Positions 1 to 40,373 of a stretch of 40,373 nucleotides of DNA are shown one piece after another. The translations under genes and the position numbers were made by a program. How positions within the stretch are numbered: position 1 is the stretch's first letter; every line of letters starts with the position of its first letter. Under the pieces are notes generated by a model that did no database searches, was not told the origin of the DNA, and saw only the letters and a program-made list of their open reading frames with translations. This stretch comes from Halodesulfovibrio sp. (lineage in GTDB: Bacteria; Desulfobacterota; Desulfovibrionia; Desulfovibrionales; Desulfovibrionaceae): the NCBI GenBank assembly GCA_003252375.1, contig QKEJ01000136.1, positions 1 to 40,373 on the forward strand. Direction: 5' to 3'.

Positions 1-1
1 G

Positions 2-1288
2 ACAACAACACATCGTTTCGAGACCCGGGCCCTGCATGCCGGGTGCGCCAAGGATTCCACCAACGCCCGCGCCATTCCGGTGCACAGGACCGCGGCCTAC
101 CTGTTCAACAGTACGGAGCACGCGGCCAACCTGTTTGCGCTGAAGGAACTGGGCAACATCTATACGCGGCTGGGCAACCCCACGCAGGAGGCGCTGGAAC
201 AGCGCATGGCTTCGCTGGAAGGCGGGGTAGCCTCCGTGGCGCTGGCCTCGGGAACCACGGCCATCCACTACACGGTGCTGAACATCTGCCGGAAGGGGGA
301 CGAGATCGTTGCCGCCTCCAACCTCTACGGCGGCACGTATACCATGTTTGACGCCATCCTTCCGGACCAGGGCATCGTCACCCGGTTTGCGGACTTTGGC
401 GACCCGGCATCCATCCGCGCCCAGATCACGGAGAGAACCCGCATGCTCTTTACCGAGGTCATCGGCAATCCCTCGCTGGACGTGATTCGTATCCGCGAGG
501 TGGCAAAGGTGGCCGAGGAATTCCATCTGCCGCTGGTGGTGGACTCCACCTTCACGCCGCCCAGCATGTTCCGGCCGCTGGAGCATGGGGCGCATGTGGT
601 CATCCACTCGCTGACCAAGTGGATTGGCGGACACGGCACGGGGCTGGGTGGCATTGTGGTGGACGGCGGAACCTTTGACTGGTCCGATCCCAAGTTCGCC
701 CTCTACAACGAGCCGGACAATTCCTATCACGGCCTGCGGTATGCCCATGATCTTGGCCCGCTGACCCCCATGGCCTTTGCGGTGCGCCTGCGGCTGGTGC
801 CGCTGCGTAATTTGGGCGGCTGCATCAGCCCGGACAACTGCTGGCTGTTCCTGCAGGGGCTGGAGACACTTAGCCTGCGCATGGAACGGCATTCGGCCAA
901 TGCCGTGCGTATTGCGGAATACCTGAAGGAGCATGCTGCCGTGGCGTGGGTGCGGTATCCCGGGCTGCCGGACGATCCTTCCCATGCGGCGGCCCGCGAA
1001 CAGTTTCCGCAGGGATACGGCGGCATGGTGGTGTTCGGCATCCGGGGCGGCGCCGAGGCCGGGGCCCGGTTCATCGACAATCTGAAGCTGGTCTCGCATC
1101 TTGCCAACGTGGGGGACGCCAAGAGTCTGGCCATCCATCCCGCCTCCACCACCCATTCGCAGCTGACCGAGGCGCAGCAGCGCGCAGGCGGCATCACGCC
1201 GGACCTAATCCGTCTTTCCGTGGGCATCGAGAATGTGCACGATATCATGGAGGATCTGGAGCAGGCCCTCGGCGTGGCCGTGGCATGA
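2..1288 (+). CDS. metY: O-acetylhomoserine sulfhydrylase-like PLP enzyme, 5' partial
   Basis: Homocysteine synthase-type enzyme of the Cys/Met-metabolism PLP family, which joins O-acetylhomoserine and sulfide. The open frame runs in from the window edge: the codons before base 80 already read THRFETRALHAG, the usual family N-terminus, so the GTG at 80 is internal and the true start lies off-window. Visible family features are the YTRLGNPT segment, ALASGTTAIHY, and the PLP lysine in HSLTKWIGGHGTG (codon at 617-619). About 428 residues are present, close to the usual 425-435. It ends in a strong terminator. In a sulfide-producing cell, direct sulfhydrylation fits. The exact acyl donor (acetyl or succinyl) cannot be read from sequence. 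Confidence 0.9.
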   Translation, partial: TTTHRFETRALHAGCAKDSTNARAIPVHRTAAYLFNSTEHAANLFALKELGNIYTRLGNPTQEALEQRMASLEGGVASVALASGTTAIHYTVLNICRKGDEIVAASNLYGGTYTMFDAILPDQGIVTRFADFGDPASIRAQITERTRMLFTEVIGNPSLDVIRIREVAKVAEEFHLPLVVDSTFTPPSMFRPLEHGAHVVIHSLTKWIGGHGTGLGGIVVDGGTFDWSDPKFALYNEPDNSYHGLRYAHDLGPLTPMAFAVRLRLVPLRNLGGCISPDNCWLFLQGLETLSLRMERHSANAVRIAEYLKEHAAVAWVRYPGLPDDPSHAAAREQFPQGYGGMVVFGIRGGAEAGARFIDNLKLVSHLANVGDAKSLAIHPASTTHSQLTEAQQRAGGITPDLIRLSVGIENVHDIMEDLEQALGVAVA

Positions 1289-1314
1289 GTCGGCGTGCGG
1301 CAGACAGACAACGG

Positions 1315-1348
1315 AAAAGCCCCCGATGCATGACATCGGGGGCTTTTT
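1315..1348. terminator. bidirectional intrinsic terminator
   Basis: Perfect 10-bp stem gcccccgatg (1319-1328) with catcgggggc (1334-1343), 5-nt loop, followed by T5 on the plus strand (1344-1348). On the minus strand the A4 at 1315-1318 gives a T tract. It can therefore end both the metY-like gene and the converging small gene that stops at 1361. Confidence 0.9.
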
Positions 1349-1360
1349 GTATCGGATTCC

Positions 1361-1618
1361 CTAAAAGGGCTCGGCTTCCATCTTCAGGCGGTTCAGGCGT
1401 ACCTGGGCATACTGTACCTGCACCTGCATCTGGTTCTTGGTCTGCCGGTTCTGATGGATCTCGGCGGCGAAGAAGATGCCCCGGGCCGGATCCTCGGCCG
1501 CGAAAAGACGCTTCTGTTCGGCATCCAGCGCCGTGAGCTCCTGCGTATACTGATCAATCAGAGTCAGAAGTTCCGGGATGCTATTCGGCAATGATTCTGC
1601 GTCGTTTGGGTTGCTCAC
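1361..1618 (-). CDS. small hypothetical protein, likely helical
   Basis: 85 residues, family not recognised. The start is GTG at 1618, supported by an aggag SD nine to ten bases upstream on the minus strand. The protein is rich in Glu, Gln, Asn and Leu, with heptad-like spacing of hydrophobics from about residue 15 to 80 and no Cys, signal peptide or membrane segment, so a soluble helical or coiled-coil protein is likely. The start overlaps the end of the upstream EPSP synthase-like gene by 38 bases, which suggests translational coupling and one transcript. Function unknown. The SD and the position before a terminator support a real gene. Confidence 0.65.
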   Translation of the reverse strand: MSNPNDAESLPNSIPELLTLIDQYTQELTALDAEQKRLFAAEDPARGIFFAAEIHQNRQTKNQMQVQVQYAQVRLNRLKMEAEPF

Positions 1619-3182
1619 TGGTATTCTCCTGTCTGGGCTTGCGGACCATGGTCGGTTCGGGAAGGCCGTTGTAGAATGTCCAGAAGGACGGCATGAGGTC
1701 GGTTACCGTTCCGGGGTTGGAGAGCTTGATGGAACGCTTGAGGAAGGCGAGCAGGGCAAAGGCCATGGTCCAGTAGGCGTCCGGGCTGCTCCATACGGTG
1801 GAGGCGGGCACGTTGGCCGAAGGGAAGACCTTGCCGTCGTCAATGAGCATGTTGGCCTGAGCCACGAATCCCTCGACCAGTGCGCCGTCCATGCCTTCGG
1901 GCATGGGGGGCAGGGCAACCGGGTTGCCGGTGTTCTTGGCGCGTGCGCAGGAAACCGCCACCGCAAGGGGGTAGTACTGCGCGGGCAGGGCGCCCAGCAC
2001 GGCCTGTTCCGCCTTGTTCACGTTCTCCGTTGCCGTGGCCGTGACCGAACCGTTGCCGGTGACGACGTCCAGGCCGAAGGAACGCAGCAGCCCCAGGGCG
2101 TCGGCGCCTTCGGGCAGGGCTTCGGGCCAGTCGCCGCCGAGGCGGACGGTGCCCGAGGTGAAGGCCGGGAGGGAAAGCAGGACCGAACAGATGGCCGGGT
2201 CCAGCGTCTGGAGCGGTTCTGCAGGAACGGCTGCCGGGCCGGGCAGGATGCTGAACGCGCTGACCGTGCCGTCGATGCGGATGTCGCACTGTTCGAGCAG
2301 GGCGCGGGCCTCGTTCAGGCAGGTCTCGCCGTGCGGGTTGTTGTTGAGATTGATGGTTACCGGCACATCCCACGTGGCGGCTGCAACAAGCACGGCGACA
2401 ACGGCATCGGCAGGCAAGTCGCCGGGAATGGCGATGGCGTCGGGGATGACCCCGGAGCATTCAAGCCGCACGGGCAGGCCGTTGGAGCGGGGAATGACGT
2501 GCGCGATGCGTGCGCCGAGCTGCGGCAGGAAGTGGCGGAAGGCGGTGAAGTCCGCATCCTTGAGGACGGAGCCGCCGGTAAACTTGAGGGTGCCGTGGCG
2601 ACCTGCGGCCATGAGGGCCAGCAGGTAGAAGTTCAGGTGATCGTCACCTGCGAATATGACCTTGTCGGCAAAGGTGAGGGCATCGTTCCCCTTGCTGACG
2701 ATATCGTCGTTCTGCCAGTGCAGTGCAGCGCCCGCCTGGTTGAGGGCCTTGGACAGTTCCACCACGGGGGCGGCGCTGACCAGTCCCTTGAGGCGGCTCT
2801 CGGCGCCGGCGGCGGCCGTCATGGCCATCCACAGCTGAGCTTCACGCAGGGAAGCCGGGCCGGGCAGGTCCACGTTGACGGGCTTGCGGTTGGGAGACAG
2901 GGTGAAATCCGTCTTTTCGTCAGCCTCGGTCTTGGACGTGAACTCGATGTCCTGGATCAGACTGAACAGCTGCCGGGCGAGACGGGGGTCCTTGCTGAAC
3001 TTGGCGGCATTGGCCTCCCACAGCAGACGCAACTGCTTCTCGCTGGAAATTCCTGTGGTGCCGGAGCCCTCTTTCTTGGGGCGGCGGGTCTTCTGGACGA
3101 GCTTGGAGCGGCGTGCCAGCAGCTTCATCAAATCCACGTCCATTTCACTGATCTCTTCGACCAGGGTCATATTCTTCTTCAT
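1581..3182 (-). CDS. chorismate mutase-like / EPSP synthase-like fusion, probably non-catalytic
   Basis: 533 residues from the ATG at 3182 (aaggcg eight bases upstream); upstream in-frame starts have no SD. Residues ~5-85 resemble an AroQ chorismate mutase helix bundle (DVDLMKLLARRSKLVQKTR, then KDPRLARQLFSLIQDIEF). Residues ~105-510 follow the EPSP synthase fold: the C-terminal MAFALLAF and PSFWTFYNGL match the family's end. However, the signature residues look replaced. PGSKS reads PGPAS, the GNAGT loop reads AGDDH, the RVKETDR motif reads PEALPEG, DHRMA reads DAYWTMA, and the Lys near the C-terminus (SKTFP) reads TDLMP. Likely a pseudo-enzyme or a divergent paralogue with a new role. It is divergent from aprB and overlaps the small gene downstream. 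Alignment was by eye. Confidence 0.7.
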   Translation of the reverse strand: MKKNMTLVEEISEMDVDLMKLLARRSKLVQKTRRPKKEGSGTTGISSEKQLRLLWEANAAKFSKDPRLARQLFSLIQDIEFTSKTEADEKTDFTLSPNRKPVNVDLPGPASLREAQLWMAMTAAAGAESRLKGLVSAAPVVELSKALNQAGAALHWQNDDIVSKGNDALTFADKVIFAGDDHLNFYLLALMAAGRHGTLKFTGGSVLKDADFTAFRHFLPQLGARIAHVIPRSNGLPVRLECSGVIPDAIAIPGDLPADAVVAVLVAAATWDVPVTINLNNNPHGETCLNEARALLEQCDIRIDGTVSAFSILPGPAAVPAEPLQTLDPAICSVLLSLPAFTSGTVRLGGDWPEALPEGADALGLLRSFGLDVVTGNGSVTATATENVNKAEQAVLGALPAQYYPLAVAVSCARAKNTGNPVALPPMPEGMDGALVEGFVAQANMLIDDGKVFPSANVPASTVWSSPDAYWTMAFALLAFLKRSIKLSNPGTVTDLMPSFWTFYNGLPEPTMVRKPRQENTSEQPKRRRIIAE

Positions 3183-3761
3183 CGCTATTCGCCTTGCATT
3201 GAGCATTAGAAAATGTGTGCGTTCCCGTAGCGTGAAACCGGAGGGACCGCAACAAGAATAATCGATGCCATCCTTCCGGCACGTGGCGCCCATGAGGCTG
3301 TAACCCTGTGCGTGCAGAATGCGGCCTCACCATCAATAATATATGGAGGAGCCTGTGATAGGCAAGCGCAGACAGTGTGCCATGCTTCACAAGCTCGGTA
3401 TTGTTGGTGTCCGGAACAGCCCCCGGGAGGAGCGAATGCCCGTTGCAGACGGCTGTGCAGCGTTGCGGGGGCAGGGAATGGCGCAGGTTTTTGATTGGGT
3501 GTTCAAACCGTTAGCAGGGAAGGGGGGGCGCAGGGGGAAATGTAAGAGAAAATCTAGACTCGGCCTGTGTTCCGGGGTTTCGTGAAAAAATGCATTAAGA
3601 ATGTCATGCACCCTTGCAACCTTGGCTCAATCAATGTAAATGGCTATGGACCATGCGGCTTTTGCCGCTTGGTAAGGGGTTGTTTGATCTGTACCAAAGC
3701 ACGGAAAATCGCAGGGTTATGGCTTCTTGCGGGGGGTTTGTGAAAAAAACGAACAAGCCGC

Positions 3762-3790
3762 TTGACCTGCCCCTGTCAGCTTTGTTACTT
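3762..3790 (+). promoter_or_regulatory. weak candidate promoter for aprBA
   Basis: TTGACC (3762-3767) matches five of six -35 bases. The bases 17-19 downstream (ttacttat) match a -10 box poorly. It would leave a leader of roughly 170 bases. It is the best -35 in the region but remains tentative. Confidence 0.3.
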
Positions 3791-3915
3791 ATCTCACAAG
3801 CAAGCCGGAATAGTCGTCCGTCTTGCCCGCCTATGCCGATGGAGGCCTAAAAGGCAGAACGTTATGTGACGCTGCTTTTTTGTCTCCATCGATCAGATGG
3901 ACCCCGAAATGGGAA

Positions 3916-3938
3916 AAAGGCTTTTAGGTAAAACCTTT
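3916..3938 (+). promoter_or_regulatory. stem-loop just upstream of the aprB ribosome binding site
   Basis: aaagg-c-tttt pairs with aaaacctt t around the loop aggt (nine pairs with one bulged C), ending about 15 bases before the ggagg SD at 3953-3957. It may stabilise the 5' end of a very abundant mRNA or tune translation. It is AU-rich and therefore weak, so it could be chance. Confidence 0.4.
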
Positions 3939-3964
3939 AATTTCGTTGTGTTGGAGGATAAGGT

Positions 3965-4453
3965 ATGCCGACTTACGTAGACCCGTCTAAGTGCGATGGC
4001 TGCAAGGGTGGCGAAAAGACCGCCTGCATGTACATCTGCCCTAACGACCTCATGATTCTGGATCCCGAAGCAATGCGTGCTTTCAACCAGGAACCTGAGG
4101 CTTGCTGGGAATGTTACTCCTGTGTGAAGATTTGCCCCCAGGGCGCAATCACCGCACGTCCCTACGCTGACTTCGCACCCATGGGCGGTACTTGTATCCC
4201 CATGCGTTCCGCCGATTCCATTATGTGGACTGTTAAGTTCCGTAACGGCAATGTGAAGCGCTTCAAGTTCCCGATCCGCACCACCCCTGAAGGTTCCATC
4301 AAGCCCTTCGAAGGCAAGCCCGAACCGAAGGACCTGGATGACGAACTGCTGTTCACCGAATCTGCTCTGGTTGCTCCCAAGGAAGCTATGGGCCAGAAGA
4401 TTGAAGTGGCTGAAGCAGACATCACCATGGTTAAGAAGGCTTCCGCTGTTTAA
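3965..4453 (+). CDS. aprB: adenylyl-sulfate reductase, beta subunit
   Basis: Iron-sulfur subunit of APS reductase, a cytoplasmic enzyme that with AprA reduces adenosine 5'-phosphosulfate to sulfite and AMP. 162 residues, normal for Desulfovibrio. Two [4Fe-4S] binding sets are clear: CDGCKGGEKTACMYICP from residue 10, and CWECYSCVKICP from about residue 47. The C-terminal part (residues ~75-162) is the extension that wraps AprA. The start has a strong ggagg SD. aprA follows after 53 bases with its own SD. Codon choice (GAA for Glu, GCT/GTT) indicates very high expression, unlike most other genes here. Confidence 0.97.
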   Translation: MPTYVDPSKCDGCKGGEKTACMYICPNDLMILDPEAMRAFNQEPEACWECYSCVKICPQGAITARPYADFAPMGGTCIPMRSADSIMWTVKFRNGNVKRFKFPIRTTPEGSIKPFEGKPEPKDLDDELLFTESALVAPKEAMGQKIEVAEADITMVKKASAV

Positions 4454-4506
4454 GCGGTTGCCCGGATCACGTAACGAAAAGAAAATTTCCTATAGGAGAT
4501 ATTATC

Positions 4507-6504
4507 ATGCCGATGATTCCTGCTAAGGAACAGCCCCGTGGTGTTGCTATCGCTGAGCCGGTAGTCAAGGAACACGACGTTGACATCCTTATGGTTGGTG
4601 GTGGTATGGGTAACTGCGGCGCCGCTTTTGAAGCTGTGCGCTGGGCTGACAAGTTCGCTCCCGAACTGAAGATCATGCTGGTTGACAAGGCTGCCCTCGA
4701 GCGCTCCGGTGCTGTTGCCCAGGGTCTGTCCGCAATCAACACCTACCTCGGCAAGAACGACGCTGACGACTACGTCCGCATGGTTCGTACCGACCTCATG
4801 GGCCTGGTTCGCGAAGACCTTATCTTCGACCTGGGCCGTCACGTTGACGATTCCGTTCACCTGTTCGAAGAGTGGGGCCTGCCCTGCTGGATCAAGGACG
4901 AAAACGGTCACAACCTTGACGGCGCTGCCGCTAAGGCTGCCGGCAAGTCCCTGCGCAACGGCGACGAATGCGTTCGTTCCGGCCGCTGGCAGATGATGAT
5001 CAACGGTGAATCCTACAAGTGCATCGTGGCTGAAGCCGCCAAGAACGCTCTTGGCGAAGAACGCCTGATGGAACGTATCTTCATCGTGAAGCTGCTCCTC
5101 GACTCCAAGGAAGAAAACCGCATCGCCGGCGCCGTGGGCTTCAACCTGCGTGCCAACGAAGTGCACATCTTCCGCACCAACGCCATGGTTGTGGCTTGCG
5201 GCGGCGCCGTTAACGTGTACAAGCCCCGCTCCACCGGTGAAGGCATGGGTCGTGCATGGTACCCCGTTTGGAACGCAGGTTCCACCTACACCATGTGTGC
5301 TCAGGTTGGCGCTGAAATGACCATGATGGAAAACCGCTTCGTCCCCGCCCGCTTCAAGGACGGTTACGGCCCGGTTGGCGCATGGTTCCTGCTCTTCAAG
5401 GCTAAGGCTACCAACTTCAAGGGCGAAGACTACTGCGAAACCAACCGCGCCATGCTGAAGCCCTACGAAGATCGCGGCTACGCCAAGGGTCACGTTATCC
5501 CGACCTGTCTGCGTAACCACATGATGCTTCGCGAAATGCGCGAAGGTCGCGGCCCCATCTACATGGACACCAAGACCGCTCTGCAGACCACCTTCGAAAC
5601 CATGACTCCCGCACAGCAGAAGCACCTCGAAGCTGAAGCTTGGGAAGACTTCCTCGACATGTGTGTTGGCCAGGCTAACCTCTGGGCCGCCTCCAACATC
5701 CAGCCCGAAGAAACCGGTTCCGAAATCATGCCCACCGAACCTTACCTCCTCGGTTCCCACTCCGGCTGCTGCGGCATCTGGACTTCCGGTCCCGACGAAT
5801 CCTGGGTTCCCGAAGACTACAAGGTGCGCGCTGCCAACGGTAAGGTCTACAACCGTATGACCACCGTTATGGGCCTGTGGACCTGCGCTGACGGCGTTGG
5901 CGCTTCCGGCCACAAGTTCTCCTCCGGTTCCCATGCTGAAGGCCGTATCTGCGGCAAGCAGATGGTCCGCTGGTGCATCGATCACAAGGACTACAAGCCT
6001 TCCATCGCTGAAGATCCCAAGGCCCTTGCTGACCTGATCTACCGTCCCTACAAGAACTACGAAGCCGGCAAGGGTGCATCCACCTGCTCCGTGGTTAACC
6101 CCGAGTTCATCTCGCCCAAGAACTTCATGATGCGTCTCGTCAAGGCTACTGACGAATACGGCGGCGGCGTAGGCACCTACTACACCACCTCCGAAGCAGC
6201 CCTGAACACCGGCTTCCACCTGCTGGACATGCTGGAAGAAGACTCCCTGAAGCTCGCTGCCCGCGACCTGCACGAACTGCTTCGTTGCTGGGAAAACTAC
6301 CACCGTCTGTGGACCGTTCGTCTGCACATGCAGCACATCGCGTTCCGTACGGAATCCCGTTACCCCGGCTTCTACTACCGTGCAGACTTCATGGGCCTGG
6401 ACGACTCCAAGTGGAAGTGCTTCGTTAACTCGAAGTACGACGTGAAGACCGGTGAAACCACCATCTTCAAGAAGCCCTACTACCAGATCATTCCCACTGC
6501 TTAG
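4507..6504 (+). CDS. aprA: adenylyl-sulfate reductase, alpha subunit
   Basis: Catalytic FAD subunit of APS reductase, of the fumarate reductase/succinate dehydrogenase flavoprotein fold. 665 residues, full length. The dinucleotide motif MVGGGMGNCGAA lies near residue 30. The segments LRNHMMLREMREGRGP, LLGSHSGCCGIWTSG and HKFSSGSHAEGRICGKQM are strongly family-typical and include the substrate- and FAD-contacting region. The SD aggag sits nine bases before the ATG. Codon use is heavily biased towards the highly expressed set, as for aprB. The gene ends in a strong terminator, so qmoABC is probably expressed at another level. Its likely electron donor complex is encoded directly downstream. Confidence 0.98.
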   Translation: MPMIPAKEQPRGVAIAEPVVKEHDVDILMVGGGMGNCGAAFEAVRWADKFAPELKIMLVDKAALERSGAVAQGLSAINTYLGKNDADDYVRMVRTDLMGLVREDLIFDLGRHVDDSVHLFEEWGLPCWIKDENGHNLDGAAAKAAGKSLRNGDECVRSGRWQMMINGESYKCIVAEAAKNALGEERLMERIFIVKLLLDSKEENRIAGAVGFNLRANEVHIFRTNAMVVACGGAVNVYKPRSTGEGMGRAWYPVWNAGSTYTMCAQVGAEMTMMENRFVPARFKDGYGPVGAWFLLFKAKATNFKGEDYCETNRAMLKPYEDRGYAKGHVIPTCLRNHMMLREMREGRGPIYMDTKTALQTTFETMTPAQQKHLEAEAWEDFLDMCVGQANLWAASNIQPEETGSEIMPTEPYLLGSHSGCCGIWTSGPDESWVPEDYKVRAANGKVYNRMTTVMGLWTCADGVGASGHKFSSGSHAEGRICGKQMVRWCIDHKDYKPSIAEDPKALADLIYRPYKNYEAGKGASTCSVVNPEFISPKNFMMRLVKATDEYGGGVGTYYTTSEAALNTGFHLLDMLEEDSLKLAARDLHELLRCWENYHRLWTVRLHMQHIAFRTESRYPGFYYRADFMGLDDSKWKCFVNSKYDVKTGETTIFKKPYYQIIPTA

Positions 6505-6529
6505 TATCTGAGTAGGTCTTAGAACTCCC

Positions 6530-6563
6530 GGGCGGTTGCGGGTAACCGCAACCGCCCTTTTTT
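6530..6563 (+). terminator. intrinsic terminator after aprA
   Basis: Perfect 12-bp stem gggcggttgcgg (6530-6541) with ccgcaaccgccc (6546-6557), loop gtaa, followed by T6 (6558-6563). This is very strong and should separate most aprBA transcription from qmoABC. Confidence 0.95.
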
Positions 6564-6578
6564 CTTCCCTGACCCAGA

Positions 6579-6635
6579 CGGTCTAAGCCGGGGCAGTAAG
6601 TTTCCATGCCTTATTGTCTGGGCTTAGGCCGTTTT
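6579..6635 (+). promoter_or_regulatory. long imperfect hairpin in the qmoA leader
   Basis: cggtctaagcc (6579-6589) pairs with ggcttaggccg (6621-6631) with a single T-G wobble. Inside it, cagtaag (6594-6600) pairs with cttattg (6610-6616), and a short loop holds tttccatgc. About 21 of 22 possible pairs form if wobbles are counted. A short T4 follows (6632-6635). It stands between the aprA terminator and the qmoA SD. It could be a second terminator/attenuator or, as DNA, a large operator. Confidence 0.6.
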
Positions 6636-6675
6636 GTCGAATTGGCCCGAAACATCCGTAGGGAGGATAGCAAGA

Positions 6676-7914
6676 ATGTCCAACTCCATACTCGTCGTCG
6701 GTGGCGGCTTCAGCGGCATCACGGCCGCGCTTGAAGCCGCTGAACTCGGCTACGAAGTGTACATCGTCGAGAAAAGCCCTTTTCTTGGCGGCCGGGTGGC
6801 ACAGCTTAACAAATATTTCCCCAAGCTCTGCCCTCCGTCCTGTGGCCTGGAAATTCAGTTCCAGCGCATCAAGAAAAACCCCAATGTGAAATTTTTTACC
6901 CAGGCTACGGTGGATTCCGTGGCGGGCGAAGCTGGCAACTTCACGGTAACGCTGAGCATTGCGCCCCGTTGCACCGCTCCCAGCAGCGCCGAGCTGAGCA
7001 CCCTGGCAGAAGGCCTTGAAGGTGAGGTGACCGACGAATTCAACTTCGGTCTTTCCACCCGCAAGCCCCTGTACATGGATACGCCCTTTGCCTTCCCCAA
7101 CCGCTACGTTCTCGAGAAGGACAACCTCTCCCAGGCCGACAAGCTCAAGGTGGGCTCCAGTGTCCACTGTGACCTGAACGAATCCGAGAAGAGCGTTGTT
7201 CTGAACGTTGGCAGCATCGTGCTGGCCACCGGGTGGAAGCCCTACGACGTGACCAACCTGACCAACCTCGGTGCCGGTCAGATCAAGAACTGCGTGTCCA
7301 ACATGCAGCTTGAGCGTCTTGCTTCGCCCAACGGTCCCACCAATGGTGCCATTCAGCGTCCCACCGACGGCAAGGCTCCCAAGAAGATCGCCTTTGTTCA
7401 GTGTGCCGGGTCCCGTGACCAGAACCACCTGAACTTCTGTTCCTACATCTGCTGCATGGCTTCCCTGAAGCAGGCCCTGTACGTACGTGAACAGTACCCT
7501 GATGCCGAAGTGACCATTTACTACATCGACCTGCGTACCCCCGGCCGCTATGACAAGTTCATGCGCAAGGCCACTGCCGACGAGATGATTCATCTCGTGA
7601 AGGGCAAGGTTGCCGGTGTTGAAAGTGATGCCGCAACGGGCGATGTGATTGTTGAAGTCGAAGACGCCGTGAAGGGGACCAAGAAGAAGGTCCGTCACGA
7701 CATGGTGGTTCTGGCAACCGGTATGCAGCCCAGCCTGTCCGGTGAAAAGAATCCCTTCGGCGTGCAGCTTGATGAGGACGGTTTCGTTATCGGCGGCGAA
7801 GCAAAGGGTATCTTTGCAGCCGGCTGCGCCACGAAGCCCCTGGATGTCATGCGCACCGCGCAGTCCGGCACCAGCGCCGCGCTCAAAGCTATCCAGACGG
7901 TGCGAGGGAGGTAG
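6676..7914 (+). CDS. qmoA: quinone-interacting membrane-bound oxidoreductase subunit A
   Basis: Soluble HdrA-like flavoprotein subunit of the Qmo complex, which passes electrons from menaquinol to APS reductase. 412 residues from the ATG at 6676, preceded by gggagg; an upstream in-frame start at 6634 lies in the leader hairpin and is rejected. The FAD motif ILVVGGGFSGITAA is at residues 4-17, followed by LGGRVAQLNKYFPKLCPPSCG. A HdrA-type cysteine set is visible in FVQCAGSRD...FCSYICCMASLKQA. The C-terminal GIFAAGCATKPLDVMRTAQSG is typical of HdrA FAD domains. qmoB starts six bases after the stop, with its SD inside the end of qmoA, so the two are coupled. Confidence 0.95.
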   Translation: MSNSILVVGGGFSGITAALEAAELGYEVYIVEKSPFLGGRVAQLNKYFPKLCPPSCGLEIQFQRIKKNPNVKFFTQATVDSVAGEAGNFTVTLSIAPRCTAPSSAELSTLAEGLEGEVTDEFNFGLSTRKPLYMDTPFAFPNRYVLEKDNLSQADKLKVGSSVHCDLNESEKSVVLNVGSIVLATGWKPYDVTNLTNLGAGQIKNCVSNMQLERLASPNGPTNGAIQRPTDGKAPKKIAFVQCAGSRDQNHLNFCSYICCMASLKQALYVREQYPDAEVTIYYIDLRTPGRYDKFMRKATADEMIHLVKGKVAGVESDAATGDVIVEVEDAVKGTKKKVRHDMVVLATGMQPSLSGEKNPFGVQLDEDGFVIGGEAKGIFAAGCATKPLDVMRTAQSGTSAALKAIQTVRGR

Positions 7915-7920
7915 TAGATA

Positions 7921-10179
7921 ATGGCCGAAAAAATAGGCGTATATTTTGACCAGTCGGCCCTTGGCATCCTTGATGGCGAGGAGTTGGCTGCTCACGTAAC
8001 AAGTAAGTTCGGCGCTTCCTGTCCCGTGGCAAAGGCATTTCCCGTGCTTGCCGCAGACAGCGCCCGCGCGGAAATCCGTGCTGATATTGAAGAGAACGAA
8101 CTGGACGGCGTGCTGCTGTGCGGTGCCACCCCCCGTGTGGACTGGGACCTGTACGACTTTGAAGGCGTGATCGTCGACCGCGTCAACCTGCGTGAACACT
8201 GCGTGATGTCCTTCCGCGATGCGGACGGCTCCGTTCCCGCTGCAGGGGACGACGCCCCCGAGCTCCTGACCCTCATGGCGAAGGACTACGTGAACATGGG
8301 CGTGTTCAAGCTGCAGAAGACCGGTGTGCCTACGCCGCCCGAATTCGAGACGGTGAAGACCATCATGGTCATCGGTGGCGGCTGGGCCGGTCTGACCGCA
8401 GCCAAGCAGGCAGCCGACTACGGCTTTGATGTCATCCTGGTGGAAAAGGAAGCGGAACTCGGCGGCAAGGCCCTCGGCATGCTCAAGACCGCTCCTCTGG
8501 AATACCCCTATACCGAGGCGCATGCCACCGGTATCGAGAAGAAGATCGAAGACGTGACCGGCAATGCCAAGATCAAGGTCATTACCGGCGCCCGTCTCGA
8601 AAAGCTCGAAGGGCTGCCCGGCCAGTACAAGGCCACCATCAAGGGCGAACAGTATCCCGTGGGCGCCGTGGTTCTGGCTGCCGGCTGGGTACCGCAGAAT
8701 CCCAAGGTGCTTGGTCCCATGGGCTACGGCAGCGTACCCAATGTGGTTACCGCCGCCGAGTTCGAAAAGCTGGCCAAGACCGGAGCGCTTACCGCCAAGC
8801 GCGTTGCCTTCATCCTGAACACCAGCATGGTGGACGGTGGCGACATCTACGCTCCTGTCTGTGATGAAGAAGCTCCGGCCGAGGCTGAAAAGGCGGCTGA
8901 GGGTGAAGAGACCGAAAAGGCCAAGTACGTGCACAAGGATCTTGAATCCGTACGCCACCTGCCCATCTCCAACGCCGTGAGCTCCGTGGTTGCCCTCAAG
9001 CAGGCCAACTACGTGTGCGACACCTTCGAAGACGGCCAGGCCTTCATCCTGTATGATTCCATGGTCGTGCAGGGCATCCACGAGCGCTACTACAAGGCTG
9101 CGCAGAACCGTCTGGGCATCATGATGTCCAAGGCCGAGATCAAGGGCGTTGCAGCCGACGGCGACGAGATCATCGTTTCCGCAGGCAACACCCTGATGGG
9201 CGGCGACATCGAACTGGCCGTTGATATGGTCGTTCTGCCCACGGGTATCGTTCCCGCCACCGCCAAGGACCCGATCATGAACTTCGTGTACCGTCAGGGC
9301 CCGAACTTCCCCGATCTGGACCTTTTTGAAGGGTATGCGGATTCCAACTACATCTGCTTCCCGTATGAAACGCGTCGTACCGGTGTGTACGCTGCAGGCT
9401 GCGTCCGTCAGCCCATGATGCTGGATGCTGCCGAGGAAGACGCCATCGGCGCTACCCTCAAGGCCATCCAGTGCGTGGAATCGGCCAACCGCGGTGTTGC
9501 CGTACATCCCCGCTCCGGTGACCTGAGCTACCCCGTGTTCAACTTCGTGCGTTGCACCCAGTGCAAGCGCTGCACCGAGGAATGTCCCTTCGGCGCACTG
9601 GACGATGATGAAAAGGGAACGCCGCTGCCCAACTACAGCCGTTGCCGCCGTTGCGGTACCTGTATGGGCGCCTGTCCGGAACGCGTCATCTCCTTCGACA
9701 ACTACAATATCGACCAGATCGGTACCATGATCCGCGAAGTCTACGTTCCGGACAACATGGAAGCCGACGGTCCCCGCGTCATCATCCTTGCCTGCGAAAA
9801 CGACGCCTATCCCGCGCTGGATATGGCCGCTGTCCGCGGCAAGAAGTGGAGCCCCTACGTACGTATCATTCCCGTACGCTGTCTTGGCTCGGTCAACGCC
9901 ATCTGGGTTGCCGACGCCATGTCCAAGGGTATCGACGGCGTGATGATGCTCGGTTGTAAGTATGGCGATGATTACCAGTGCCACTTCGTCAAGGGCTCCG
10001 AAATCTGTAACCGCCGCAAGGACAACATCGCCGAAACGCTCAACCGTCTCGGTGTGGAACCCGACCGCGTGGAACAGTACGAAGTCGCCATCGACGAGTA
10101 CGACAAGGTGCCGGACATGATCGAGGAGTTCATGCAGATGATCTTCGAAAAGGGTCCGAACCCGTTCAAGGGCTACTAG
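7921..10179 (+). CDS. qmoB: quinone-interacting membrane-bound oxidoreductase subunit B
   Basis: Larger HdrA-like flavoprotein of the Qmo complex, 752 residues. Residues 1-130 form the HdrA N-terminal domain. The FAD motif VIGGGWAGLTAAKQAADYG begins near residue 150. Two [4Fe-4S] ferredoxin clusters follow: CTQCKRCTEECP from C545 and CRRCGTCMGACP from C575. The last ~130 residues resemble MvhD, the delta subunit of F420-non-reducing hydrogenase (IPVRCLGSVNAIWVADAMSKG, MLGCKYGDDYQCHF). An acidic Ala/Glu-rich insert at about 316-340 looks like a flexible loop. An HdrA-MvhD fusion like this is the accepted QmoB layout. The SD gggagg lies in the end of qmoA. Confidence 0.95.
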   Translation: MAEKIGVYFDQSALGILDGEELAAHVTSKFGASCPVAKAFPVLAADSARAEIRADIEENELDGVLLCGATPRVDWDLYDFEGVIVDRVNLREHCVMSFRDADGSVPAAGDDAPELLTLMAKDYVNMGVFKLQKTGVPTPPEFETVKTIMVIGGGWAGLTAAKQAADYGFDVILVEKEAELGGKALGMLKTAPLEYPYTEAHATGIEKKIEDVTGNAKIKVITGARLEKLEGLPGQYKATIKGEQYPVGAVVLAAGWVPQNPKVLGPMGYGSVPNVVTAAEFEKLAKTGALTAKRVAFILNTSMVDGGDIYAPVCDEEAPAEAEKAAEGEETEKAKYVHKDLESVRHLPISNAVSSVVALKQANYVCDTFEDGQAFILYDSMVVQGIHERYYKAAQNRLGIMMSKAEIKGVAADGDEIIVSAGNTLMGGDIELAVDMVVLPTGIVPATAKDPIMNFVYRQGPNFPDLDLFEGYADSNYICFPYETRRTGVYAAGCVRQPMMLDAAEEDAIGATLKAIQCVESANRGVAVHPRSGDLSYPVFNFVRCTQCKRCTEECPFGALDDDEKGTPLPNYSRCRRCGTCMGACPERVISFDNYNIDQIGTMIREVYVPDNMEADGPRVIILACENDAYPALDMAAVRGKKWSPYVRIIPVRCLGSVNAIWVADAMSKGIDGVMMLGCKYGDDYQCHFVKGSEICNRRKDNIAETLNRLGVEPDRVEQYEVAIDEYDKVPDMIEEFMQMIFEKGPNPFKGY

Positions 10180-10192
10180 GAGGAGATGGAAT

Positions 10193-11359
10193 ATGGCTCA
10201 GTCCGTAAGAATCCAACCAGATCTTCAGTTTGTCAAAGAGTTGCAAGCTGTAGGTGGGGAATCCCTGAAGAAGTGCTACCAGTGCGCTACCTGCAGCGTG
10301 GCTTGCCCCATCTCTCCCGCCAGCAACCCCTATCCCCGCAAGGAGATGGTGTGGGCTTCGTGGGGCTTGAAGGACAAGCTTATCAATAACCCCGACATCT
10401 GGCTTTGCCACAACTGCGGCACCTGTTCCGACCTGTGCCCCCGTGGTGCCAAGCCCGGTGACCTGCTGAGCGCCCTGCGCAACATGGCGTACCAGCGCAT
10501 CAACGTGTTCCCCACTATCGGCAAGTGGATGAGCAGCCCCAAGTACCTGATCAACCTCATCGCCATCCCCGCAATCCTGTGGGCGGTCATCTGGTTCATC
10601 AGCGCCAACTACTATGCCGGATCCGCTTTCCCTGTCGGTCCCGACGGTGAAATCGTGTACGGTAATCTGTTCTTTGGCGACTACTTCATCGACCCCATCT
10701 TCATGCTCACCTTCTTCGGCATGGTTGCCTGCTTCTTCAAGGGAACGCGCAACCTTATCAAATCCTTCAAGCCCGAGGGCACGACGCTGGTCCTTGGCAA
10801 GCAGAAGCCCCTGCTTCTGTGCCTGAAGGACGTGCTGTTCGAAGAGATCATGACCCATAAGAAGTTCAAGGATTGCGGCGACGACCGCTCCGACCGCAAG
10901 GCCGGTCATATGCTGGTCTTCTACGCCTTCCTTGCCCTGATGGTGGTTACCGGCGTCGTGGCTGTGGGCCACTGGGGTGGATACCTGTTCCACTCCATTG
11001 CCATCCACACCCCGCTGAACCTGACCAACCCCATCAAGATTCTGGCGAACGTCGGCGCCATCATGCTGATCGTCGGCATGGCCGTGCTGACCAATCGCCG
11101 TCGTAGTCAGGAAGACGCAAAGACCAAGTCGAACTACTACGACTGGTATCTGCTTAATGTCATCTGGGCTGTCGCTCTGACCGGCGTGCTTTCCGAGCTT
11201 TCCCGCTTGGCTGGCATCCCCCAGATCGCGTACACCGTGTACTACATGCACCTCGTAGCCGTGTGGATGCTCTTTGCATACCTGCCCTGGTCCAAGCTGG
11301 GCCACGTGGTATACCGCACCGTTGCGCTGACGTATGTGCGTCACATGGGACGCCGTTAG
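10193..11359 (+). CDS. qmoC: quinone-interacting membrane-bound oxidoreductase subunit C
   Basis: Membrane subunit of Qmo, 388 residues, fusing an HdrC-like ferredoxin domain to an HdrE-like cytochrome b. The first cluster is CYQCATCSVACP from C28, the second CHNCGTCSDLCP from C72. About six hydrophobic helices follow (for example YLINLIAIPAILWAVIWFI, FMLTFFGMVACFF, MLVFYAFLALMVVTGVV, ILANVGAIMLIVGMAVL, YTVYYMHLVAVWMLFAYLPW), with several His that can bind haem b. It exchanges electrons with the menaquinone pool and hands them to QmoAB. An aggagg SD precedes the ATG, and qmoB ends 13 bases upstream. Confidence 0.95.
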   Translation: MAQSVRIQPDLQFVKELQAVGGESLKKCYQCATCSVACPISPASNPYPRKEMVWASWGLKDKLINNPDIWLCHNCGTCSDLCPRGAKPGDLLSALRNMAYQRINVFPTIGKWMSSPKYLINLIAIPAILWAVIWFISANYYAGSAFPVGPDGEIVYGNLFFGDYFIDPIFMLTFFGMVACFFKGTRNLIKSFKPEGTTLVLGKQKPLLLCLKDVLFEEIMTHKKFKDCGDDRSDRKAGHMLVFYAFLALMVVTGVVAVGHWGGYLFHSIAIHTPLNLTNPIKILANVGAIMLIVGMAVLTNRRRSQEDAKTKSNYYDWYLLNVIWAVALTGVLSELSRLAGIPQIAYTVYYMHLVAVWMLFAYLPWSKLGHVVYRTVALTYVRHMGRR

Positions 11360-11369
11360 AAAACGACAA

Positions 11370-11393
11370 GCGCTCCCGCCTGTGCGGGGGCGC
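11370..11393 (+). promoter_or_regulatory. GC-rich hairpin between qmoC and qmoD, no U tract
   Basis: gcgctcccgc (11370-11379) pairs with gcgggggcgc (11384-11393) over ten pairs with one G-U, loop ctgt. There is no following T run, so it is unlikely to be a simple terminator. It could protect the 3' end of the qmoABC message or set a separate level for qmoD. Confidence 0.55.
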
Positions 11394-11448
11394 GTCAAGA
11401 AAAGACTTCAACAAGAAAATATTCTTTCCTTGATTATAGGAGGCCCAA

Positions 11449-12207
11449 ATGTCTGAAGAAGCACGCAGGGTTTTCAAAATGGAAACCATCCTTGGTGTGA
11501 TTGCCGGCAAGAGCGGTGCCGATGTTGCCGATCTGCTTGGCTACCTGGCGCAGCGTGAACTTTCCGCTGAAGAACTGGGTGCCGTTGCTCCCATCGCCAA
11601 GGGCTGGCTGTACAGCCTTGAACCCCGTTTCATGAGCTGTGAATACTCTGAAAACGTGGTGTTCGAAGAGTGGGCCCAGAAGCAGGCCGCTGCTCTGGGT
11701 GACAACGTTTCCATCGAGCCCATCCCCGCAGCCGAAATGGCCGGCATCTCCGTGGTGCTGGACAAGATGGCTGATGCCAAGGCTACCACCGCCGCTCAGG
11801 CTGCCGACGTTGCAGACCTGAAGGCCAAGGTTGAGGCTCTGGCTCCCTTTGAAGCCAAGGCCGCTACCCTGGAAAAGCAGGTTGCCGACCTGACCGAGAA
11901 GCTGGAAAAGGCCAAGGCCGATCTCGCCGCCGCTCAGAAGGATCTGAAGGCCTTTGATGGCAAGGTCGCCATCAACGAGAAGGAAATCGAATCCTCCGTG
12001 AAGGATATGGTTTCCAAGGGTCTGAAGGAAGCTCTGGCCAACCTGCCCGTGGGCGCTGCCGCTCCCGCAGGTGCTGTTGCCGGTGATGCCGCCGCTGCTC
12101 CCGCAGCAGCCGAGCCCGCAGGCTTTGACGATGCTTCCGGCGGAGACGTTCCGGATACCTTCGGTTTCGGTGCTTCCGGCGCCGGCGACGACGGTTTCGG
12201 CTTCTAA
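11449..12207 (+). CDS. qmoD: QmoD, conserved protein of unknown function at the end of the qmo operon
   Basis: 252 residues; matches in position and character the promoter-distal gene called qmoD in Desulfovibrio vulgaris. Residues 1-105 are a globular part with few Cys, beginning MSEEARRVFKMETILGVI. Residues ~108-180 are Ala/Lys/Glu-rich with regular heptads (ADLKAKVEALAPFEAKAATL, QVADLTEKLEKAKADL), a clear coiled coil. Residues ~200-252 are a disordered Ala/Pro tail ending in repeated GFG motifs (DTFGFGASGAGDDGFGF). There is no signal peptide or membrane segment. The ATG has an aggagg SD seven bases away. The role is unknown; partnering AprBA or Qmo in the cytoplasm is an inference from the operon. 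Confidence 0.85.
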   Translation: MSEEARRVFKMETILGVIAGKSGADVADLLGYLAQRELSAEELGAVAPIAKGWLYSLEPRFMSCEYSENVVFEEWAQKQAAALGDNVSIEPIPAAEMAGISVVLDKMADAKATTAAQAADVADLKAKVEALAPFEAKAATLEKQVADLTEKLEKAKADLAAAQKDLKAFDGKVAINEKEIESSVKDMVSKGLKEALANLPVGAAAPAGAVAGDAAAAPAAAEPAGFDDASGGDVPDTFGFGASGAGDDGFGF

Positions 12208-12242
12208 GCCCTTTCCGGTCTCGTACCGTAGACGAAATGAAA

Positions 12243-12269
12243 GCCCGGTCCGCAAGGACCGGGCTTTTT
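12243..12269 (+). terminator. intrinsic terminator after qmoD
   Basis: gcccggtcc (12243-12251) pairs with ggaccgggc (12256-12264), loop gcaa, then T5. Read on the minus strand the hairpin is followed by TTTCATTTC, so it may also stop the converging moaA transcript. Confidence 0.9.
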
Positions 12270-12308
12270 CGTTGTGGAAAGGAGAGGGCGGAAGCCGATA
12301 TGCGTGTG

Positions 12309-13337
12309 CTAGCCGCCTATGGCGTTCATGCGCTTGTCGGCGATGGTGTGCTCGCGCATCTCCTGCAGCAGCTTGTAGCCAAGGGGCTTGCGCTTTCCGG
12401 CGTTCTCCAGCACCCGGCGCACGTGCTGCATGGACAGGCCCGGGTGGCGCAGAATCTGGCGCAGCCCGTATTCCTTGTCGGAGAAGAGGCAGGTGCGCAA
12501 CTTGCCGTCCGATGTGATGCGCAGGCGGTTGCAGCTGTTGCAGAAGTGGTTCGACATGGGCGAGATGAATCCGAGGCGTCCCATGCCCCCTTCAATGCCG
12601 TACAGCCGGGCCGGGCCGGACTTGCGCTCGCCGGGGCCGAGGGTGGTCAGCACCGCATGGGAGCGGGCCGCGGCAAGGATATCTTCCGCTGCCCAGAAAT
12701 TGTCCTGTGTCCAGCGGTTGCAATGCCCCATGGGCATGAACTCGATGAACCGGACATCCACGGGGTTGCGCCTTGCAAAATTGATGAAGACGGGCAGCTC
12801 GTCGTCGTTGATGCCTTTGAGGGCCACGGCATTGAGCTTGATCTTCATGCCCAGGTCCAGCGCCTCGTCGATGGCACCGGTTACGTTGCGCAGCATGTCC
12901 CGCCCGGTGATGTGCTGAAACTTCTGCCTGTTGAAGGTATCGAGGGAGATATTCAGCCAGCTTATCCCGATGTCCTTCAGGGCCTGGACCTTGCCGGAAA
13001 GCAGGGTGGCGTTGGTGGTCAGGCGCAGGTCGAGCCCGGGGTGGCGCAGAAGCATCTGCTCAAGCAGGTGCAGCAGTCCCTTGCGGGCAAAGGGCTCGCC
13101 GCCGGTAAGCCGTATCTTGCGGATGCCCATGTCCACGGCAAGGTCCACCAGACGCAGGATTTCCTCGTAGGTAAGGATGTCCGCATGCTGGAGGAACTGC
13201 ATGCCTTCGCTGTTCCAGCAGTACATGCACCGCAGGTTGCAGCGGTCCGTCACGGAGATGCGAAGGTAGTTCACGCACCGGCCGTGGGAGTCGCCGATGG
13301 ACGCTGCCGCAGGAAAGGGAATGGCTGTCTGGTTCAT
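12309..13337 (-). CDS. moaA: GTP 3',8-cyclase, molybdenum cofactor biosynthesis
   Basis: Radical SAM enzyme for the first step of molybdopterin synthesis, turning GTP into 3',8-cyclo-7,8-dihydro-GTP. 342 residues. The SAM cluster motif is CNLRCMYC near residue 33, followed by the family's RLTGGEPF. The second C-terminal cluster is CNSCNRLRITSDGKLRTC near residues 265-285. The protein ends in Gly-Gly, the MoaA tail needed for catalysis. It is the last gene of a four-gene operon: its ATG overlaps the mobA stop as ATGA. The co-operon genes indicate that the cofactor is meant for formate dehydrogenases. Confidence 0.95.
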   Translation of the reverse strand: MNQTAIPFPAAASIGDSHGRCVNYLRISVTDRCNLRCMYCWNSEGMQFLQHADILTYEEILRLVDLAVDMGIRKIRLTGGEPFARKGLLHLLEQMLLRHPGLDLRLTTNATLLSGKVQALKDIGISWLNISLDTFNRQKFQHITGRDMLRNVTGAIDEALDLGMKIKLNAVALKGINDDELPVFINFARRNPVDVRFIEFMPMGHCNRWTQDNFWAAEDILAAARSHAVLTTLGPGERKSGPARLYGIEGGMGRLGFISPMSNHFCNSCNRLRITSDGKLRTCLFSDKEYGLRQILRHPGLSMQHVRRVLENAGKRKPLGYKLLQEMREHTIADKRMNAIGG

Positions 13338-13948
13338 AGGCCCGCAATGAGTCGACGGGCCATTTCCAGGTCCGCCGGATAGTTGATGTTGAAGAAGGGC
13401 AGGGATTCCTCGCTGGTGTAGGGAACGTACAATCTGGCCTCTTCCGGGATGACCCGGCTGAGTTTGTGGATGCCGTTGCCCACAGCCTGCTCGAAGAGCG
13501 GCAGGGCCGCGGGTTCATAGATGGCCACAAGCGATTCGATGAAGCCGGTTTCCACCTGCAGAAAGGTGGTCATCAGGGTGGCGTCGGTTCGCTCCGCCCT
13601 GCGCGCCACGAGCCGTTCGAGGCAGGAAATATCCATGAACGGAAGGTCGCACGACAGGACCAGGATGGGGCCTGTGGCAGAGCGCAGTGCGGTGGTGACG
13701 CCACCGATGGGACCAAGGCCGACCCGTTCGTCTCTGAGCCAATGGTAGCCGGGAATCTTGGGTACTTCCGAGCGACCGGAGACCCAAACCTCGTCCACGA
13801 TTTCCGAGAGCAGGGAGCAGGTGCGGGTGAGCAGGTCCGGTCCGGAGTCGCCGTGCAGGCGGATGACGGTCTTGTCATTGCCCAGACGGGTGCTCAGGCC
13901 TCCGGCAAGGACAACGCCGGTCAGTCCGGAACCCGTGCGCCCGTTCAT
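13334..13948 (-). CDS. mobA: molybdenum cofactor guanylyltransferase
   Basis: Links GMP to molybdopterin to make the bis-MGD cofactor used by formate dehydrogenases. 204 residues from the ATG at 13948, whose ATGA overlap with the fdhD stop fixes the start; longer upstream frames are shadows. The NTP-transferase signature LAGGLSTRLGNDKTVIRL lies near residue 15, VGLGPIGGVTTAL near residue 75, and LSCDLPFMD carries the metal-binding Asp. A C-terminal FFNINYPADLEMARRL is typical. The next gene, moaA, also overlaps by ATGA, so translation is coupled all along the operon. Confidence 0.92.
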   Translation of the reverse strand: MNGRTGSGLTGVVLAGGLSTRLGNDKTVIRLHGDSGPDLLTRTCSLLSEIVDEVWVSGRSEVPKIPGYHWLRDERVGLGPIGGVTTALRSATGPILVLSCDLPFMDISCLERLVARRAERTDATLMTTFLQVETGFIESLVAIYEPAALPLFEQAVGNGIHKLSRVIPEEARLYVPYTSEESLPFFNINYPADLEMARRLIAGL

Positions 13949-14667
13949 GCGCGTACCCTGCCAGCCTCGTCGGCAAAAACGGTGAAGCGGTTCTCCCTGT
14001 CCCGGGCAAAGCCCACAAGGGTGGCATTGTGCTCCAGCGCCATGTCCACGGAGGCTGTGGTTACGGCGGACCGGCTGACAATGTACCGGAATCCGGCCCG
14101 AAGCGCCTTGGCGCACAGGCTGGAGGTGACTCTGGCCGAGACCAGCATGACCATATCCGCGAGGTTCACGCCCTCCCGGTGCGCCCATCCGGCCAGCCTG
14201 TCCAGACAGTTGTGCCTGCCGATGTCCTCGGCGCGGTGCAGTACCTGCAGGGTGGCGGCGTCCAGCACCCCGGCCCTGTGAAAGCAGCCGGTATTGTCCC
14301 AGAGGCCTTCGGTCTGCATGAATGTTCCCATGGCTTCCAGCAGTGATGCCGCGGCAATGGTGCCGGGCGTCCCTCCGTCTGCAGGCGCGGGTCCGTCAAG
14401 GGTCACCTTGAACCGGTTTTCGCCCACGGCCTCCACCGAGGCCGTGCGGCCCATGCCGTCCATGTCGAGCAGCACGTGCCCCAGCGCAAGGTCCTCCAGC
14501 GCATGGGGCCAGGCCCACAGCGTTTTGGGGGGCGCCTGATCGGTCAGGATGGTGATGGGAATTTCGCGGCTGAGGACATCCTGCTGCTCTTCCCACATCC
14601 CGTCCCGGTACTGGCGGATGCGCACGGTGCGTGGCATGGCCGTGGTACAGGGGGCGGAGCTGCTCAT
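13945..14667 (-). CDS. fdhD: FdhD-family sulfur carrier protein, without the usual CxxC loop
   Basis: FdhD delivers sulfur from a cysteine desulfurase to the molybdenum cofactor of formate dehydrogenase. 240 residues from the ATG at 14667, one base after the fdhE stop; a longer frame to 14754 lies inside fdhE. Family features are LALGHVLLDMDG, DNTGCFHRAGVL, AEDIGRHNCLDRLAGWA, VSARVTSSLCAKALRAG and VDMALEHNATLVGFARD. The flexible loop that in the E. coli protein holds the essential CGVC motif is replaced here by a Pro/Gly/Ala stretch with no Cys (around DGPAPADGGTPGTIAAASL). The TGC cysteine remains. Context makes the role in formate dehydrogenase maturation likely, but the mechanism must differ. 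Confidence 0.85.
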   Translation of the reverse strand: MSSSAPCTTAMPRTVRIRQYRDGMWEEQQDVLSREIPITILTDQAPPKTLWAWPHALEDLALGHVLLDMDGMGRTASVEAVGENRFKVTLDGPAPADGGTPGTIAAASLLEAMGTFMQTEGLWDNTGCFHRAGVLDAATLQVLHRAEDIGRHNCLDRLAGWAHREGVNLADMVMLVSARVTSSLCAKALRAGFRYIVSRSAVTTASVDMALEHNATLVGFARDRENRFTVFADEAGRVRA

Positions 14668-14668
14668 G

Positions 14669-15550
14669 CTAGAAACCCCATGCGGAAAGGGTTGGACGGG
14701 AGAGCCCCTGCTCGCGGGCAAGGATGTCCAGCGCCAGTGATTCCAGATCATCAAGGGCGGGAATGCTCACCGTATCCAGTTCGCGGAAGTCGCTGGTCTT
14801 GAGATAGCAGTTGCAGGTTCGGCAGACATGCACTTCAAACCCGCGTTCTCCCTCTGCCTTGAAATATTCGAGCTTATCGTGGTCCTCCTCGCCGCAGAAG
14901 GCGCACTGCAACCGCTTGGCCCGGTAATCGGTACGGCAGAAGGAGCAGGTGAGGTGCCGGAATCCTTCCTTGCCGCGCAGGGAAGAGATGAGGGGCAGCG
15001 AGCCGCAGTAGGGACAGTGCCCGAAGGCCCAGGGCTCCTCATCATTGTGATGCGTCTTCAACTGCTCGCTTACGGCTTCCAGCGAGGGAGTAAGGCTGCC
15101 CTGGACAAGGAAGCGGACCGTGCTGGGGGCTTCGGGCAGCCGGGCGGCCCAGTCGGCAAAGAAGAGCGTATCATCCCGGATGAAGGCGTCACAGGCCTCG
15201 GAAAGGCTGAAAATGCCGTCTTCCAGTGCCTTGCGGACGGCCTGCGCGGAGGTGCCGATGGGGCCGCCGGAGGCTTCGGACAGGGCCAGCAGCTTGCCGA
15301 AGAGCAGGGCCGTCTGTTTGGCGTCAAACACGAAGTGCTCGCGCGGAAGCAGGGGAACGCCCTGTAGGTGGGCGCTGGGCGGCGTCGGAAGCGAAGGAAG
15401 GGGGACGGAAACGGCCTGTCTGGCAGCCAGCTGCAGGGTAGCCGTATCCGAGATGATATCAAGCAGGGGAGCGGGCAGAAATTCCTTGGTTCGCAGGATG
15501 ACGAGCTTTCGCTCCAGCCGCTTCCGTTCAGTATCCATGTCAAAGGTCAT
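14669..15550 (-). CDS. fdhE: FdhE-like formate dehydrogenase accessory protein
   Basis: Cytoplasmic rubredoxin-like accessory factor for formate dehydrogenase assembly. 293 residues from the ATG at 15550, chosen for its aggag SD; an in-frame ATG nine codons upstream has none. The C-terminal half has four CxxC pairs: HCPYCGS, CSFC, CAFCGEEDH and CRTCNCYLK, the iron/zinc-binding pattern of FdhE. The N-terminal half is helical, with GGPIGTSAQAVRKALE typical of family members. It is the first gene of the operon. The stop is one base from the fdhD start. Confidence 0.92.
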   Translation of the reverse strand: MTFDMDTERKRLERKLVILRTKEFLPAPLLDIISDTATLQLAARQAVSVPLPSLPTPPSAHLQGVPLLPREHFVFDAKQTALLFGKLLALSEASGGPIGTSAQAVRKALEDGIFSLSEACDAFIRDDTLFFADWAARLPEAPSTVRFLVQGSLTPSLEAVSEQLKTHHNDEEPWAFGHCPYCGSLPLISSLRGKEGFRHLTCSFCRTDYRAKRLQCAFCGEEDHDKLEYFKAEGERGFEVHVCRTCNCYLKTSDFRELDTVSIPALDDLESLALDILAREQGLSRPTLSAWGF

Positions 15551-15562
15551 GCGTTCTCCTCG

Positions 15563-15575
15563 GACCAGTCTGGTC
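15563..15575. promoter_or_regulatory. perfect palindrome in the fdhE leader
   Basis: GACCAG-T-CTGGTC, 6-bp arms around one base, 13 bases before the fdhE ATG. A one-base loop is unfavourable as RNA, so a DNA operator is more likely, unless it is chance. Confidence 0.45.
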
Positions 15576-15616
15576 ATATGGCGCTAGCGTAACAGGGGGA
15601 CGGCAAAATTCAAGAG

Positions 15617-15669
15617 CCATGCTCATGCTTCCAGTTTAGCACAATGCTCAGCTTTTTCAATGAGCATGG
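15617..15669. repeat. array of ATGCTCA heptamers around the fdhE promoter
   Basis: CCATGCTCAT (15617-15626) and its exact inverse ATGAGCATGG (15660-15669) flank a further ATGCTCA (15644-15650). The three copies fall near +1, inside the spacer and at the -35 edge of the predicted fdhE promoter. This arrangement suggests regulator binding. Confidence 0.6.
15633..15660 (-). promoter_or_regulatory. sigma70-type promoter for fdhE-fdhD-mobA-moaA
   Basis: On the minus strand, TTGAAA (15660-15655; five of six) and TAAACT (15638-15633; four of six) are separated by 16 bases. A start near 15626 would give a leader of about 75 bases. Confidence 0.55.
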
Positions 15670-15923
15670 AGGGTTGAAGAGCGGAATGGTCAATCCTGAC
15701 TGTATGATGGCCCACAGGGGGCTGCATCAGGAGGCAGGAGAACATAAACCGTCCGGGTACGCAGTGCAGGTATGCATGCCGTGCCCTGTTCCGGATAGGT
15801 AATCCCTGCCGACGGCTTGAGCAAGTGCCGTACGTGCATAGCCAGCCGTGTGGGCGTGATGTCCGGATCGTACAATACCGACGCTCACTGACGCGCTACG
15901 GTGCCTGCGGAGGTACCGAAATC

Positions 15924-16304
15924 ATGTTGAACAATCCATTTCTTTCCGGGCATGTGGCTTTGGCGGCAACCGACGTATGTTGTGAGGACGTGGCGTGGAA
16001 CAGGCATCCGGCGTTTGCGGGTGTTTCTCTGCGACATCTGGTGACCGGCAGCGAGACGCAGGGGCAGTTCAGCACGCACATGGTGCGGGTAGAACCCGGA
16101 TGCGTGCTGGACACGCATCGTCATGGCGGGTGTTGGGAGTTTCATGCGGTAGTGGCTGGGAACGCCCGGTGCGAGCTGGCAGACCGGAAGACCGAGTATG
16201 GGCCCGGCGTGTGCGGCGTCATTCCGCAGGACATGCCGCATCGGGTTGTGGCGGGCGAGCATGGCGTGTATATTCTGGCAACGTTTGTTCCCGCCCTGCT
16301 GTAA
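15924..16304 (+). CDS. small cupin-domain protein
   Basis: 126 residues from the ATG at 15924, with a ggagg SD nine bases upstream; an upstream in-frame start at 15825 has no SD. A single beta-barrel cupin is indicated by DTHRHGGCWEFHAVV (metal-binding His, His, Glu) near residue 65 and by GVIPQDMPHRV near residue 100 with the second-motif His. Cys are frequent. There is no signal peptide. The AraC-type regulator begins 53 bases downstream on the same strand and itself has a cupin-like sensor region, so the two probably respond to the same small molecule. The substrate is not identifiable. Confidence 0.75.
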   Translation: MLNNPFLSGHVALAATDVCCEDVAWNRHPAFAGVSLRHLVTGSETQGQFSTHMVRVEPGCVLDTHRHGGCWEFHAVVAGNARCELADRKTEYGPGVCGVIPQDMPHRVVAGEHGVYILATFVPALL

Positions 16305-16357
16305 GCCTGTTTGCTCCGGCGGTGGTGGGACAGCCCCGAAATCCTTCCGGAGACCCT

Positions 16358-17173
16358 ATGGCCCGTAGACCTGCCTGTTCCGTATCGCTGACTGCCTGGG
16401 CATCCGGCAGTCATCATGTTCTTGTCCGCGATCGTATCCCCGCTGTCCTGCGCCATGTGCACAGGCGGGTGTGCGTCACGGCGGTGCGTGATGCGCGGTT
16501 GGTGTACGGGTTTTCTTCGGAGGATGTGGCGCTGGAGGCGGGAAGCCTGCTGGTTATCGCATCCGGCGTGCCCCACTGTTGTCATGCGGCAGGAGGGGGC
16601 GGCGGCATGCATGCAAGCCTGTGCGTGGCCCGGGAACGGCTGTCTCTCAGCCATCCGGTGACCATTGTCTCGTCCCCCCCACTGGCGGACGGGCTGTTTG
16701 ATCTTTGTGCCGCCTCGGAGGACAGGTTCCTCGCGCAATTGCAGGCTCAGCTGCATCACGGGAGCGAGCCTGTTGCCATCTCCGGGCGCACAGGCCAGGA
16801 GGAGCAGCGCACAGGTCCTCCGCATGACGTGCTGACCATGCTGCGCGTTATGGAGGAACGGCGGACTGCCGCCGCCATGCAGCCTGGGGCGGGATTCTCT
16901 CTCGATCTGCTGGCGGACGCCTGTGGCGGAGATGCGGTGCGCCTTGCACGCCGTTTCCGGGCGTACATGGGGCTGCCGCCCTATGCGTGGCACATGGTCA
17001 GCTGTATCCAGCAGGGGGCCGATATGCTGGCAAGGGGCGTTCCCATTGCCGAGGTCGCGCTGCGCTGCGGTTTTTTCGATCAGAGCCACTTTGCTCACAG
17101 GTTCCGGCAGATCATGGGCCTGACGCCCGGTCAGTACGCCCGGGCTTTTGCAGGCGTACACCCGCAACGATGA
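16358..17173 (+). CDS. AraC-family transcriptional regulator
   Basis: 271 residues from the ATG at 16358, with cggag seven bases upstream. The N-terminal ~150 residues form a cupin-type ligand domain (AraC_binding-like: VLVRDRIPAVLRHVHRR, GSLLVIASGVPHCCHAAG). Residues ~170-265 form the double helix-turn-helix: LDLLADACGGDAVRLARRFR, then GVPIAEVALRCGFFDQSHFA, RHFRQ-like HRFRQIMGLTPGQYAR. Family members of this shape often control adjacent exporter or small-molecule genes. None is next to it apart from the cupin. The ligand is unknown. A terminator follows directly. Confidence 0.88.
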   Translation: MARRPACSVSLTAWASGSHHVLVRDRIPAVLRHVHRRVCVTAVRDARLVYGFSSEDVALEAGSLLVIASGVPHCCHAAGGGGGMHASLCVARERLSLSHPVTIVSSPPLADGLFDLCAASEDRFLAQLQAQLHHGSEPVAISGRTGQEEQRTGPPHDVLTMLRVMEERRTAAAMQPGAGFSLDLLADACGGDAVRLARRFRAYMGLPPYAWHMVSCIQQGADMLARGVPIAEVALRCGFFDQSHFAHRFRQIMGLTPGQYARAFAGVHPQR

Positions 17174-17180
17174 AAACAGG

Positions 17181-17209
17181 AAGGCCCCGGTACATGGTAC
17201 CGGGGCCTT
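17181..17209. terminator. terminator hairpin between araC-type gene and livF
   Basis: aaggccccggtac (17181-17193) and gtaccggggcctt (17197-17209) form a 13-bp perfect stem with a three-base loop. The T tract is short on the plus strand (ttt). It lies between two converging genes and can serve both. Confidence 0.75.
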
Positions 17210-17231
17210 TGCATAACTGTTGGCGCGGAGG

Positions 17232-17966
17232 CTAGCCCCCCAGATAGGCCTTCTTCACCTCGGGGTCATTGGCCAGTTCGTCGGCAGCGCCGCTGGCCAC
17301 GATTTCGCCGGTGTCCAGCACGTATCCGCGGTGCGCGAGGCTGAGGGCGACCTTGGCGTTCTGCTCAACCACGACGATGGTCAGGCCGTCTTCCTGGTTG
17401 ATCTGCTTGAGGGTACGGAACATTTCGTACATGAGCAGCGGGGCAAGCCCCATGGAGGGTTCGTCCAGAAGGAGCATGTCGCACTTGGTCATGATGGCAC
17501 GGCCCACGGCGAGCATCTGCTGTTCGCCGCCGGAGAGCGATTCGCTGCGCTGGGTCTTGCGTTCCGCAAGCCGGGGGAAGAGATCGAAGATGCGATCGAG
17601 GTCGCGCTTGATCTCCGTGTCCGGATCGTTCTTGCGGGCGTATGTGGCCAGCGTCAGGTTCTCCATGACCGTCAGGTTGCCGAAGATACGGCGGCCTTCC
17701 GGTGCGAGAGCGAGGTTGAGCTTGGCGACCACATCGTGCGGTTCCACGTTCAGGATGGACTGCCCGCGGAACTTGATGTCACCCGAAATCACGCGCGGCG
17801 CCTCCGGAGGGGGCAGGCGCATGATGCTGTTCAGGGTGGTGGACTTGCCTGCACCGTTGGCACCGATAAGGGTGACAATCTCCCCCTCGTTCACGTGGAA
17901 GGAGATGCCGTGCAGGGCCTCAATGTTGCCGTATTTGACGTAGAGATTCTCTATGGATAGCAGCAT
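17232..17966 (-). CDS. livF: branched-chain amino-acid ABC transporter ATPase
   Basis: Second ATPase of the high-affinity Leu/Ile/Val importer, at the inner face of the membrane. 244 residues. Walker A is GANGAGKSTTLNSI near residue 38, the ABC signature is SLSGGEQQMLAVGRAI near residue 143, and Walker B is CDMLLLDEPSMGLAP. It ends with the LivF-type DPEVKKAYLGG. The ATG overlaps the livG stop (TGATG), so the pair is coupled. It is the last gene of the liv operon and ends before a shared terminator. Confidence 0.95.
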   Translation of the reverse strand: MLLSIENLYVKYGNIEALHGISFHVNEGEIVTLIGANGAGKSTTLNSIMRLPPPEAPRVISGDIKFRGQSILNVEPHDVVAKLNLALAPEGRRIFGNLTVMENLTLATYARKNDPDTEIKRDLDRIFDLFPRLAERKTQRSESLSGGEQQMLAVGRAIMTKCDMLLLDEPSMGLAPLLMYEMFRTLKQINQEDGLTIVVVEQNAKVALSLAHRGYVLDTGEIVASGAADELANDPEVKKAYLGG

Positions 17967-18733
17967 CAGATTGTGTCGTCTCCAAGGTAGGCCTTGATAA
18001 CGACCGGATTCGCCTGAATTTCCTCCGGTGTACCGTCGGCAATTGTGGAACCGAAATCAATGACCTTGATATGTTCACACAGGGACATGACCACCTTCAT
18101 CTGGTGTTCGATCATCCAGATGGTGATGTCGAATTCGGTATGGATCCAGCGGATCAGCTTGATGAGCCCTTCAACGTCCGCCGAGTTGAGTCCGGCAGCC
18201 GGTTCGTCCAGCAGCAGCAGCTTGGGGCGTATGGACATGGCCCGGGCAATCTCCACGCGTCGCTGCAGGCCGTAGGGCAGGTTCTTCGGCCGCTCGTAGG
18301 CGTATTCCTTCAGGCTCATGGCTTCGAGCATTTCCCATGCGGTATTGTCGATGGAGCGTTCCTGCTCCCGGTATCGCTTGGTGCGCAGGAAGGCGTCGAA
18401 GATGTTGTAGCCCATGCGGTAGTGCTGGGAGATGCGGATGTTGTCCAGCACGGTCATGTCGTGCCACAGCCGGATGTTCTGGAAGGTACGGGCAATGCCC
18501 ATGGCGGTGACCTGATGGGGCTTGAGGCCTGCGGTGGGTTTGCCATCAAAGAAGATGGTGCCTTCCGTGGGCTGGTAGAAGCCGGAGGTCAGGTTGAACA
18601 CCGTGGTCTTGCCGGCGCCGTTGGGGCCGATAAGCGCCAGCAGCTGGCCTTCCTCAATGCTGATATTGAAGTCCGAAACGGCCTGCAGTCCGCCGAATCG
18701 TTGCGTCATGTTTTTGATTTCAAGAAGTGGCAT
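17966..18733 (-). CDS. livG: branched-chain amino-acid ABC transporter ATPase
   Basis: First ATPase of the Liv importer, 255 residues. Walker A is GPNGAGKTTVFNLTSGFY near residue 36. The LivG-type signature reads LPYGLQRRVEIARAM, with Walker B KLLLLDEPAAGLN. The C-terminal VIKAYLGDDTI is typical of the LivG/BraF group. A ggggag SD precedes the ATG. livM ends 11 bases upstream. Confidence 0.95.
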   Translation of the reverse strand: MPLLEIKNMTQRFGGLQAVSDFNISIEEGQLLALIGPNGAGKTTVFNLTSGFYQPTEGTIFFDGKPTAGLKPHQVTAMGIARTFQNIRLWHDMTVLDNIRISQHYRMGYNIFDAFLRTKRYREQERSIDNTAWEMLEAMSLKEYAYERPKNLPYGLQRRVEIARAMSIRPKLLLLDEPAAGLNSADVEGLIKLIRWIHTEFDITIWMIEHQMKVVMSLCEHIKVIDFGSTIADGTPEEIQANPVVIKAYLGDDTI

Positions 18734-18744
18734 GGCTGTCTCCC

Positions 18745-19821
18745 CTACTTGAAGCTGTAGAATTTACGCAGTTTCGGGAAGGAGTCGGGCAACTCCCTGT
18801 TACCAAAGATGCCTTCCGGCCGGAACTGCATGAGGAAGAACAGGATCATGGGGATGATAACCCACTTCCATACCTGGGAAATCTCATAGCTGTCCGGCAG
18901 AATGCCGATGGAGTGCATCAGGCTGTCCACCTCGGGGATGATGAAGCGCAACGCTTCGATCAGCACGGTGAAGATGATGGCGCTGAGCACGGAGCCGCTC
19001 AGGGAGCCCATGCCGCCAAGGTAGACCATGACCATGCATTCGGTGGACTTCATGATGCTGAAGGACTGCGGGTTCACGTAGCCGTATACGTGGGCGAACA
19101 GGCCGCCGGCAAGGCCCGCGAGACCGGCCGAAAGCATGAAGGCCGAGATTTTCATCTTGTTGGTGTTGATGCTCATGATTTCCGCGGCCACCTCGTCCTG
19201 GCTGATGGCGATGATGCCCTTGCCGTAGGTGGACGTGACGAACCGGCGGATGAGGAAGATGGAGAAGAGCGTGCCGATGATGATCCAGATGAGCATCCAC
19301 GGGATGTCGGCAACGTCGTACATGGAGTTGATGACCCTCTTCATGCCCTGAAAGCCTCGGGGGCCGCCGATGATGTCCATGTTCTCGATGGCCGAGATGA
19401 CCATGTAGTTGGCAGCGATGGTGATGATGGCCAGATAGTCGCCGCGCGTCTTGAATGACGGCAGGGCCACGATCAGGCCGGTCAGGGCGGCAACCAGCGC
19501 GCCCGCGAGGATGATTGCCGGAAAGCCGATCCAGGCCAGGTCCGGAGGGAGCATGGGGGCGCCAAATACCTTGTCCTTGGCAAAGATGGCCACGGAAAGG
19601 ACGGAGGAGACATATGCGCCGACGCACATGAAGCCGGCATGACCGCAGGCGAACTCGCCCATGTAGCCGTTGATGATATTCAGGCTCGAGGAGAGGATAA
19701 TGTTGATCCCCATGAACATGATGACCGTAAGGATATACTGGTCAAGCCAATTGTATTGCGCCAAACCCACCAAACCGAGGCAGGATAGGAAGAGCGCGAT
19801 GGTGAAAGTATGTTTCTGCAT
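18745..19821 (-). CDS. livM: branched-chain amino-acid ABC transporter permease LivM
   Basis: Inner-membrane permease, 358 residues with about nine hydrophobic helices (for example TIALFLSCLGLVGLAQYNW, VIMFMGINIILSSSLNIING, IILAGALVAALTGLIVALPS). The EAA-type loop and motifs GYMGEFACGHAGFMCVGAYV and GLAGGLFAHVYGYVNPQSF are family-typical. An aggaa SD precedes the ATG at 19821. It follows livH after 24 bases. Confidence 0.93.
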   Translation of the reverse strand: MQKHTFTIALFLSCLGLVGLAQYNWLDQYILTVIMFMGINIILSSSLNIINGYMGEFACGHAGFMCVGAYVSSVLSVAIFAKDKVFGAPMLPPDLAWIGFPAIILAGALVAALTGLIVALPSFKTRGDYLAIITIAANYMVISAIENMDIIGGPRGFQGMKRVINSMYDVADIPWMLIWIIIGTLFSIFLIRRFVTSTYGKGIIAISQDEVAAEIMSINTNKMKISAFMLSAGLAGLAGGLFAHVYGYVNPQSFSIMKSTECMVMVYLGGMGSLSGSVLSAIIFTVLIEALRFIIPEVDSLMHSIGILPDSYEISQVWKWVIIPMILFFLMQFRPEGIFGNRELPDSFPKLRKFYSFK

Positions 19822-19845
19822 CGGAAGTTCCTGTAATCCGGTTCG

Positions 19846-20772
19846 TTAGATTTTGGTCGTCTTGGCGACGCCGAAGAGACCCGTGGGCTTGATCCACAGA
19901 ATGACCAGCAGGATGCTGAAGGCGAAAAGATCGCGGAACGAGGAGGGCAGCACCGAGGCGACCCCGATTTCGATGAACGCGAGCAGGAAGCCGCCTATGA
20001 AGGCTCCCCGGATATCGCCGATGCCGCCGACAACGGCTGCAATGAATGCCTTCCAGCCGATCAGGGCTCCCATGTAAGGTTCCAGGATGGGATAGGACAT
20101 GGCGAAAAGCAGACCGGCAAGCCCTGCAAACCCGGATCCGAGGATGAAGGTGAAGACGATGACCGTGTTCAGCGGAATGCCCATGAGCGGTACCGCGAAC
20201 TTGTCAAACGAGACTGCGCGCATGGCCATGCCGAGCTTGGTTTTGGTCACGATCCAGTGCAGGAACAGGAAAACTGCGACGGCGGCGAAAATGACCAACA
20301 GCTTCAGGTTGGTGATGGACGCTCCACCTATGGAAAGCACTATGGTATCCACCATTTCGGGGAATTTCTTGCGGCTTGCGCCGAGCAGTGCGAGGTTGCC
20401 GTTTTCAAGTATCAGGCCGCACATGAGCGCGGTGATGACAACATACAGTCTGTGGGCCCCCTTTCTGCGCAGCGGGCGGTAAGCCACACGTTCCAGTGTA
20501 ACTCCCACGCAGGCCGTCAGCAGCATGGTCAGCGGTACGGCCAGCGCCACCAGGGTCCATCCGCCTGCCATGCCACCGAGGTAGGTGATGAGCATGGAGG
20601 AGATGAAGAAAGCGATATAGGCCCCGACCATGAAGATGTCTCCATGGGCGAAGTTGATCAGAAGCAGCACGCCGTAAACCAGGGTATAACCAACAGCGAT
20701 AAGGGCGTAGAAGCTGCCCCACTGCAACGAGTTGATAATGTATTGCAGGAAGCCTTGTAGCAGCGTTTCCAC
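19846..20772 (-). CDS. livH: branched-chain amino-acid ABC transporter permease LivH
   Basis: Inner-membrane permease, 308 residues from the GTG at 20772; an in-frame GTG at 20796 is rejected because the only SD (aggagg) lies between the two. About eight hydrophobic helices. Family features are ALIAVGYTLVYGVLLLINFAHGD near residue 20 and the EAA loop around RAVSFDKFAVPLMGIPLN. The SD and the bases just before the start are self-complementary, which may limit translation (listed separately). An intrinsic terminator lies between livJ and this gene, so livHMGF is probably made at lower levels than the binding protein. Confidence 0.92.
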   Translation of the reverse strand: METLLQGFLQYIINSLQWGSFYALIAVGYTLVYGVLLLINFAHGDIFMVGAYIAFFISSMLITYLGGMAGGWTLVALAVPLTMLLTACVGVTLERVAYRPLRRKGAHRLYVVITALMCGLILENGNLALLGASRKKFPEMVDTIVLSIGGASITNLKLLVIFAAVAVFLFLHWIVTKTKLGMAMRAVSFDKFAVPLMGIPLNTVIVFTFILGSGFAGLAGLLFAMSYPILEPYMGALIGWKAFIAAVVGGIGDIRGAFIGGFLLAFIEIGVASVLPSSFRDLFAFSILLVILWIKPTGLFGVAKTTKI

Positions 20773-20787
20773 AGGAGGAAACCTCCT
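20773..20787 (-). promoter_or_regulatory. self-complementary ribosome binding site of livH
   Basis: On the minus strand aggagg-ttt-cctcct ends directly before the GTG start. The SD can pair completely with the six bases that follow its three-base spacer. Confidence 0.5.
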
Positions 20788-20843
20788 CAACAGCACATAC
20801 GGGAACTGTCGTGTTAATGGTTAGTGTTGTTGTGGTGTGGTGT

Positions 20844-20874
20844 AAAAAAGGCGGCGGGTCAGACCCGCCGCCTT
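20844..20874 (-). terminator. intrinsic terminator between livJ and livH
   Basis: A ten- to twelve-bp stem (ggcggcgggt with its complement, 20850-20872, extendable by A-T pairs) is followed on the minus strand by T6 (20849-20844). It sits downstream of livJ and upstream of livH in the same direction, so partial read-through is expected to feed the permease genes. Confidence 0.85.
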
Positions 20875-20892
20875 ATCTTTTTGGGCGGGTGA

Positions 20893-22053
20893 CTATTCGG
20901 GGCAGACGGATTCGGTGAATTCGAACTGACCGGCGGGGCTGATCTTAACAACAACGGCGCACTTGATGGGGTCGCCCTGTTCGTCAAAGCTCATGGTACC
21001 GGTGATGCCTTCGAACTTCTGAATCTTGGCCATGGATTCACGGATGGCCTTGCGTTCCTTGCGGGTGTCGGATTCCACCTTGCCGGCGTCCTGAATGGCC
21101 TTCAGCACCAGACGGGTGGCGTCCCAGGTGAGGGCGGCAACGTCGTCAGGGGTGTAGCCGAACTTGGCGGAGTAGCGGTCGATGAATTCCTTGGTCTTGC
21201 CCGTTGCGCCGGCTGCGGCGTAGTGGGTGGAGAAGTACTGGCCGATGCAGTCGTCGCCGCACAGGGTCATGAGTTCAGCGGAACCCCAGGCGTCGGAACC
21301 CATGAAGGGACCCTTGTAGCCGAGCTGGCGGGCCTGCTTCACGATCAGGGCAACCTGGTTGTAGTTGTCGGGAACGAAGATGAAGTCGGGCTTAGCGCTG
21401 ACGATGGTGGACAGCTGAGCGGAGAAGTCCTGGTCCTTGGTGCCATGGGATTCGAAGGCAACAACGGAACCGGCGCCCTTCTTGCCTTCCCAGACCTGCT
21501 GGAAGATTTCGGCAAGGCCCTTGGAGTAGTCGTTGGAAACATCATAGATAACGGCAGCGGTCTTGGCGCCGAAGGTCTTTTCGGCAAAGTTGGCTACCAC
21601 GGGACCCTGGAAGGGGTCGAGGAAGGCAGCGCGGAACACCCAGGGGCGGTCCAGCGTGGTGTCGGGGTTGGTGGACCAGGGGGTCACCATGGGGGTCTGG
21701 TTGTCGTCGCAGGTGCCACCGGCGGGAACGGCCTGCTTGGAAGAGTTGGGGCCGATGATGGCAACAACCTGGTCGCGCTCGATGAGCTTGAGAGCAACGT
21801 TAACGGCAGATTCAGCCTTGGACTCGTTGTCTTCGTAGACGAATTCCAGCTGGTACTTCTGGCCGCCGACTTCGAGGCCGCCTGCACCGTTGATGTCTTC
21901 CTTAAGCATTTCTGCAGCAAACTTGGAAGCTTCCCCAACCTTGGGGATGTCACCGGTGAGCGGGATGTTGAAGCCGATTTTGATGGTGTCTGCTGCAATG
22001 GCCTGGGCAGCGAAAAGCAGCATGAACAGAGTCGTAAACAGGAATTTCCTCAT
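20893..22053 (-). CDS. livJ: branched-chain amino-acid ABC transporter substrate-binding protein
   Basis: Periplasmic type I binding protein, 386 residues from the ATG at 22053, set by a ggagg SD eight bases upstream; upstream in-frame codons lie in the AT-rich promoter region. A Sec signal peptide MRKFLFTTLFMLLFAAQAIA is cut before DTIKIGFN. Family segments are IPLTGDIPKVGEASKFAAEM, AIIGPNSSKQAVPAG, AAVIYDVSNDYSKGLAE, KPDFIFVPDNYNQVALIVKQ and GITGTMSFDEQGDPIK. It contains a Cys pair (LCGDDC) unusual for the family, likely a disulfide. Leu/Ile/Val is the expected ligand, but related members bind other amino acids or amides. Confidence 0.92.
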   Translation of the reverse strand: MRKFLFTTLFMLLFAAQAIAADTIKIGFNIPLTGDIPKVGEASKFAAEMLKEDINGAGGLEVGGQKYQLEFVYEDNESKAESAVNVALKLIERDQVVAIIGPNSSKQAVPAGGTCDDNQTPMVTPWSTNPDTTLDRPWVFRAAFLDPFQGPVVANFAEKTFGAKTAAVIYDVSNDYSKGLAEIFQQVWEGKKGAGSVVAFESHGTKDQDFSAQLSTIVSAKPDFIFVPDNYNQVALIVKQARQLGYKGPFMGSDAWGSAELMTLCGDDCIGQYFSTHYAAAGATGKTKEFIDRYSAKFGYTPDDVAALTWDATRLVLKAIQDAGKVESDTRKERKAIRESMAKIQKFEGITGTMSFDEQGDPIKCAVVVKISPAGQFEFTESVCPE

Positions 22054-22392
22054 GGATTGCCTCCTCAACATAATGAAATGGTCAAAAAAGTTGTTTCCCA
22101 GTGGTCTGTACACTACCCGAAGTGAGGACACTTGCAACCACTTTTTGCAATATTGCTATTTTTGTAAAAGATGAATTAAATCAAATGTTTGTGTATTAAC
22201 AAAAATGTATAAAATATTATCAAATAAAATTAGCATGTTGCGATAGCAAAAAAAGCCGGTTCTGCCGGTGTACAGGAAGTTGGCTGCGTGCACAGTCTGT
22301 TGTTAACTAGCTGAAATTATATATCAATAACATTCATGTCATTCTGCATGTGAGGTGTAGCCATGGTTTTGTAGTGTTTGGTGAAAACCGCA
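22054..22392. other. AT-rich upstream region of livJ
   Basis: Strikingly AT-rich from about 22140 to 22250 compared with the rest of the window. No convincing sigma70 or sigma54 promoter could be fixed for livJ. TTGCAA occurs twice 13 bases apart (22132 and 22146). A weak hairpin ccgg-cagaa-ccgg followed by T7 on the minus strand lies at 22246-22266. No gene seen. Confidence 0.5.
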
Positions 22393-22421
22393 GTGTTTTT
22401 TATTACAATTGTGTATATAAT
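22393..22421 (+). promoter_or_regulatory. candidate promoter for the CntK-like racemase
   Basis: A perfect -10 box TATAAT lies at 22416-22421. The bases 17 upstream (gtgttt) match a -35 poorly. It would give a leader of about 150 bases. Confidence 0.4.
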
Positions 22422-22581
22422 CATAAAATCAGAAAAAACAGATCATATCGACATCGCATTGCGCCATATGTGCTCCAAAGCATCAGGGGCGTCGGGTTGC
22501 CACCAGGCTGGGGCTCGGCTACAAGGCTGGCATACCCGATTTCTGGCGCAAGCCTCATGTATTCTGTCCGGATGGAGAGCC

Positions 22582-23427
22582 ATGCAGTATCCCTTTTACA
22601 AATTGAGCCCCGGCGGGAACACCACCATCCTGCTGGACATGCCTGACCCCGGTTCCAGGCGGCGCGCTGCGCTGGCCAATGCGCTGATGCACCCGTTGCA
22701 TCTTGGGGCGGAGCAGGTCGGCTTTGTTGATCTGTCCGTCCGTCGGCCCCGTCTCGTCATGATGGGAGGCGAATTCTGCGGCAACGCGGCCCGCTCCCTT
22801 GGGGCGGTGCTCGTCATGCGGAACCATCCCGCCCTTGTGCTGAGCTCTTCGGGAACCTGCGAGGCGGAGGTGGAGGTCTCTGGTGCATCTGCGCCGATAT
22901 TGCTGCGTGTGGCCTCAGCGGCGGATTGGGGCGGTATGTACGACGCGGCTGTCCGTATGCCTGTCCCGTCTGCAGGGGCCGTGCAGCCCGTGGAGCAGGG
23001 CGTGACCGTTGTCCGGCTTGAAGGGATAGTGCATGTGCTGCTGGACGAGGCATTTCACACCATGCCGGAGGAGTATGTTGCCGCCTGTGCTGGGTGGCGA
23101 GAGCGGCTGGGGCTTGCCGACGAGGAGGCTGTCGGCTGCATCTGGCATACCAGGGACGGCGGCATGACGCGTATCCGTCCAGTTGTCTGGGTGCGGGAAA
23201 CGGCCTCCACGCACTTCGAAACCGGGTGCGGTTCCGGCTCCATGGCGCTGGCTCTGCATCTGGCTGTGTCCGGAGGGGCAGACGTGGGGTTGGACATCCT
23301 GCAACCCAGCGGAGCCTGTATTCACGGCCGGGTGACCTATTCCCCGATCGGGGGCTTCGGCAACGCCTGGATAGGGGGCGCCGTGTCCGTGGTGGCCCAT
23401 GGGCATACCTGTTTGCCGTGCCTGTAG
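22582..23427 (+). CDS. DapF-fold amino-acid racemase, CntK-like
   Basis: 281 residues from the ATG at 22582, with ggagag just upstream; the frame is open further back to 22378, but that stretch covers the promoter. It is a diaminopimelate epimerase-fold, cofactor-independent racemase. The two catalytic cysteines are in GGEFCGNAARSLGAVL (near residue 60) and ETGCGSGSMALAL (near residue 215). By eye it resembles the histidine racemase CntK of staphylopine synthesis more than DapF: N-terminal YKLSPGGNTTILL, AEQVGFVDL and GGEFCGNA match CntK's GNMTILV, CEQVGFIE and GNEFCGNA. DapF has CGNGARC and CGTGA. No nicotianamine synthase-like or opine dehydrogenase partner lies in the window, so the substrate is open. 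A general His or other amino-acid racemase is possible. Confidence 0.75.
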   Translation: MQYPFYKLSPGGNTTILLDMPDPGSRRRAALANALMHPLHLGAEQVGFVDLSVRRPRLVMMGGEFCGNAARSLGAVLVMRNHPALVLSSSGTCEAEVEVSGASAPILLRVASAADWGGMYDAAVRMPVPSAGAVQPVEQGVTVVRLEGIVHVLLDEAFHTMPEEYVAACAGWRERLGLADEEAVGCIWHTRDGGMTRIRPVVWVRETASTHFETGCGSGSMALALHLAVSGGADVGLDILQPSGACIHGRVTYSPIGGFGNAWIGGAVSVVAHGHTCLPCL

Positions 23428-23586
23428 CCGGCTGCGACCGGGGAATGGTGCGGGGGTTGTTTATGTGCTCACTTGAGGGTAGTATCATTATATTGCATCT
23501 GCGCCGATGCGTTCCGCGAGCTGTCCGGGGGGAGGCCTCGGCCCGGCGGTTTCTGAAAAACTTGAGAACATGGAATACGATACAGA

Positions 23587-23886
23587 ATGGATCTGACTCT
23601 CCTGGCCGATCTGTGGGATTTTCTTGCAGTCGATCGGCACGTGCCCGGCAAGCTTTTGCTCAAAGTTGATCTTGCGATCCGCAACCATCCCGGTGCTGCA
23701 GAAATTGCGCGAACCGGCCTTTCAGGGCTGTCCGCCATCCGCAAGACACGTCTGAACATCTTTACCCGGACGTTGACGGTGGAATACGACACTGCCAAGT
23801 TGCCCTTTGAGAAACTGCAGGCGTTGCTGACCTGTTCGGACAGAGACGTCATGCGGTCCATGGCTGCGGACCTGTGCCTCGCATAG
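23587..23886 (+). CDS. small HMA-like domain protein lacking CxxC
   Basis: 99 residues. The centre (residues ~20-85) has the beta-alpha-beta-beta-alpha-beta look of a heavy-metal-associated domain: GKLLLKVDLAIRNHP, GLSGLSAIRKTRLNIFTRTLTVEYD, then LPFEKLQALL. Such HMA_2-type short proteins often lack the metal-binding CxxC, and it is absent here; the two Cys are both near the C-terminus. The SD is weak (ggaa about 12 bases upstream). No signal peptide. Function unknown. It could be a structural or protein-binding use of the fold. Confidence 0.65.
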   Translation: MDLTLLADLWDFLAVDRHVPGKLLLKVDLAIRNHPGAAEIARTGLSGLSAIRKTRLNIFTRTLTVEYDTAKLPFEKLQALLTCSDRDVMRSMAADLCLA

Positions 23887-23892
23887 TCCGGA

Positions 23893-23920
23893 CTGACCGA
23901 CCATCCGGCAAAATTATACT
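23893..23920 (+). promoter_or_regulatory. candidate promoter for cheW
   Basis: CTGACC (23893-23898) and TATACT (23915-23920) with a 16-base spacer match the consensus at four and five positions. Confidence 0.45.
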
Positions 23921-23991
23921 GGCTTCTTTTTTCTCCCGTGCAATGATGACACAAACAGGGCCCGGCTGCATGCCGGGATGACGGAGGGATC

Positions 23992-24501
23992 ATGGTCGAG
24001 AATAATCAGTATCTCACGTTCTCGCTTGCGGAGGAAATCTTCGCGCTGGACATCAGTTCTGTCAGGGAAGTGCTGGAGCTCACCTCCATAACCCGCATTC
24101 CCCGTACGCCGGGGTACATGCGGGGGGTCATCAATCTGCGCGGCCATGCTGTTCCGGTTCTCGAACTGCGTCGCAAGTTCGGCATGCCCGCCATTGAAGA
24201 CACGGTGAATACCTGCATCATTATTGTCGAGGTTGAGATGGACGGTGACACCACCATCATCGGCACACTTGTGGACTCCGTCCGTGAAGTGTTCGAAATG
24301 GGGCAGGACACCATCGAGGCGGCACCCCGCATGGGCACTGCCATCAAGTCCGAATTCATCAAGGGGATGGGACGCCAGGGCGAGAACTTCGTGATCATTC
24401 TTGATGTGAACCGCATCTTTTCCGCAGAGGAGCTTGCCGAGGTCGGCGCTGCTGCCCCGCAGACCCCTCCTGTGGAGGTGCAGGCGCAGGCTTCCGTCTG
24501 A
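23992..24501 (+). CDS. cheW: chemotaxis coupling protein CheW
   Basis: Scaffold linking chemoreceptors to the CheA kinase. 169 residues with a ggagg SD. The CheW fold is clear: QYLTFSLAEEIFALDISSVREVLE, ITRIPRTPGYMRGVINLRGHAVPVLELRRKFGM (cut here into parts: ITRIPRTPGYMRGV and INLRGHAVPVLELRRKF), then a metal-free GTLVDSVREVFEM and VIILDVNRIFSAEEL. The last ~20 residues are a Pro/Ala/Gln tail. It stands alone, without cheA or receptors nearby, and is followed by its own terminator, as is common for Desulfovibrio cheW copies. Confidence 0.95.
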   Translation: MVENNQYLTFSLAEEIFALDISSVREVLELTSITRIPRTPGYMRGVINLRGHAVPVLELRRKFGMPAIEDTVNTCIIIVEVEMDGDTTIIGTLVDSVREVFEMGQDTIEAAPRMGTAIKSEFIKGMGRQGENFVIILDVNRIFSAEELAEVGAAAPQTPPVEVQAQASV

Positions 24502-24525
24502 GCCCAACCGCACGTGCTGTTTCAG

Positions 24526-24558
24526 GCCGTCCCCGGAGATTCCGGAGGCGGCTTTTTT
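24526..24558 (+). terminator. intrinsic terminator after cheW
   Basis: gccgtccccgga and tccggaggcggc pair around gat with one mismatch and one wobble, followed by T6 (24553-24558). Confidence 0.85.
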
Positions 24559-24677
24559 CATGGTATCTCCGGGCATGCTTGAGTTGACCGTGGCGACAGT
24601 GTACCCTGCCGAGCATGCGGCCGGCTGTCGGTCTGCGTGGTGCCTTTCGTGAATGCAGCGGAGAGGGGAGTGTCCGT

Positions 24678-27113
24678 ATGTCTGAGCCTTTTGAGGATGG
24701 CGCCGCCCAGGGCGGCGCAGGAGAACTCGCCGCCCTTCGGGAGGAACTGGAACGGCTCAGGGCCCGGAACGCAGTGCTGGAACGGGCCAACCGGCTGGCA
24801 TGCCATATCGTGCCTGCGGCAGCTCCCGCATCTGGCGAGCACCGTGACATCATTTTCACGGTAACCCGTTCCGGCATGGTGCATTCCGCGAATCCCCTTG
24901 CGGCCAGCTATCTGGACCAGCCTCCCGCCGCCATTCATGGCAGGCCTCTTGCCGCCCTTTTCCCCGCATCCAGCATCTTCATGCGTGTGTACGACCTTGC
25001 CGTGCGGTCTGGCGAAGGGGCTTCCATGACCGAGCACAGGGACGGCAGGCTCTATGAATGTCGTGCGTTTCCCGTAGCCGGGGTGGGGGACCATGTGCTG
25101 CTGGTGCTCATGGACATTTCCGACCGGGGGCATGCGCGGCAGACCCTGCTGCATAACCAGAGGGTGCTGGAAGAGCGTATAGCCTCCCGCAACGCCGCCC
25201 TGCAGGTGCAGGTGCAGGAGCGCCTGAAGGCCGAGGAAAATCTGCGGCGTGAGCAAGGCTTTTTCCGTCTGGTGCTGGATACCGACCCATCGTTCATTTC
25301 TGTCTATGACGCGCAGGGCAGTCCTCAACTGGTGAACAAGGCCTTTGCCGCCCTGTTCGACTTTGCCCCGGATACCCCCCTCGAGAGCATGTTTCATGAT
25401 GGGTCTCCAGCCTGGACGCTGGTAGGGGCCAATGCCGAAAGAGTCTGCCGGACAGGCGTAACCGTGCATCAGGAATGCGAGTTGGAGGATGCGCTGGGCA
25501 CCTTCCGCTGGTACGACGCGGTGACGACTCCCCTGCGCATGCCCACGGGAGAGACCCTAGCGCTCTGCATTGCCACGGACGTAACGGATCGCAAGGTCAG
25601 CCAGCTTGCTCTGGAACAGGCGCACAGCGAGCTTGAGGAGCGCGTCAAGGAGCGCACCGTGGCTCTGGCCGAATTGAACGGACGGCTTGTGCGCGAAGCC
25701 ATGGAGCGCCTGGAGGCGCAACGGCGCATCGAGGAGAGTGAAGCCCGTTTCAAGGGGTTGTTTTTTGCCAACCAGGCAATCAAGCTGCTTATTGATGCAG
25801 AGACCTTTGTCATCGTGGAGTCCAACACGGCCGCGCAGAGCTATTACGGGTATTCCAGGGAGGAGATGACCGGGTTGGATTTCTTTGCCCTTACCCTGTC
25901 CGACGCCCGTCAGGTGCGTGCCCGGAATCGGCTGGTGGACAGGGACGGTACCGCCCGGTTCGAGAGCAGCCATCGCCGCAAGGACGGCACGACGGTTGAC
26001 GTTGAAATCTTCGCGGGCATGATCATGGACAAGGGGCGCAAGGTCATTTTCGCCATTGTCCATGACATCACGGAGCGCAAGCTGGCGGAGCGGCTGGTTA
26101 TTGAGCAGCGCAACCACCTTACGGCCCTTATGAACGCCATGAATGAATGCGCCCTGCTGCTGGACGTCCGGGGGCACATCATTACCCTGAACACGGCGGC
26201 AGCCACGGAGCTGGGGGATACGGAAGAGCATCTGGTAGGCTCTTCGTTGCTGGCGAACGCGGGTCCGGAAAGCCGCAGGATTTTCGGGGGGATGCTGGAC
26301 AGGGTGCTGCAGGATGCCGTGGCGGTGCGCGAAGAATACGTCATGCAGAAGAAGACCGTGTGGGACGTGACCTTCTATCCGGTAATGGATGCGCAGCAGA
26401 GTGTGGTGGGAGCCGCCATCTACGCCAAGGACATCACGGCCCGCAAGCAGGCGGAGGAGCGCTTGCGCTGGCTTTCCGCCCGGGTGCTCTCGGCGCAGGA
26501 AGAGGAGCGCAAGCGTATCGGACGGGAGCTGCACGACAGCACCGCCCAGACCCTTTCCGGAATCAAATTCATGGTCGAGGCGGATCTTGCCGCCATGGCG
26601 CGGGCCAACGTGCCGCATGATACGCGGGCCATGCGCAAGGTCGTCTCACTGCTGCAGGGGGCCATCATTGAGCTGCGGCGTATCATCATGGACCTGCGCC
26701 CCACCGTGCTGGATGATCTGGGGCTGCTTTCCGCTCTGCGCTGGCTGCAGGACGAGTTTTCGGCCATGCACGGGAATGTGAACTTCCGGCTCTGGCTGGA
26801 TGCGGATGAGCGCTGCCTTGACGAGATGCAGAAGTCGGTGCTGTTTCGTGTGGCGCAGGAGGCCATTACCAACGTGGCGCGTCACAGCGGGGCGGATGCG
26901 CTGAGCCTTTCCCTTTCCGTGGAAGGCGGGCACTGCACGCTGACCATTGCGGACAACGGGGCGGGCTTCAGCCTGGAGGCGGTTGGCAGTTCGGGAATCG
27001 GCCTCGACAGCATGCGTGAGCGGCTGGAATTGGTGGACGGTCATTTGCATATTGTTACGGAAAAGGGCATGGGAACCCAGATACAGGCCGTCGTGCCCTT
27101 GCGCGACCGTTGA
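24678..27113 (+). CDS. soluble multi-PAS sensor histidine kinase (NarX/DesK-type core)
   Basis: 811 residues from the ATG at 24678 (ggggag nine bases upstream). No membrane segment or signal peptide, so cytoplasmic. Order: an N-terminal coiled coil (~15-45), four PAS-like domains (~55-155, ~195-315, ~355-475, ~485-590) linked by helices that end in the typical DITERK/DVTDRK pattern, then a HisKA_3 dimerisation domain with ERKRIGRELHDSTAQTL and phospho-acceptor His619. The ATPase domain has RVAQEAITNVARHSGA (N box), DNGAGF (G1) and GIGLDSMRERL (G2). NarL/LuxR-type regulators are the usual partners of this class. None is in the window. A weak promoter, TTGAGT with TACCCT at 24579-24607, is possible. 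An arsR-type gene follows after 40 bases. Confidence 0.9.
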   Translation: MSEPFEDGAAQGGAGELAALREELERLRARNAVLERANRLACHIVPAAAPASGEHRDIIFTVTRSGMVHSANPLAASYLDQPPAAIHGRPLAALFPASSIFMRVYDLAVRSGEGASMTEHRDGRLYECRAFPVAGVGDHVLLVLMDISDRGHARQTLLHNQRVLEERIASRNAALQVQVQERLKAEENLRREQGFFRLVLDTDPSFISVYDAQGSPQLVNKAFAALFDFAPDTPLESMFHDGSPAWTLVGANAERVCRTGVTVHQECELEDALGTFRWYDAVTTPLRMPTGETLALCIATDVTDRKVSQLALEQAHSELEERVKERTVALAELNGRLVREAMERLEAQRRIEESEARFKGLFFANQAIKLLIDAETFVIVESNTAAQSYYGYSREEMTGLDFFALTLSDARQVRARNRLVDRDGTARFESSHRRKDGTTVDVEIFAGMIMDKGRKVIFAIVHDITERKLAERLVIEQRNHLTALMNAMNECALLLDVRGHIITLNTAAATELGDTEEHLVGSSLLANAGPESRRIFGGMLDRVLQDAVAVREEYVMQKKTVWDVTFYPVMDAQQSVVGAAIYAKDITARKQAEERLRWLSARVLSAQEEERKRIGRELHDSTAQTLSGIKFMVEADLAAMARANVPHDTRAMRKVVSLLQGAIIELRRIIMDLRPTVLDDLGLLSALRWLQDEFSAMHGNVNFRLWLDADERCLDEMQKSVLFRVAQEAITNVARHSGADALSLSLSVEGGHCTLTIADNGAGFSLEAVGSSGIGLDSMRERLELVDGHLHIVTEKGMGTQIQAVVPLRDR

Positions 27114-27153
27114 TCCTCCCCTTCCGTGACCTTGGACCCTGAGGAGAGTTGTT

Positions 27154-27510
27154 TTGTCAGAATCCAATCTGGTTTGCCAGACGCTGTGCGAACATGCGGA
27201 TGCCATCGAGGATGTCCGCCAGGCCATGGTTGCCGATGGTGATGTCCTTGCCCTTGCCGAATTGTTCAAGGTGCTGGGCGACGGTACCCGCGTCCGCATG
27301 CTGCTGGCTCTTGCGCGCAGGGAATTGTGTGTGTGCGACCTGTCGGCTGTCATAGACATGTCGCAGTCCGCTGTCTCGCATCAGCTGCGTTATCTGCGTG
27401 CCGCCAAGCTTGTCCGCTACCGCAAGGAGGGCAAGAACGTGTTCTACGCGCTGGATGATGAACACGTGACCGGCCTGCTCATGCAGGCGCTGGAACACAT
27501 TCGCGAGTAG
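27154..27510 (+). CDS. ArsR/SmtB-family metal sensor, CadC-like
   Basis: 118 residues from a TTG start at 27154, with aggag seven bases upstream. Winged helix repressor: DGTRVRMLLALARRELCVCDL and SQSAVSHQLRYLRAAKLV are the recognition region. Two metal sites seem complete. The CadC-type alpha-3N site uses C8 and C12 (C-x3-C) with C59 and C61 (ELCVCDL). The SmtB-type alpha-5 site uses D102, H104, H115 and E118 (DxH, HxxE). Cd, Pb or Zn sensing is therefore likely. Unlike most CadC genes it has no adjacent P-type ATPase. The nearest exporter is the converging RND pump. It may be cotranscribed with the upstream kinase. Confidence 0.88.
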   Translation: MSESNLVCQTLCEHADAIEDVRQAMVADGDVLALAELFKVLGDGTRVRMLLALARRELCVCDLSAVIDMSQSAVSHQLRYLRAAKLVRYRKEGKNVFYALDDEHVTGLLMQALEHIRE

Positions 27511-27541
27511 CTCGCAGGCACCCTGCAGCCGATACGACATG

Positions 27542-27574
27542 AAAAAGCCACCGTCTCCGGTGGCTTTTCTTTTT
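27542..27574. terminator. bidirectional terminator between arsR-type gene and RND pump
   Basis: gccaccg (27547-27553) and cggtggc (27558-27564) with flanking A5/T4 pairs, loop tctc. T-rich after the stem on the plus strand and, through A5, on the minus strand. Confidence 0.85.
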
Positions 27575-30500
27575 AGGTTGTGGTGTCCGTGTGGCCTCGC
27601 CTGCGCTCGCGCGCATGGGCGGTAAGCCCCAGGTCGTTGAGCACGCAGTACAGAGAGGGCACCAGGAACAGGACCATGATCGTGGACATGGTCAGGCCGA
27701 ATATGATGCTGCAGGCAAGGGGAATGAGAACCTGGGCCTGAATGCTTGTTTCCGACAGCAGGGGGACAAGGCCGGCGATGGTGGTCAGCGAGGTGAGCAG
27801 CACGGCCCGCAGGCGGTTCCGGCTGGCGGCCGGAGCCGCAACTTCCGGGTCCATGCCCTCCGAAAGGCGGATTTTGAGGAATTCCACCAGCAGGATGGAG
27901 TCGTTTACCACGATGCCCGCCAATGAAATGAAGCCCATGATCGAGGGCATGGTCAGGTCGAGCCCCATGAGCAGGTGGCCCCAGATGACCCCGATGAGCG
28001 CCATGGGGATGGCCGTGAGCACACAGATAGGTTCTGAGTAGCTGCGGAACTGGAAGCTCAGCAGCATGAATACCCCCGCTATGCCCACGATGAAGGCGGT
28101 GCCCATGGAGCTGCCTGTCTTGGCCCCTTCCTTGGCTTCTCCCTCCTGTGACATGGACAGGCCGGGGTACTTTGCGAGCAGACCGGGTATGAAGCGTGCC
28201 ATGGTGTCGCGGCGTATCTGGCTGGCGTTGGCAATGGCGGAATCCACATCTCCTTCCACGGTGACGGTACGGACGCCGTTGGTCCGGGCTATGCGTGCCC
28301 AGCCCCGGCCGTAAGCGACGTTGACCACACTGCCGATGGGAATCTGGTTTCCTTGTGCATCGGTGACGTGGAAGTAATCGAGGTCGGCCAGGCTGTTCTT
28401 GTCCTGCGGCGCAAGGCGGACGTCCACTTCGTACGATTCGCCGTGGTACTGCAGCTCGGCGGCTGTTTTGCCGAAGAAGGCCGCCCGGAGCTGGTTGCTG
28501 ATGGTCTTGGCGTTGATGCCGAGGGATTTGGCCCCCTTCTTGAGCGTGGCCCGCAGTTCAGGTTTGCCCGGCCGCAGGTCATCCTGCAGGTCCACAACGC
28601 CGTTGTACTGCGACAGCCAGTGCTGCAATTCCAGTGAAGCCGCTTTCAGCGTGTGCAGGTCATTGCCCTTCAGGCGGAAGCTGAGAGCCATGCCGCCGGG
28701 GCCGATGACCGGTTCCTTCCAGACCATGGAGATTACATCGGGCACCACGCCGGTGCCGGTGCGCCATTCGTTGGTTACGTCGTCAATGCGAACGGTGCGC
28801 TGCTTGGAGTCCAGAAGGTCGGCGGAAACCGTCACGACATGAGGACCGGTTTCGTTCGTATCCGCATTGGTGTTGAAGTAGATTGCGATATTCTTGACCA
28901 GATGCTGGCCCCGGGGCTGGTCCGGGGTGTGCTTCGCATCTAGCTCCTGCAGGGCGCCGACCAGTCGCTGGGCCACGGCCTCGGTACGGGCCAGCGGGGT
29001 TCCCTGCGGCAGCAGGACCCGGGCCTCAATCTGGTCGCCTTCAAGGTCGGGGAAAACCTTGAACTTCAGGCGGCCACCCGCAATAAGGCCGACGCTGATC
29101 AGCAGGACGGCGATGACGCAGCCGAGAAAGAGGTAGCGCCAGCGCACTGCACGGTCAACCCATCGGCCCACGATGTATTCCCGGAAATACTCGAACTTTT
29201 CGTCAAACAGGTCGCGCATGCGGCTGCGCTTGTCCATGCGCATGGCGGACAGTGAGTGGGCCAGGTGGTGGGGCAGAATGAAAAACGCCTCCACAAGGCT
29301 GACACCCAGTGAGAGGATGAGTACAAAGGGCATGACCCAGAGCACCTTGCCGATGTTGCCCTGCATGAAGGCTGCGAGGGTGCCGAAGATGAGGATCGTG
29401 GTGACGAAGGAGGAAATGACCCCGATGGCCACCTCCCGGGTGCCGTCCACCACGGCTTCGAAATGCCGCTTGCCCCGGTTGATGTGGGCGGCAATGTTCT
29501 CCGCTATGACAATGGCGTCGTCCATGATCAGACCCGTGGCCAGCAGCAGCCCCACCATGGTCATCATGTTGATGGTCATGCCCGTTATGAGCATCCCGTA
29601 CAATGAGGCGAGGAACGAGACGGGAAGCCCCATGGCCACCCAGAAGGCGTAGCGGAAGCTGAAGAACAGCCACATGGTGAGGAAGACCAGAAGAAGGCCT
29701 TCCAGACCGTTCTTGAGCAGCATGTCCAGCCGGTCGTTCACGATGTCGGAAACATTCTTGGTTATGGTCAGGTGTACGCTGGGCGGAGCCTGTTCCCGTT
29801 CCTTTCCGAGAAATGCCTGCGCCTGCTCCACCAGCCGCAAGGCGTCCTGCTGGTGTGTCTTGTTAACTTGCAGAATGCCGGCGCGCAGTCCGTTGAAGAT
29901 GACCTTGTCTTCGTCCACCTCGAAGCGATCGGTGATGGTGGCAATGTCGCCAAGGCGGATTTCGGCCCCGGAATCGCCGGACACGACGATCAGGTCCTCG
30001 AACTCCTGAATGGTCCTGCGCTGGTCCATGAACCGGATGAGGATGTCGCCCGCTTCCGTCTGCAGGGTGCCTCCCGGCAGGTCGACACTCTGTGAGGCCA
30101 CGGCATCTGCGATGTCGGCAGCGGAAAGTCCGTACTGCATGAGCGCGCGTGCAGGAATTTCCACCCGGATCTGGTGGTCGGAGAAGCCCTTGATGGTAAC
30201 CTGGGTGATGTCCGTCGATGCGACGAGGCGGCGTTTCAGGTCTTCGCAGTAAGCCTTGAGGTCCGGGGCAGACATGGGGCCGGTCACGGCAACCGACATG
30301 ACGAAGTCCATGCGGTCCAGCTGGGAGATGATCGGGTCCTCGGCCTTTTCCGGGAAGTCGTCAATGGCGTCCACTTCGGTGGTTACGTCATTGAGGAACC
30401 GGTCTATGTTTCCGCCTTCCATCATCTCGGCGATGATGGTCGCCGATCCTTCACGGGCTTCGCTGGTCACCTCGGCCACGTCGGAGAGCGATTCCAGGGC

Positions 30501-30710
30501 ATCCTCGACCCGCTCGCAGATGGCCTCTTCCACGTCTTCTGCCGTGGCGCCGGGATAGGCGATGGCGATCTGTACCTTGGTGGGAGTGAACCGGGGAAAG
30601 GTCTCGCGCAGCAGGTTGGGTGTTGCCAGAATGCCCATGAGCAGGAATGCCGCCATGAGCAGGTTGGCCGCCGTGGGATGGGAGGCAAAATACTCCAGAA
30701 TGCGTTTCAT
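27573..30710 (-). CDS. RND-family efflux transporter, inner-membrane pump
   Basis: Proton-driven RND pump of the AcrB/MexB-like superfamily, 1045 residues, full length. TM1 is in the first 30 residues (AANLLMAAFLLMGILATPNLL), followed by a periplasmic porter domain, TM2-6 (for example LEGLLLVFLTMWLFFSF), a second porter domain and TM7-12 (FIVGIAGVFMLLSFQF, ITLAGIV-like FISLAGIVVNDSILLVEF). The proton-relay Asp pair is in GLLLATGLIMDDAIVIAEN. The ATG overlaps the stop of the fusion protein gene (ATGA). No outer-membrane TolC-type gene is next to it, so a shared channel is probable. The substrate is not readable from sequence; the group includes multidrug and lipid-type pumps. Confidence 0.92.
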   Translation of the reverse strand: MKRILEYFASHPTAANLLMAAFLLMGILATPNLLRETFPRFTPTKVQIAIAYPGATAEDVEEAICERVEDALESLSDVAEVTSEAREGSATIIAEMMEGGNIDRFLNDVTTEVDAIDDFPEKAEDPIISQLDRMDFVMSVAVTGPMSAPDLKAYCEDLKRRLVASTDITQVTIKGFSDHQIRVEIPARALMQYGLSAADIADAVASQSVDLPGGTLQTEAGDILIRFMDQRRTIQEFEDLIVVSGDSGAEIRLGDIATITDRFEVDEDKVIFNGLRAGILQVNKTHQQDALRLVEQAQAFLGKEREQAPPSVHLTITKNVSDIVNDRLDMLLKNGLEGLLLVFLTMWLFFSFRYAFWVAMGLPVSFLASLYGMLITGMTINMMTMVGLLLATGLIMDDAIVIAENIAAHINRGKRHFEAVVDGTREVAIGVISSFVTTILIFGTLAAFMQGNIGKVLWVMPFVLILSLGVSLVEAFFILPHHLAHSLSAMRMDKRSRMRDLFDEKFEYFREYIVGRWVDRAVRWRYLFLGCVIAVLLISVGLIAGGRLKFKVFPDLEGDQIEARVLLPQGTPLARTEAVAQRLVGALQELDAKHTPDQPRGQHLVKNIAIYFNTNADTNETGPHVVTVSADLLDSKQRTVRIDDVTNEWRTGTGVVPDVISMVWKEPVIGPGGMALSFRLKGNDLHTLKAASLELQHWLSQYNGVVDLQDDLRPGKPELRATLKKGAKSLGINAKTISNQLRAAFFGKTAAELQYHGESYEVDVRLAPQDKNSLADLDYFHVTDAQGNQIPIGSVVNVAYGRGWARIARTNGVRTVTVEGDVDSAIANASQIRRDTMARFIPGLLAKYPGLSMSQEGEAKEGAKTGSSMGTAFIVGIAGVFMLLSFQFRSYSEPICVLTAIPMALIGVIWGHLLMGLDLTMPSIMGFISLAGIVVNDSILLVEFLKIRLSEGMDPEVAAPAASRNRLRAVLLTSLTTIAGLVPLLSETSIQAQVLIPLACSIIFGLTMSTIMVLFLVPSLYCVLNDLGLTAHARERRRGHTDTTT

Positions 30711-32074
30711 CGCGCGCTGCCCTCGCCCCTGGCCTGCTGCCGGAGGGCTGCATCGGCGTCAGGATCGTCCACGGGGTTGAGCAGCATGCCCTGTACCGCC
30801 GGGATGACATCCGTGAGAACGACGGAGTCTCCCTCGGCAAGGCCTGAGCGCAGAACCACGATGTTTTCCTGCGGGAAGTCCACCACAACCTTGCGCAGCT
30901 CAAGACGCTGCTCGGAGTTCATGACGTATACGGTGTCACCGTGCAGGGCGGAACGGGGGATGGTGATGGCCGGGGCAAGGGGGCGTCCCTGCAGCTCAAC
31001 CTCGCAATACATGTTGGGCAGCAGTGGCGGTCGTTTGCCCGGTTCCGCCTTGATGTAGGAGTCCTCGACAGCCACGTATACCCCAATGGTCCGGGTGGCA
31101 GAATCAATGGAGTCGTTCAGACGTGAGACATGGCCGGTCCAGGTGATGGTGTCGTTGCCCAGCTCAATGCGCACCTTGGCGTCCAGATTGAGAAAGCGCT
31201 GAAAGGTCGTGGGGTCCAGCTTGCCTTCCTGCACCACGGGGTTGCTGCCCCGGGGGATGACATAGCGGAACATGTACAGGGGCATCTGGGCGACCGCCTC
31301 GGAGAGTCCCACGGAATCGGCCCGGGCAATGGTCTGTCCGGAGGCGACAGCCTGCCCGCGTTCCACCGATACCTCGGTAATCCGGCAGTCAAAGGGGGCG
31401 CGGATATAGGTCTTGCCGAGATCTATTTCCGCTTCCGCAAGCTTGCTCCGGCTTGCCGCGATATTGGCGAGCAGAGCCTGCTTCTGGGCGGGGATGCTGT
31501 TCAGGGTGGAGCGGAAGGACTGTACCTTGTTTTCCTGCGTCAGCAGGTTGCGTTCCGTTTCATCCATCTCGGAGCGGGAGATGGTTCCGGACTGCATGAG
31601 CCTGCTCATGCGTTCGAAATCCTTGCGGGAGAGTTCCAGTGATTTGTTCTCCACCTCGTAGGACCGGCGGGTGTCCGCCTCGGTCTGCTCCAGTTCGCGC
31701 AGCTGTGCCTGCAGGCTGTTCATGTCCGCAGTGGATTGCTGTTTGGCGGTAAGGCGCTTGGCCGGGTCGATGCGGACGAGCAGGTCGCCCCTGGCCAGCA
31801 GAGCGCCCTTCTTGAGGTGCGGGTTCATCTCCACGATCTGGCCGCCCACTTCGGTTACGGCCTGCCACTCCTGACCGGCCTGGATGTGCCCATATCCGAT
31901 GACGCGTGGAATCACGGCCAGACTGGGGGCCTTGAGGACGCGGACGGCCACGCTGCGTTCCGCCACCGGGATGCGCTCCGGCTTGCGGGCGGTCTTGAGC
32001 AGCACGACAAGGCAGAGGATGCCGATGCCCACGGCGGGCAGGATAAGGAGTTTTCTGGAAAAGGGTATACGCAT
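30707..32074 (-). CDS. RND efflux membrane fusion protein (HlyD/AcrA-type)
   Basis: Periplasmic adaptor joining the RND pump to an outer-membrane channel. 455 residues. The N-terminal LLILPAVGIGILCLVVLL is a membrane anchor rather than a cleaved signal. A barrel-sandwich half-motif (VTEVGGQIVEMNPHLKKGALL, VERGQAVASGQTIARA) brackets an alpha-helical hairpin of about 110 residues (QQSTADMNSLQAQLRELEQT to AASRSKLAEAEIDLG). A beta-barrel and proximal domain follow. The SD is weak (gag). The stop overlaps the start of the pump gene. Expression is predicted from the promoter with the palindrome at 32248-32280. Confidence 0.9.
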   Translation of the reverse strand: MRIPFSRKLLILPAVGIGILCLVVLLKTARKPERIPVAERSVAVRVLKAPSLAVIPRVIGYGHIQAGQEWQAVTEVGGQIVEMNPHLKKGALLARGDLLVRIDPAKRLTAKQQSTADMNSLQAQLRELEQTEADTRRSYEVENKSLELSRKDFERMSRLMQSGTISRSEMDETERNLLTQENKVQSFRSTLNSIPAQKQALLANIAASRSKLAEAEIDLGKTYIRAPFDCRITEVSVERGQAVASGQTIARADSVGLSEAVAQMPLYMFRYVIPRGSNPVVQEGKLDPTTFQRFLNLDAKVRIELGNDTITWTGHVSRLNDSIDSATRTIGVYVAVEDSYIKAEPGKRPPLLPNMYCEVELQGRPLAPAITIPRSALHGDTVYVMNSEQRLELRKVVVDFPQENIVVLRSGLAEGDSVVLTDVIPAVQGMLLNPVDDPDADAALRQQARGEGSAR

Positions 32075-32247
32075 TGGTATCTCGTTGGCATTGATGGTGT
32101 CGGGTGTGTCGGAGGACGTTGTTCCCCTCTTTCAGGAGTTCGTCGTCCGGCCGGGGAAAACGGTTTCACGGGCAATGCGGTGCCTGAACATATCATGGTG
32201 CACTCGCAACAGCCAGACGCAGGCGAGGAAAACTCCCGACGCTTTTT

Positions 32248-32280
32248 GTGAATCATAATTCACTTTAACTGTATTGTCAC
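32248..32280 (-). promoter_or_regulatory. RND operon promoter with a palindromic operator over its -10 box
   Basis: On the minus strand GTGACA (32280-32275) and TATGAT (32257-32252) are 17 bases apart, each matching consensus at five of six positions. The -10 lies in the perfect palindrome GTGAATTATGATTCAC (32263-32248; 6-bp arms, 4-base centre). This is a typical repressor placement. The binding protein is not adjacent. Confidence 0.7.
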
Positions 32281-32302
32281 GGATTTTCGTGGGCGGTTTT
32301 CC

Positions 32303-32331
32303 TTGAGATACCGGGGAATATGGCGCATATT
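32303..32331 (+). promoter_or_regulatory. promoter for the DUF3124 gene
   Basis: TTGAGA (32303-32308) and CATATT (32326-32331) with a 17-base spacer. The start would lie about 45 bases before the ATG. The RND promoter is back to back with it. Confidence 0.6.
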
Positions 32332-32381
32332 GCGGAAAACACGTCAGCCGGTCCCCTGGCCGGCCGCCCTCAGGAGGAGCC

Positions 32382-32891
32382 ATGCGATTTCCTCGTACCA
32401 TAGCCTGTTGTCTGCTTGCGGTGCTGCTCTGCGCGGTGCCGGCACTTGCGGGCAATGCTGCCGATGGCGCTGCCGTTTCGGAGCGCTGGTATTCCCAGAC
32501 GGTGTACGTGCCCGTCTATTCGAGCGTCTTCTTTGGCAATCAGAAAAGCAAGGGGCCCAGAACCTTCAATGTTGCCGCAACGGTTAGCCTGCGCAATACG
32601 GACCCGGCAACGCCCATCACCATTCTCGAAGCACGGTATATCGGTGCGGAAGGGGCGGTGCTGCAGCAGTATGTGGAGACGCCCCGGGTGCTCGCACCGC
32701 TTGCGTCCATGGCCTTGTCCGTGGATGAGAGGGATGAGAGCGGCGGTGTGGGGGCCTCGTTCCTTGTGCGTTGGAAGGCGGAAGTGCCTGTGACGGCACC
32801 GCTGATGCAGGCGGTGATGATCGGAACCCAGTCTTCGCAGGGTATCTCGTTTGTCACGGAGGGGCGCGCGCTTGAGGGTGTGCGTCCGTAA
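32382..32891 (+). CDS. exported DUF3124-family protein
   Basis: 169 residues with a ggagg SD. A Sec signal peptide covers about residues 1-24 (TIACCLLAVLLCAVPALA followed by GNAADG). The mature part fits the DUF3124 family: QTVYVPVYSSVFFGN, AATVSLRNTDPATPITILEA, LAPLASMALSVDERD, GGVGASFLVRWKA and MIGTQSSQGISFVTEGRAL. The family occurs in Deltaproteobacteria and cyanobacteria, with unknown function; a periplasmic beta-sandwich is expected. It is divergent from the RND operon with only about 50 bases between the promoters, so joint regulation is possible. Confidence 0.85.
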   Translation: MRFPRTIACCLLAVLLCAVPALAGNAADGAAVSERWYSQTVYVPVYSSVFFGNQKSKGPRTFNVAATVSLRNTDPATPITILEARYIGAEGAVLQQYVETPRVLAPLASMALSVDERDESGGVGASFLVRWKAEVPVTAPLMQAVMIGTQSSQGISFVTEGRALEGVRP

Positions 32892-32933
32892 TTTTCTGGA
32901 ATGCATGCAGAAAGTGAGCGGCAGTGTTTTCTA

Positions 32934-32962
32934 TTGACAGTGGTGCATGAGCGGTTCATATT
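32934..32962 (+). promoter_or_regulatory. strong promoter for the GntR-type gene
   Basis: A perfect -35 TTGACA (32934-32939), a 17-base spacer and CATATT (32957-32962). Transcription should begin near 32970, which excludes the in-frame ATG at 32947 as the gene's start. Confidence 0.75.
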
Positions 32963-32974
32963 GGTCTGACCAAT
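32960..32974. promoter_or_regulatory. FadR-type GntR operator overlapping the -10/+1 region
   Basis: ATTGGTC-T-GACCAAT is a perfect 15-bp palindrome. It matches the TGGT-N3-ACCA pattern known for the FadR subfamily of GntR regulators. Its position indicates autorepression. Confidence 0.8.
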
Positions 32975-33021
32975 CTCCGGCAGGGAGCTTTTTCAGTTGG
33001 CTGTCGGGGGAAAGGCAAGGA

Positions 33022-33735
33022 ATGACGTTGGATACGACAGAGCATAAGGGGACACGCAGAGTACGGTTGCACGAGGAGATCGTGGCCCAGATTCGCGAGC
33101 TGATTGCTCAGGGCGAATTGAAATCCGGTGACAAGCTGCCTGCCGAGCGCAGGCTGGCCGAGATTTTCAGGGTCTCACGGCATTCGGTGCGCGAGGCGAT
33201 CCGGACGCTGGAACAGCTGGGCATCGTGACCAGCCGTCTAGGGGACGGAACCTACGTGCTGGAAAAGAAGGAAGAGCAGGTTATCGAACCGCTGGCCACA
33301 GCGCTGGAACGATGCCGGGGCAAGCTTGCCGAGGTGCTGGAGCTGCGCAAGCTCATCGAGCCGCAGATTGCCTCTCTGGCAGCCCAGCACGTGACGGATG
33401 CACAGCTTGCCGGACTGCGTCTGCAGCTTGATGAGCAGATCAGCGATATTCAGCTGGGCAACACCGGTTCGGAGGCCGACTGCGAATTCCACAAGCTTAT
33501 TGCCGCTGCAACCGGCAACAGCGTGCTGCTTGAAATGGTCTCCCGTATCCACGACCTCGTTGCCGAGAGCCGTGACTTCACACTGCAGAATGATCATCGG
33601 CGCGACTGGGCGGTCGAAACCCATGAGCGCATTCTCAAGGCGTTGCAAGACAGGGATCCTGATGCGGCCTTTCGTGAGATGCACGATCATATTGCCTATG
33701 TGGAGCAGCTTGCGTTGAAGGAACTGGGGATTTAG
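33022..33735 (+). CDS. FadR-subfamily GntR transcriptional regulator
   Basis: 237 residues from the ATG at 33022 (aagg just upstream; the promoter at 32934-32962 rules out earlier starts). The winged helix covers residues ~15-80: HEEIVAQIRELIAQGELKSG, KLPAERRLAEIFRVSRHSVR, then TLEQLGIVTSRLGDGTYV. The C-terminal FCD domain (residues ~95-230) has the metal-binding Asp and His residues (FHKLIAAATGN, THERILKALQDRD, MHDHI). Such proteins commonly sense organic acids such as lactate, pyruvate or glycolate. A TauE/SafE permease lies downstream on the same strand. The regulator probably controls itself and perhaps that permease. Confidence 0.9.
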   Translation: MTLDTTEHKGTRRVRLHEEIVAQIRELIAQGELKSGDKLPAERRLAEIFRVSRHSVREAIRTLEQLGIVTSRLGDGTYVLEKKEEQVIEPLATALERCRGKLAEVLELRKLIEPQIASLAAQHVTDAQLAGLRLQLDEQISDIQLGNTGSEADCEFHKLIAAATGNSVLLEMVSRIHDLVAESRDFTLQNDHRRDWAVETHERILKALQDRDPDAAFREMHDHIAYVEQLALKELGI

Positions 33736-33922
33736 CGCCGGAGCCAGCAAGGCTCCGCGGCGTACCCGAAGGCGGGAGAAATGGCTGGCCCGTGCAGCGT
33801 TGCCCGCCGCCGTATACCGGACCTGTCATTATGCAGCGCATCTGCCGGGTGACGCCTCCTGCACCGCTCCCCTGGTGCCGGTTCGCGCACCTGTCCGTGC
33901 CGCTGAGCAGAGCAGAGGAACC

Positions 33923-34720
33923 ATGCTGACCATCCTTTTCATGTATCTTGCCCTTGGCGCAGTTGCCGGCATCCTTGCCGGTCTGCTCGGCATCGGAGGC
34001 GGGCTCGTCATCGTGCCCATGCTCCACTTCGCCTTTCAGTGGCAGAACCTGCCTCAGGAACATCTGATGCATCTTGCGCTGGGCACGTCACTGGCCACCA
34101 TTATCCTGACATCCATCTCCAGCTACCGTGCGCACGACAAACGTGGTGCGGTGCGCTGGGACATATTCCGCAGCATCACCCCCGGCATTATCGTCGGGAC
34201 ACTGACCGGATCCTGGCTTGCCTCCGGCATGTCCACCGGTATCCTCAAGGTCGTGTTCGTCTGTTTCCTATACTATGTGGCCACCCAGATGCTCATGGGC
34301 ATCAAGCCCAAGCCCACGCGCGACATCCCCGGTACCGCAGGTATCTTCGGGGCTGGCGGTATCATCGGCTGCGTTTCCAGCATTGTGGGTATCGGCGGCG
34401 GCACGCTGACGGTTCCCTTCATGACCTGGTGCAATGTCCAGATGCACGTTGCCATCGGAACGGCATCCGCCATCGGACTGCCCATCGCGCTGGCAGGTAC
34501 GCTCGGCTATATCGTGACCGGCTGGGGCGTGGAAGGACTACCGAGCTGGACAGTGGGATACGTCTATATTCCGGCGTTGCTCGGCATCATCTGCGCCAGC
34601 GTGCTTACGGCTCCCTTTGGTGCCAAGCTGGCGCACAGCCTGCCCGTGGCCAAGCTCAAGCGCATATTCGCCATTCTCCTGTACGCGGTGGCCACCAAGA
34701 TGCTGCTGAGCCTCATCTAG
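33923..34720 (+). CDS. TauE/SafE-family membrane permease
   Basis: 265 residues from the ATG at 33923, with agagg six bases before it. The protein is almost wholly hydrophobic, with eight or so helices in two repeats, each containing the family's GIGGG motif: GLLGIGGGLVIVPMLHFAF near residue 20 and SIVGIGGGTLTVPFMTW near residue 155. Family members export or import sulfite, sulfoacetate, taurine or organic sulfonates, and other anions. In a sulfate reducer sulfur anions are attractive, but the adjacent FadR-type regulator leaves an organic acid possible. It ends in a strong terminator. Confidence 0.88.
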   Translation: MLTILFMYLALGAVAGILAGLLGIGGGLVIVPMLHFAFQWQNLPQEHLMHLALGTSLATIILTSISSYRAHDKRGAVRWDIFRSITPGIIVGTLTGSWLASGMSTGILKVVFVCFLYYVATQMLMGIKPKPTRDIPGTAGIFGAGGIIGCVSSIVGIGGGTLTVPFMTWCNVQMHVAIGTASAIGLPIALAGTLGYIVTGWGVEGLPSWTVGYVYIPALLGIICASVLTAPFGAKLAHSLPVAKLKRIFAILLYAVATKMLLSLI

Positions 34721-34745
34721 CACCCGACTTTCAGCTGTATGCCAG

Positions 34746-34776
34746 GGGCTCCGCGCACGCGCGCGGGGCCCTTTTT
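34746..34776 (+). terminator. intrinsic terminator after the TauE-type gene
   Basis: gggctccgcgc (34746-34756) pairs fully with gcgcggggccc (34761-34771, one T-G), loop acgc, then T5 (34772-34776). Confidence 0.9.
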
Positions 34777-34816
34777 ATATCCTGTGCTCAGTAGATTCTA
34801 AGAGCCCTGCCTTTTG

Positions 34817-34845
34817 GTGACACGGCCGCGGCATTCCCCTACACT
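34817..34845 (+). promoter_or_regulatory. promoter for the kinase/binding-protein/hydrolase operon
   Basis: GTGACA (34817-34822) and TACACT (34840-34845), spacer 17 bases. The start would fall near 34852, just before the SD at 34857-34862. Confidence 0.6.
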
Positions 34846-34870
34846 GTCAGAACGAAAAGGAGCGCTATCT

Positions 34871-37231
34871 GTGATGCTGGACAGGATAAACCGGTTTGCG
34901 CCGCAGGGGAAACCATGCCCAGGAGTGCGGGCCATGATGATGCCGGCGTGGCTGGTATGTCTGGCATGGCCTGTCTTGTCGGCCATGCCGGCATGCGCCA
35001 CGGATGGGCCGGGACGTGATGGCAGCGGGGCCCTCGCAGCTGCGGACCGGTTTCTGGCTGTTGTTTCCTTCCTGACTTCCGGGGCGTTTCTTGCCGGGGC
35101 GTGTGTTGCCCTGATTGCCCTGTTTCTTGTTTCCGTCCTGCTGTTCCGTCTTCGCCTGCTGCGCATGGAATTGCGCAAGGGGGAGGTGCGTGGCGCCCAT
35201 GTCCAGAACCTCAGACAGGCCATCGAGCAGTCCGGAGGGGCGCAGGGGGTTGAGGACGGCGTGGTGGGAGTGCTGGACCGGTGCCGCCTTTCTCTGGGCT
35301 GCTCTCTGCTTGTGGTTGGCATACTGCCTGATCATCATTCTGATGATGCGGAGCGTCTTTTCTGGAGTTTTGCCGAAGGATATGAGGAAGGCGCCATTCG
35401 TCAGACCCTGGAGCATGCGCTGGCAACGGAGTATCTGCGCACACTGGACGGCCCCTGCTGGCTGCATGATGTTGCAGGGTACCCTGCGCTCTTTGCGCCG
35501 ATTACCGGCCTGAGCCAGCTGTTCGGAGCCGGATGTGTTGTTCCGTATACCACCGCGGGGATGCGTCTGCGCATCTGTGCGTTGTTTCGTCGTGGCCATC
35601 GCCCCGTGCCTGATGCCGAACTCGTGAGCCTGCAGCTGGATCAGGCATGCTTTGTTCTTTCCCGGGTAGCCTGGCGGATGGAAGCAGAACGTGCGTTGGC
35701 GCGGGAACGGGGTCTGCGCTCGGGCATGTTCGAGACGCCGGGGCTTGCCAAGCTGCTTGCCAACCCGGCCGACGGAACGATTCTGGACGCCAACACTGCG
35801 GCTGCGGAGCTGTTCGGTCTGGATAGAAAAAAACTGTGCGCCATGTCTCTGTGGCAGTTGCACGAGTCCGACACTGTCGGTGCCAGAGGGCTGTATCGCC
35901 ATGCCGCCGAGAGGGGGCAGACCTTTGACATGCGCTACGGTTCCCGTGACAGCGGGCTGCGCGATCTTGAGGTTTCCGTTTTCTCCCTGCAGGTGGATGG
36001 GGCTCCTGCCGTGTTCGCCATCTACCAGGACGTGACCGCCCGCAAGCGGGTGGAGGCGGAATTGGCAGGGAGCGAACTGCGTCTGCGCAATCTTGTGGAG
36101 CGGTCTCCTGTGCCGTTGGCCCTGTGCGATCAGCAGTGCCGCTTCGTCTACGCCAATCCGGCCTATGCGGCCCTGTTCGGGTATGCCCGCAGCGAGATGG
36201 AGGGGCAGCATTTCAGTATGCTTCTGCCTGAGGGGGGGCTTGAGGAGTTTCAGCAGTTTCATGACCGCTTCATTCAGGAGGCCGAAATATCCGGACGCGA
36301 ATGGACTCTTGTCCGCAAGGATGGGGAACACCGTGTGATGGAGGTCAGCTGCTTCATGCTCAAGGGCACGGGGGGCCTGCCGCAGGTGGCTACCTACATG
36401 CAGGACATAACGGATCGGCAGCGTCTGGCGGACATGATGATTCAGAGTGAGAAAATGGCTTCCGTGGGTGGTCTTGCCGCCGGTATGGCGCACGAGATCA
36501 ATAATCCGCTGGGCGGCATTCTTCAGGGCTGCCAGAATATTGGCCGAAGGCTGGACCCTTCGTTGGTCGCAAATAGGAACATTGCGGATTCATTGAATGT
36601 TTCAATGGAAGACGTGTTGCGCTACCTTGAGGAACGATCTATTCTGCGTTTTCTCGACGGCATACGGGAATCGGCGGGGCGGGCTGCCCGGATTACTGCC
36701 AACATGCTGGACTTCAGCAGGCGCGGTAATGCCCAGTACGCCCCTGTTCTGCTGTCGGAGCTCATGGACAAGGCGCTGGAGCTGGCTGAAAACGACTATG
36801 ACCTGAAGAAGCGGTTCGATTTCCGTCAGATCTCGATTGTCCGGGAATATCAGCCCGGCATGGAGCCAGTGCCCTGTGTGGCGACGGAGGTGGAACAGGT
36901 CGCCCTCAATCTGCTCAAGAATGCGGCACAGGCCATGGGAGAGGCGTCTCCTCCCATTGCGACACCTGTTATCGTGGTGCGCACCCGGAGCGAGAGCGGG
37001 CAGGCCATCTTCGAGGTTGAGGACAGCGGGCCGGGTATGTCCAAGGGGGTTGCCCGACGCATCTTCGAACCCTTCTACACCACGAAGAAGGCTGGAAGCG
37101 GAACCGGGCTGGGGCTGGCTGTTTCCTATTTCATCATTACGAACAACCACAGGGGAACCATCCAGGTGGATTCGGTTCCCGGTCGCGGCTCGCGGTTTAC
37201 CGTGGCGTTGCCTTACCAGCGCGAGGACTGA
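34871..37231 (+). CDS. membrane-bound PAS sensor histidine kinase
   Basis: 786 residues from GTG at 34871, eight bases after ggag; ATG at 34874 is the alternative. A signal-like helix (residues ~24-42, MMPAWLVCLAWPVLSA) and a second helix (~60-95, FLAVVSFLTSGAFLAG to FLVSVLLF) put a short loop outside. The cytoplasmic part has a GAF-like region (~110-255), two PAS domains (~275-400 and ~405-525) and HisKA with SVGGLAAGMAHEINNPLGG, phospho-acceptor His541. The ATPase domain has NLLKNAAQAM (N box), DSGPGM (G1) and GTGLGLAVSYFI (G2). A ~30-residue insert in the HisKA linker (SLVANRNIADSLNVSMEDVL) is known from Desulfovibrio kinases. No response regulator is nearby. A binding lipoprotein starts 21 bases downstream, a likely partner sensor. 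Confidence 0.9.
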   Translation: MMLDRINRFAPQGKPCPGVRAMMMPAWLVCLAWPVLSAMPACATDGPGRDGSGALAAADRFLAVVSFLTSGAFLAGACVALIALFLVSVLLFRLRLLRMELRKGEVRGAHVQNLRQAIEQSGGAQGVEDGVVGVLDRCRLSLGCSLLVVGILPDHHSDDAERLFWSFAEGYEEGAIRQTLEHALATEYLRTLDGPCWLHDVAGYPALFAPITGLSQLFGAGCVVPYTTAGMRLRICALFRRGHRPVPDAELVSLQLDQACFVLSRVAWRMEAERALARERGLRSGMFETPGLAKLLANPADGTILDANTAAAELFGLDRKKLCAMSLWQLHESDTVGARGLYRHAAERGQTFDMRYGSRDSGLRDLEVSVFSLQVDGAPAVFAIYQDVTARKRVEAELAGSELRLRNLVERSPVPLALCDQQCRFVYANPAYAALFGYARSEMEGQHFSMLLPEGGLEEFQQFHDRFIQEAEISGREWTLVRKDGEHRVMEVSCFMLKGTGGLPQVATYMQDITDRQRLADMMIQSEKMASVGGLAAGMAHEINNPLGGILQGCQNIGRRLDPSLVANRNIADSLNVSMEDVLRYLEERSILRFLDGIRESAGRAARITANMLDFSRRGNAQYAPVLLSELMDKALELAENDYDLKKRFDFRQISIVREYQPGMEPVPCVATEVEQVALNLLKNAAQAMGEASPPIATPVIVVRTRSESGQAIFEVEDSGPGMSKGVARRIFEPFYTTKKAGSGTGLGLAVSYFIITNNHRGTIQVDSVPGRGSRFTVALPYQRED

Positions 37232-37252
37232 GCCGACAATTCCGGAGGAATC

Positions 37253-38518
37253 ATGCGTATTCAGAGTATTCGTACGGCAGTGCTCGTCATGTGCCTGCTC
37301 TTTCTTGTCGGCTGCAGTTCGGGAGAGGCCCCGGAAGAGGGGGCGGGCAAGGCCGGTGAGGCTCGTCCGGCAGCTGCGCAGGAGCAACCGTCTGATTGGG
37401 AGGATGTGCTCAAGGCGGCGCAGGGCACCACGGTCTCCTTCTACATGTATGGCGGCATGGCCAATGTGAATGCCTGGATAGATGGCTATGTGGCCGATGC
37501 TGTCCGTGCGCAGTATGGCATTACACTTGAACGGGTGCCCATGGACGCCTCGGTGTTCGTCAACAAGCTGCTGACGGAGAAGGCTGCCGGGCGGGACAAG
37601 GGATCCATCGATCTGCTCTGGATCAATGGCGAGAATTTCAGGAACGCCCGGGAAGCAGGGCTGCTGTACGGACCGGTTGCCAACCGGTTGCCGAACGTTG
37701 CGGCGTATGTGGATCCGGCAGCCGCAGCCACGGACTTCGGCTATCCGGTGGACGGGTTCGAAGCTCCCTACGGCAGGGCCCAGTTTGTCATGGAATATGA
37801 TTCGGCAAGGACCCCCGAGCCGCCGCAGTCGTTTGCGGAACTGAAGGCTTGGGTGAAGGCGCACCCCGGGCGTTTCACGTACCCGCAGCCGCCAGACTTT
37901 ACCGGCTCCGCCTTTGTGCGGCAGGTGTTCTATGCGGTGACCGGAGGGTACGGGCAATATATGCACGGGTTCGATCAGGCCCTCTTTGACGCCAAGGCCC
38001 CGTTGCTCTGGCACTACCTGAACGATCTGGAGCCCTATCTCTGGCAGCAGGGGCAGTCCTACCCCAAGGATCCCGCGGCGCAGGCACTGCTGTTCGCCCG
38101 CGGAGAGGTGGATTTCATGATGGCCTACCACCCCGCGCATGCCCAAAGCCGGATTCTGGAGGGTGTGTATCCCGCAAGTGTGCGAACCTTTGTCATGCGG
38201 GACGGATCCATCTTCAATACCCATTTCACGGCCATTCCCGCCAATGCACCCAACAGGGCGGGCGCCATGGTTGTGATGAATTTCCTTCTTTCGCCCGAAG
38301 CCCAGCTCTCCAAGTTCCGGGCCGAGAACTGGGGCGACTTCCCGGCCATCGACACCGGGCGGTTGTCTGCGGACATGGCCGCCCGGTTTGCCGCGGTGGA
38401 TCTTGGGGCCGCCACGCTGAGCGCCGAAGCCCTGAATGCCGTGGCCGTGCCGGAAATTCCCTCCGCCTGGCTGGAGGCTCTGGAGCAGGGATGGCAGGAT
38501 CACGTACTGCACAAGTAG
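37253..38518 (+). CDS. YnjB-like ABC-transporter substrate-binding lipoprotein
   Basis: 421 residues with a ggagg SD five bases before the ATG. A lipoprotein signal peptide ends in the lipobox LFLVGC; Cys at about residue 20 is the lipidation site, followed by a Glu/Ala/Pro linker. The mature part is a type II binding protein similar to E. coli YnjB: VSFYMYGGMANVNAWIDGYV, DLLWINGENFRNAREAGLLYGP, EVDFMMAYHPAHAQSRILEG and NFLLSPEAQLSKF. No permease or ATPase is encoded next to it. It lies between a membrane kinase and a nucleoside hydrolase and overlaps the latter by 28 bases. The ligand is unknown; a nucleoside or related compound is an inference from the operon. Confidence 0.85.
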   Translation: MRIQSIRTAVLVMCLLFLVGCSSGEAPEEGAGKAGEARPAAAQEQPSDWEDVLKAAQGTTVSFYMYGGMANVNAWIDGYVADAVRAQYGITLERVPMDASVFVNKLLTEKAAGRDKGSIDLLWINGENFRNAREAGLLYGPVANRLPNVAAYVDPAAAATDFGYPVDGFEAPYGRAQFVMEYDSARTPEPPQSFAELKAWVKAHPGRFTYPQPPDFTGSAFVRQVFYAVTGGYGQYMHGFDQALFDAKAPLLWHYLNDLEPYLWQQGQSYPKDPAAQALLFARGEVDFMMAYHPAHAQSRILEGVYPASVRTFVMRDGSIFNTHFTAIPANAPNRAGAMVVMNFLLSPEAQLSKFRAENWGDFPAIDTGRLSADMAARFAAVDLGAATLSAEALNAVAVPEIPSAWLEALEQGWQDHVLHK

Positions 38519-39561
38519 TGTCCGCCTGCCCGGTGCTGCTGGACATGGACAACGCTCTCGGCAGCCCCGTGCGGGACGTGGATGACGGGGTGGCCCTTGC
38601 GCTTGCCCTGGCCTCTCCCGAGCTGGAGGTTGTGGGGATCGTTGCCTCGGCCTGCAACTGCAGTGCGTCCGAGGCCCTTGCCAATACGCTGCGGATGCTT
38701 GCCGTTGCCGGCCGCAGGGATATCCCCGTGGCCCGTGGTGCCGATGGGCCCCTTGTTGCCGACAGACAGGCGCACCACGCCTATCTGGATGCCAAGGCGC
38801 AGGGCCCGGACGCATCCTACTGGGCGCAATGCGCGGTGTCCGATGGTTCTGTTGCGTCTTTGCTTCCGGATGAGCGTACGGGGAGCCGACTGATTATCGA
38901 CATGGCCCGTGCCCATGCCGGGCGACTTGTGCTTGTCATGCAGGGAGCCCTGACCAATCTGGCCCTTGCGCTGCGTGAAGCCCCGGATATAGCCGGATGC
39001 ATCCGGGAAGTGGTGCACATGGGGGGCGTCTTTGTGCCCAGACAGGATGCGGGGCGCGAGCGGGCCTTCGAGTGGGCCACGCCGGATGTGCCCGCCGAGG
39101 TGTGGGAGCACACCCTGCGGTTCAATACCTGGTATGATCCCGAGGCTACCGCTGTAGTACTGCGTTCCGGCATGCCTCTCCGGCTTGTCACGGCCAATGT
39201 GACCGTGCATGTCTTCATGCGGCTGGAGGATGTTGCACGCATCCGTCAGAGCGGCGGCGCATGGCGGCGGTTTCTTGCCGACGCCGTGGAGCCGTGGGTT
39301 CGCTGGAGCATGGAGCGGCGGAAGCTGCCTGGTGCCCATATGCACGACCCGCTTGCTGTCGCTGCCGTGGCGTTTCCGGATATCTGCCGCTATCGGGTCA
39401 TGCATGCCGATGTGCCGGCCTTTCTGGAGGGGCGGGAGTGGCTGCTGCGTGCTCCGGAGGCTGCAGGAGGCACGGTTATGGTGCAGGCAGCCGTGGATGT
39501 GGATGTGGACCGGTTCGAGGTGTTGCTGGCGGATCGGCTTGCAGGGGCGGACGTTCTGTGA
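38491..39561 (+). CDS. nucleoside hydrolase-family protein
   Basis: 356 residues from the ATG at 38491 (ggag five bases upstream; GTG at 38518 is a weaker alternative). The family cleaves N-glycosidic bonds of nucleosides and needs a Ca-binding N-terminal Asp cluster, usually DTDPGxDD. Here it is expanded: LLDMDNALGSPVRDVDDGVA, the variant in which the first and last Asp pairs are separated by about eight more residues. Other family parts are VVGIVASACNCS, VLVMQGALTNLALALRE, REVVHMGGVF, FNTWYDPEATAVVLRSG and the C-terminal active-site HMHDPLAVAA. No signal peptide, so cytoplasmic. It is coupled to the lipoprotein gene. Substrate could be a purine or pyrimidine nucleoside. Confidence 0.85.
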   Translation: MAGSRTAQVVSACPVLLDMDNALGSPVRDVDDGVALALALASPELEVVGIVASACNCSASEALANTLRMLAVAGRRDIPVARGADGPLVADRQAHHAYLDAKAQGPDASYWAQCAVSDGSVASLLPDERTGSRLIIDMARAHAGRLVLVMQGALTNLALALREAPDIAGCIREVVHMGGVFVPRQDAGRERAFEWATPDVPAEVWEHTLRFNTWYDPEATAVVLRSGMPLRLVTANVTVHVFMRLEDVARIRQSGGAWRRFLADAVEPWVRWSMERRKLPGAHMHDPLAVAAVAFPDICRYRVMHADVPAFLEGREWLLRAPEAAGGTVMVQAAVDVDVDRFEVLLADRLAGADVL

Positions 39562-39651
39562 AGGGGGGAGGTGCACAAATGGATTGCATGGGATTTTTCT
39601 ATCCGTTTTGCATATGCTCCTGCCTTGTGATTCTTAGGATTGTTCGTAACT

Positions 39652-39680
39652 TTGTCCCGAGCTGGGGAAAAAAATATACT
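39652..39680 (+). promoter_or_regulatory. promoter upstream of the 39907 gene
   Basis: TTGTCC (39652-39657) and TATACT (39675-39680; five of six) with a 17-base spacer. The -35 matches at four positions. Confidence 0.6.
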
Positions 39681-39682
39681 TG

Positions 39683-39693
39683 TTGGTCCGACC
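39683..39693. promoter_or_regulatory. GntR-type operator-like site at +1
   Basis: TTGGTCCGACC, with the palindromic core GGTC-C-GACC. It matches ten of 11 bases of the operator at 32961-32971 and is likewise placed just after a -10 box. Confidence 0.5.
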
Positions 39694-39906
39694 GCCCGAC
39701 GATAGGGTGCCCAACAGGTTGCCTGAAATGGCATCGCGCCGCGTGAGTTTTTCTATGTAACACACTGTTGTTAATCGTAAAAATCATTCAGCGTTTTCAG
39801 GTTTTCCCAGGTTCCTGAATCTTGTCGCAACCATGCGGGGAATGGGTGTCCGTTACGGGGCACATGTGGAAAAGATGCGGGAACAAATGACTATCAGGAG
39901 GATGCC

Positions 39907-40182
39907 GTGATCAAATATTGTATGGATGACATGCTGAAGCAGCTCGGCAAGGACTTTGACGAATTCGCTGGCACGCTTCGCTCGGTGGAGCGGACCGAGG
40001 AGGGAGACTTTATTGTTCCCGCCGAAGTCATGCTGAGCATCGTCGGGCAGGTGCAGTCCCTTTTCGGTACGGTGAGAAAGACACACGTTTCGGTTAAGAC
40101 CGCCCTTGAACATGAGTACCTTTCACGCGAAAAGGCGTGGGACATGCTGCTGGAGGCGCCGGACCCCGGTACGGAACATTGA
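39907..40182 (+). CDS. small hypothetical protein
   Basis: 91 residues from a GTG at 39907 with an aggagg SD seven bases upstream. Acidic (many Asp/Glu) with helical stretches: DDMLKQLGKDFDEFAGTLRS, then PAEVMLSIVGQVQSLFGTVRKT and HEYLSREKAWDMLLEA. No signal peptide or membrane segment. The family is not recognised. It converges on dsrC, with a hairpin and the dsrC terminator between. The good SD and own promoter support a real gene. Confidence 0.7.
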   Translation: MIKYCMDDMLKQLGKDFDEFAGTLRSVERTEEGDFIVPAEVMLSIVGQVQSLFGTVRKTHVSVKTALEHEYLSREKAWDMLLEAPDPGTEH

Positions 40183-40217
40183 TTCCGGACCGGCCGGAAT
40201 CCGAGCACGACCGCTCC

Positions 40218-40255
40218 CGAGCCCCCCTGCAGGCCAATGCCCGCAGGGGGGCTCG
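40218..40255 (+). terminator. long GC-rich hairpin after the 39907 gene
   Basis: cgagcccccctgc (40218-40230) and gcaggggggctcg (40243-40255) form 13 perfect pairs; the 12-base loop can close further through ggc/gcc. No proper T tract follows, so it may end transcription with help or protect the mRNA. Confidence 0.6.
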
Positions 40256-40291
40256 GCTGTTGCCGACCTTTCGTGAGGACATTGGGTAAAG

Positions 40292-40320
40292 AAAAAGGGC
40301 GGAAGCCGAAGCTTCCGCCC
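40292..40320 (-). terminator. intrinsic terminator of dsrC
   Basis: gggcggaagc (40297-40306) and gcttccgccc (40311-40320) with loop cgaa; read on the minus strand the stem is followed by T5CTTT. It is 27 bases after the dsrC stop. Confidence 0.93.
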
Positions 40321-40346
40321 TGAATGCACATACTCGCCGGTGCGGA

Positions 40347-40373
40347 CTAAACGCAGCCGGTGGGCTTGGGCAG
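40347..40373 (-). CDS. dsrC: 3' end of dsrC, sulfur carrier protein, partial
   Basis: Only the last eight codons and the stop are inside the window: read on the minus strand from the edge they give LPKPTGCV and TAG. This is the invariant C-terminal arm of DsrC, whose penultimate Cys forms the trisulfide with sulfite-derived sulfur in the DsrAB reaction. The partner Cys, about ten residues earlier, lies off-window. With only eight residues the call rests on this very distinctive tail, on the terminator directly after it and on the sulfate-reducer context. Confidence 0.85.
   Translation of the reverse strand: MPKPTGCV

Follow-up and report, generated by a model that had tools for sequence, protein, structure and literature searches.

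EPSP synthase (EPSPS), the product of aroA, is a textbook enzyme and the target of glyphosate. In the Halodesulfovibrio genome considered here, the matches to the corresponding Pfam family (PF00275) that lie outside the locus described below are found on two contigs. MurA is encoded on contig C151 (TIGR01072, 563 bits for a cut-off of 393) and an intact AroA on contig C145 (TIGR01356, 386 bits for a cut-off of 287). This AroA displays the motifs PPSKSVSHR, RIKECDR and DHRMA, and its gene is flanked by a gene for chorismate mutase/prephenate dehydratase and by a prephenate-dehydrogenase-like gene. The same order, pheA-aroA-tyrA, is listed for D. hydrothermalis in PMC4162548.

The window, that is, the whole stretch of 40,373 nucleotides under analysis, contains a further gene of this kind, designated pEPSP for pseudo-EPSP-synthase (Table 1). 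A first-pass annotation, made from the letters of the window, had proposed that it encodes an EPSP synthase scaffold fused to a chorismate-mutase-like (CM-like) domain and deprived of its catalytic residues, and had named the lack of any other aroA, together with complementation of an E. coli aroA mutant, as an observation that would speak against this proposal. With the AroA of contig C145, a second and intact copy is at hand. No description of a pseudo-EPSP-synthase, of such a fusion between chorismate mutase and EPSPS, or of the pEPSP gene itself was found in the excerpts available from the open-access literature (subscription papers were outside the scope of the search).

Table 1. Position of pEPSP, its domains and its closest neighbors in the window
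Feature	Position	Strand	Description
Helical-hairpin ORF	1361..1618	minus	85 aa + stop, GTG start; recurrent neighbor
pEPSP (pseudo-EPSP-synthase gene)	1581..3182	minus	533 aa, ATG at 3182, stop at 1581-1583; CM-like N-terminus, EPSPS-like domain and disordered basic tail
CM-like helical domain of pEPSP	2913..3182	minus	residues about 1-90
EPSPS-like domain of pEPSP	1662..2879	minus	residues about 102-507
Disordered C-terminal tail of pEPSP	1581..1640	minus	residues 515-533 + stop; pLDDT under 50; KRRRII
aprB	3965..4453	plus	divergent neighbor of pEPSP
aprA	4507..6504	plus	divergent neighbor of pEPSP

Fold and former active sites of the pEPSP protein

The Pfam profile EPSP_synthase (PF00275) matches residues 104-415 of the window protein with 27.6 bits, above its cut-off of 22.8, and the NCBIfam aroA profile TIGR01356 reaches 40 bits (E 1.6e-10), far under its equivalog cut-off of 287. 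The conservation of the EPSP synthase scaffold, claimed by the first-pass annotation, was borne out by structure prediction. The AlphaFold2 model, computed with the 54-row family alignment as input, has a pLDDT of 88.1 and a pTM of 0.82, with a pLDDT below 50 at residues 36-40 and 515-533. Its top PDB match in Foldseek is the apo form of the Klebsiella EPSPS, 7tm4 (E 7.1e-22, 17% identity), with a TM-score of 0.82 by target length and 0.66 by query length, and EPSPS makes up most of the 50 matches listed. The profile-profile comparison of the pEPSP family with AroA by hhalign gives a probability of 99.9 and an E-value of 2.4e-31 over 400 columns, at 16% identity. A chance likeness is excluded, since a search with the single protein finds matches in 54 of 59 genomes, its own among them. 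The homology of pEPSP with EPSPS is real, though weak by sequence.

The substrate ligands were followed in a combined MAFFT alignment of 54 pEPSPs and 37 AroA rows, the sites being numbered as in E. coli AroA. Of the AroA rows, 30 come from loci in the order Desulfovibrionales and six from other families, and one is the AroA of the same genome, already included in the 30. All 19 ligand sites are retained at 36 or 37 of the 37 AroA rows, and K22, R27, R124, Q171, D313, E341, R344, R386 and K411 in all 37. By comparison, none of the 54 pEPSPs retains K22, R27, G96, R100, R124, Q171, Y200 or H385. The remaining sites are kept by some members: S23 (1/54), T97 (2/54), S169 (17/54), S170 (3/54), S197 (1/54), D313 (5/54), K340 (1/54), E341 (11/54), R344 (1/54), R386 (3/54) and K411 (2/54). 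A further site, N94, is variable in AroA itself (E in 29 rows, N in 6, D in 2) and is occupied by E in 8/54 and N in 7/54 pEPSPs. In a held-out set of 16 pEPSPs, 13 sites were examined: S23 is retained in one member and D313 in five, and the other 11 sites in none. In the window protein, K22, R27, R100, R124, K340, R344, H385, R386 and K411 have become L, L, Y, A, P, D, A, Y and D, respectively. The initial statement that essentially every substrate-binding basic residue had disappeared is therefore correct for the basic catalytic positions, none of which holds Lys or Arg, and has to be tempered by E341, which pairs with E429: not every ligand is lost.

Some of the motif pairings behind that statement are out of register, and the conclusion of ligand loss is unchanged. 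The actual counterpart of RVKETDR is MPEGMDG (residues 427-433) instead of PEALPEG, and the GNAGT site falls one residue later than the proposed AGDDH. For PGSKS, initially paired with PGPAS, MAFFT and hhalign place the site two residues later, whereas a pairwise phmmer alignment to 3nvs agrees with the initial pairing. In this phmmer register, A110 and A115 lie opposite K22 and R27, respectively, and S111 would preserve S23. The profile-profile register, compared by eye, is identical to that of MAFFT at K22, S23, R27, D313, K340, E341, R344, H385, R386 and K411. Neither of these two alignment methods places Lys or Arg at the basic catalytic positions of the window protein, the arrangement that had been set out as contrary evidence. 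A working but highly divergent EPSP synthase would agree with the fold and with a PF00275 score above the gathering threshold, but it is hardly credible when K22, R27, R124, Q171 and H385 are missing in 54/54 proteins and a separate AroA is present.

The possibility of a new enzyme, in which the cleft would catalyse a different reaction on another substrate, deserves more attention. Indeed, some cleft columns have been conserved anew. The R100 site holds Y in 39/54 pEPSPs and an aromatic residue (F, W or Y) in 14/16 held-out members; the T97 site is F or L in 48/54, the H385 site P or A in 49/54, and the Q171 and R344 sites are acidic (D or E) in 34/54 and 33/54, respectively. These few aromatic or acidic columns count against the idea that the cleft was stripped and then relaxed, and a new activity would explain them too. 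Taken as a set, however, the 19 columns of the former active site show no higher conservation in pEPSP than the other 404 columns of the EPSPS domain (mean JS 0.36 versus 0.41, p 0.29), whereas the same columns in AroA clearly stand out from the remaining ones (mean JS 0.82 versus 0.54, p 5e-11). Their median conservation percentile is the 42nd in pEPSP versus the 93rd in AroA. Moreover, no acid, base or nucleophile is invariant at any of these columns in pEPSP, and a neo-functionalised enzyme appears unlikely.

The N-terminal domain tells a less radical story. The chorismate mutase profile CM_2 (PF01817) matches residues 9-76 of the window protein with 20.6 bits (E 5e-4), under the Pfam cut-off of 27, and is matched at E <= 0.01 by 37/54 members, the best at 3.1e-11. 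The 54 pEPSPs were compared with 28 PheA-type chorismate mutase rows (the row of the same genome being counted twice), with sites in the E. coli chorismate mutase numbering. The equivalents of R28 and E52, which are R25 and E48 in the window protein, are present in 54/54 pEPSPs, and the K39 site (residue 36) is occupied by K or R in 48/54. R11 is retained in 2/54, and at the R51, S84 and Q88 sites most or all members carry other residues. The initial view of a fused CM-like domain was right. This domain is degenerate and yet incompletely stripped, since the R28 and E52 equivalents persist in every member.

Distribution, descent and selection

A profile search (E <= 1e-50) detects pEPSP in 177 of the 199 genomes of the order, and the gene is single-copy in 176 of these 177. 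The sole genome with two matches, G455, has two matches to the hairpin family of Table 1 as well. The search was extended to 395 genomes of the phylum, of which 297 match the pEPSP profile at E <= 0.001, mostly through AroA-type proteins; families f2-f6 of the order are not among the matches listed for this sample. In the family of the window, 14 of 17 genomes score >380 bits. No pEPSP was found in the other 378 genomes sampled, in which the best score is at most 174 bits and none of the listed matches starts before model position 68. Six low-scoring matches extracted from the phylum (L134-L139) group among the AroAs in the tree.

In this tree, obtained by a quick search with no bootstrap, pEPSP forms one clade that is split from AroA with full SH-aLRT support. 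The labels of AroA and of the six families require 7 changes for a minimum of 6, and on this phylogeny the clade largely tracks the families of the order. The pEPSP proteins diverge fast. L078, L079 and L081 form long branches, and the last two are placed away from their own family. The gene is absent from 18 sampled genomes of four genera (g6, g10, g25 and g41), all of which carry aprA and the hairpin gene; pEPSP is therefore dispensable in some lineages. It is retained, on the other hand, in genomes of 1.4-1.7 Mb.

Selection was estimated by the Nei-Gojobori method for nine pairs within the genus of the window. Over the whole gene, dN/dS lies at 0.063-0.21; residues 1-95 give 0.035-0.13 and residues 96-510 give 0.063-0.26. 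With a whole-gene dS of 0.60-1.10, these values are approximate. Low ratios and retention across the order support the earlier proposal that the pseudo-enzyme has been kept. A decaying pseudogene or a neutral remnant could be imagined from the loss of the catalytic residues and from the four genera deprived of the gene. It is made extremely improbable by this selection signal, by the lack of internal stop codons among the matches listed and by the retention in the small genomes.

Five residues, R25, E48, R225, P237 and E241, are invariant in the 54 pEPSPs. In the held-out set, R25 and E48 are found in 15/15 members with a residue at these positions (one gap), and R225, P237 and E241 in 16/16. 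The predicted strands 224-228 and 238-242 neighbor each other in the AlphaFold2 model. R225 and E241 would be in register on these adjacent strands, and the invariants may consequently represent a mere structural salt bridge.

Gene neighborhood and relation to metabolic pathways

The neighborhood was analysed at 54 pEPSP loci, some of which are ended by contig edges, the gene clusters being named from a representative or from the copy of the window. The divergent position relative to aprBA, already pointed out for the window, recurs widely: aprB lies upstream and divergent in 36/54 loci. The sat gene is present inside the fetched stretch in 22/54 loci. Aconitase is encoded downstream on the same strand in 28/54, a SurA/PpiD-like foldase nearby in 28/54 and an aminotransferase in 13/54. 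On the plus strand of the window, positions 2-1288 encode a PLP enzyme of Cys/Met metabolism (PF01053, E 1.6e-120), whose frame reaches the left edge. A PAS/HisKA-type protein is found after pEPSP in L058, L073, L075 and L078 (one representative, L058, was scanned), and sits between pEPSP and aconitase in the last three.

The most regular neighbor is the hairpin gene, which follows pEPSP in 46/54 loci and overlaps it in 45 when the start is aligned on the model. In the window, the overlap covers 38 bases of the pEPSP 3' end, in a different frame. Positions 1581-1618 are dual-coding: the bases for the KRRRII end of pEPSP also encode, in the other frame, NDAES within the beginning of the hairpin protein. 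This protein of about 85 aa is predicted by AlphaFold2 with a pLDDT of 89. No clear Pfam family was found for it, DivIC, ZapB, SlyX and others matching weakly, and the hairpin family has matches in 151 of the 199 genomes of the order. An obligate partnership was considered and ruled out: the 18 genomes of the four genera possess the hairpin gene without pEPSP and, conversely, pEPSP is carried by all 37 genomes of genus g40, none of which figures in the 151 hairpin matches. The hairpin protein is thus a candidate, not an obligate, partner of pEPSP.

Eight loci (L140-L147) were read in the genera without pEPSP. In g10, L143 displays sat, the hairpin gene, aconitase and the foldase gene consecutively with no pEPSP, and in L146 sat adjoins the hairpin gene and aconitase follows after about 3.6 kb. 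The simplest reading is that pEPSP was lost in g10. The hairpin gene, aconitase and foldase are also found together in L144 of g6, and the hairpin gene occurs in different surroundings in g41 (L140, L141 and L147) and g25 (L142 and L145).

In the window, the basic motif at the end of the pEPSP tail lies in the overlap with the hairpin gene. Across the family, R or K occupies aligned positions 528 and 529 in 54/54 pEPSPs, and position 530 carries a hydrophobic residue (I, V, F or L) in 53/54. The strict motif (K/R)RR(I/V) is present in 36/54 pEPSPs and in 11/16 held-out members. That the basic tail simply results from the overlap with the hairpin gene was considered and ruled out, as 8 loci lack the hairpin gene and keep the basic cluster (in its strict form in 5). 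In genus g40, the 11 pEPSPs read (L122-L129 and L131-L133) continue beyond the basic motif with an extension that is often acidic.

The vicinity of aprB in 36/54 loci and of sat in 22/54 would suit a protein dedicated to sulfate activation, a regulator or assembly factor acting on APS reductase or ATP sulfurylase. Genome contents argue against this view. Among 18 genomes with no aprA match (E <= 1e-50), 16 keep pEPSP, including 12/12 of those at least 95% complete; G484 and G488 (66% and 77% complete) are counted as negative for pEPSP, as they are not among the positives listed. Conversely, the 18 genomes of the four genera have aprA without pEPSP. An accessory protein of APS reductase would occur with aprA and depend on it, and pEPSP does not follow this pattern. 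A function devoted to sulfate activation is considered improbable.

The same type of survey bears on a second alternative, in which pEPSP would be a pseudo-subunit or an allosteric partner of AroA or chorismate mutase that senses aromatic precursors. In its favor, both modules resemble enzymes of that pathway, and the R28, E52 and K39 sites are conserved as described above. An AroA match (E <= 1e-34) is lacking in 14 of the 199 genomes, five of which are at least 95% complete; four of these five (G020, G467, G508 and G546) have pEPSP and one (G271) is without it. Three near-complete genomes, G020, G508 and G546, combine the presence of pEPSP with no match for either AroA or aprA. Assembly gaps may fake such absences; G508 nevertheless consists of 4 contigs and is 99% complete. 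Both G015 and G508 are genomes of 1.5-1.7 Mb in which pEPSP is kept and aprA is not detected, nor is AroA in the case of G508. Furthermore, no aro gene was seen among the identified recurring neighbors. An aromatic partner is accordingly as doubtful as a dedicated role in sulfate activation. In summary, pEPSP is tied neither to APS reductase nor to AroA, and this pattern of co-occurrence weakens the idea that it serves APS reduction alone or the aromatic pathway alone.

Proposed role of pEPSP and comparison with known systems

The protein has lost the active site of one half and about half of that of the other, and has nevertheless been kept through most of the order; a different, non-catalytic job is therefore probable. 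On balance, pEPSP is best explained as an ancient pseudoenzyme that probably acts, without catalysis, as an adaptor or a sensor. The pseudo-enzyme interpretation itself is supported by the alignments, and the regulatory or binding role suggested along with it is an inference. In such an adaptor, the CM-like module, with its surviving R25 and E48 and usually K or R at residue 36, would mediate dimerisation and might also accommodate a carboxylate. A platform would be formed by the EPSPS lobes, with the newly invariant strand pair bearing R225, P237 and E241, and docking onto an acidic partner, a nucleic acid or a membrane would fall to the disordered basic tail.

A more elaborate scenario, possible but rather unlikely in all its parts, can be built on this proposal. 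The two folds would have been joined in an ancestor within the order, and the EPSPS site and half of the chorismate mutase site emptied to yield an adaptor. The anion pocket of the CM-like domain would sense a carboxylate metabolite, and the tail would dock onto a partner so important that the gene has been retained even in small genomes, which would make pEPSP a core regulator. If true, one order of sulfate reducers has turned the scaffold of a metabolic enzyme into a core regulator. A ligand-stripped fusion of two aromatic-pathway folds that is kept through an order and in small genomes indicates a function that may be concealed by annotation with the names of enzymes. Annotation may mislead in this case, since the window protein passes the Pfam cut-off for EPSP_synthase. 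The single-copy status of the gene, together with the lineages without it as a natural control, makes its role genetically testable. For D. vulgaris Hildenborough, PMC10102598 describes an RB-TnSeq resource.

Compared with known systems, pEPSP shares with AroA (TIGR01356/PF00275) a two-lobed fold over about 400 residues and several common glycines and prolines. It differs from AroA by the lack of nearly all substrate ligands, by the CM-like domain placed in front and by a TIGR01356 score far under the equivalog cut-off; of the AroA features examined, the fold is present, and the equivalog score and the ligand set are not. With the AroQ-type chorismate mutases (PF01817), such as the N-terminus of the PheA of the same genome, it has in common its helical architecture, the R28 and E52 equivalents and, in most members, a basic residue (K or R) at the K39 site. 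Unlike them, it has R11, R51, S84 and Q88 replaced in most or all members, and the window protein has neither a CM_2 match at the gathering score nor the full residue set. MurA (UDP-GlcNAc enolpyruvyl transferase) belongs to the PF00275 superfamily as well; the genome has its own MurA, and TIGR01072 is matched by only 3/54 pEPSPs (E 0.001). The fusions of AroA with cytidylate kinase or prephenate dehydrogenase (NF008816 and NF011381) also combine EPSPS with another domain. These two profiles are matched by 7/54 and 3/54 pEPSPs, respectively, and both by the AroA of the same genome; in our reading, the pEPSP matches probably stem from the common EPSPS part. In pEPSP, by contrast, EPSPS is joined to an N-terminal CM-like domain and is without its ligand residues. 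Among known systems, pEPSP corresponds to a pseudoenzyme with an active paralogue: catalytic residues are lost, the fold is kept, purifying selection operates and an intact paralogue is present.
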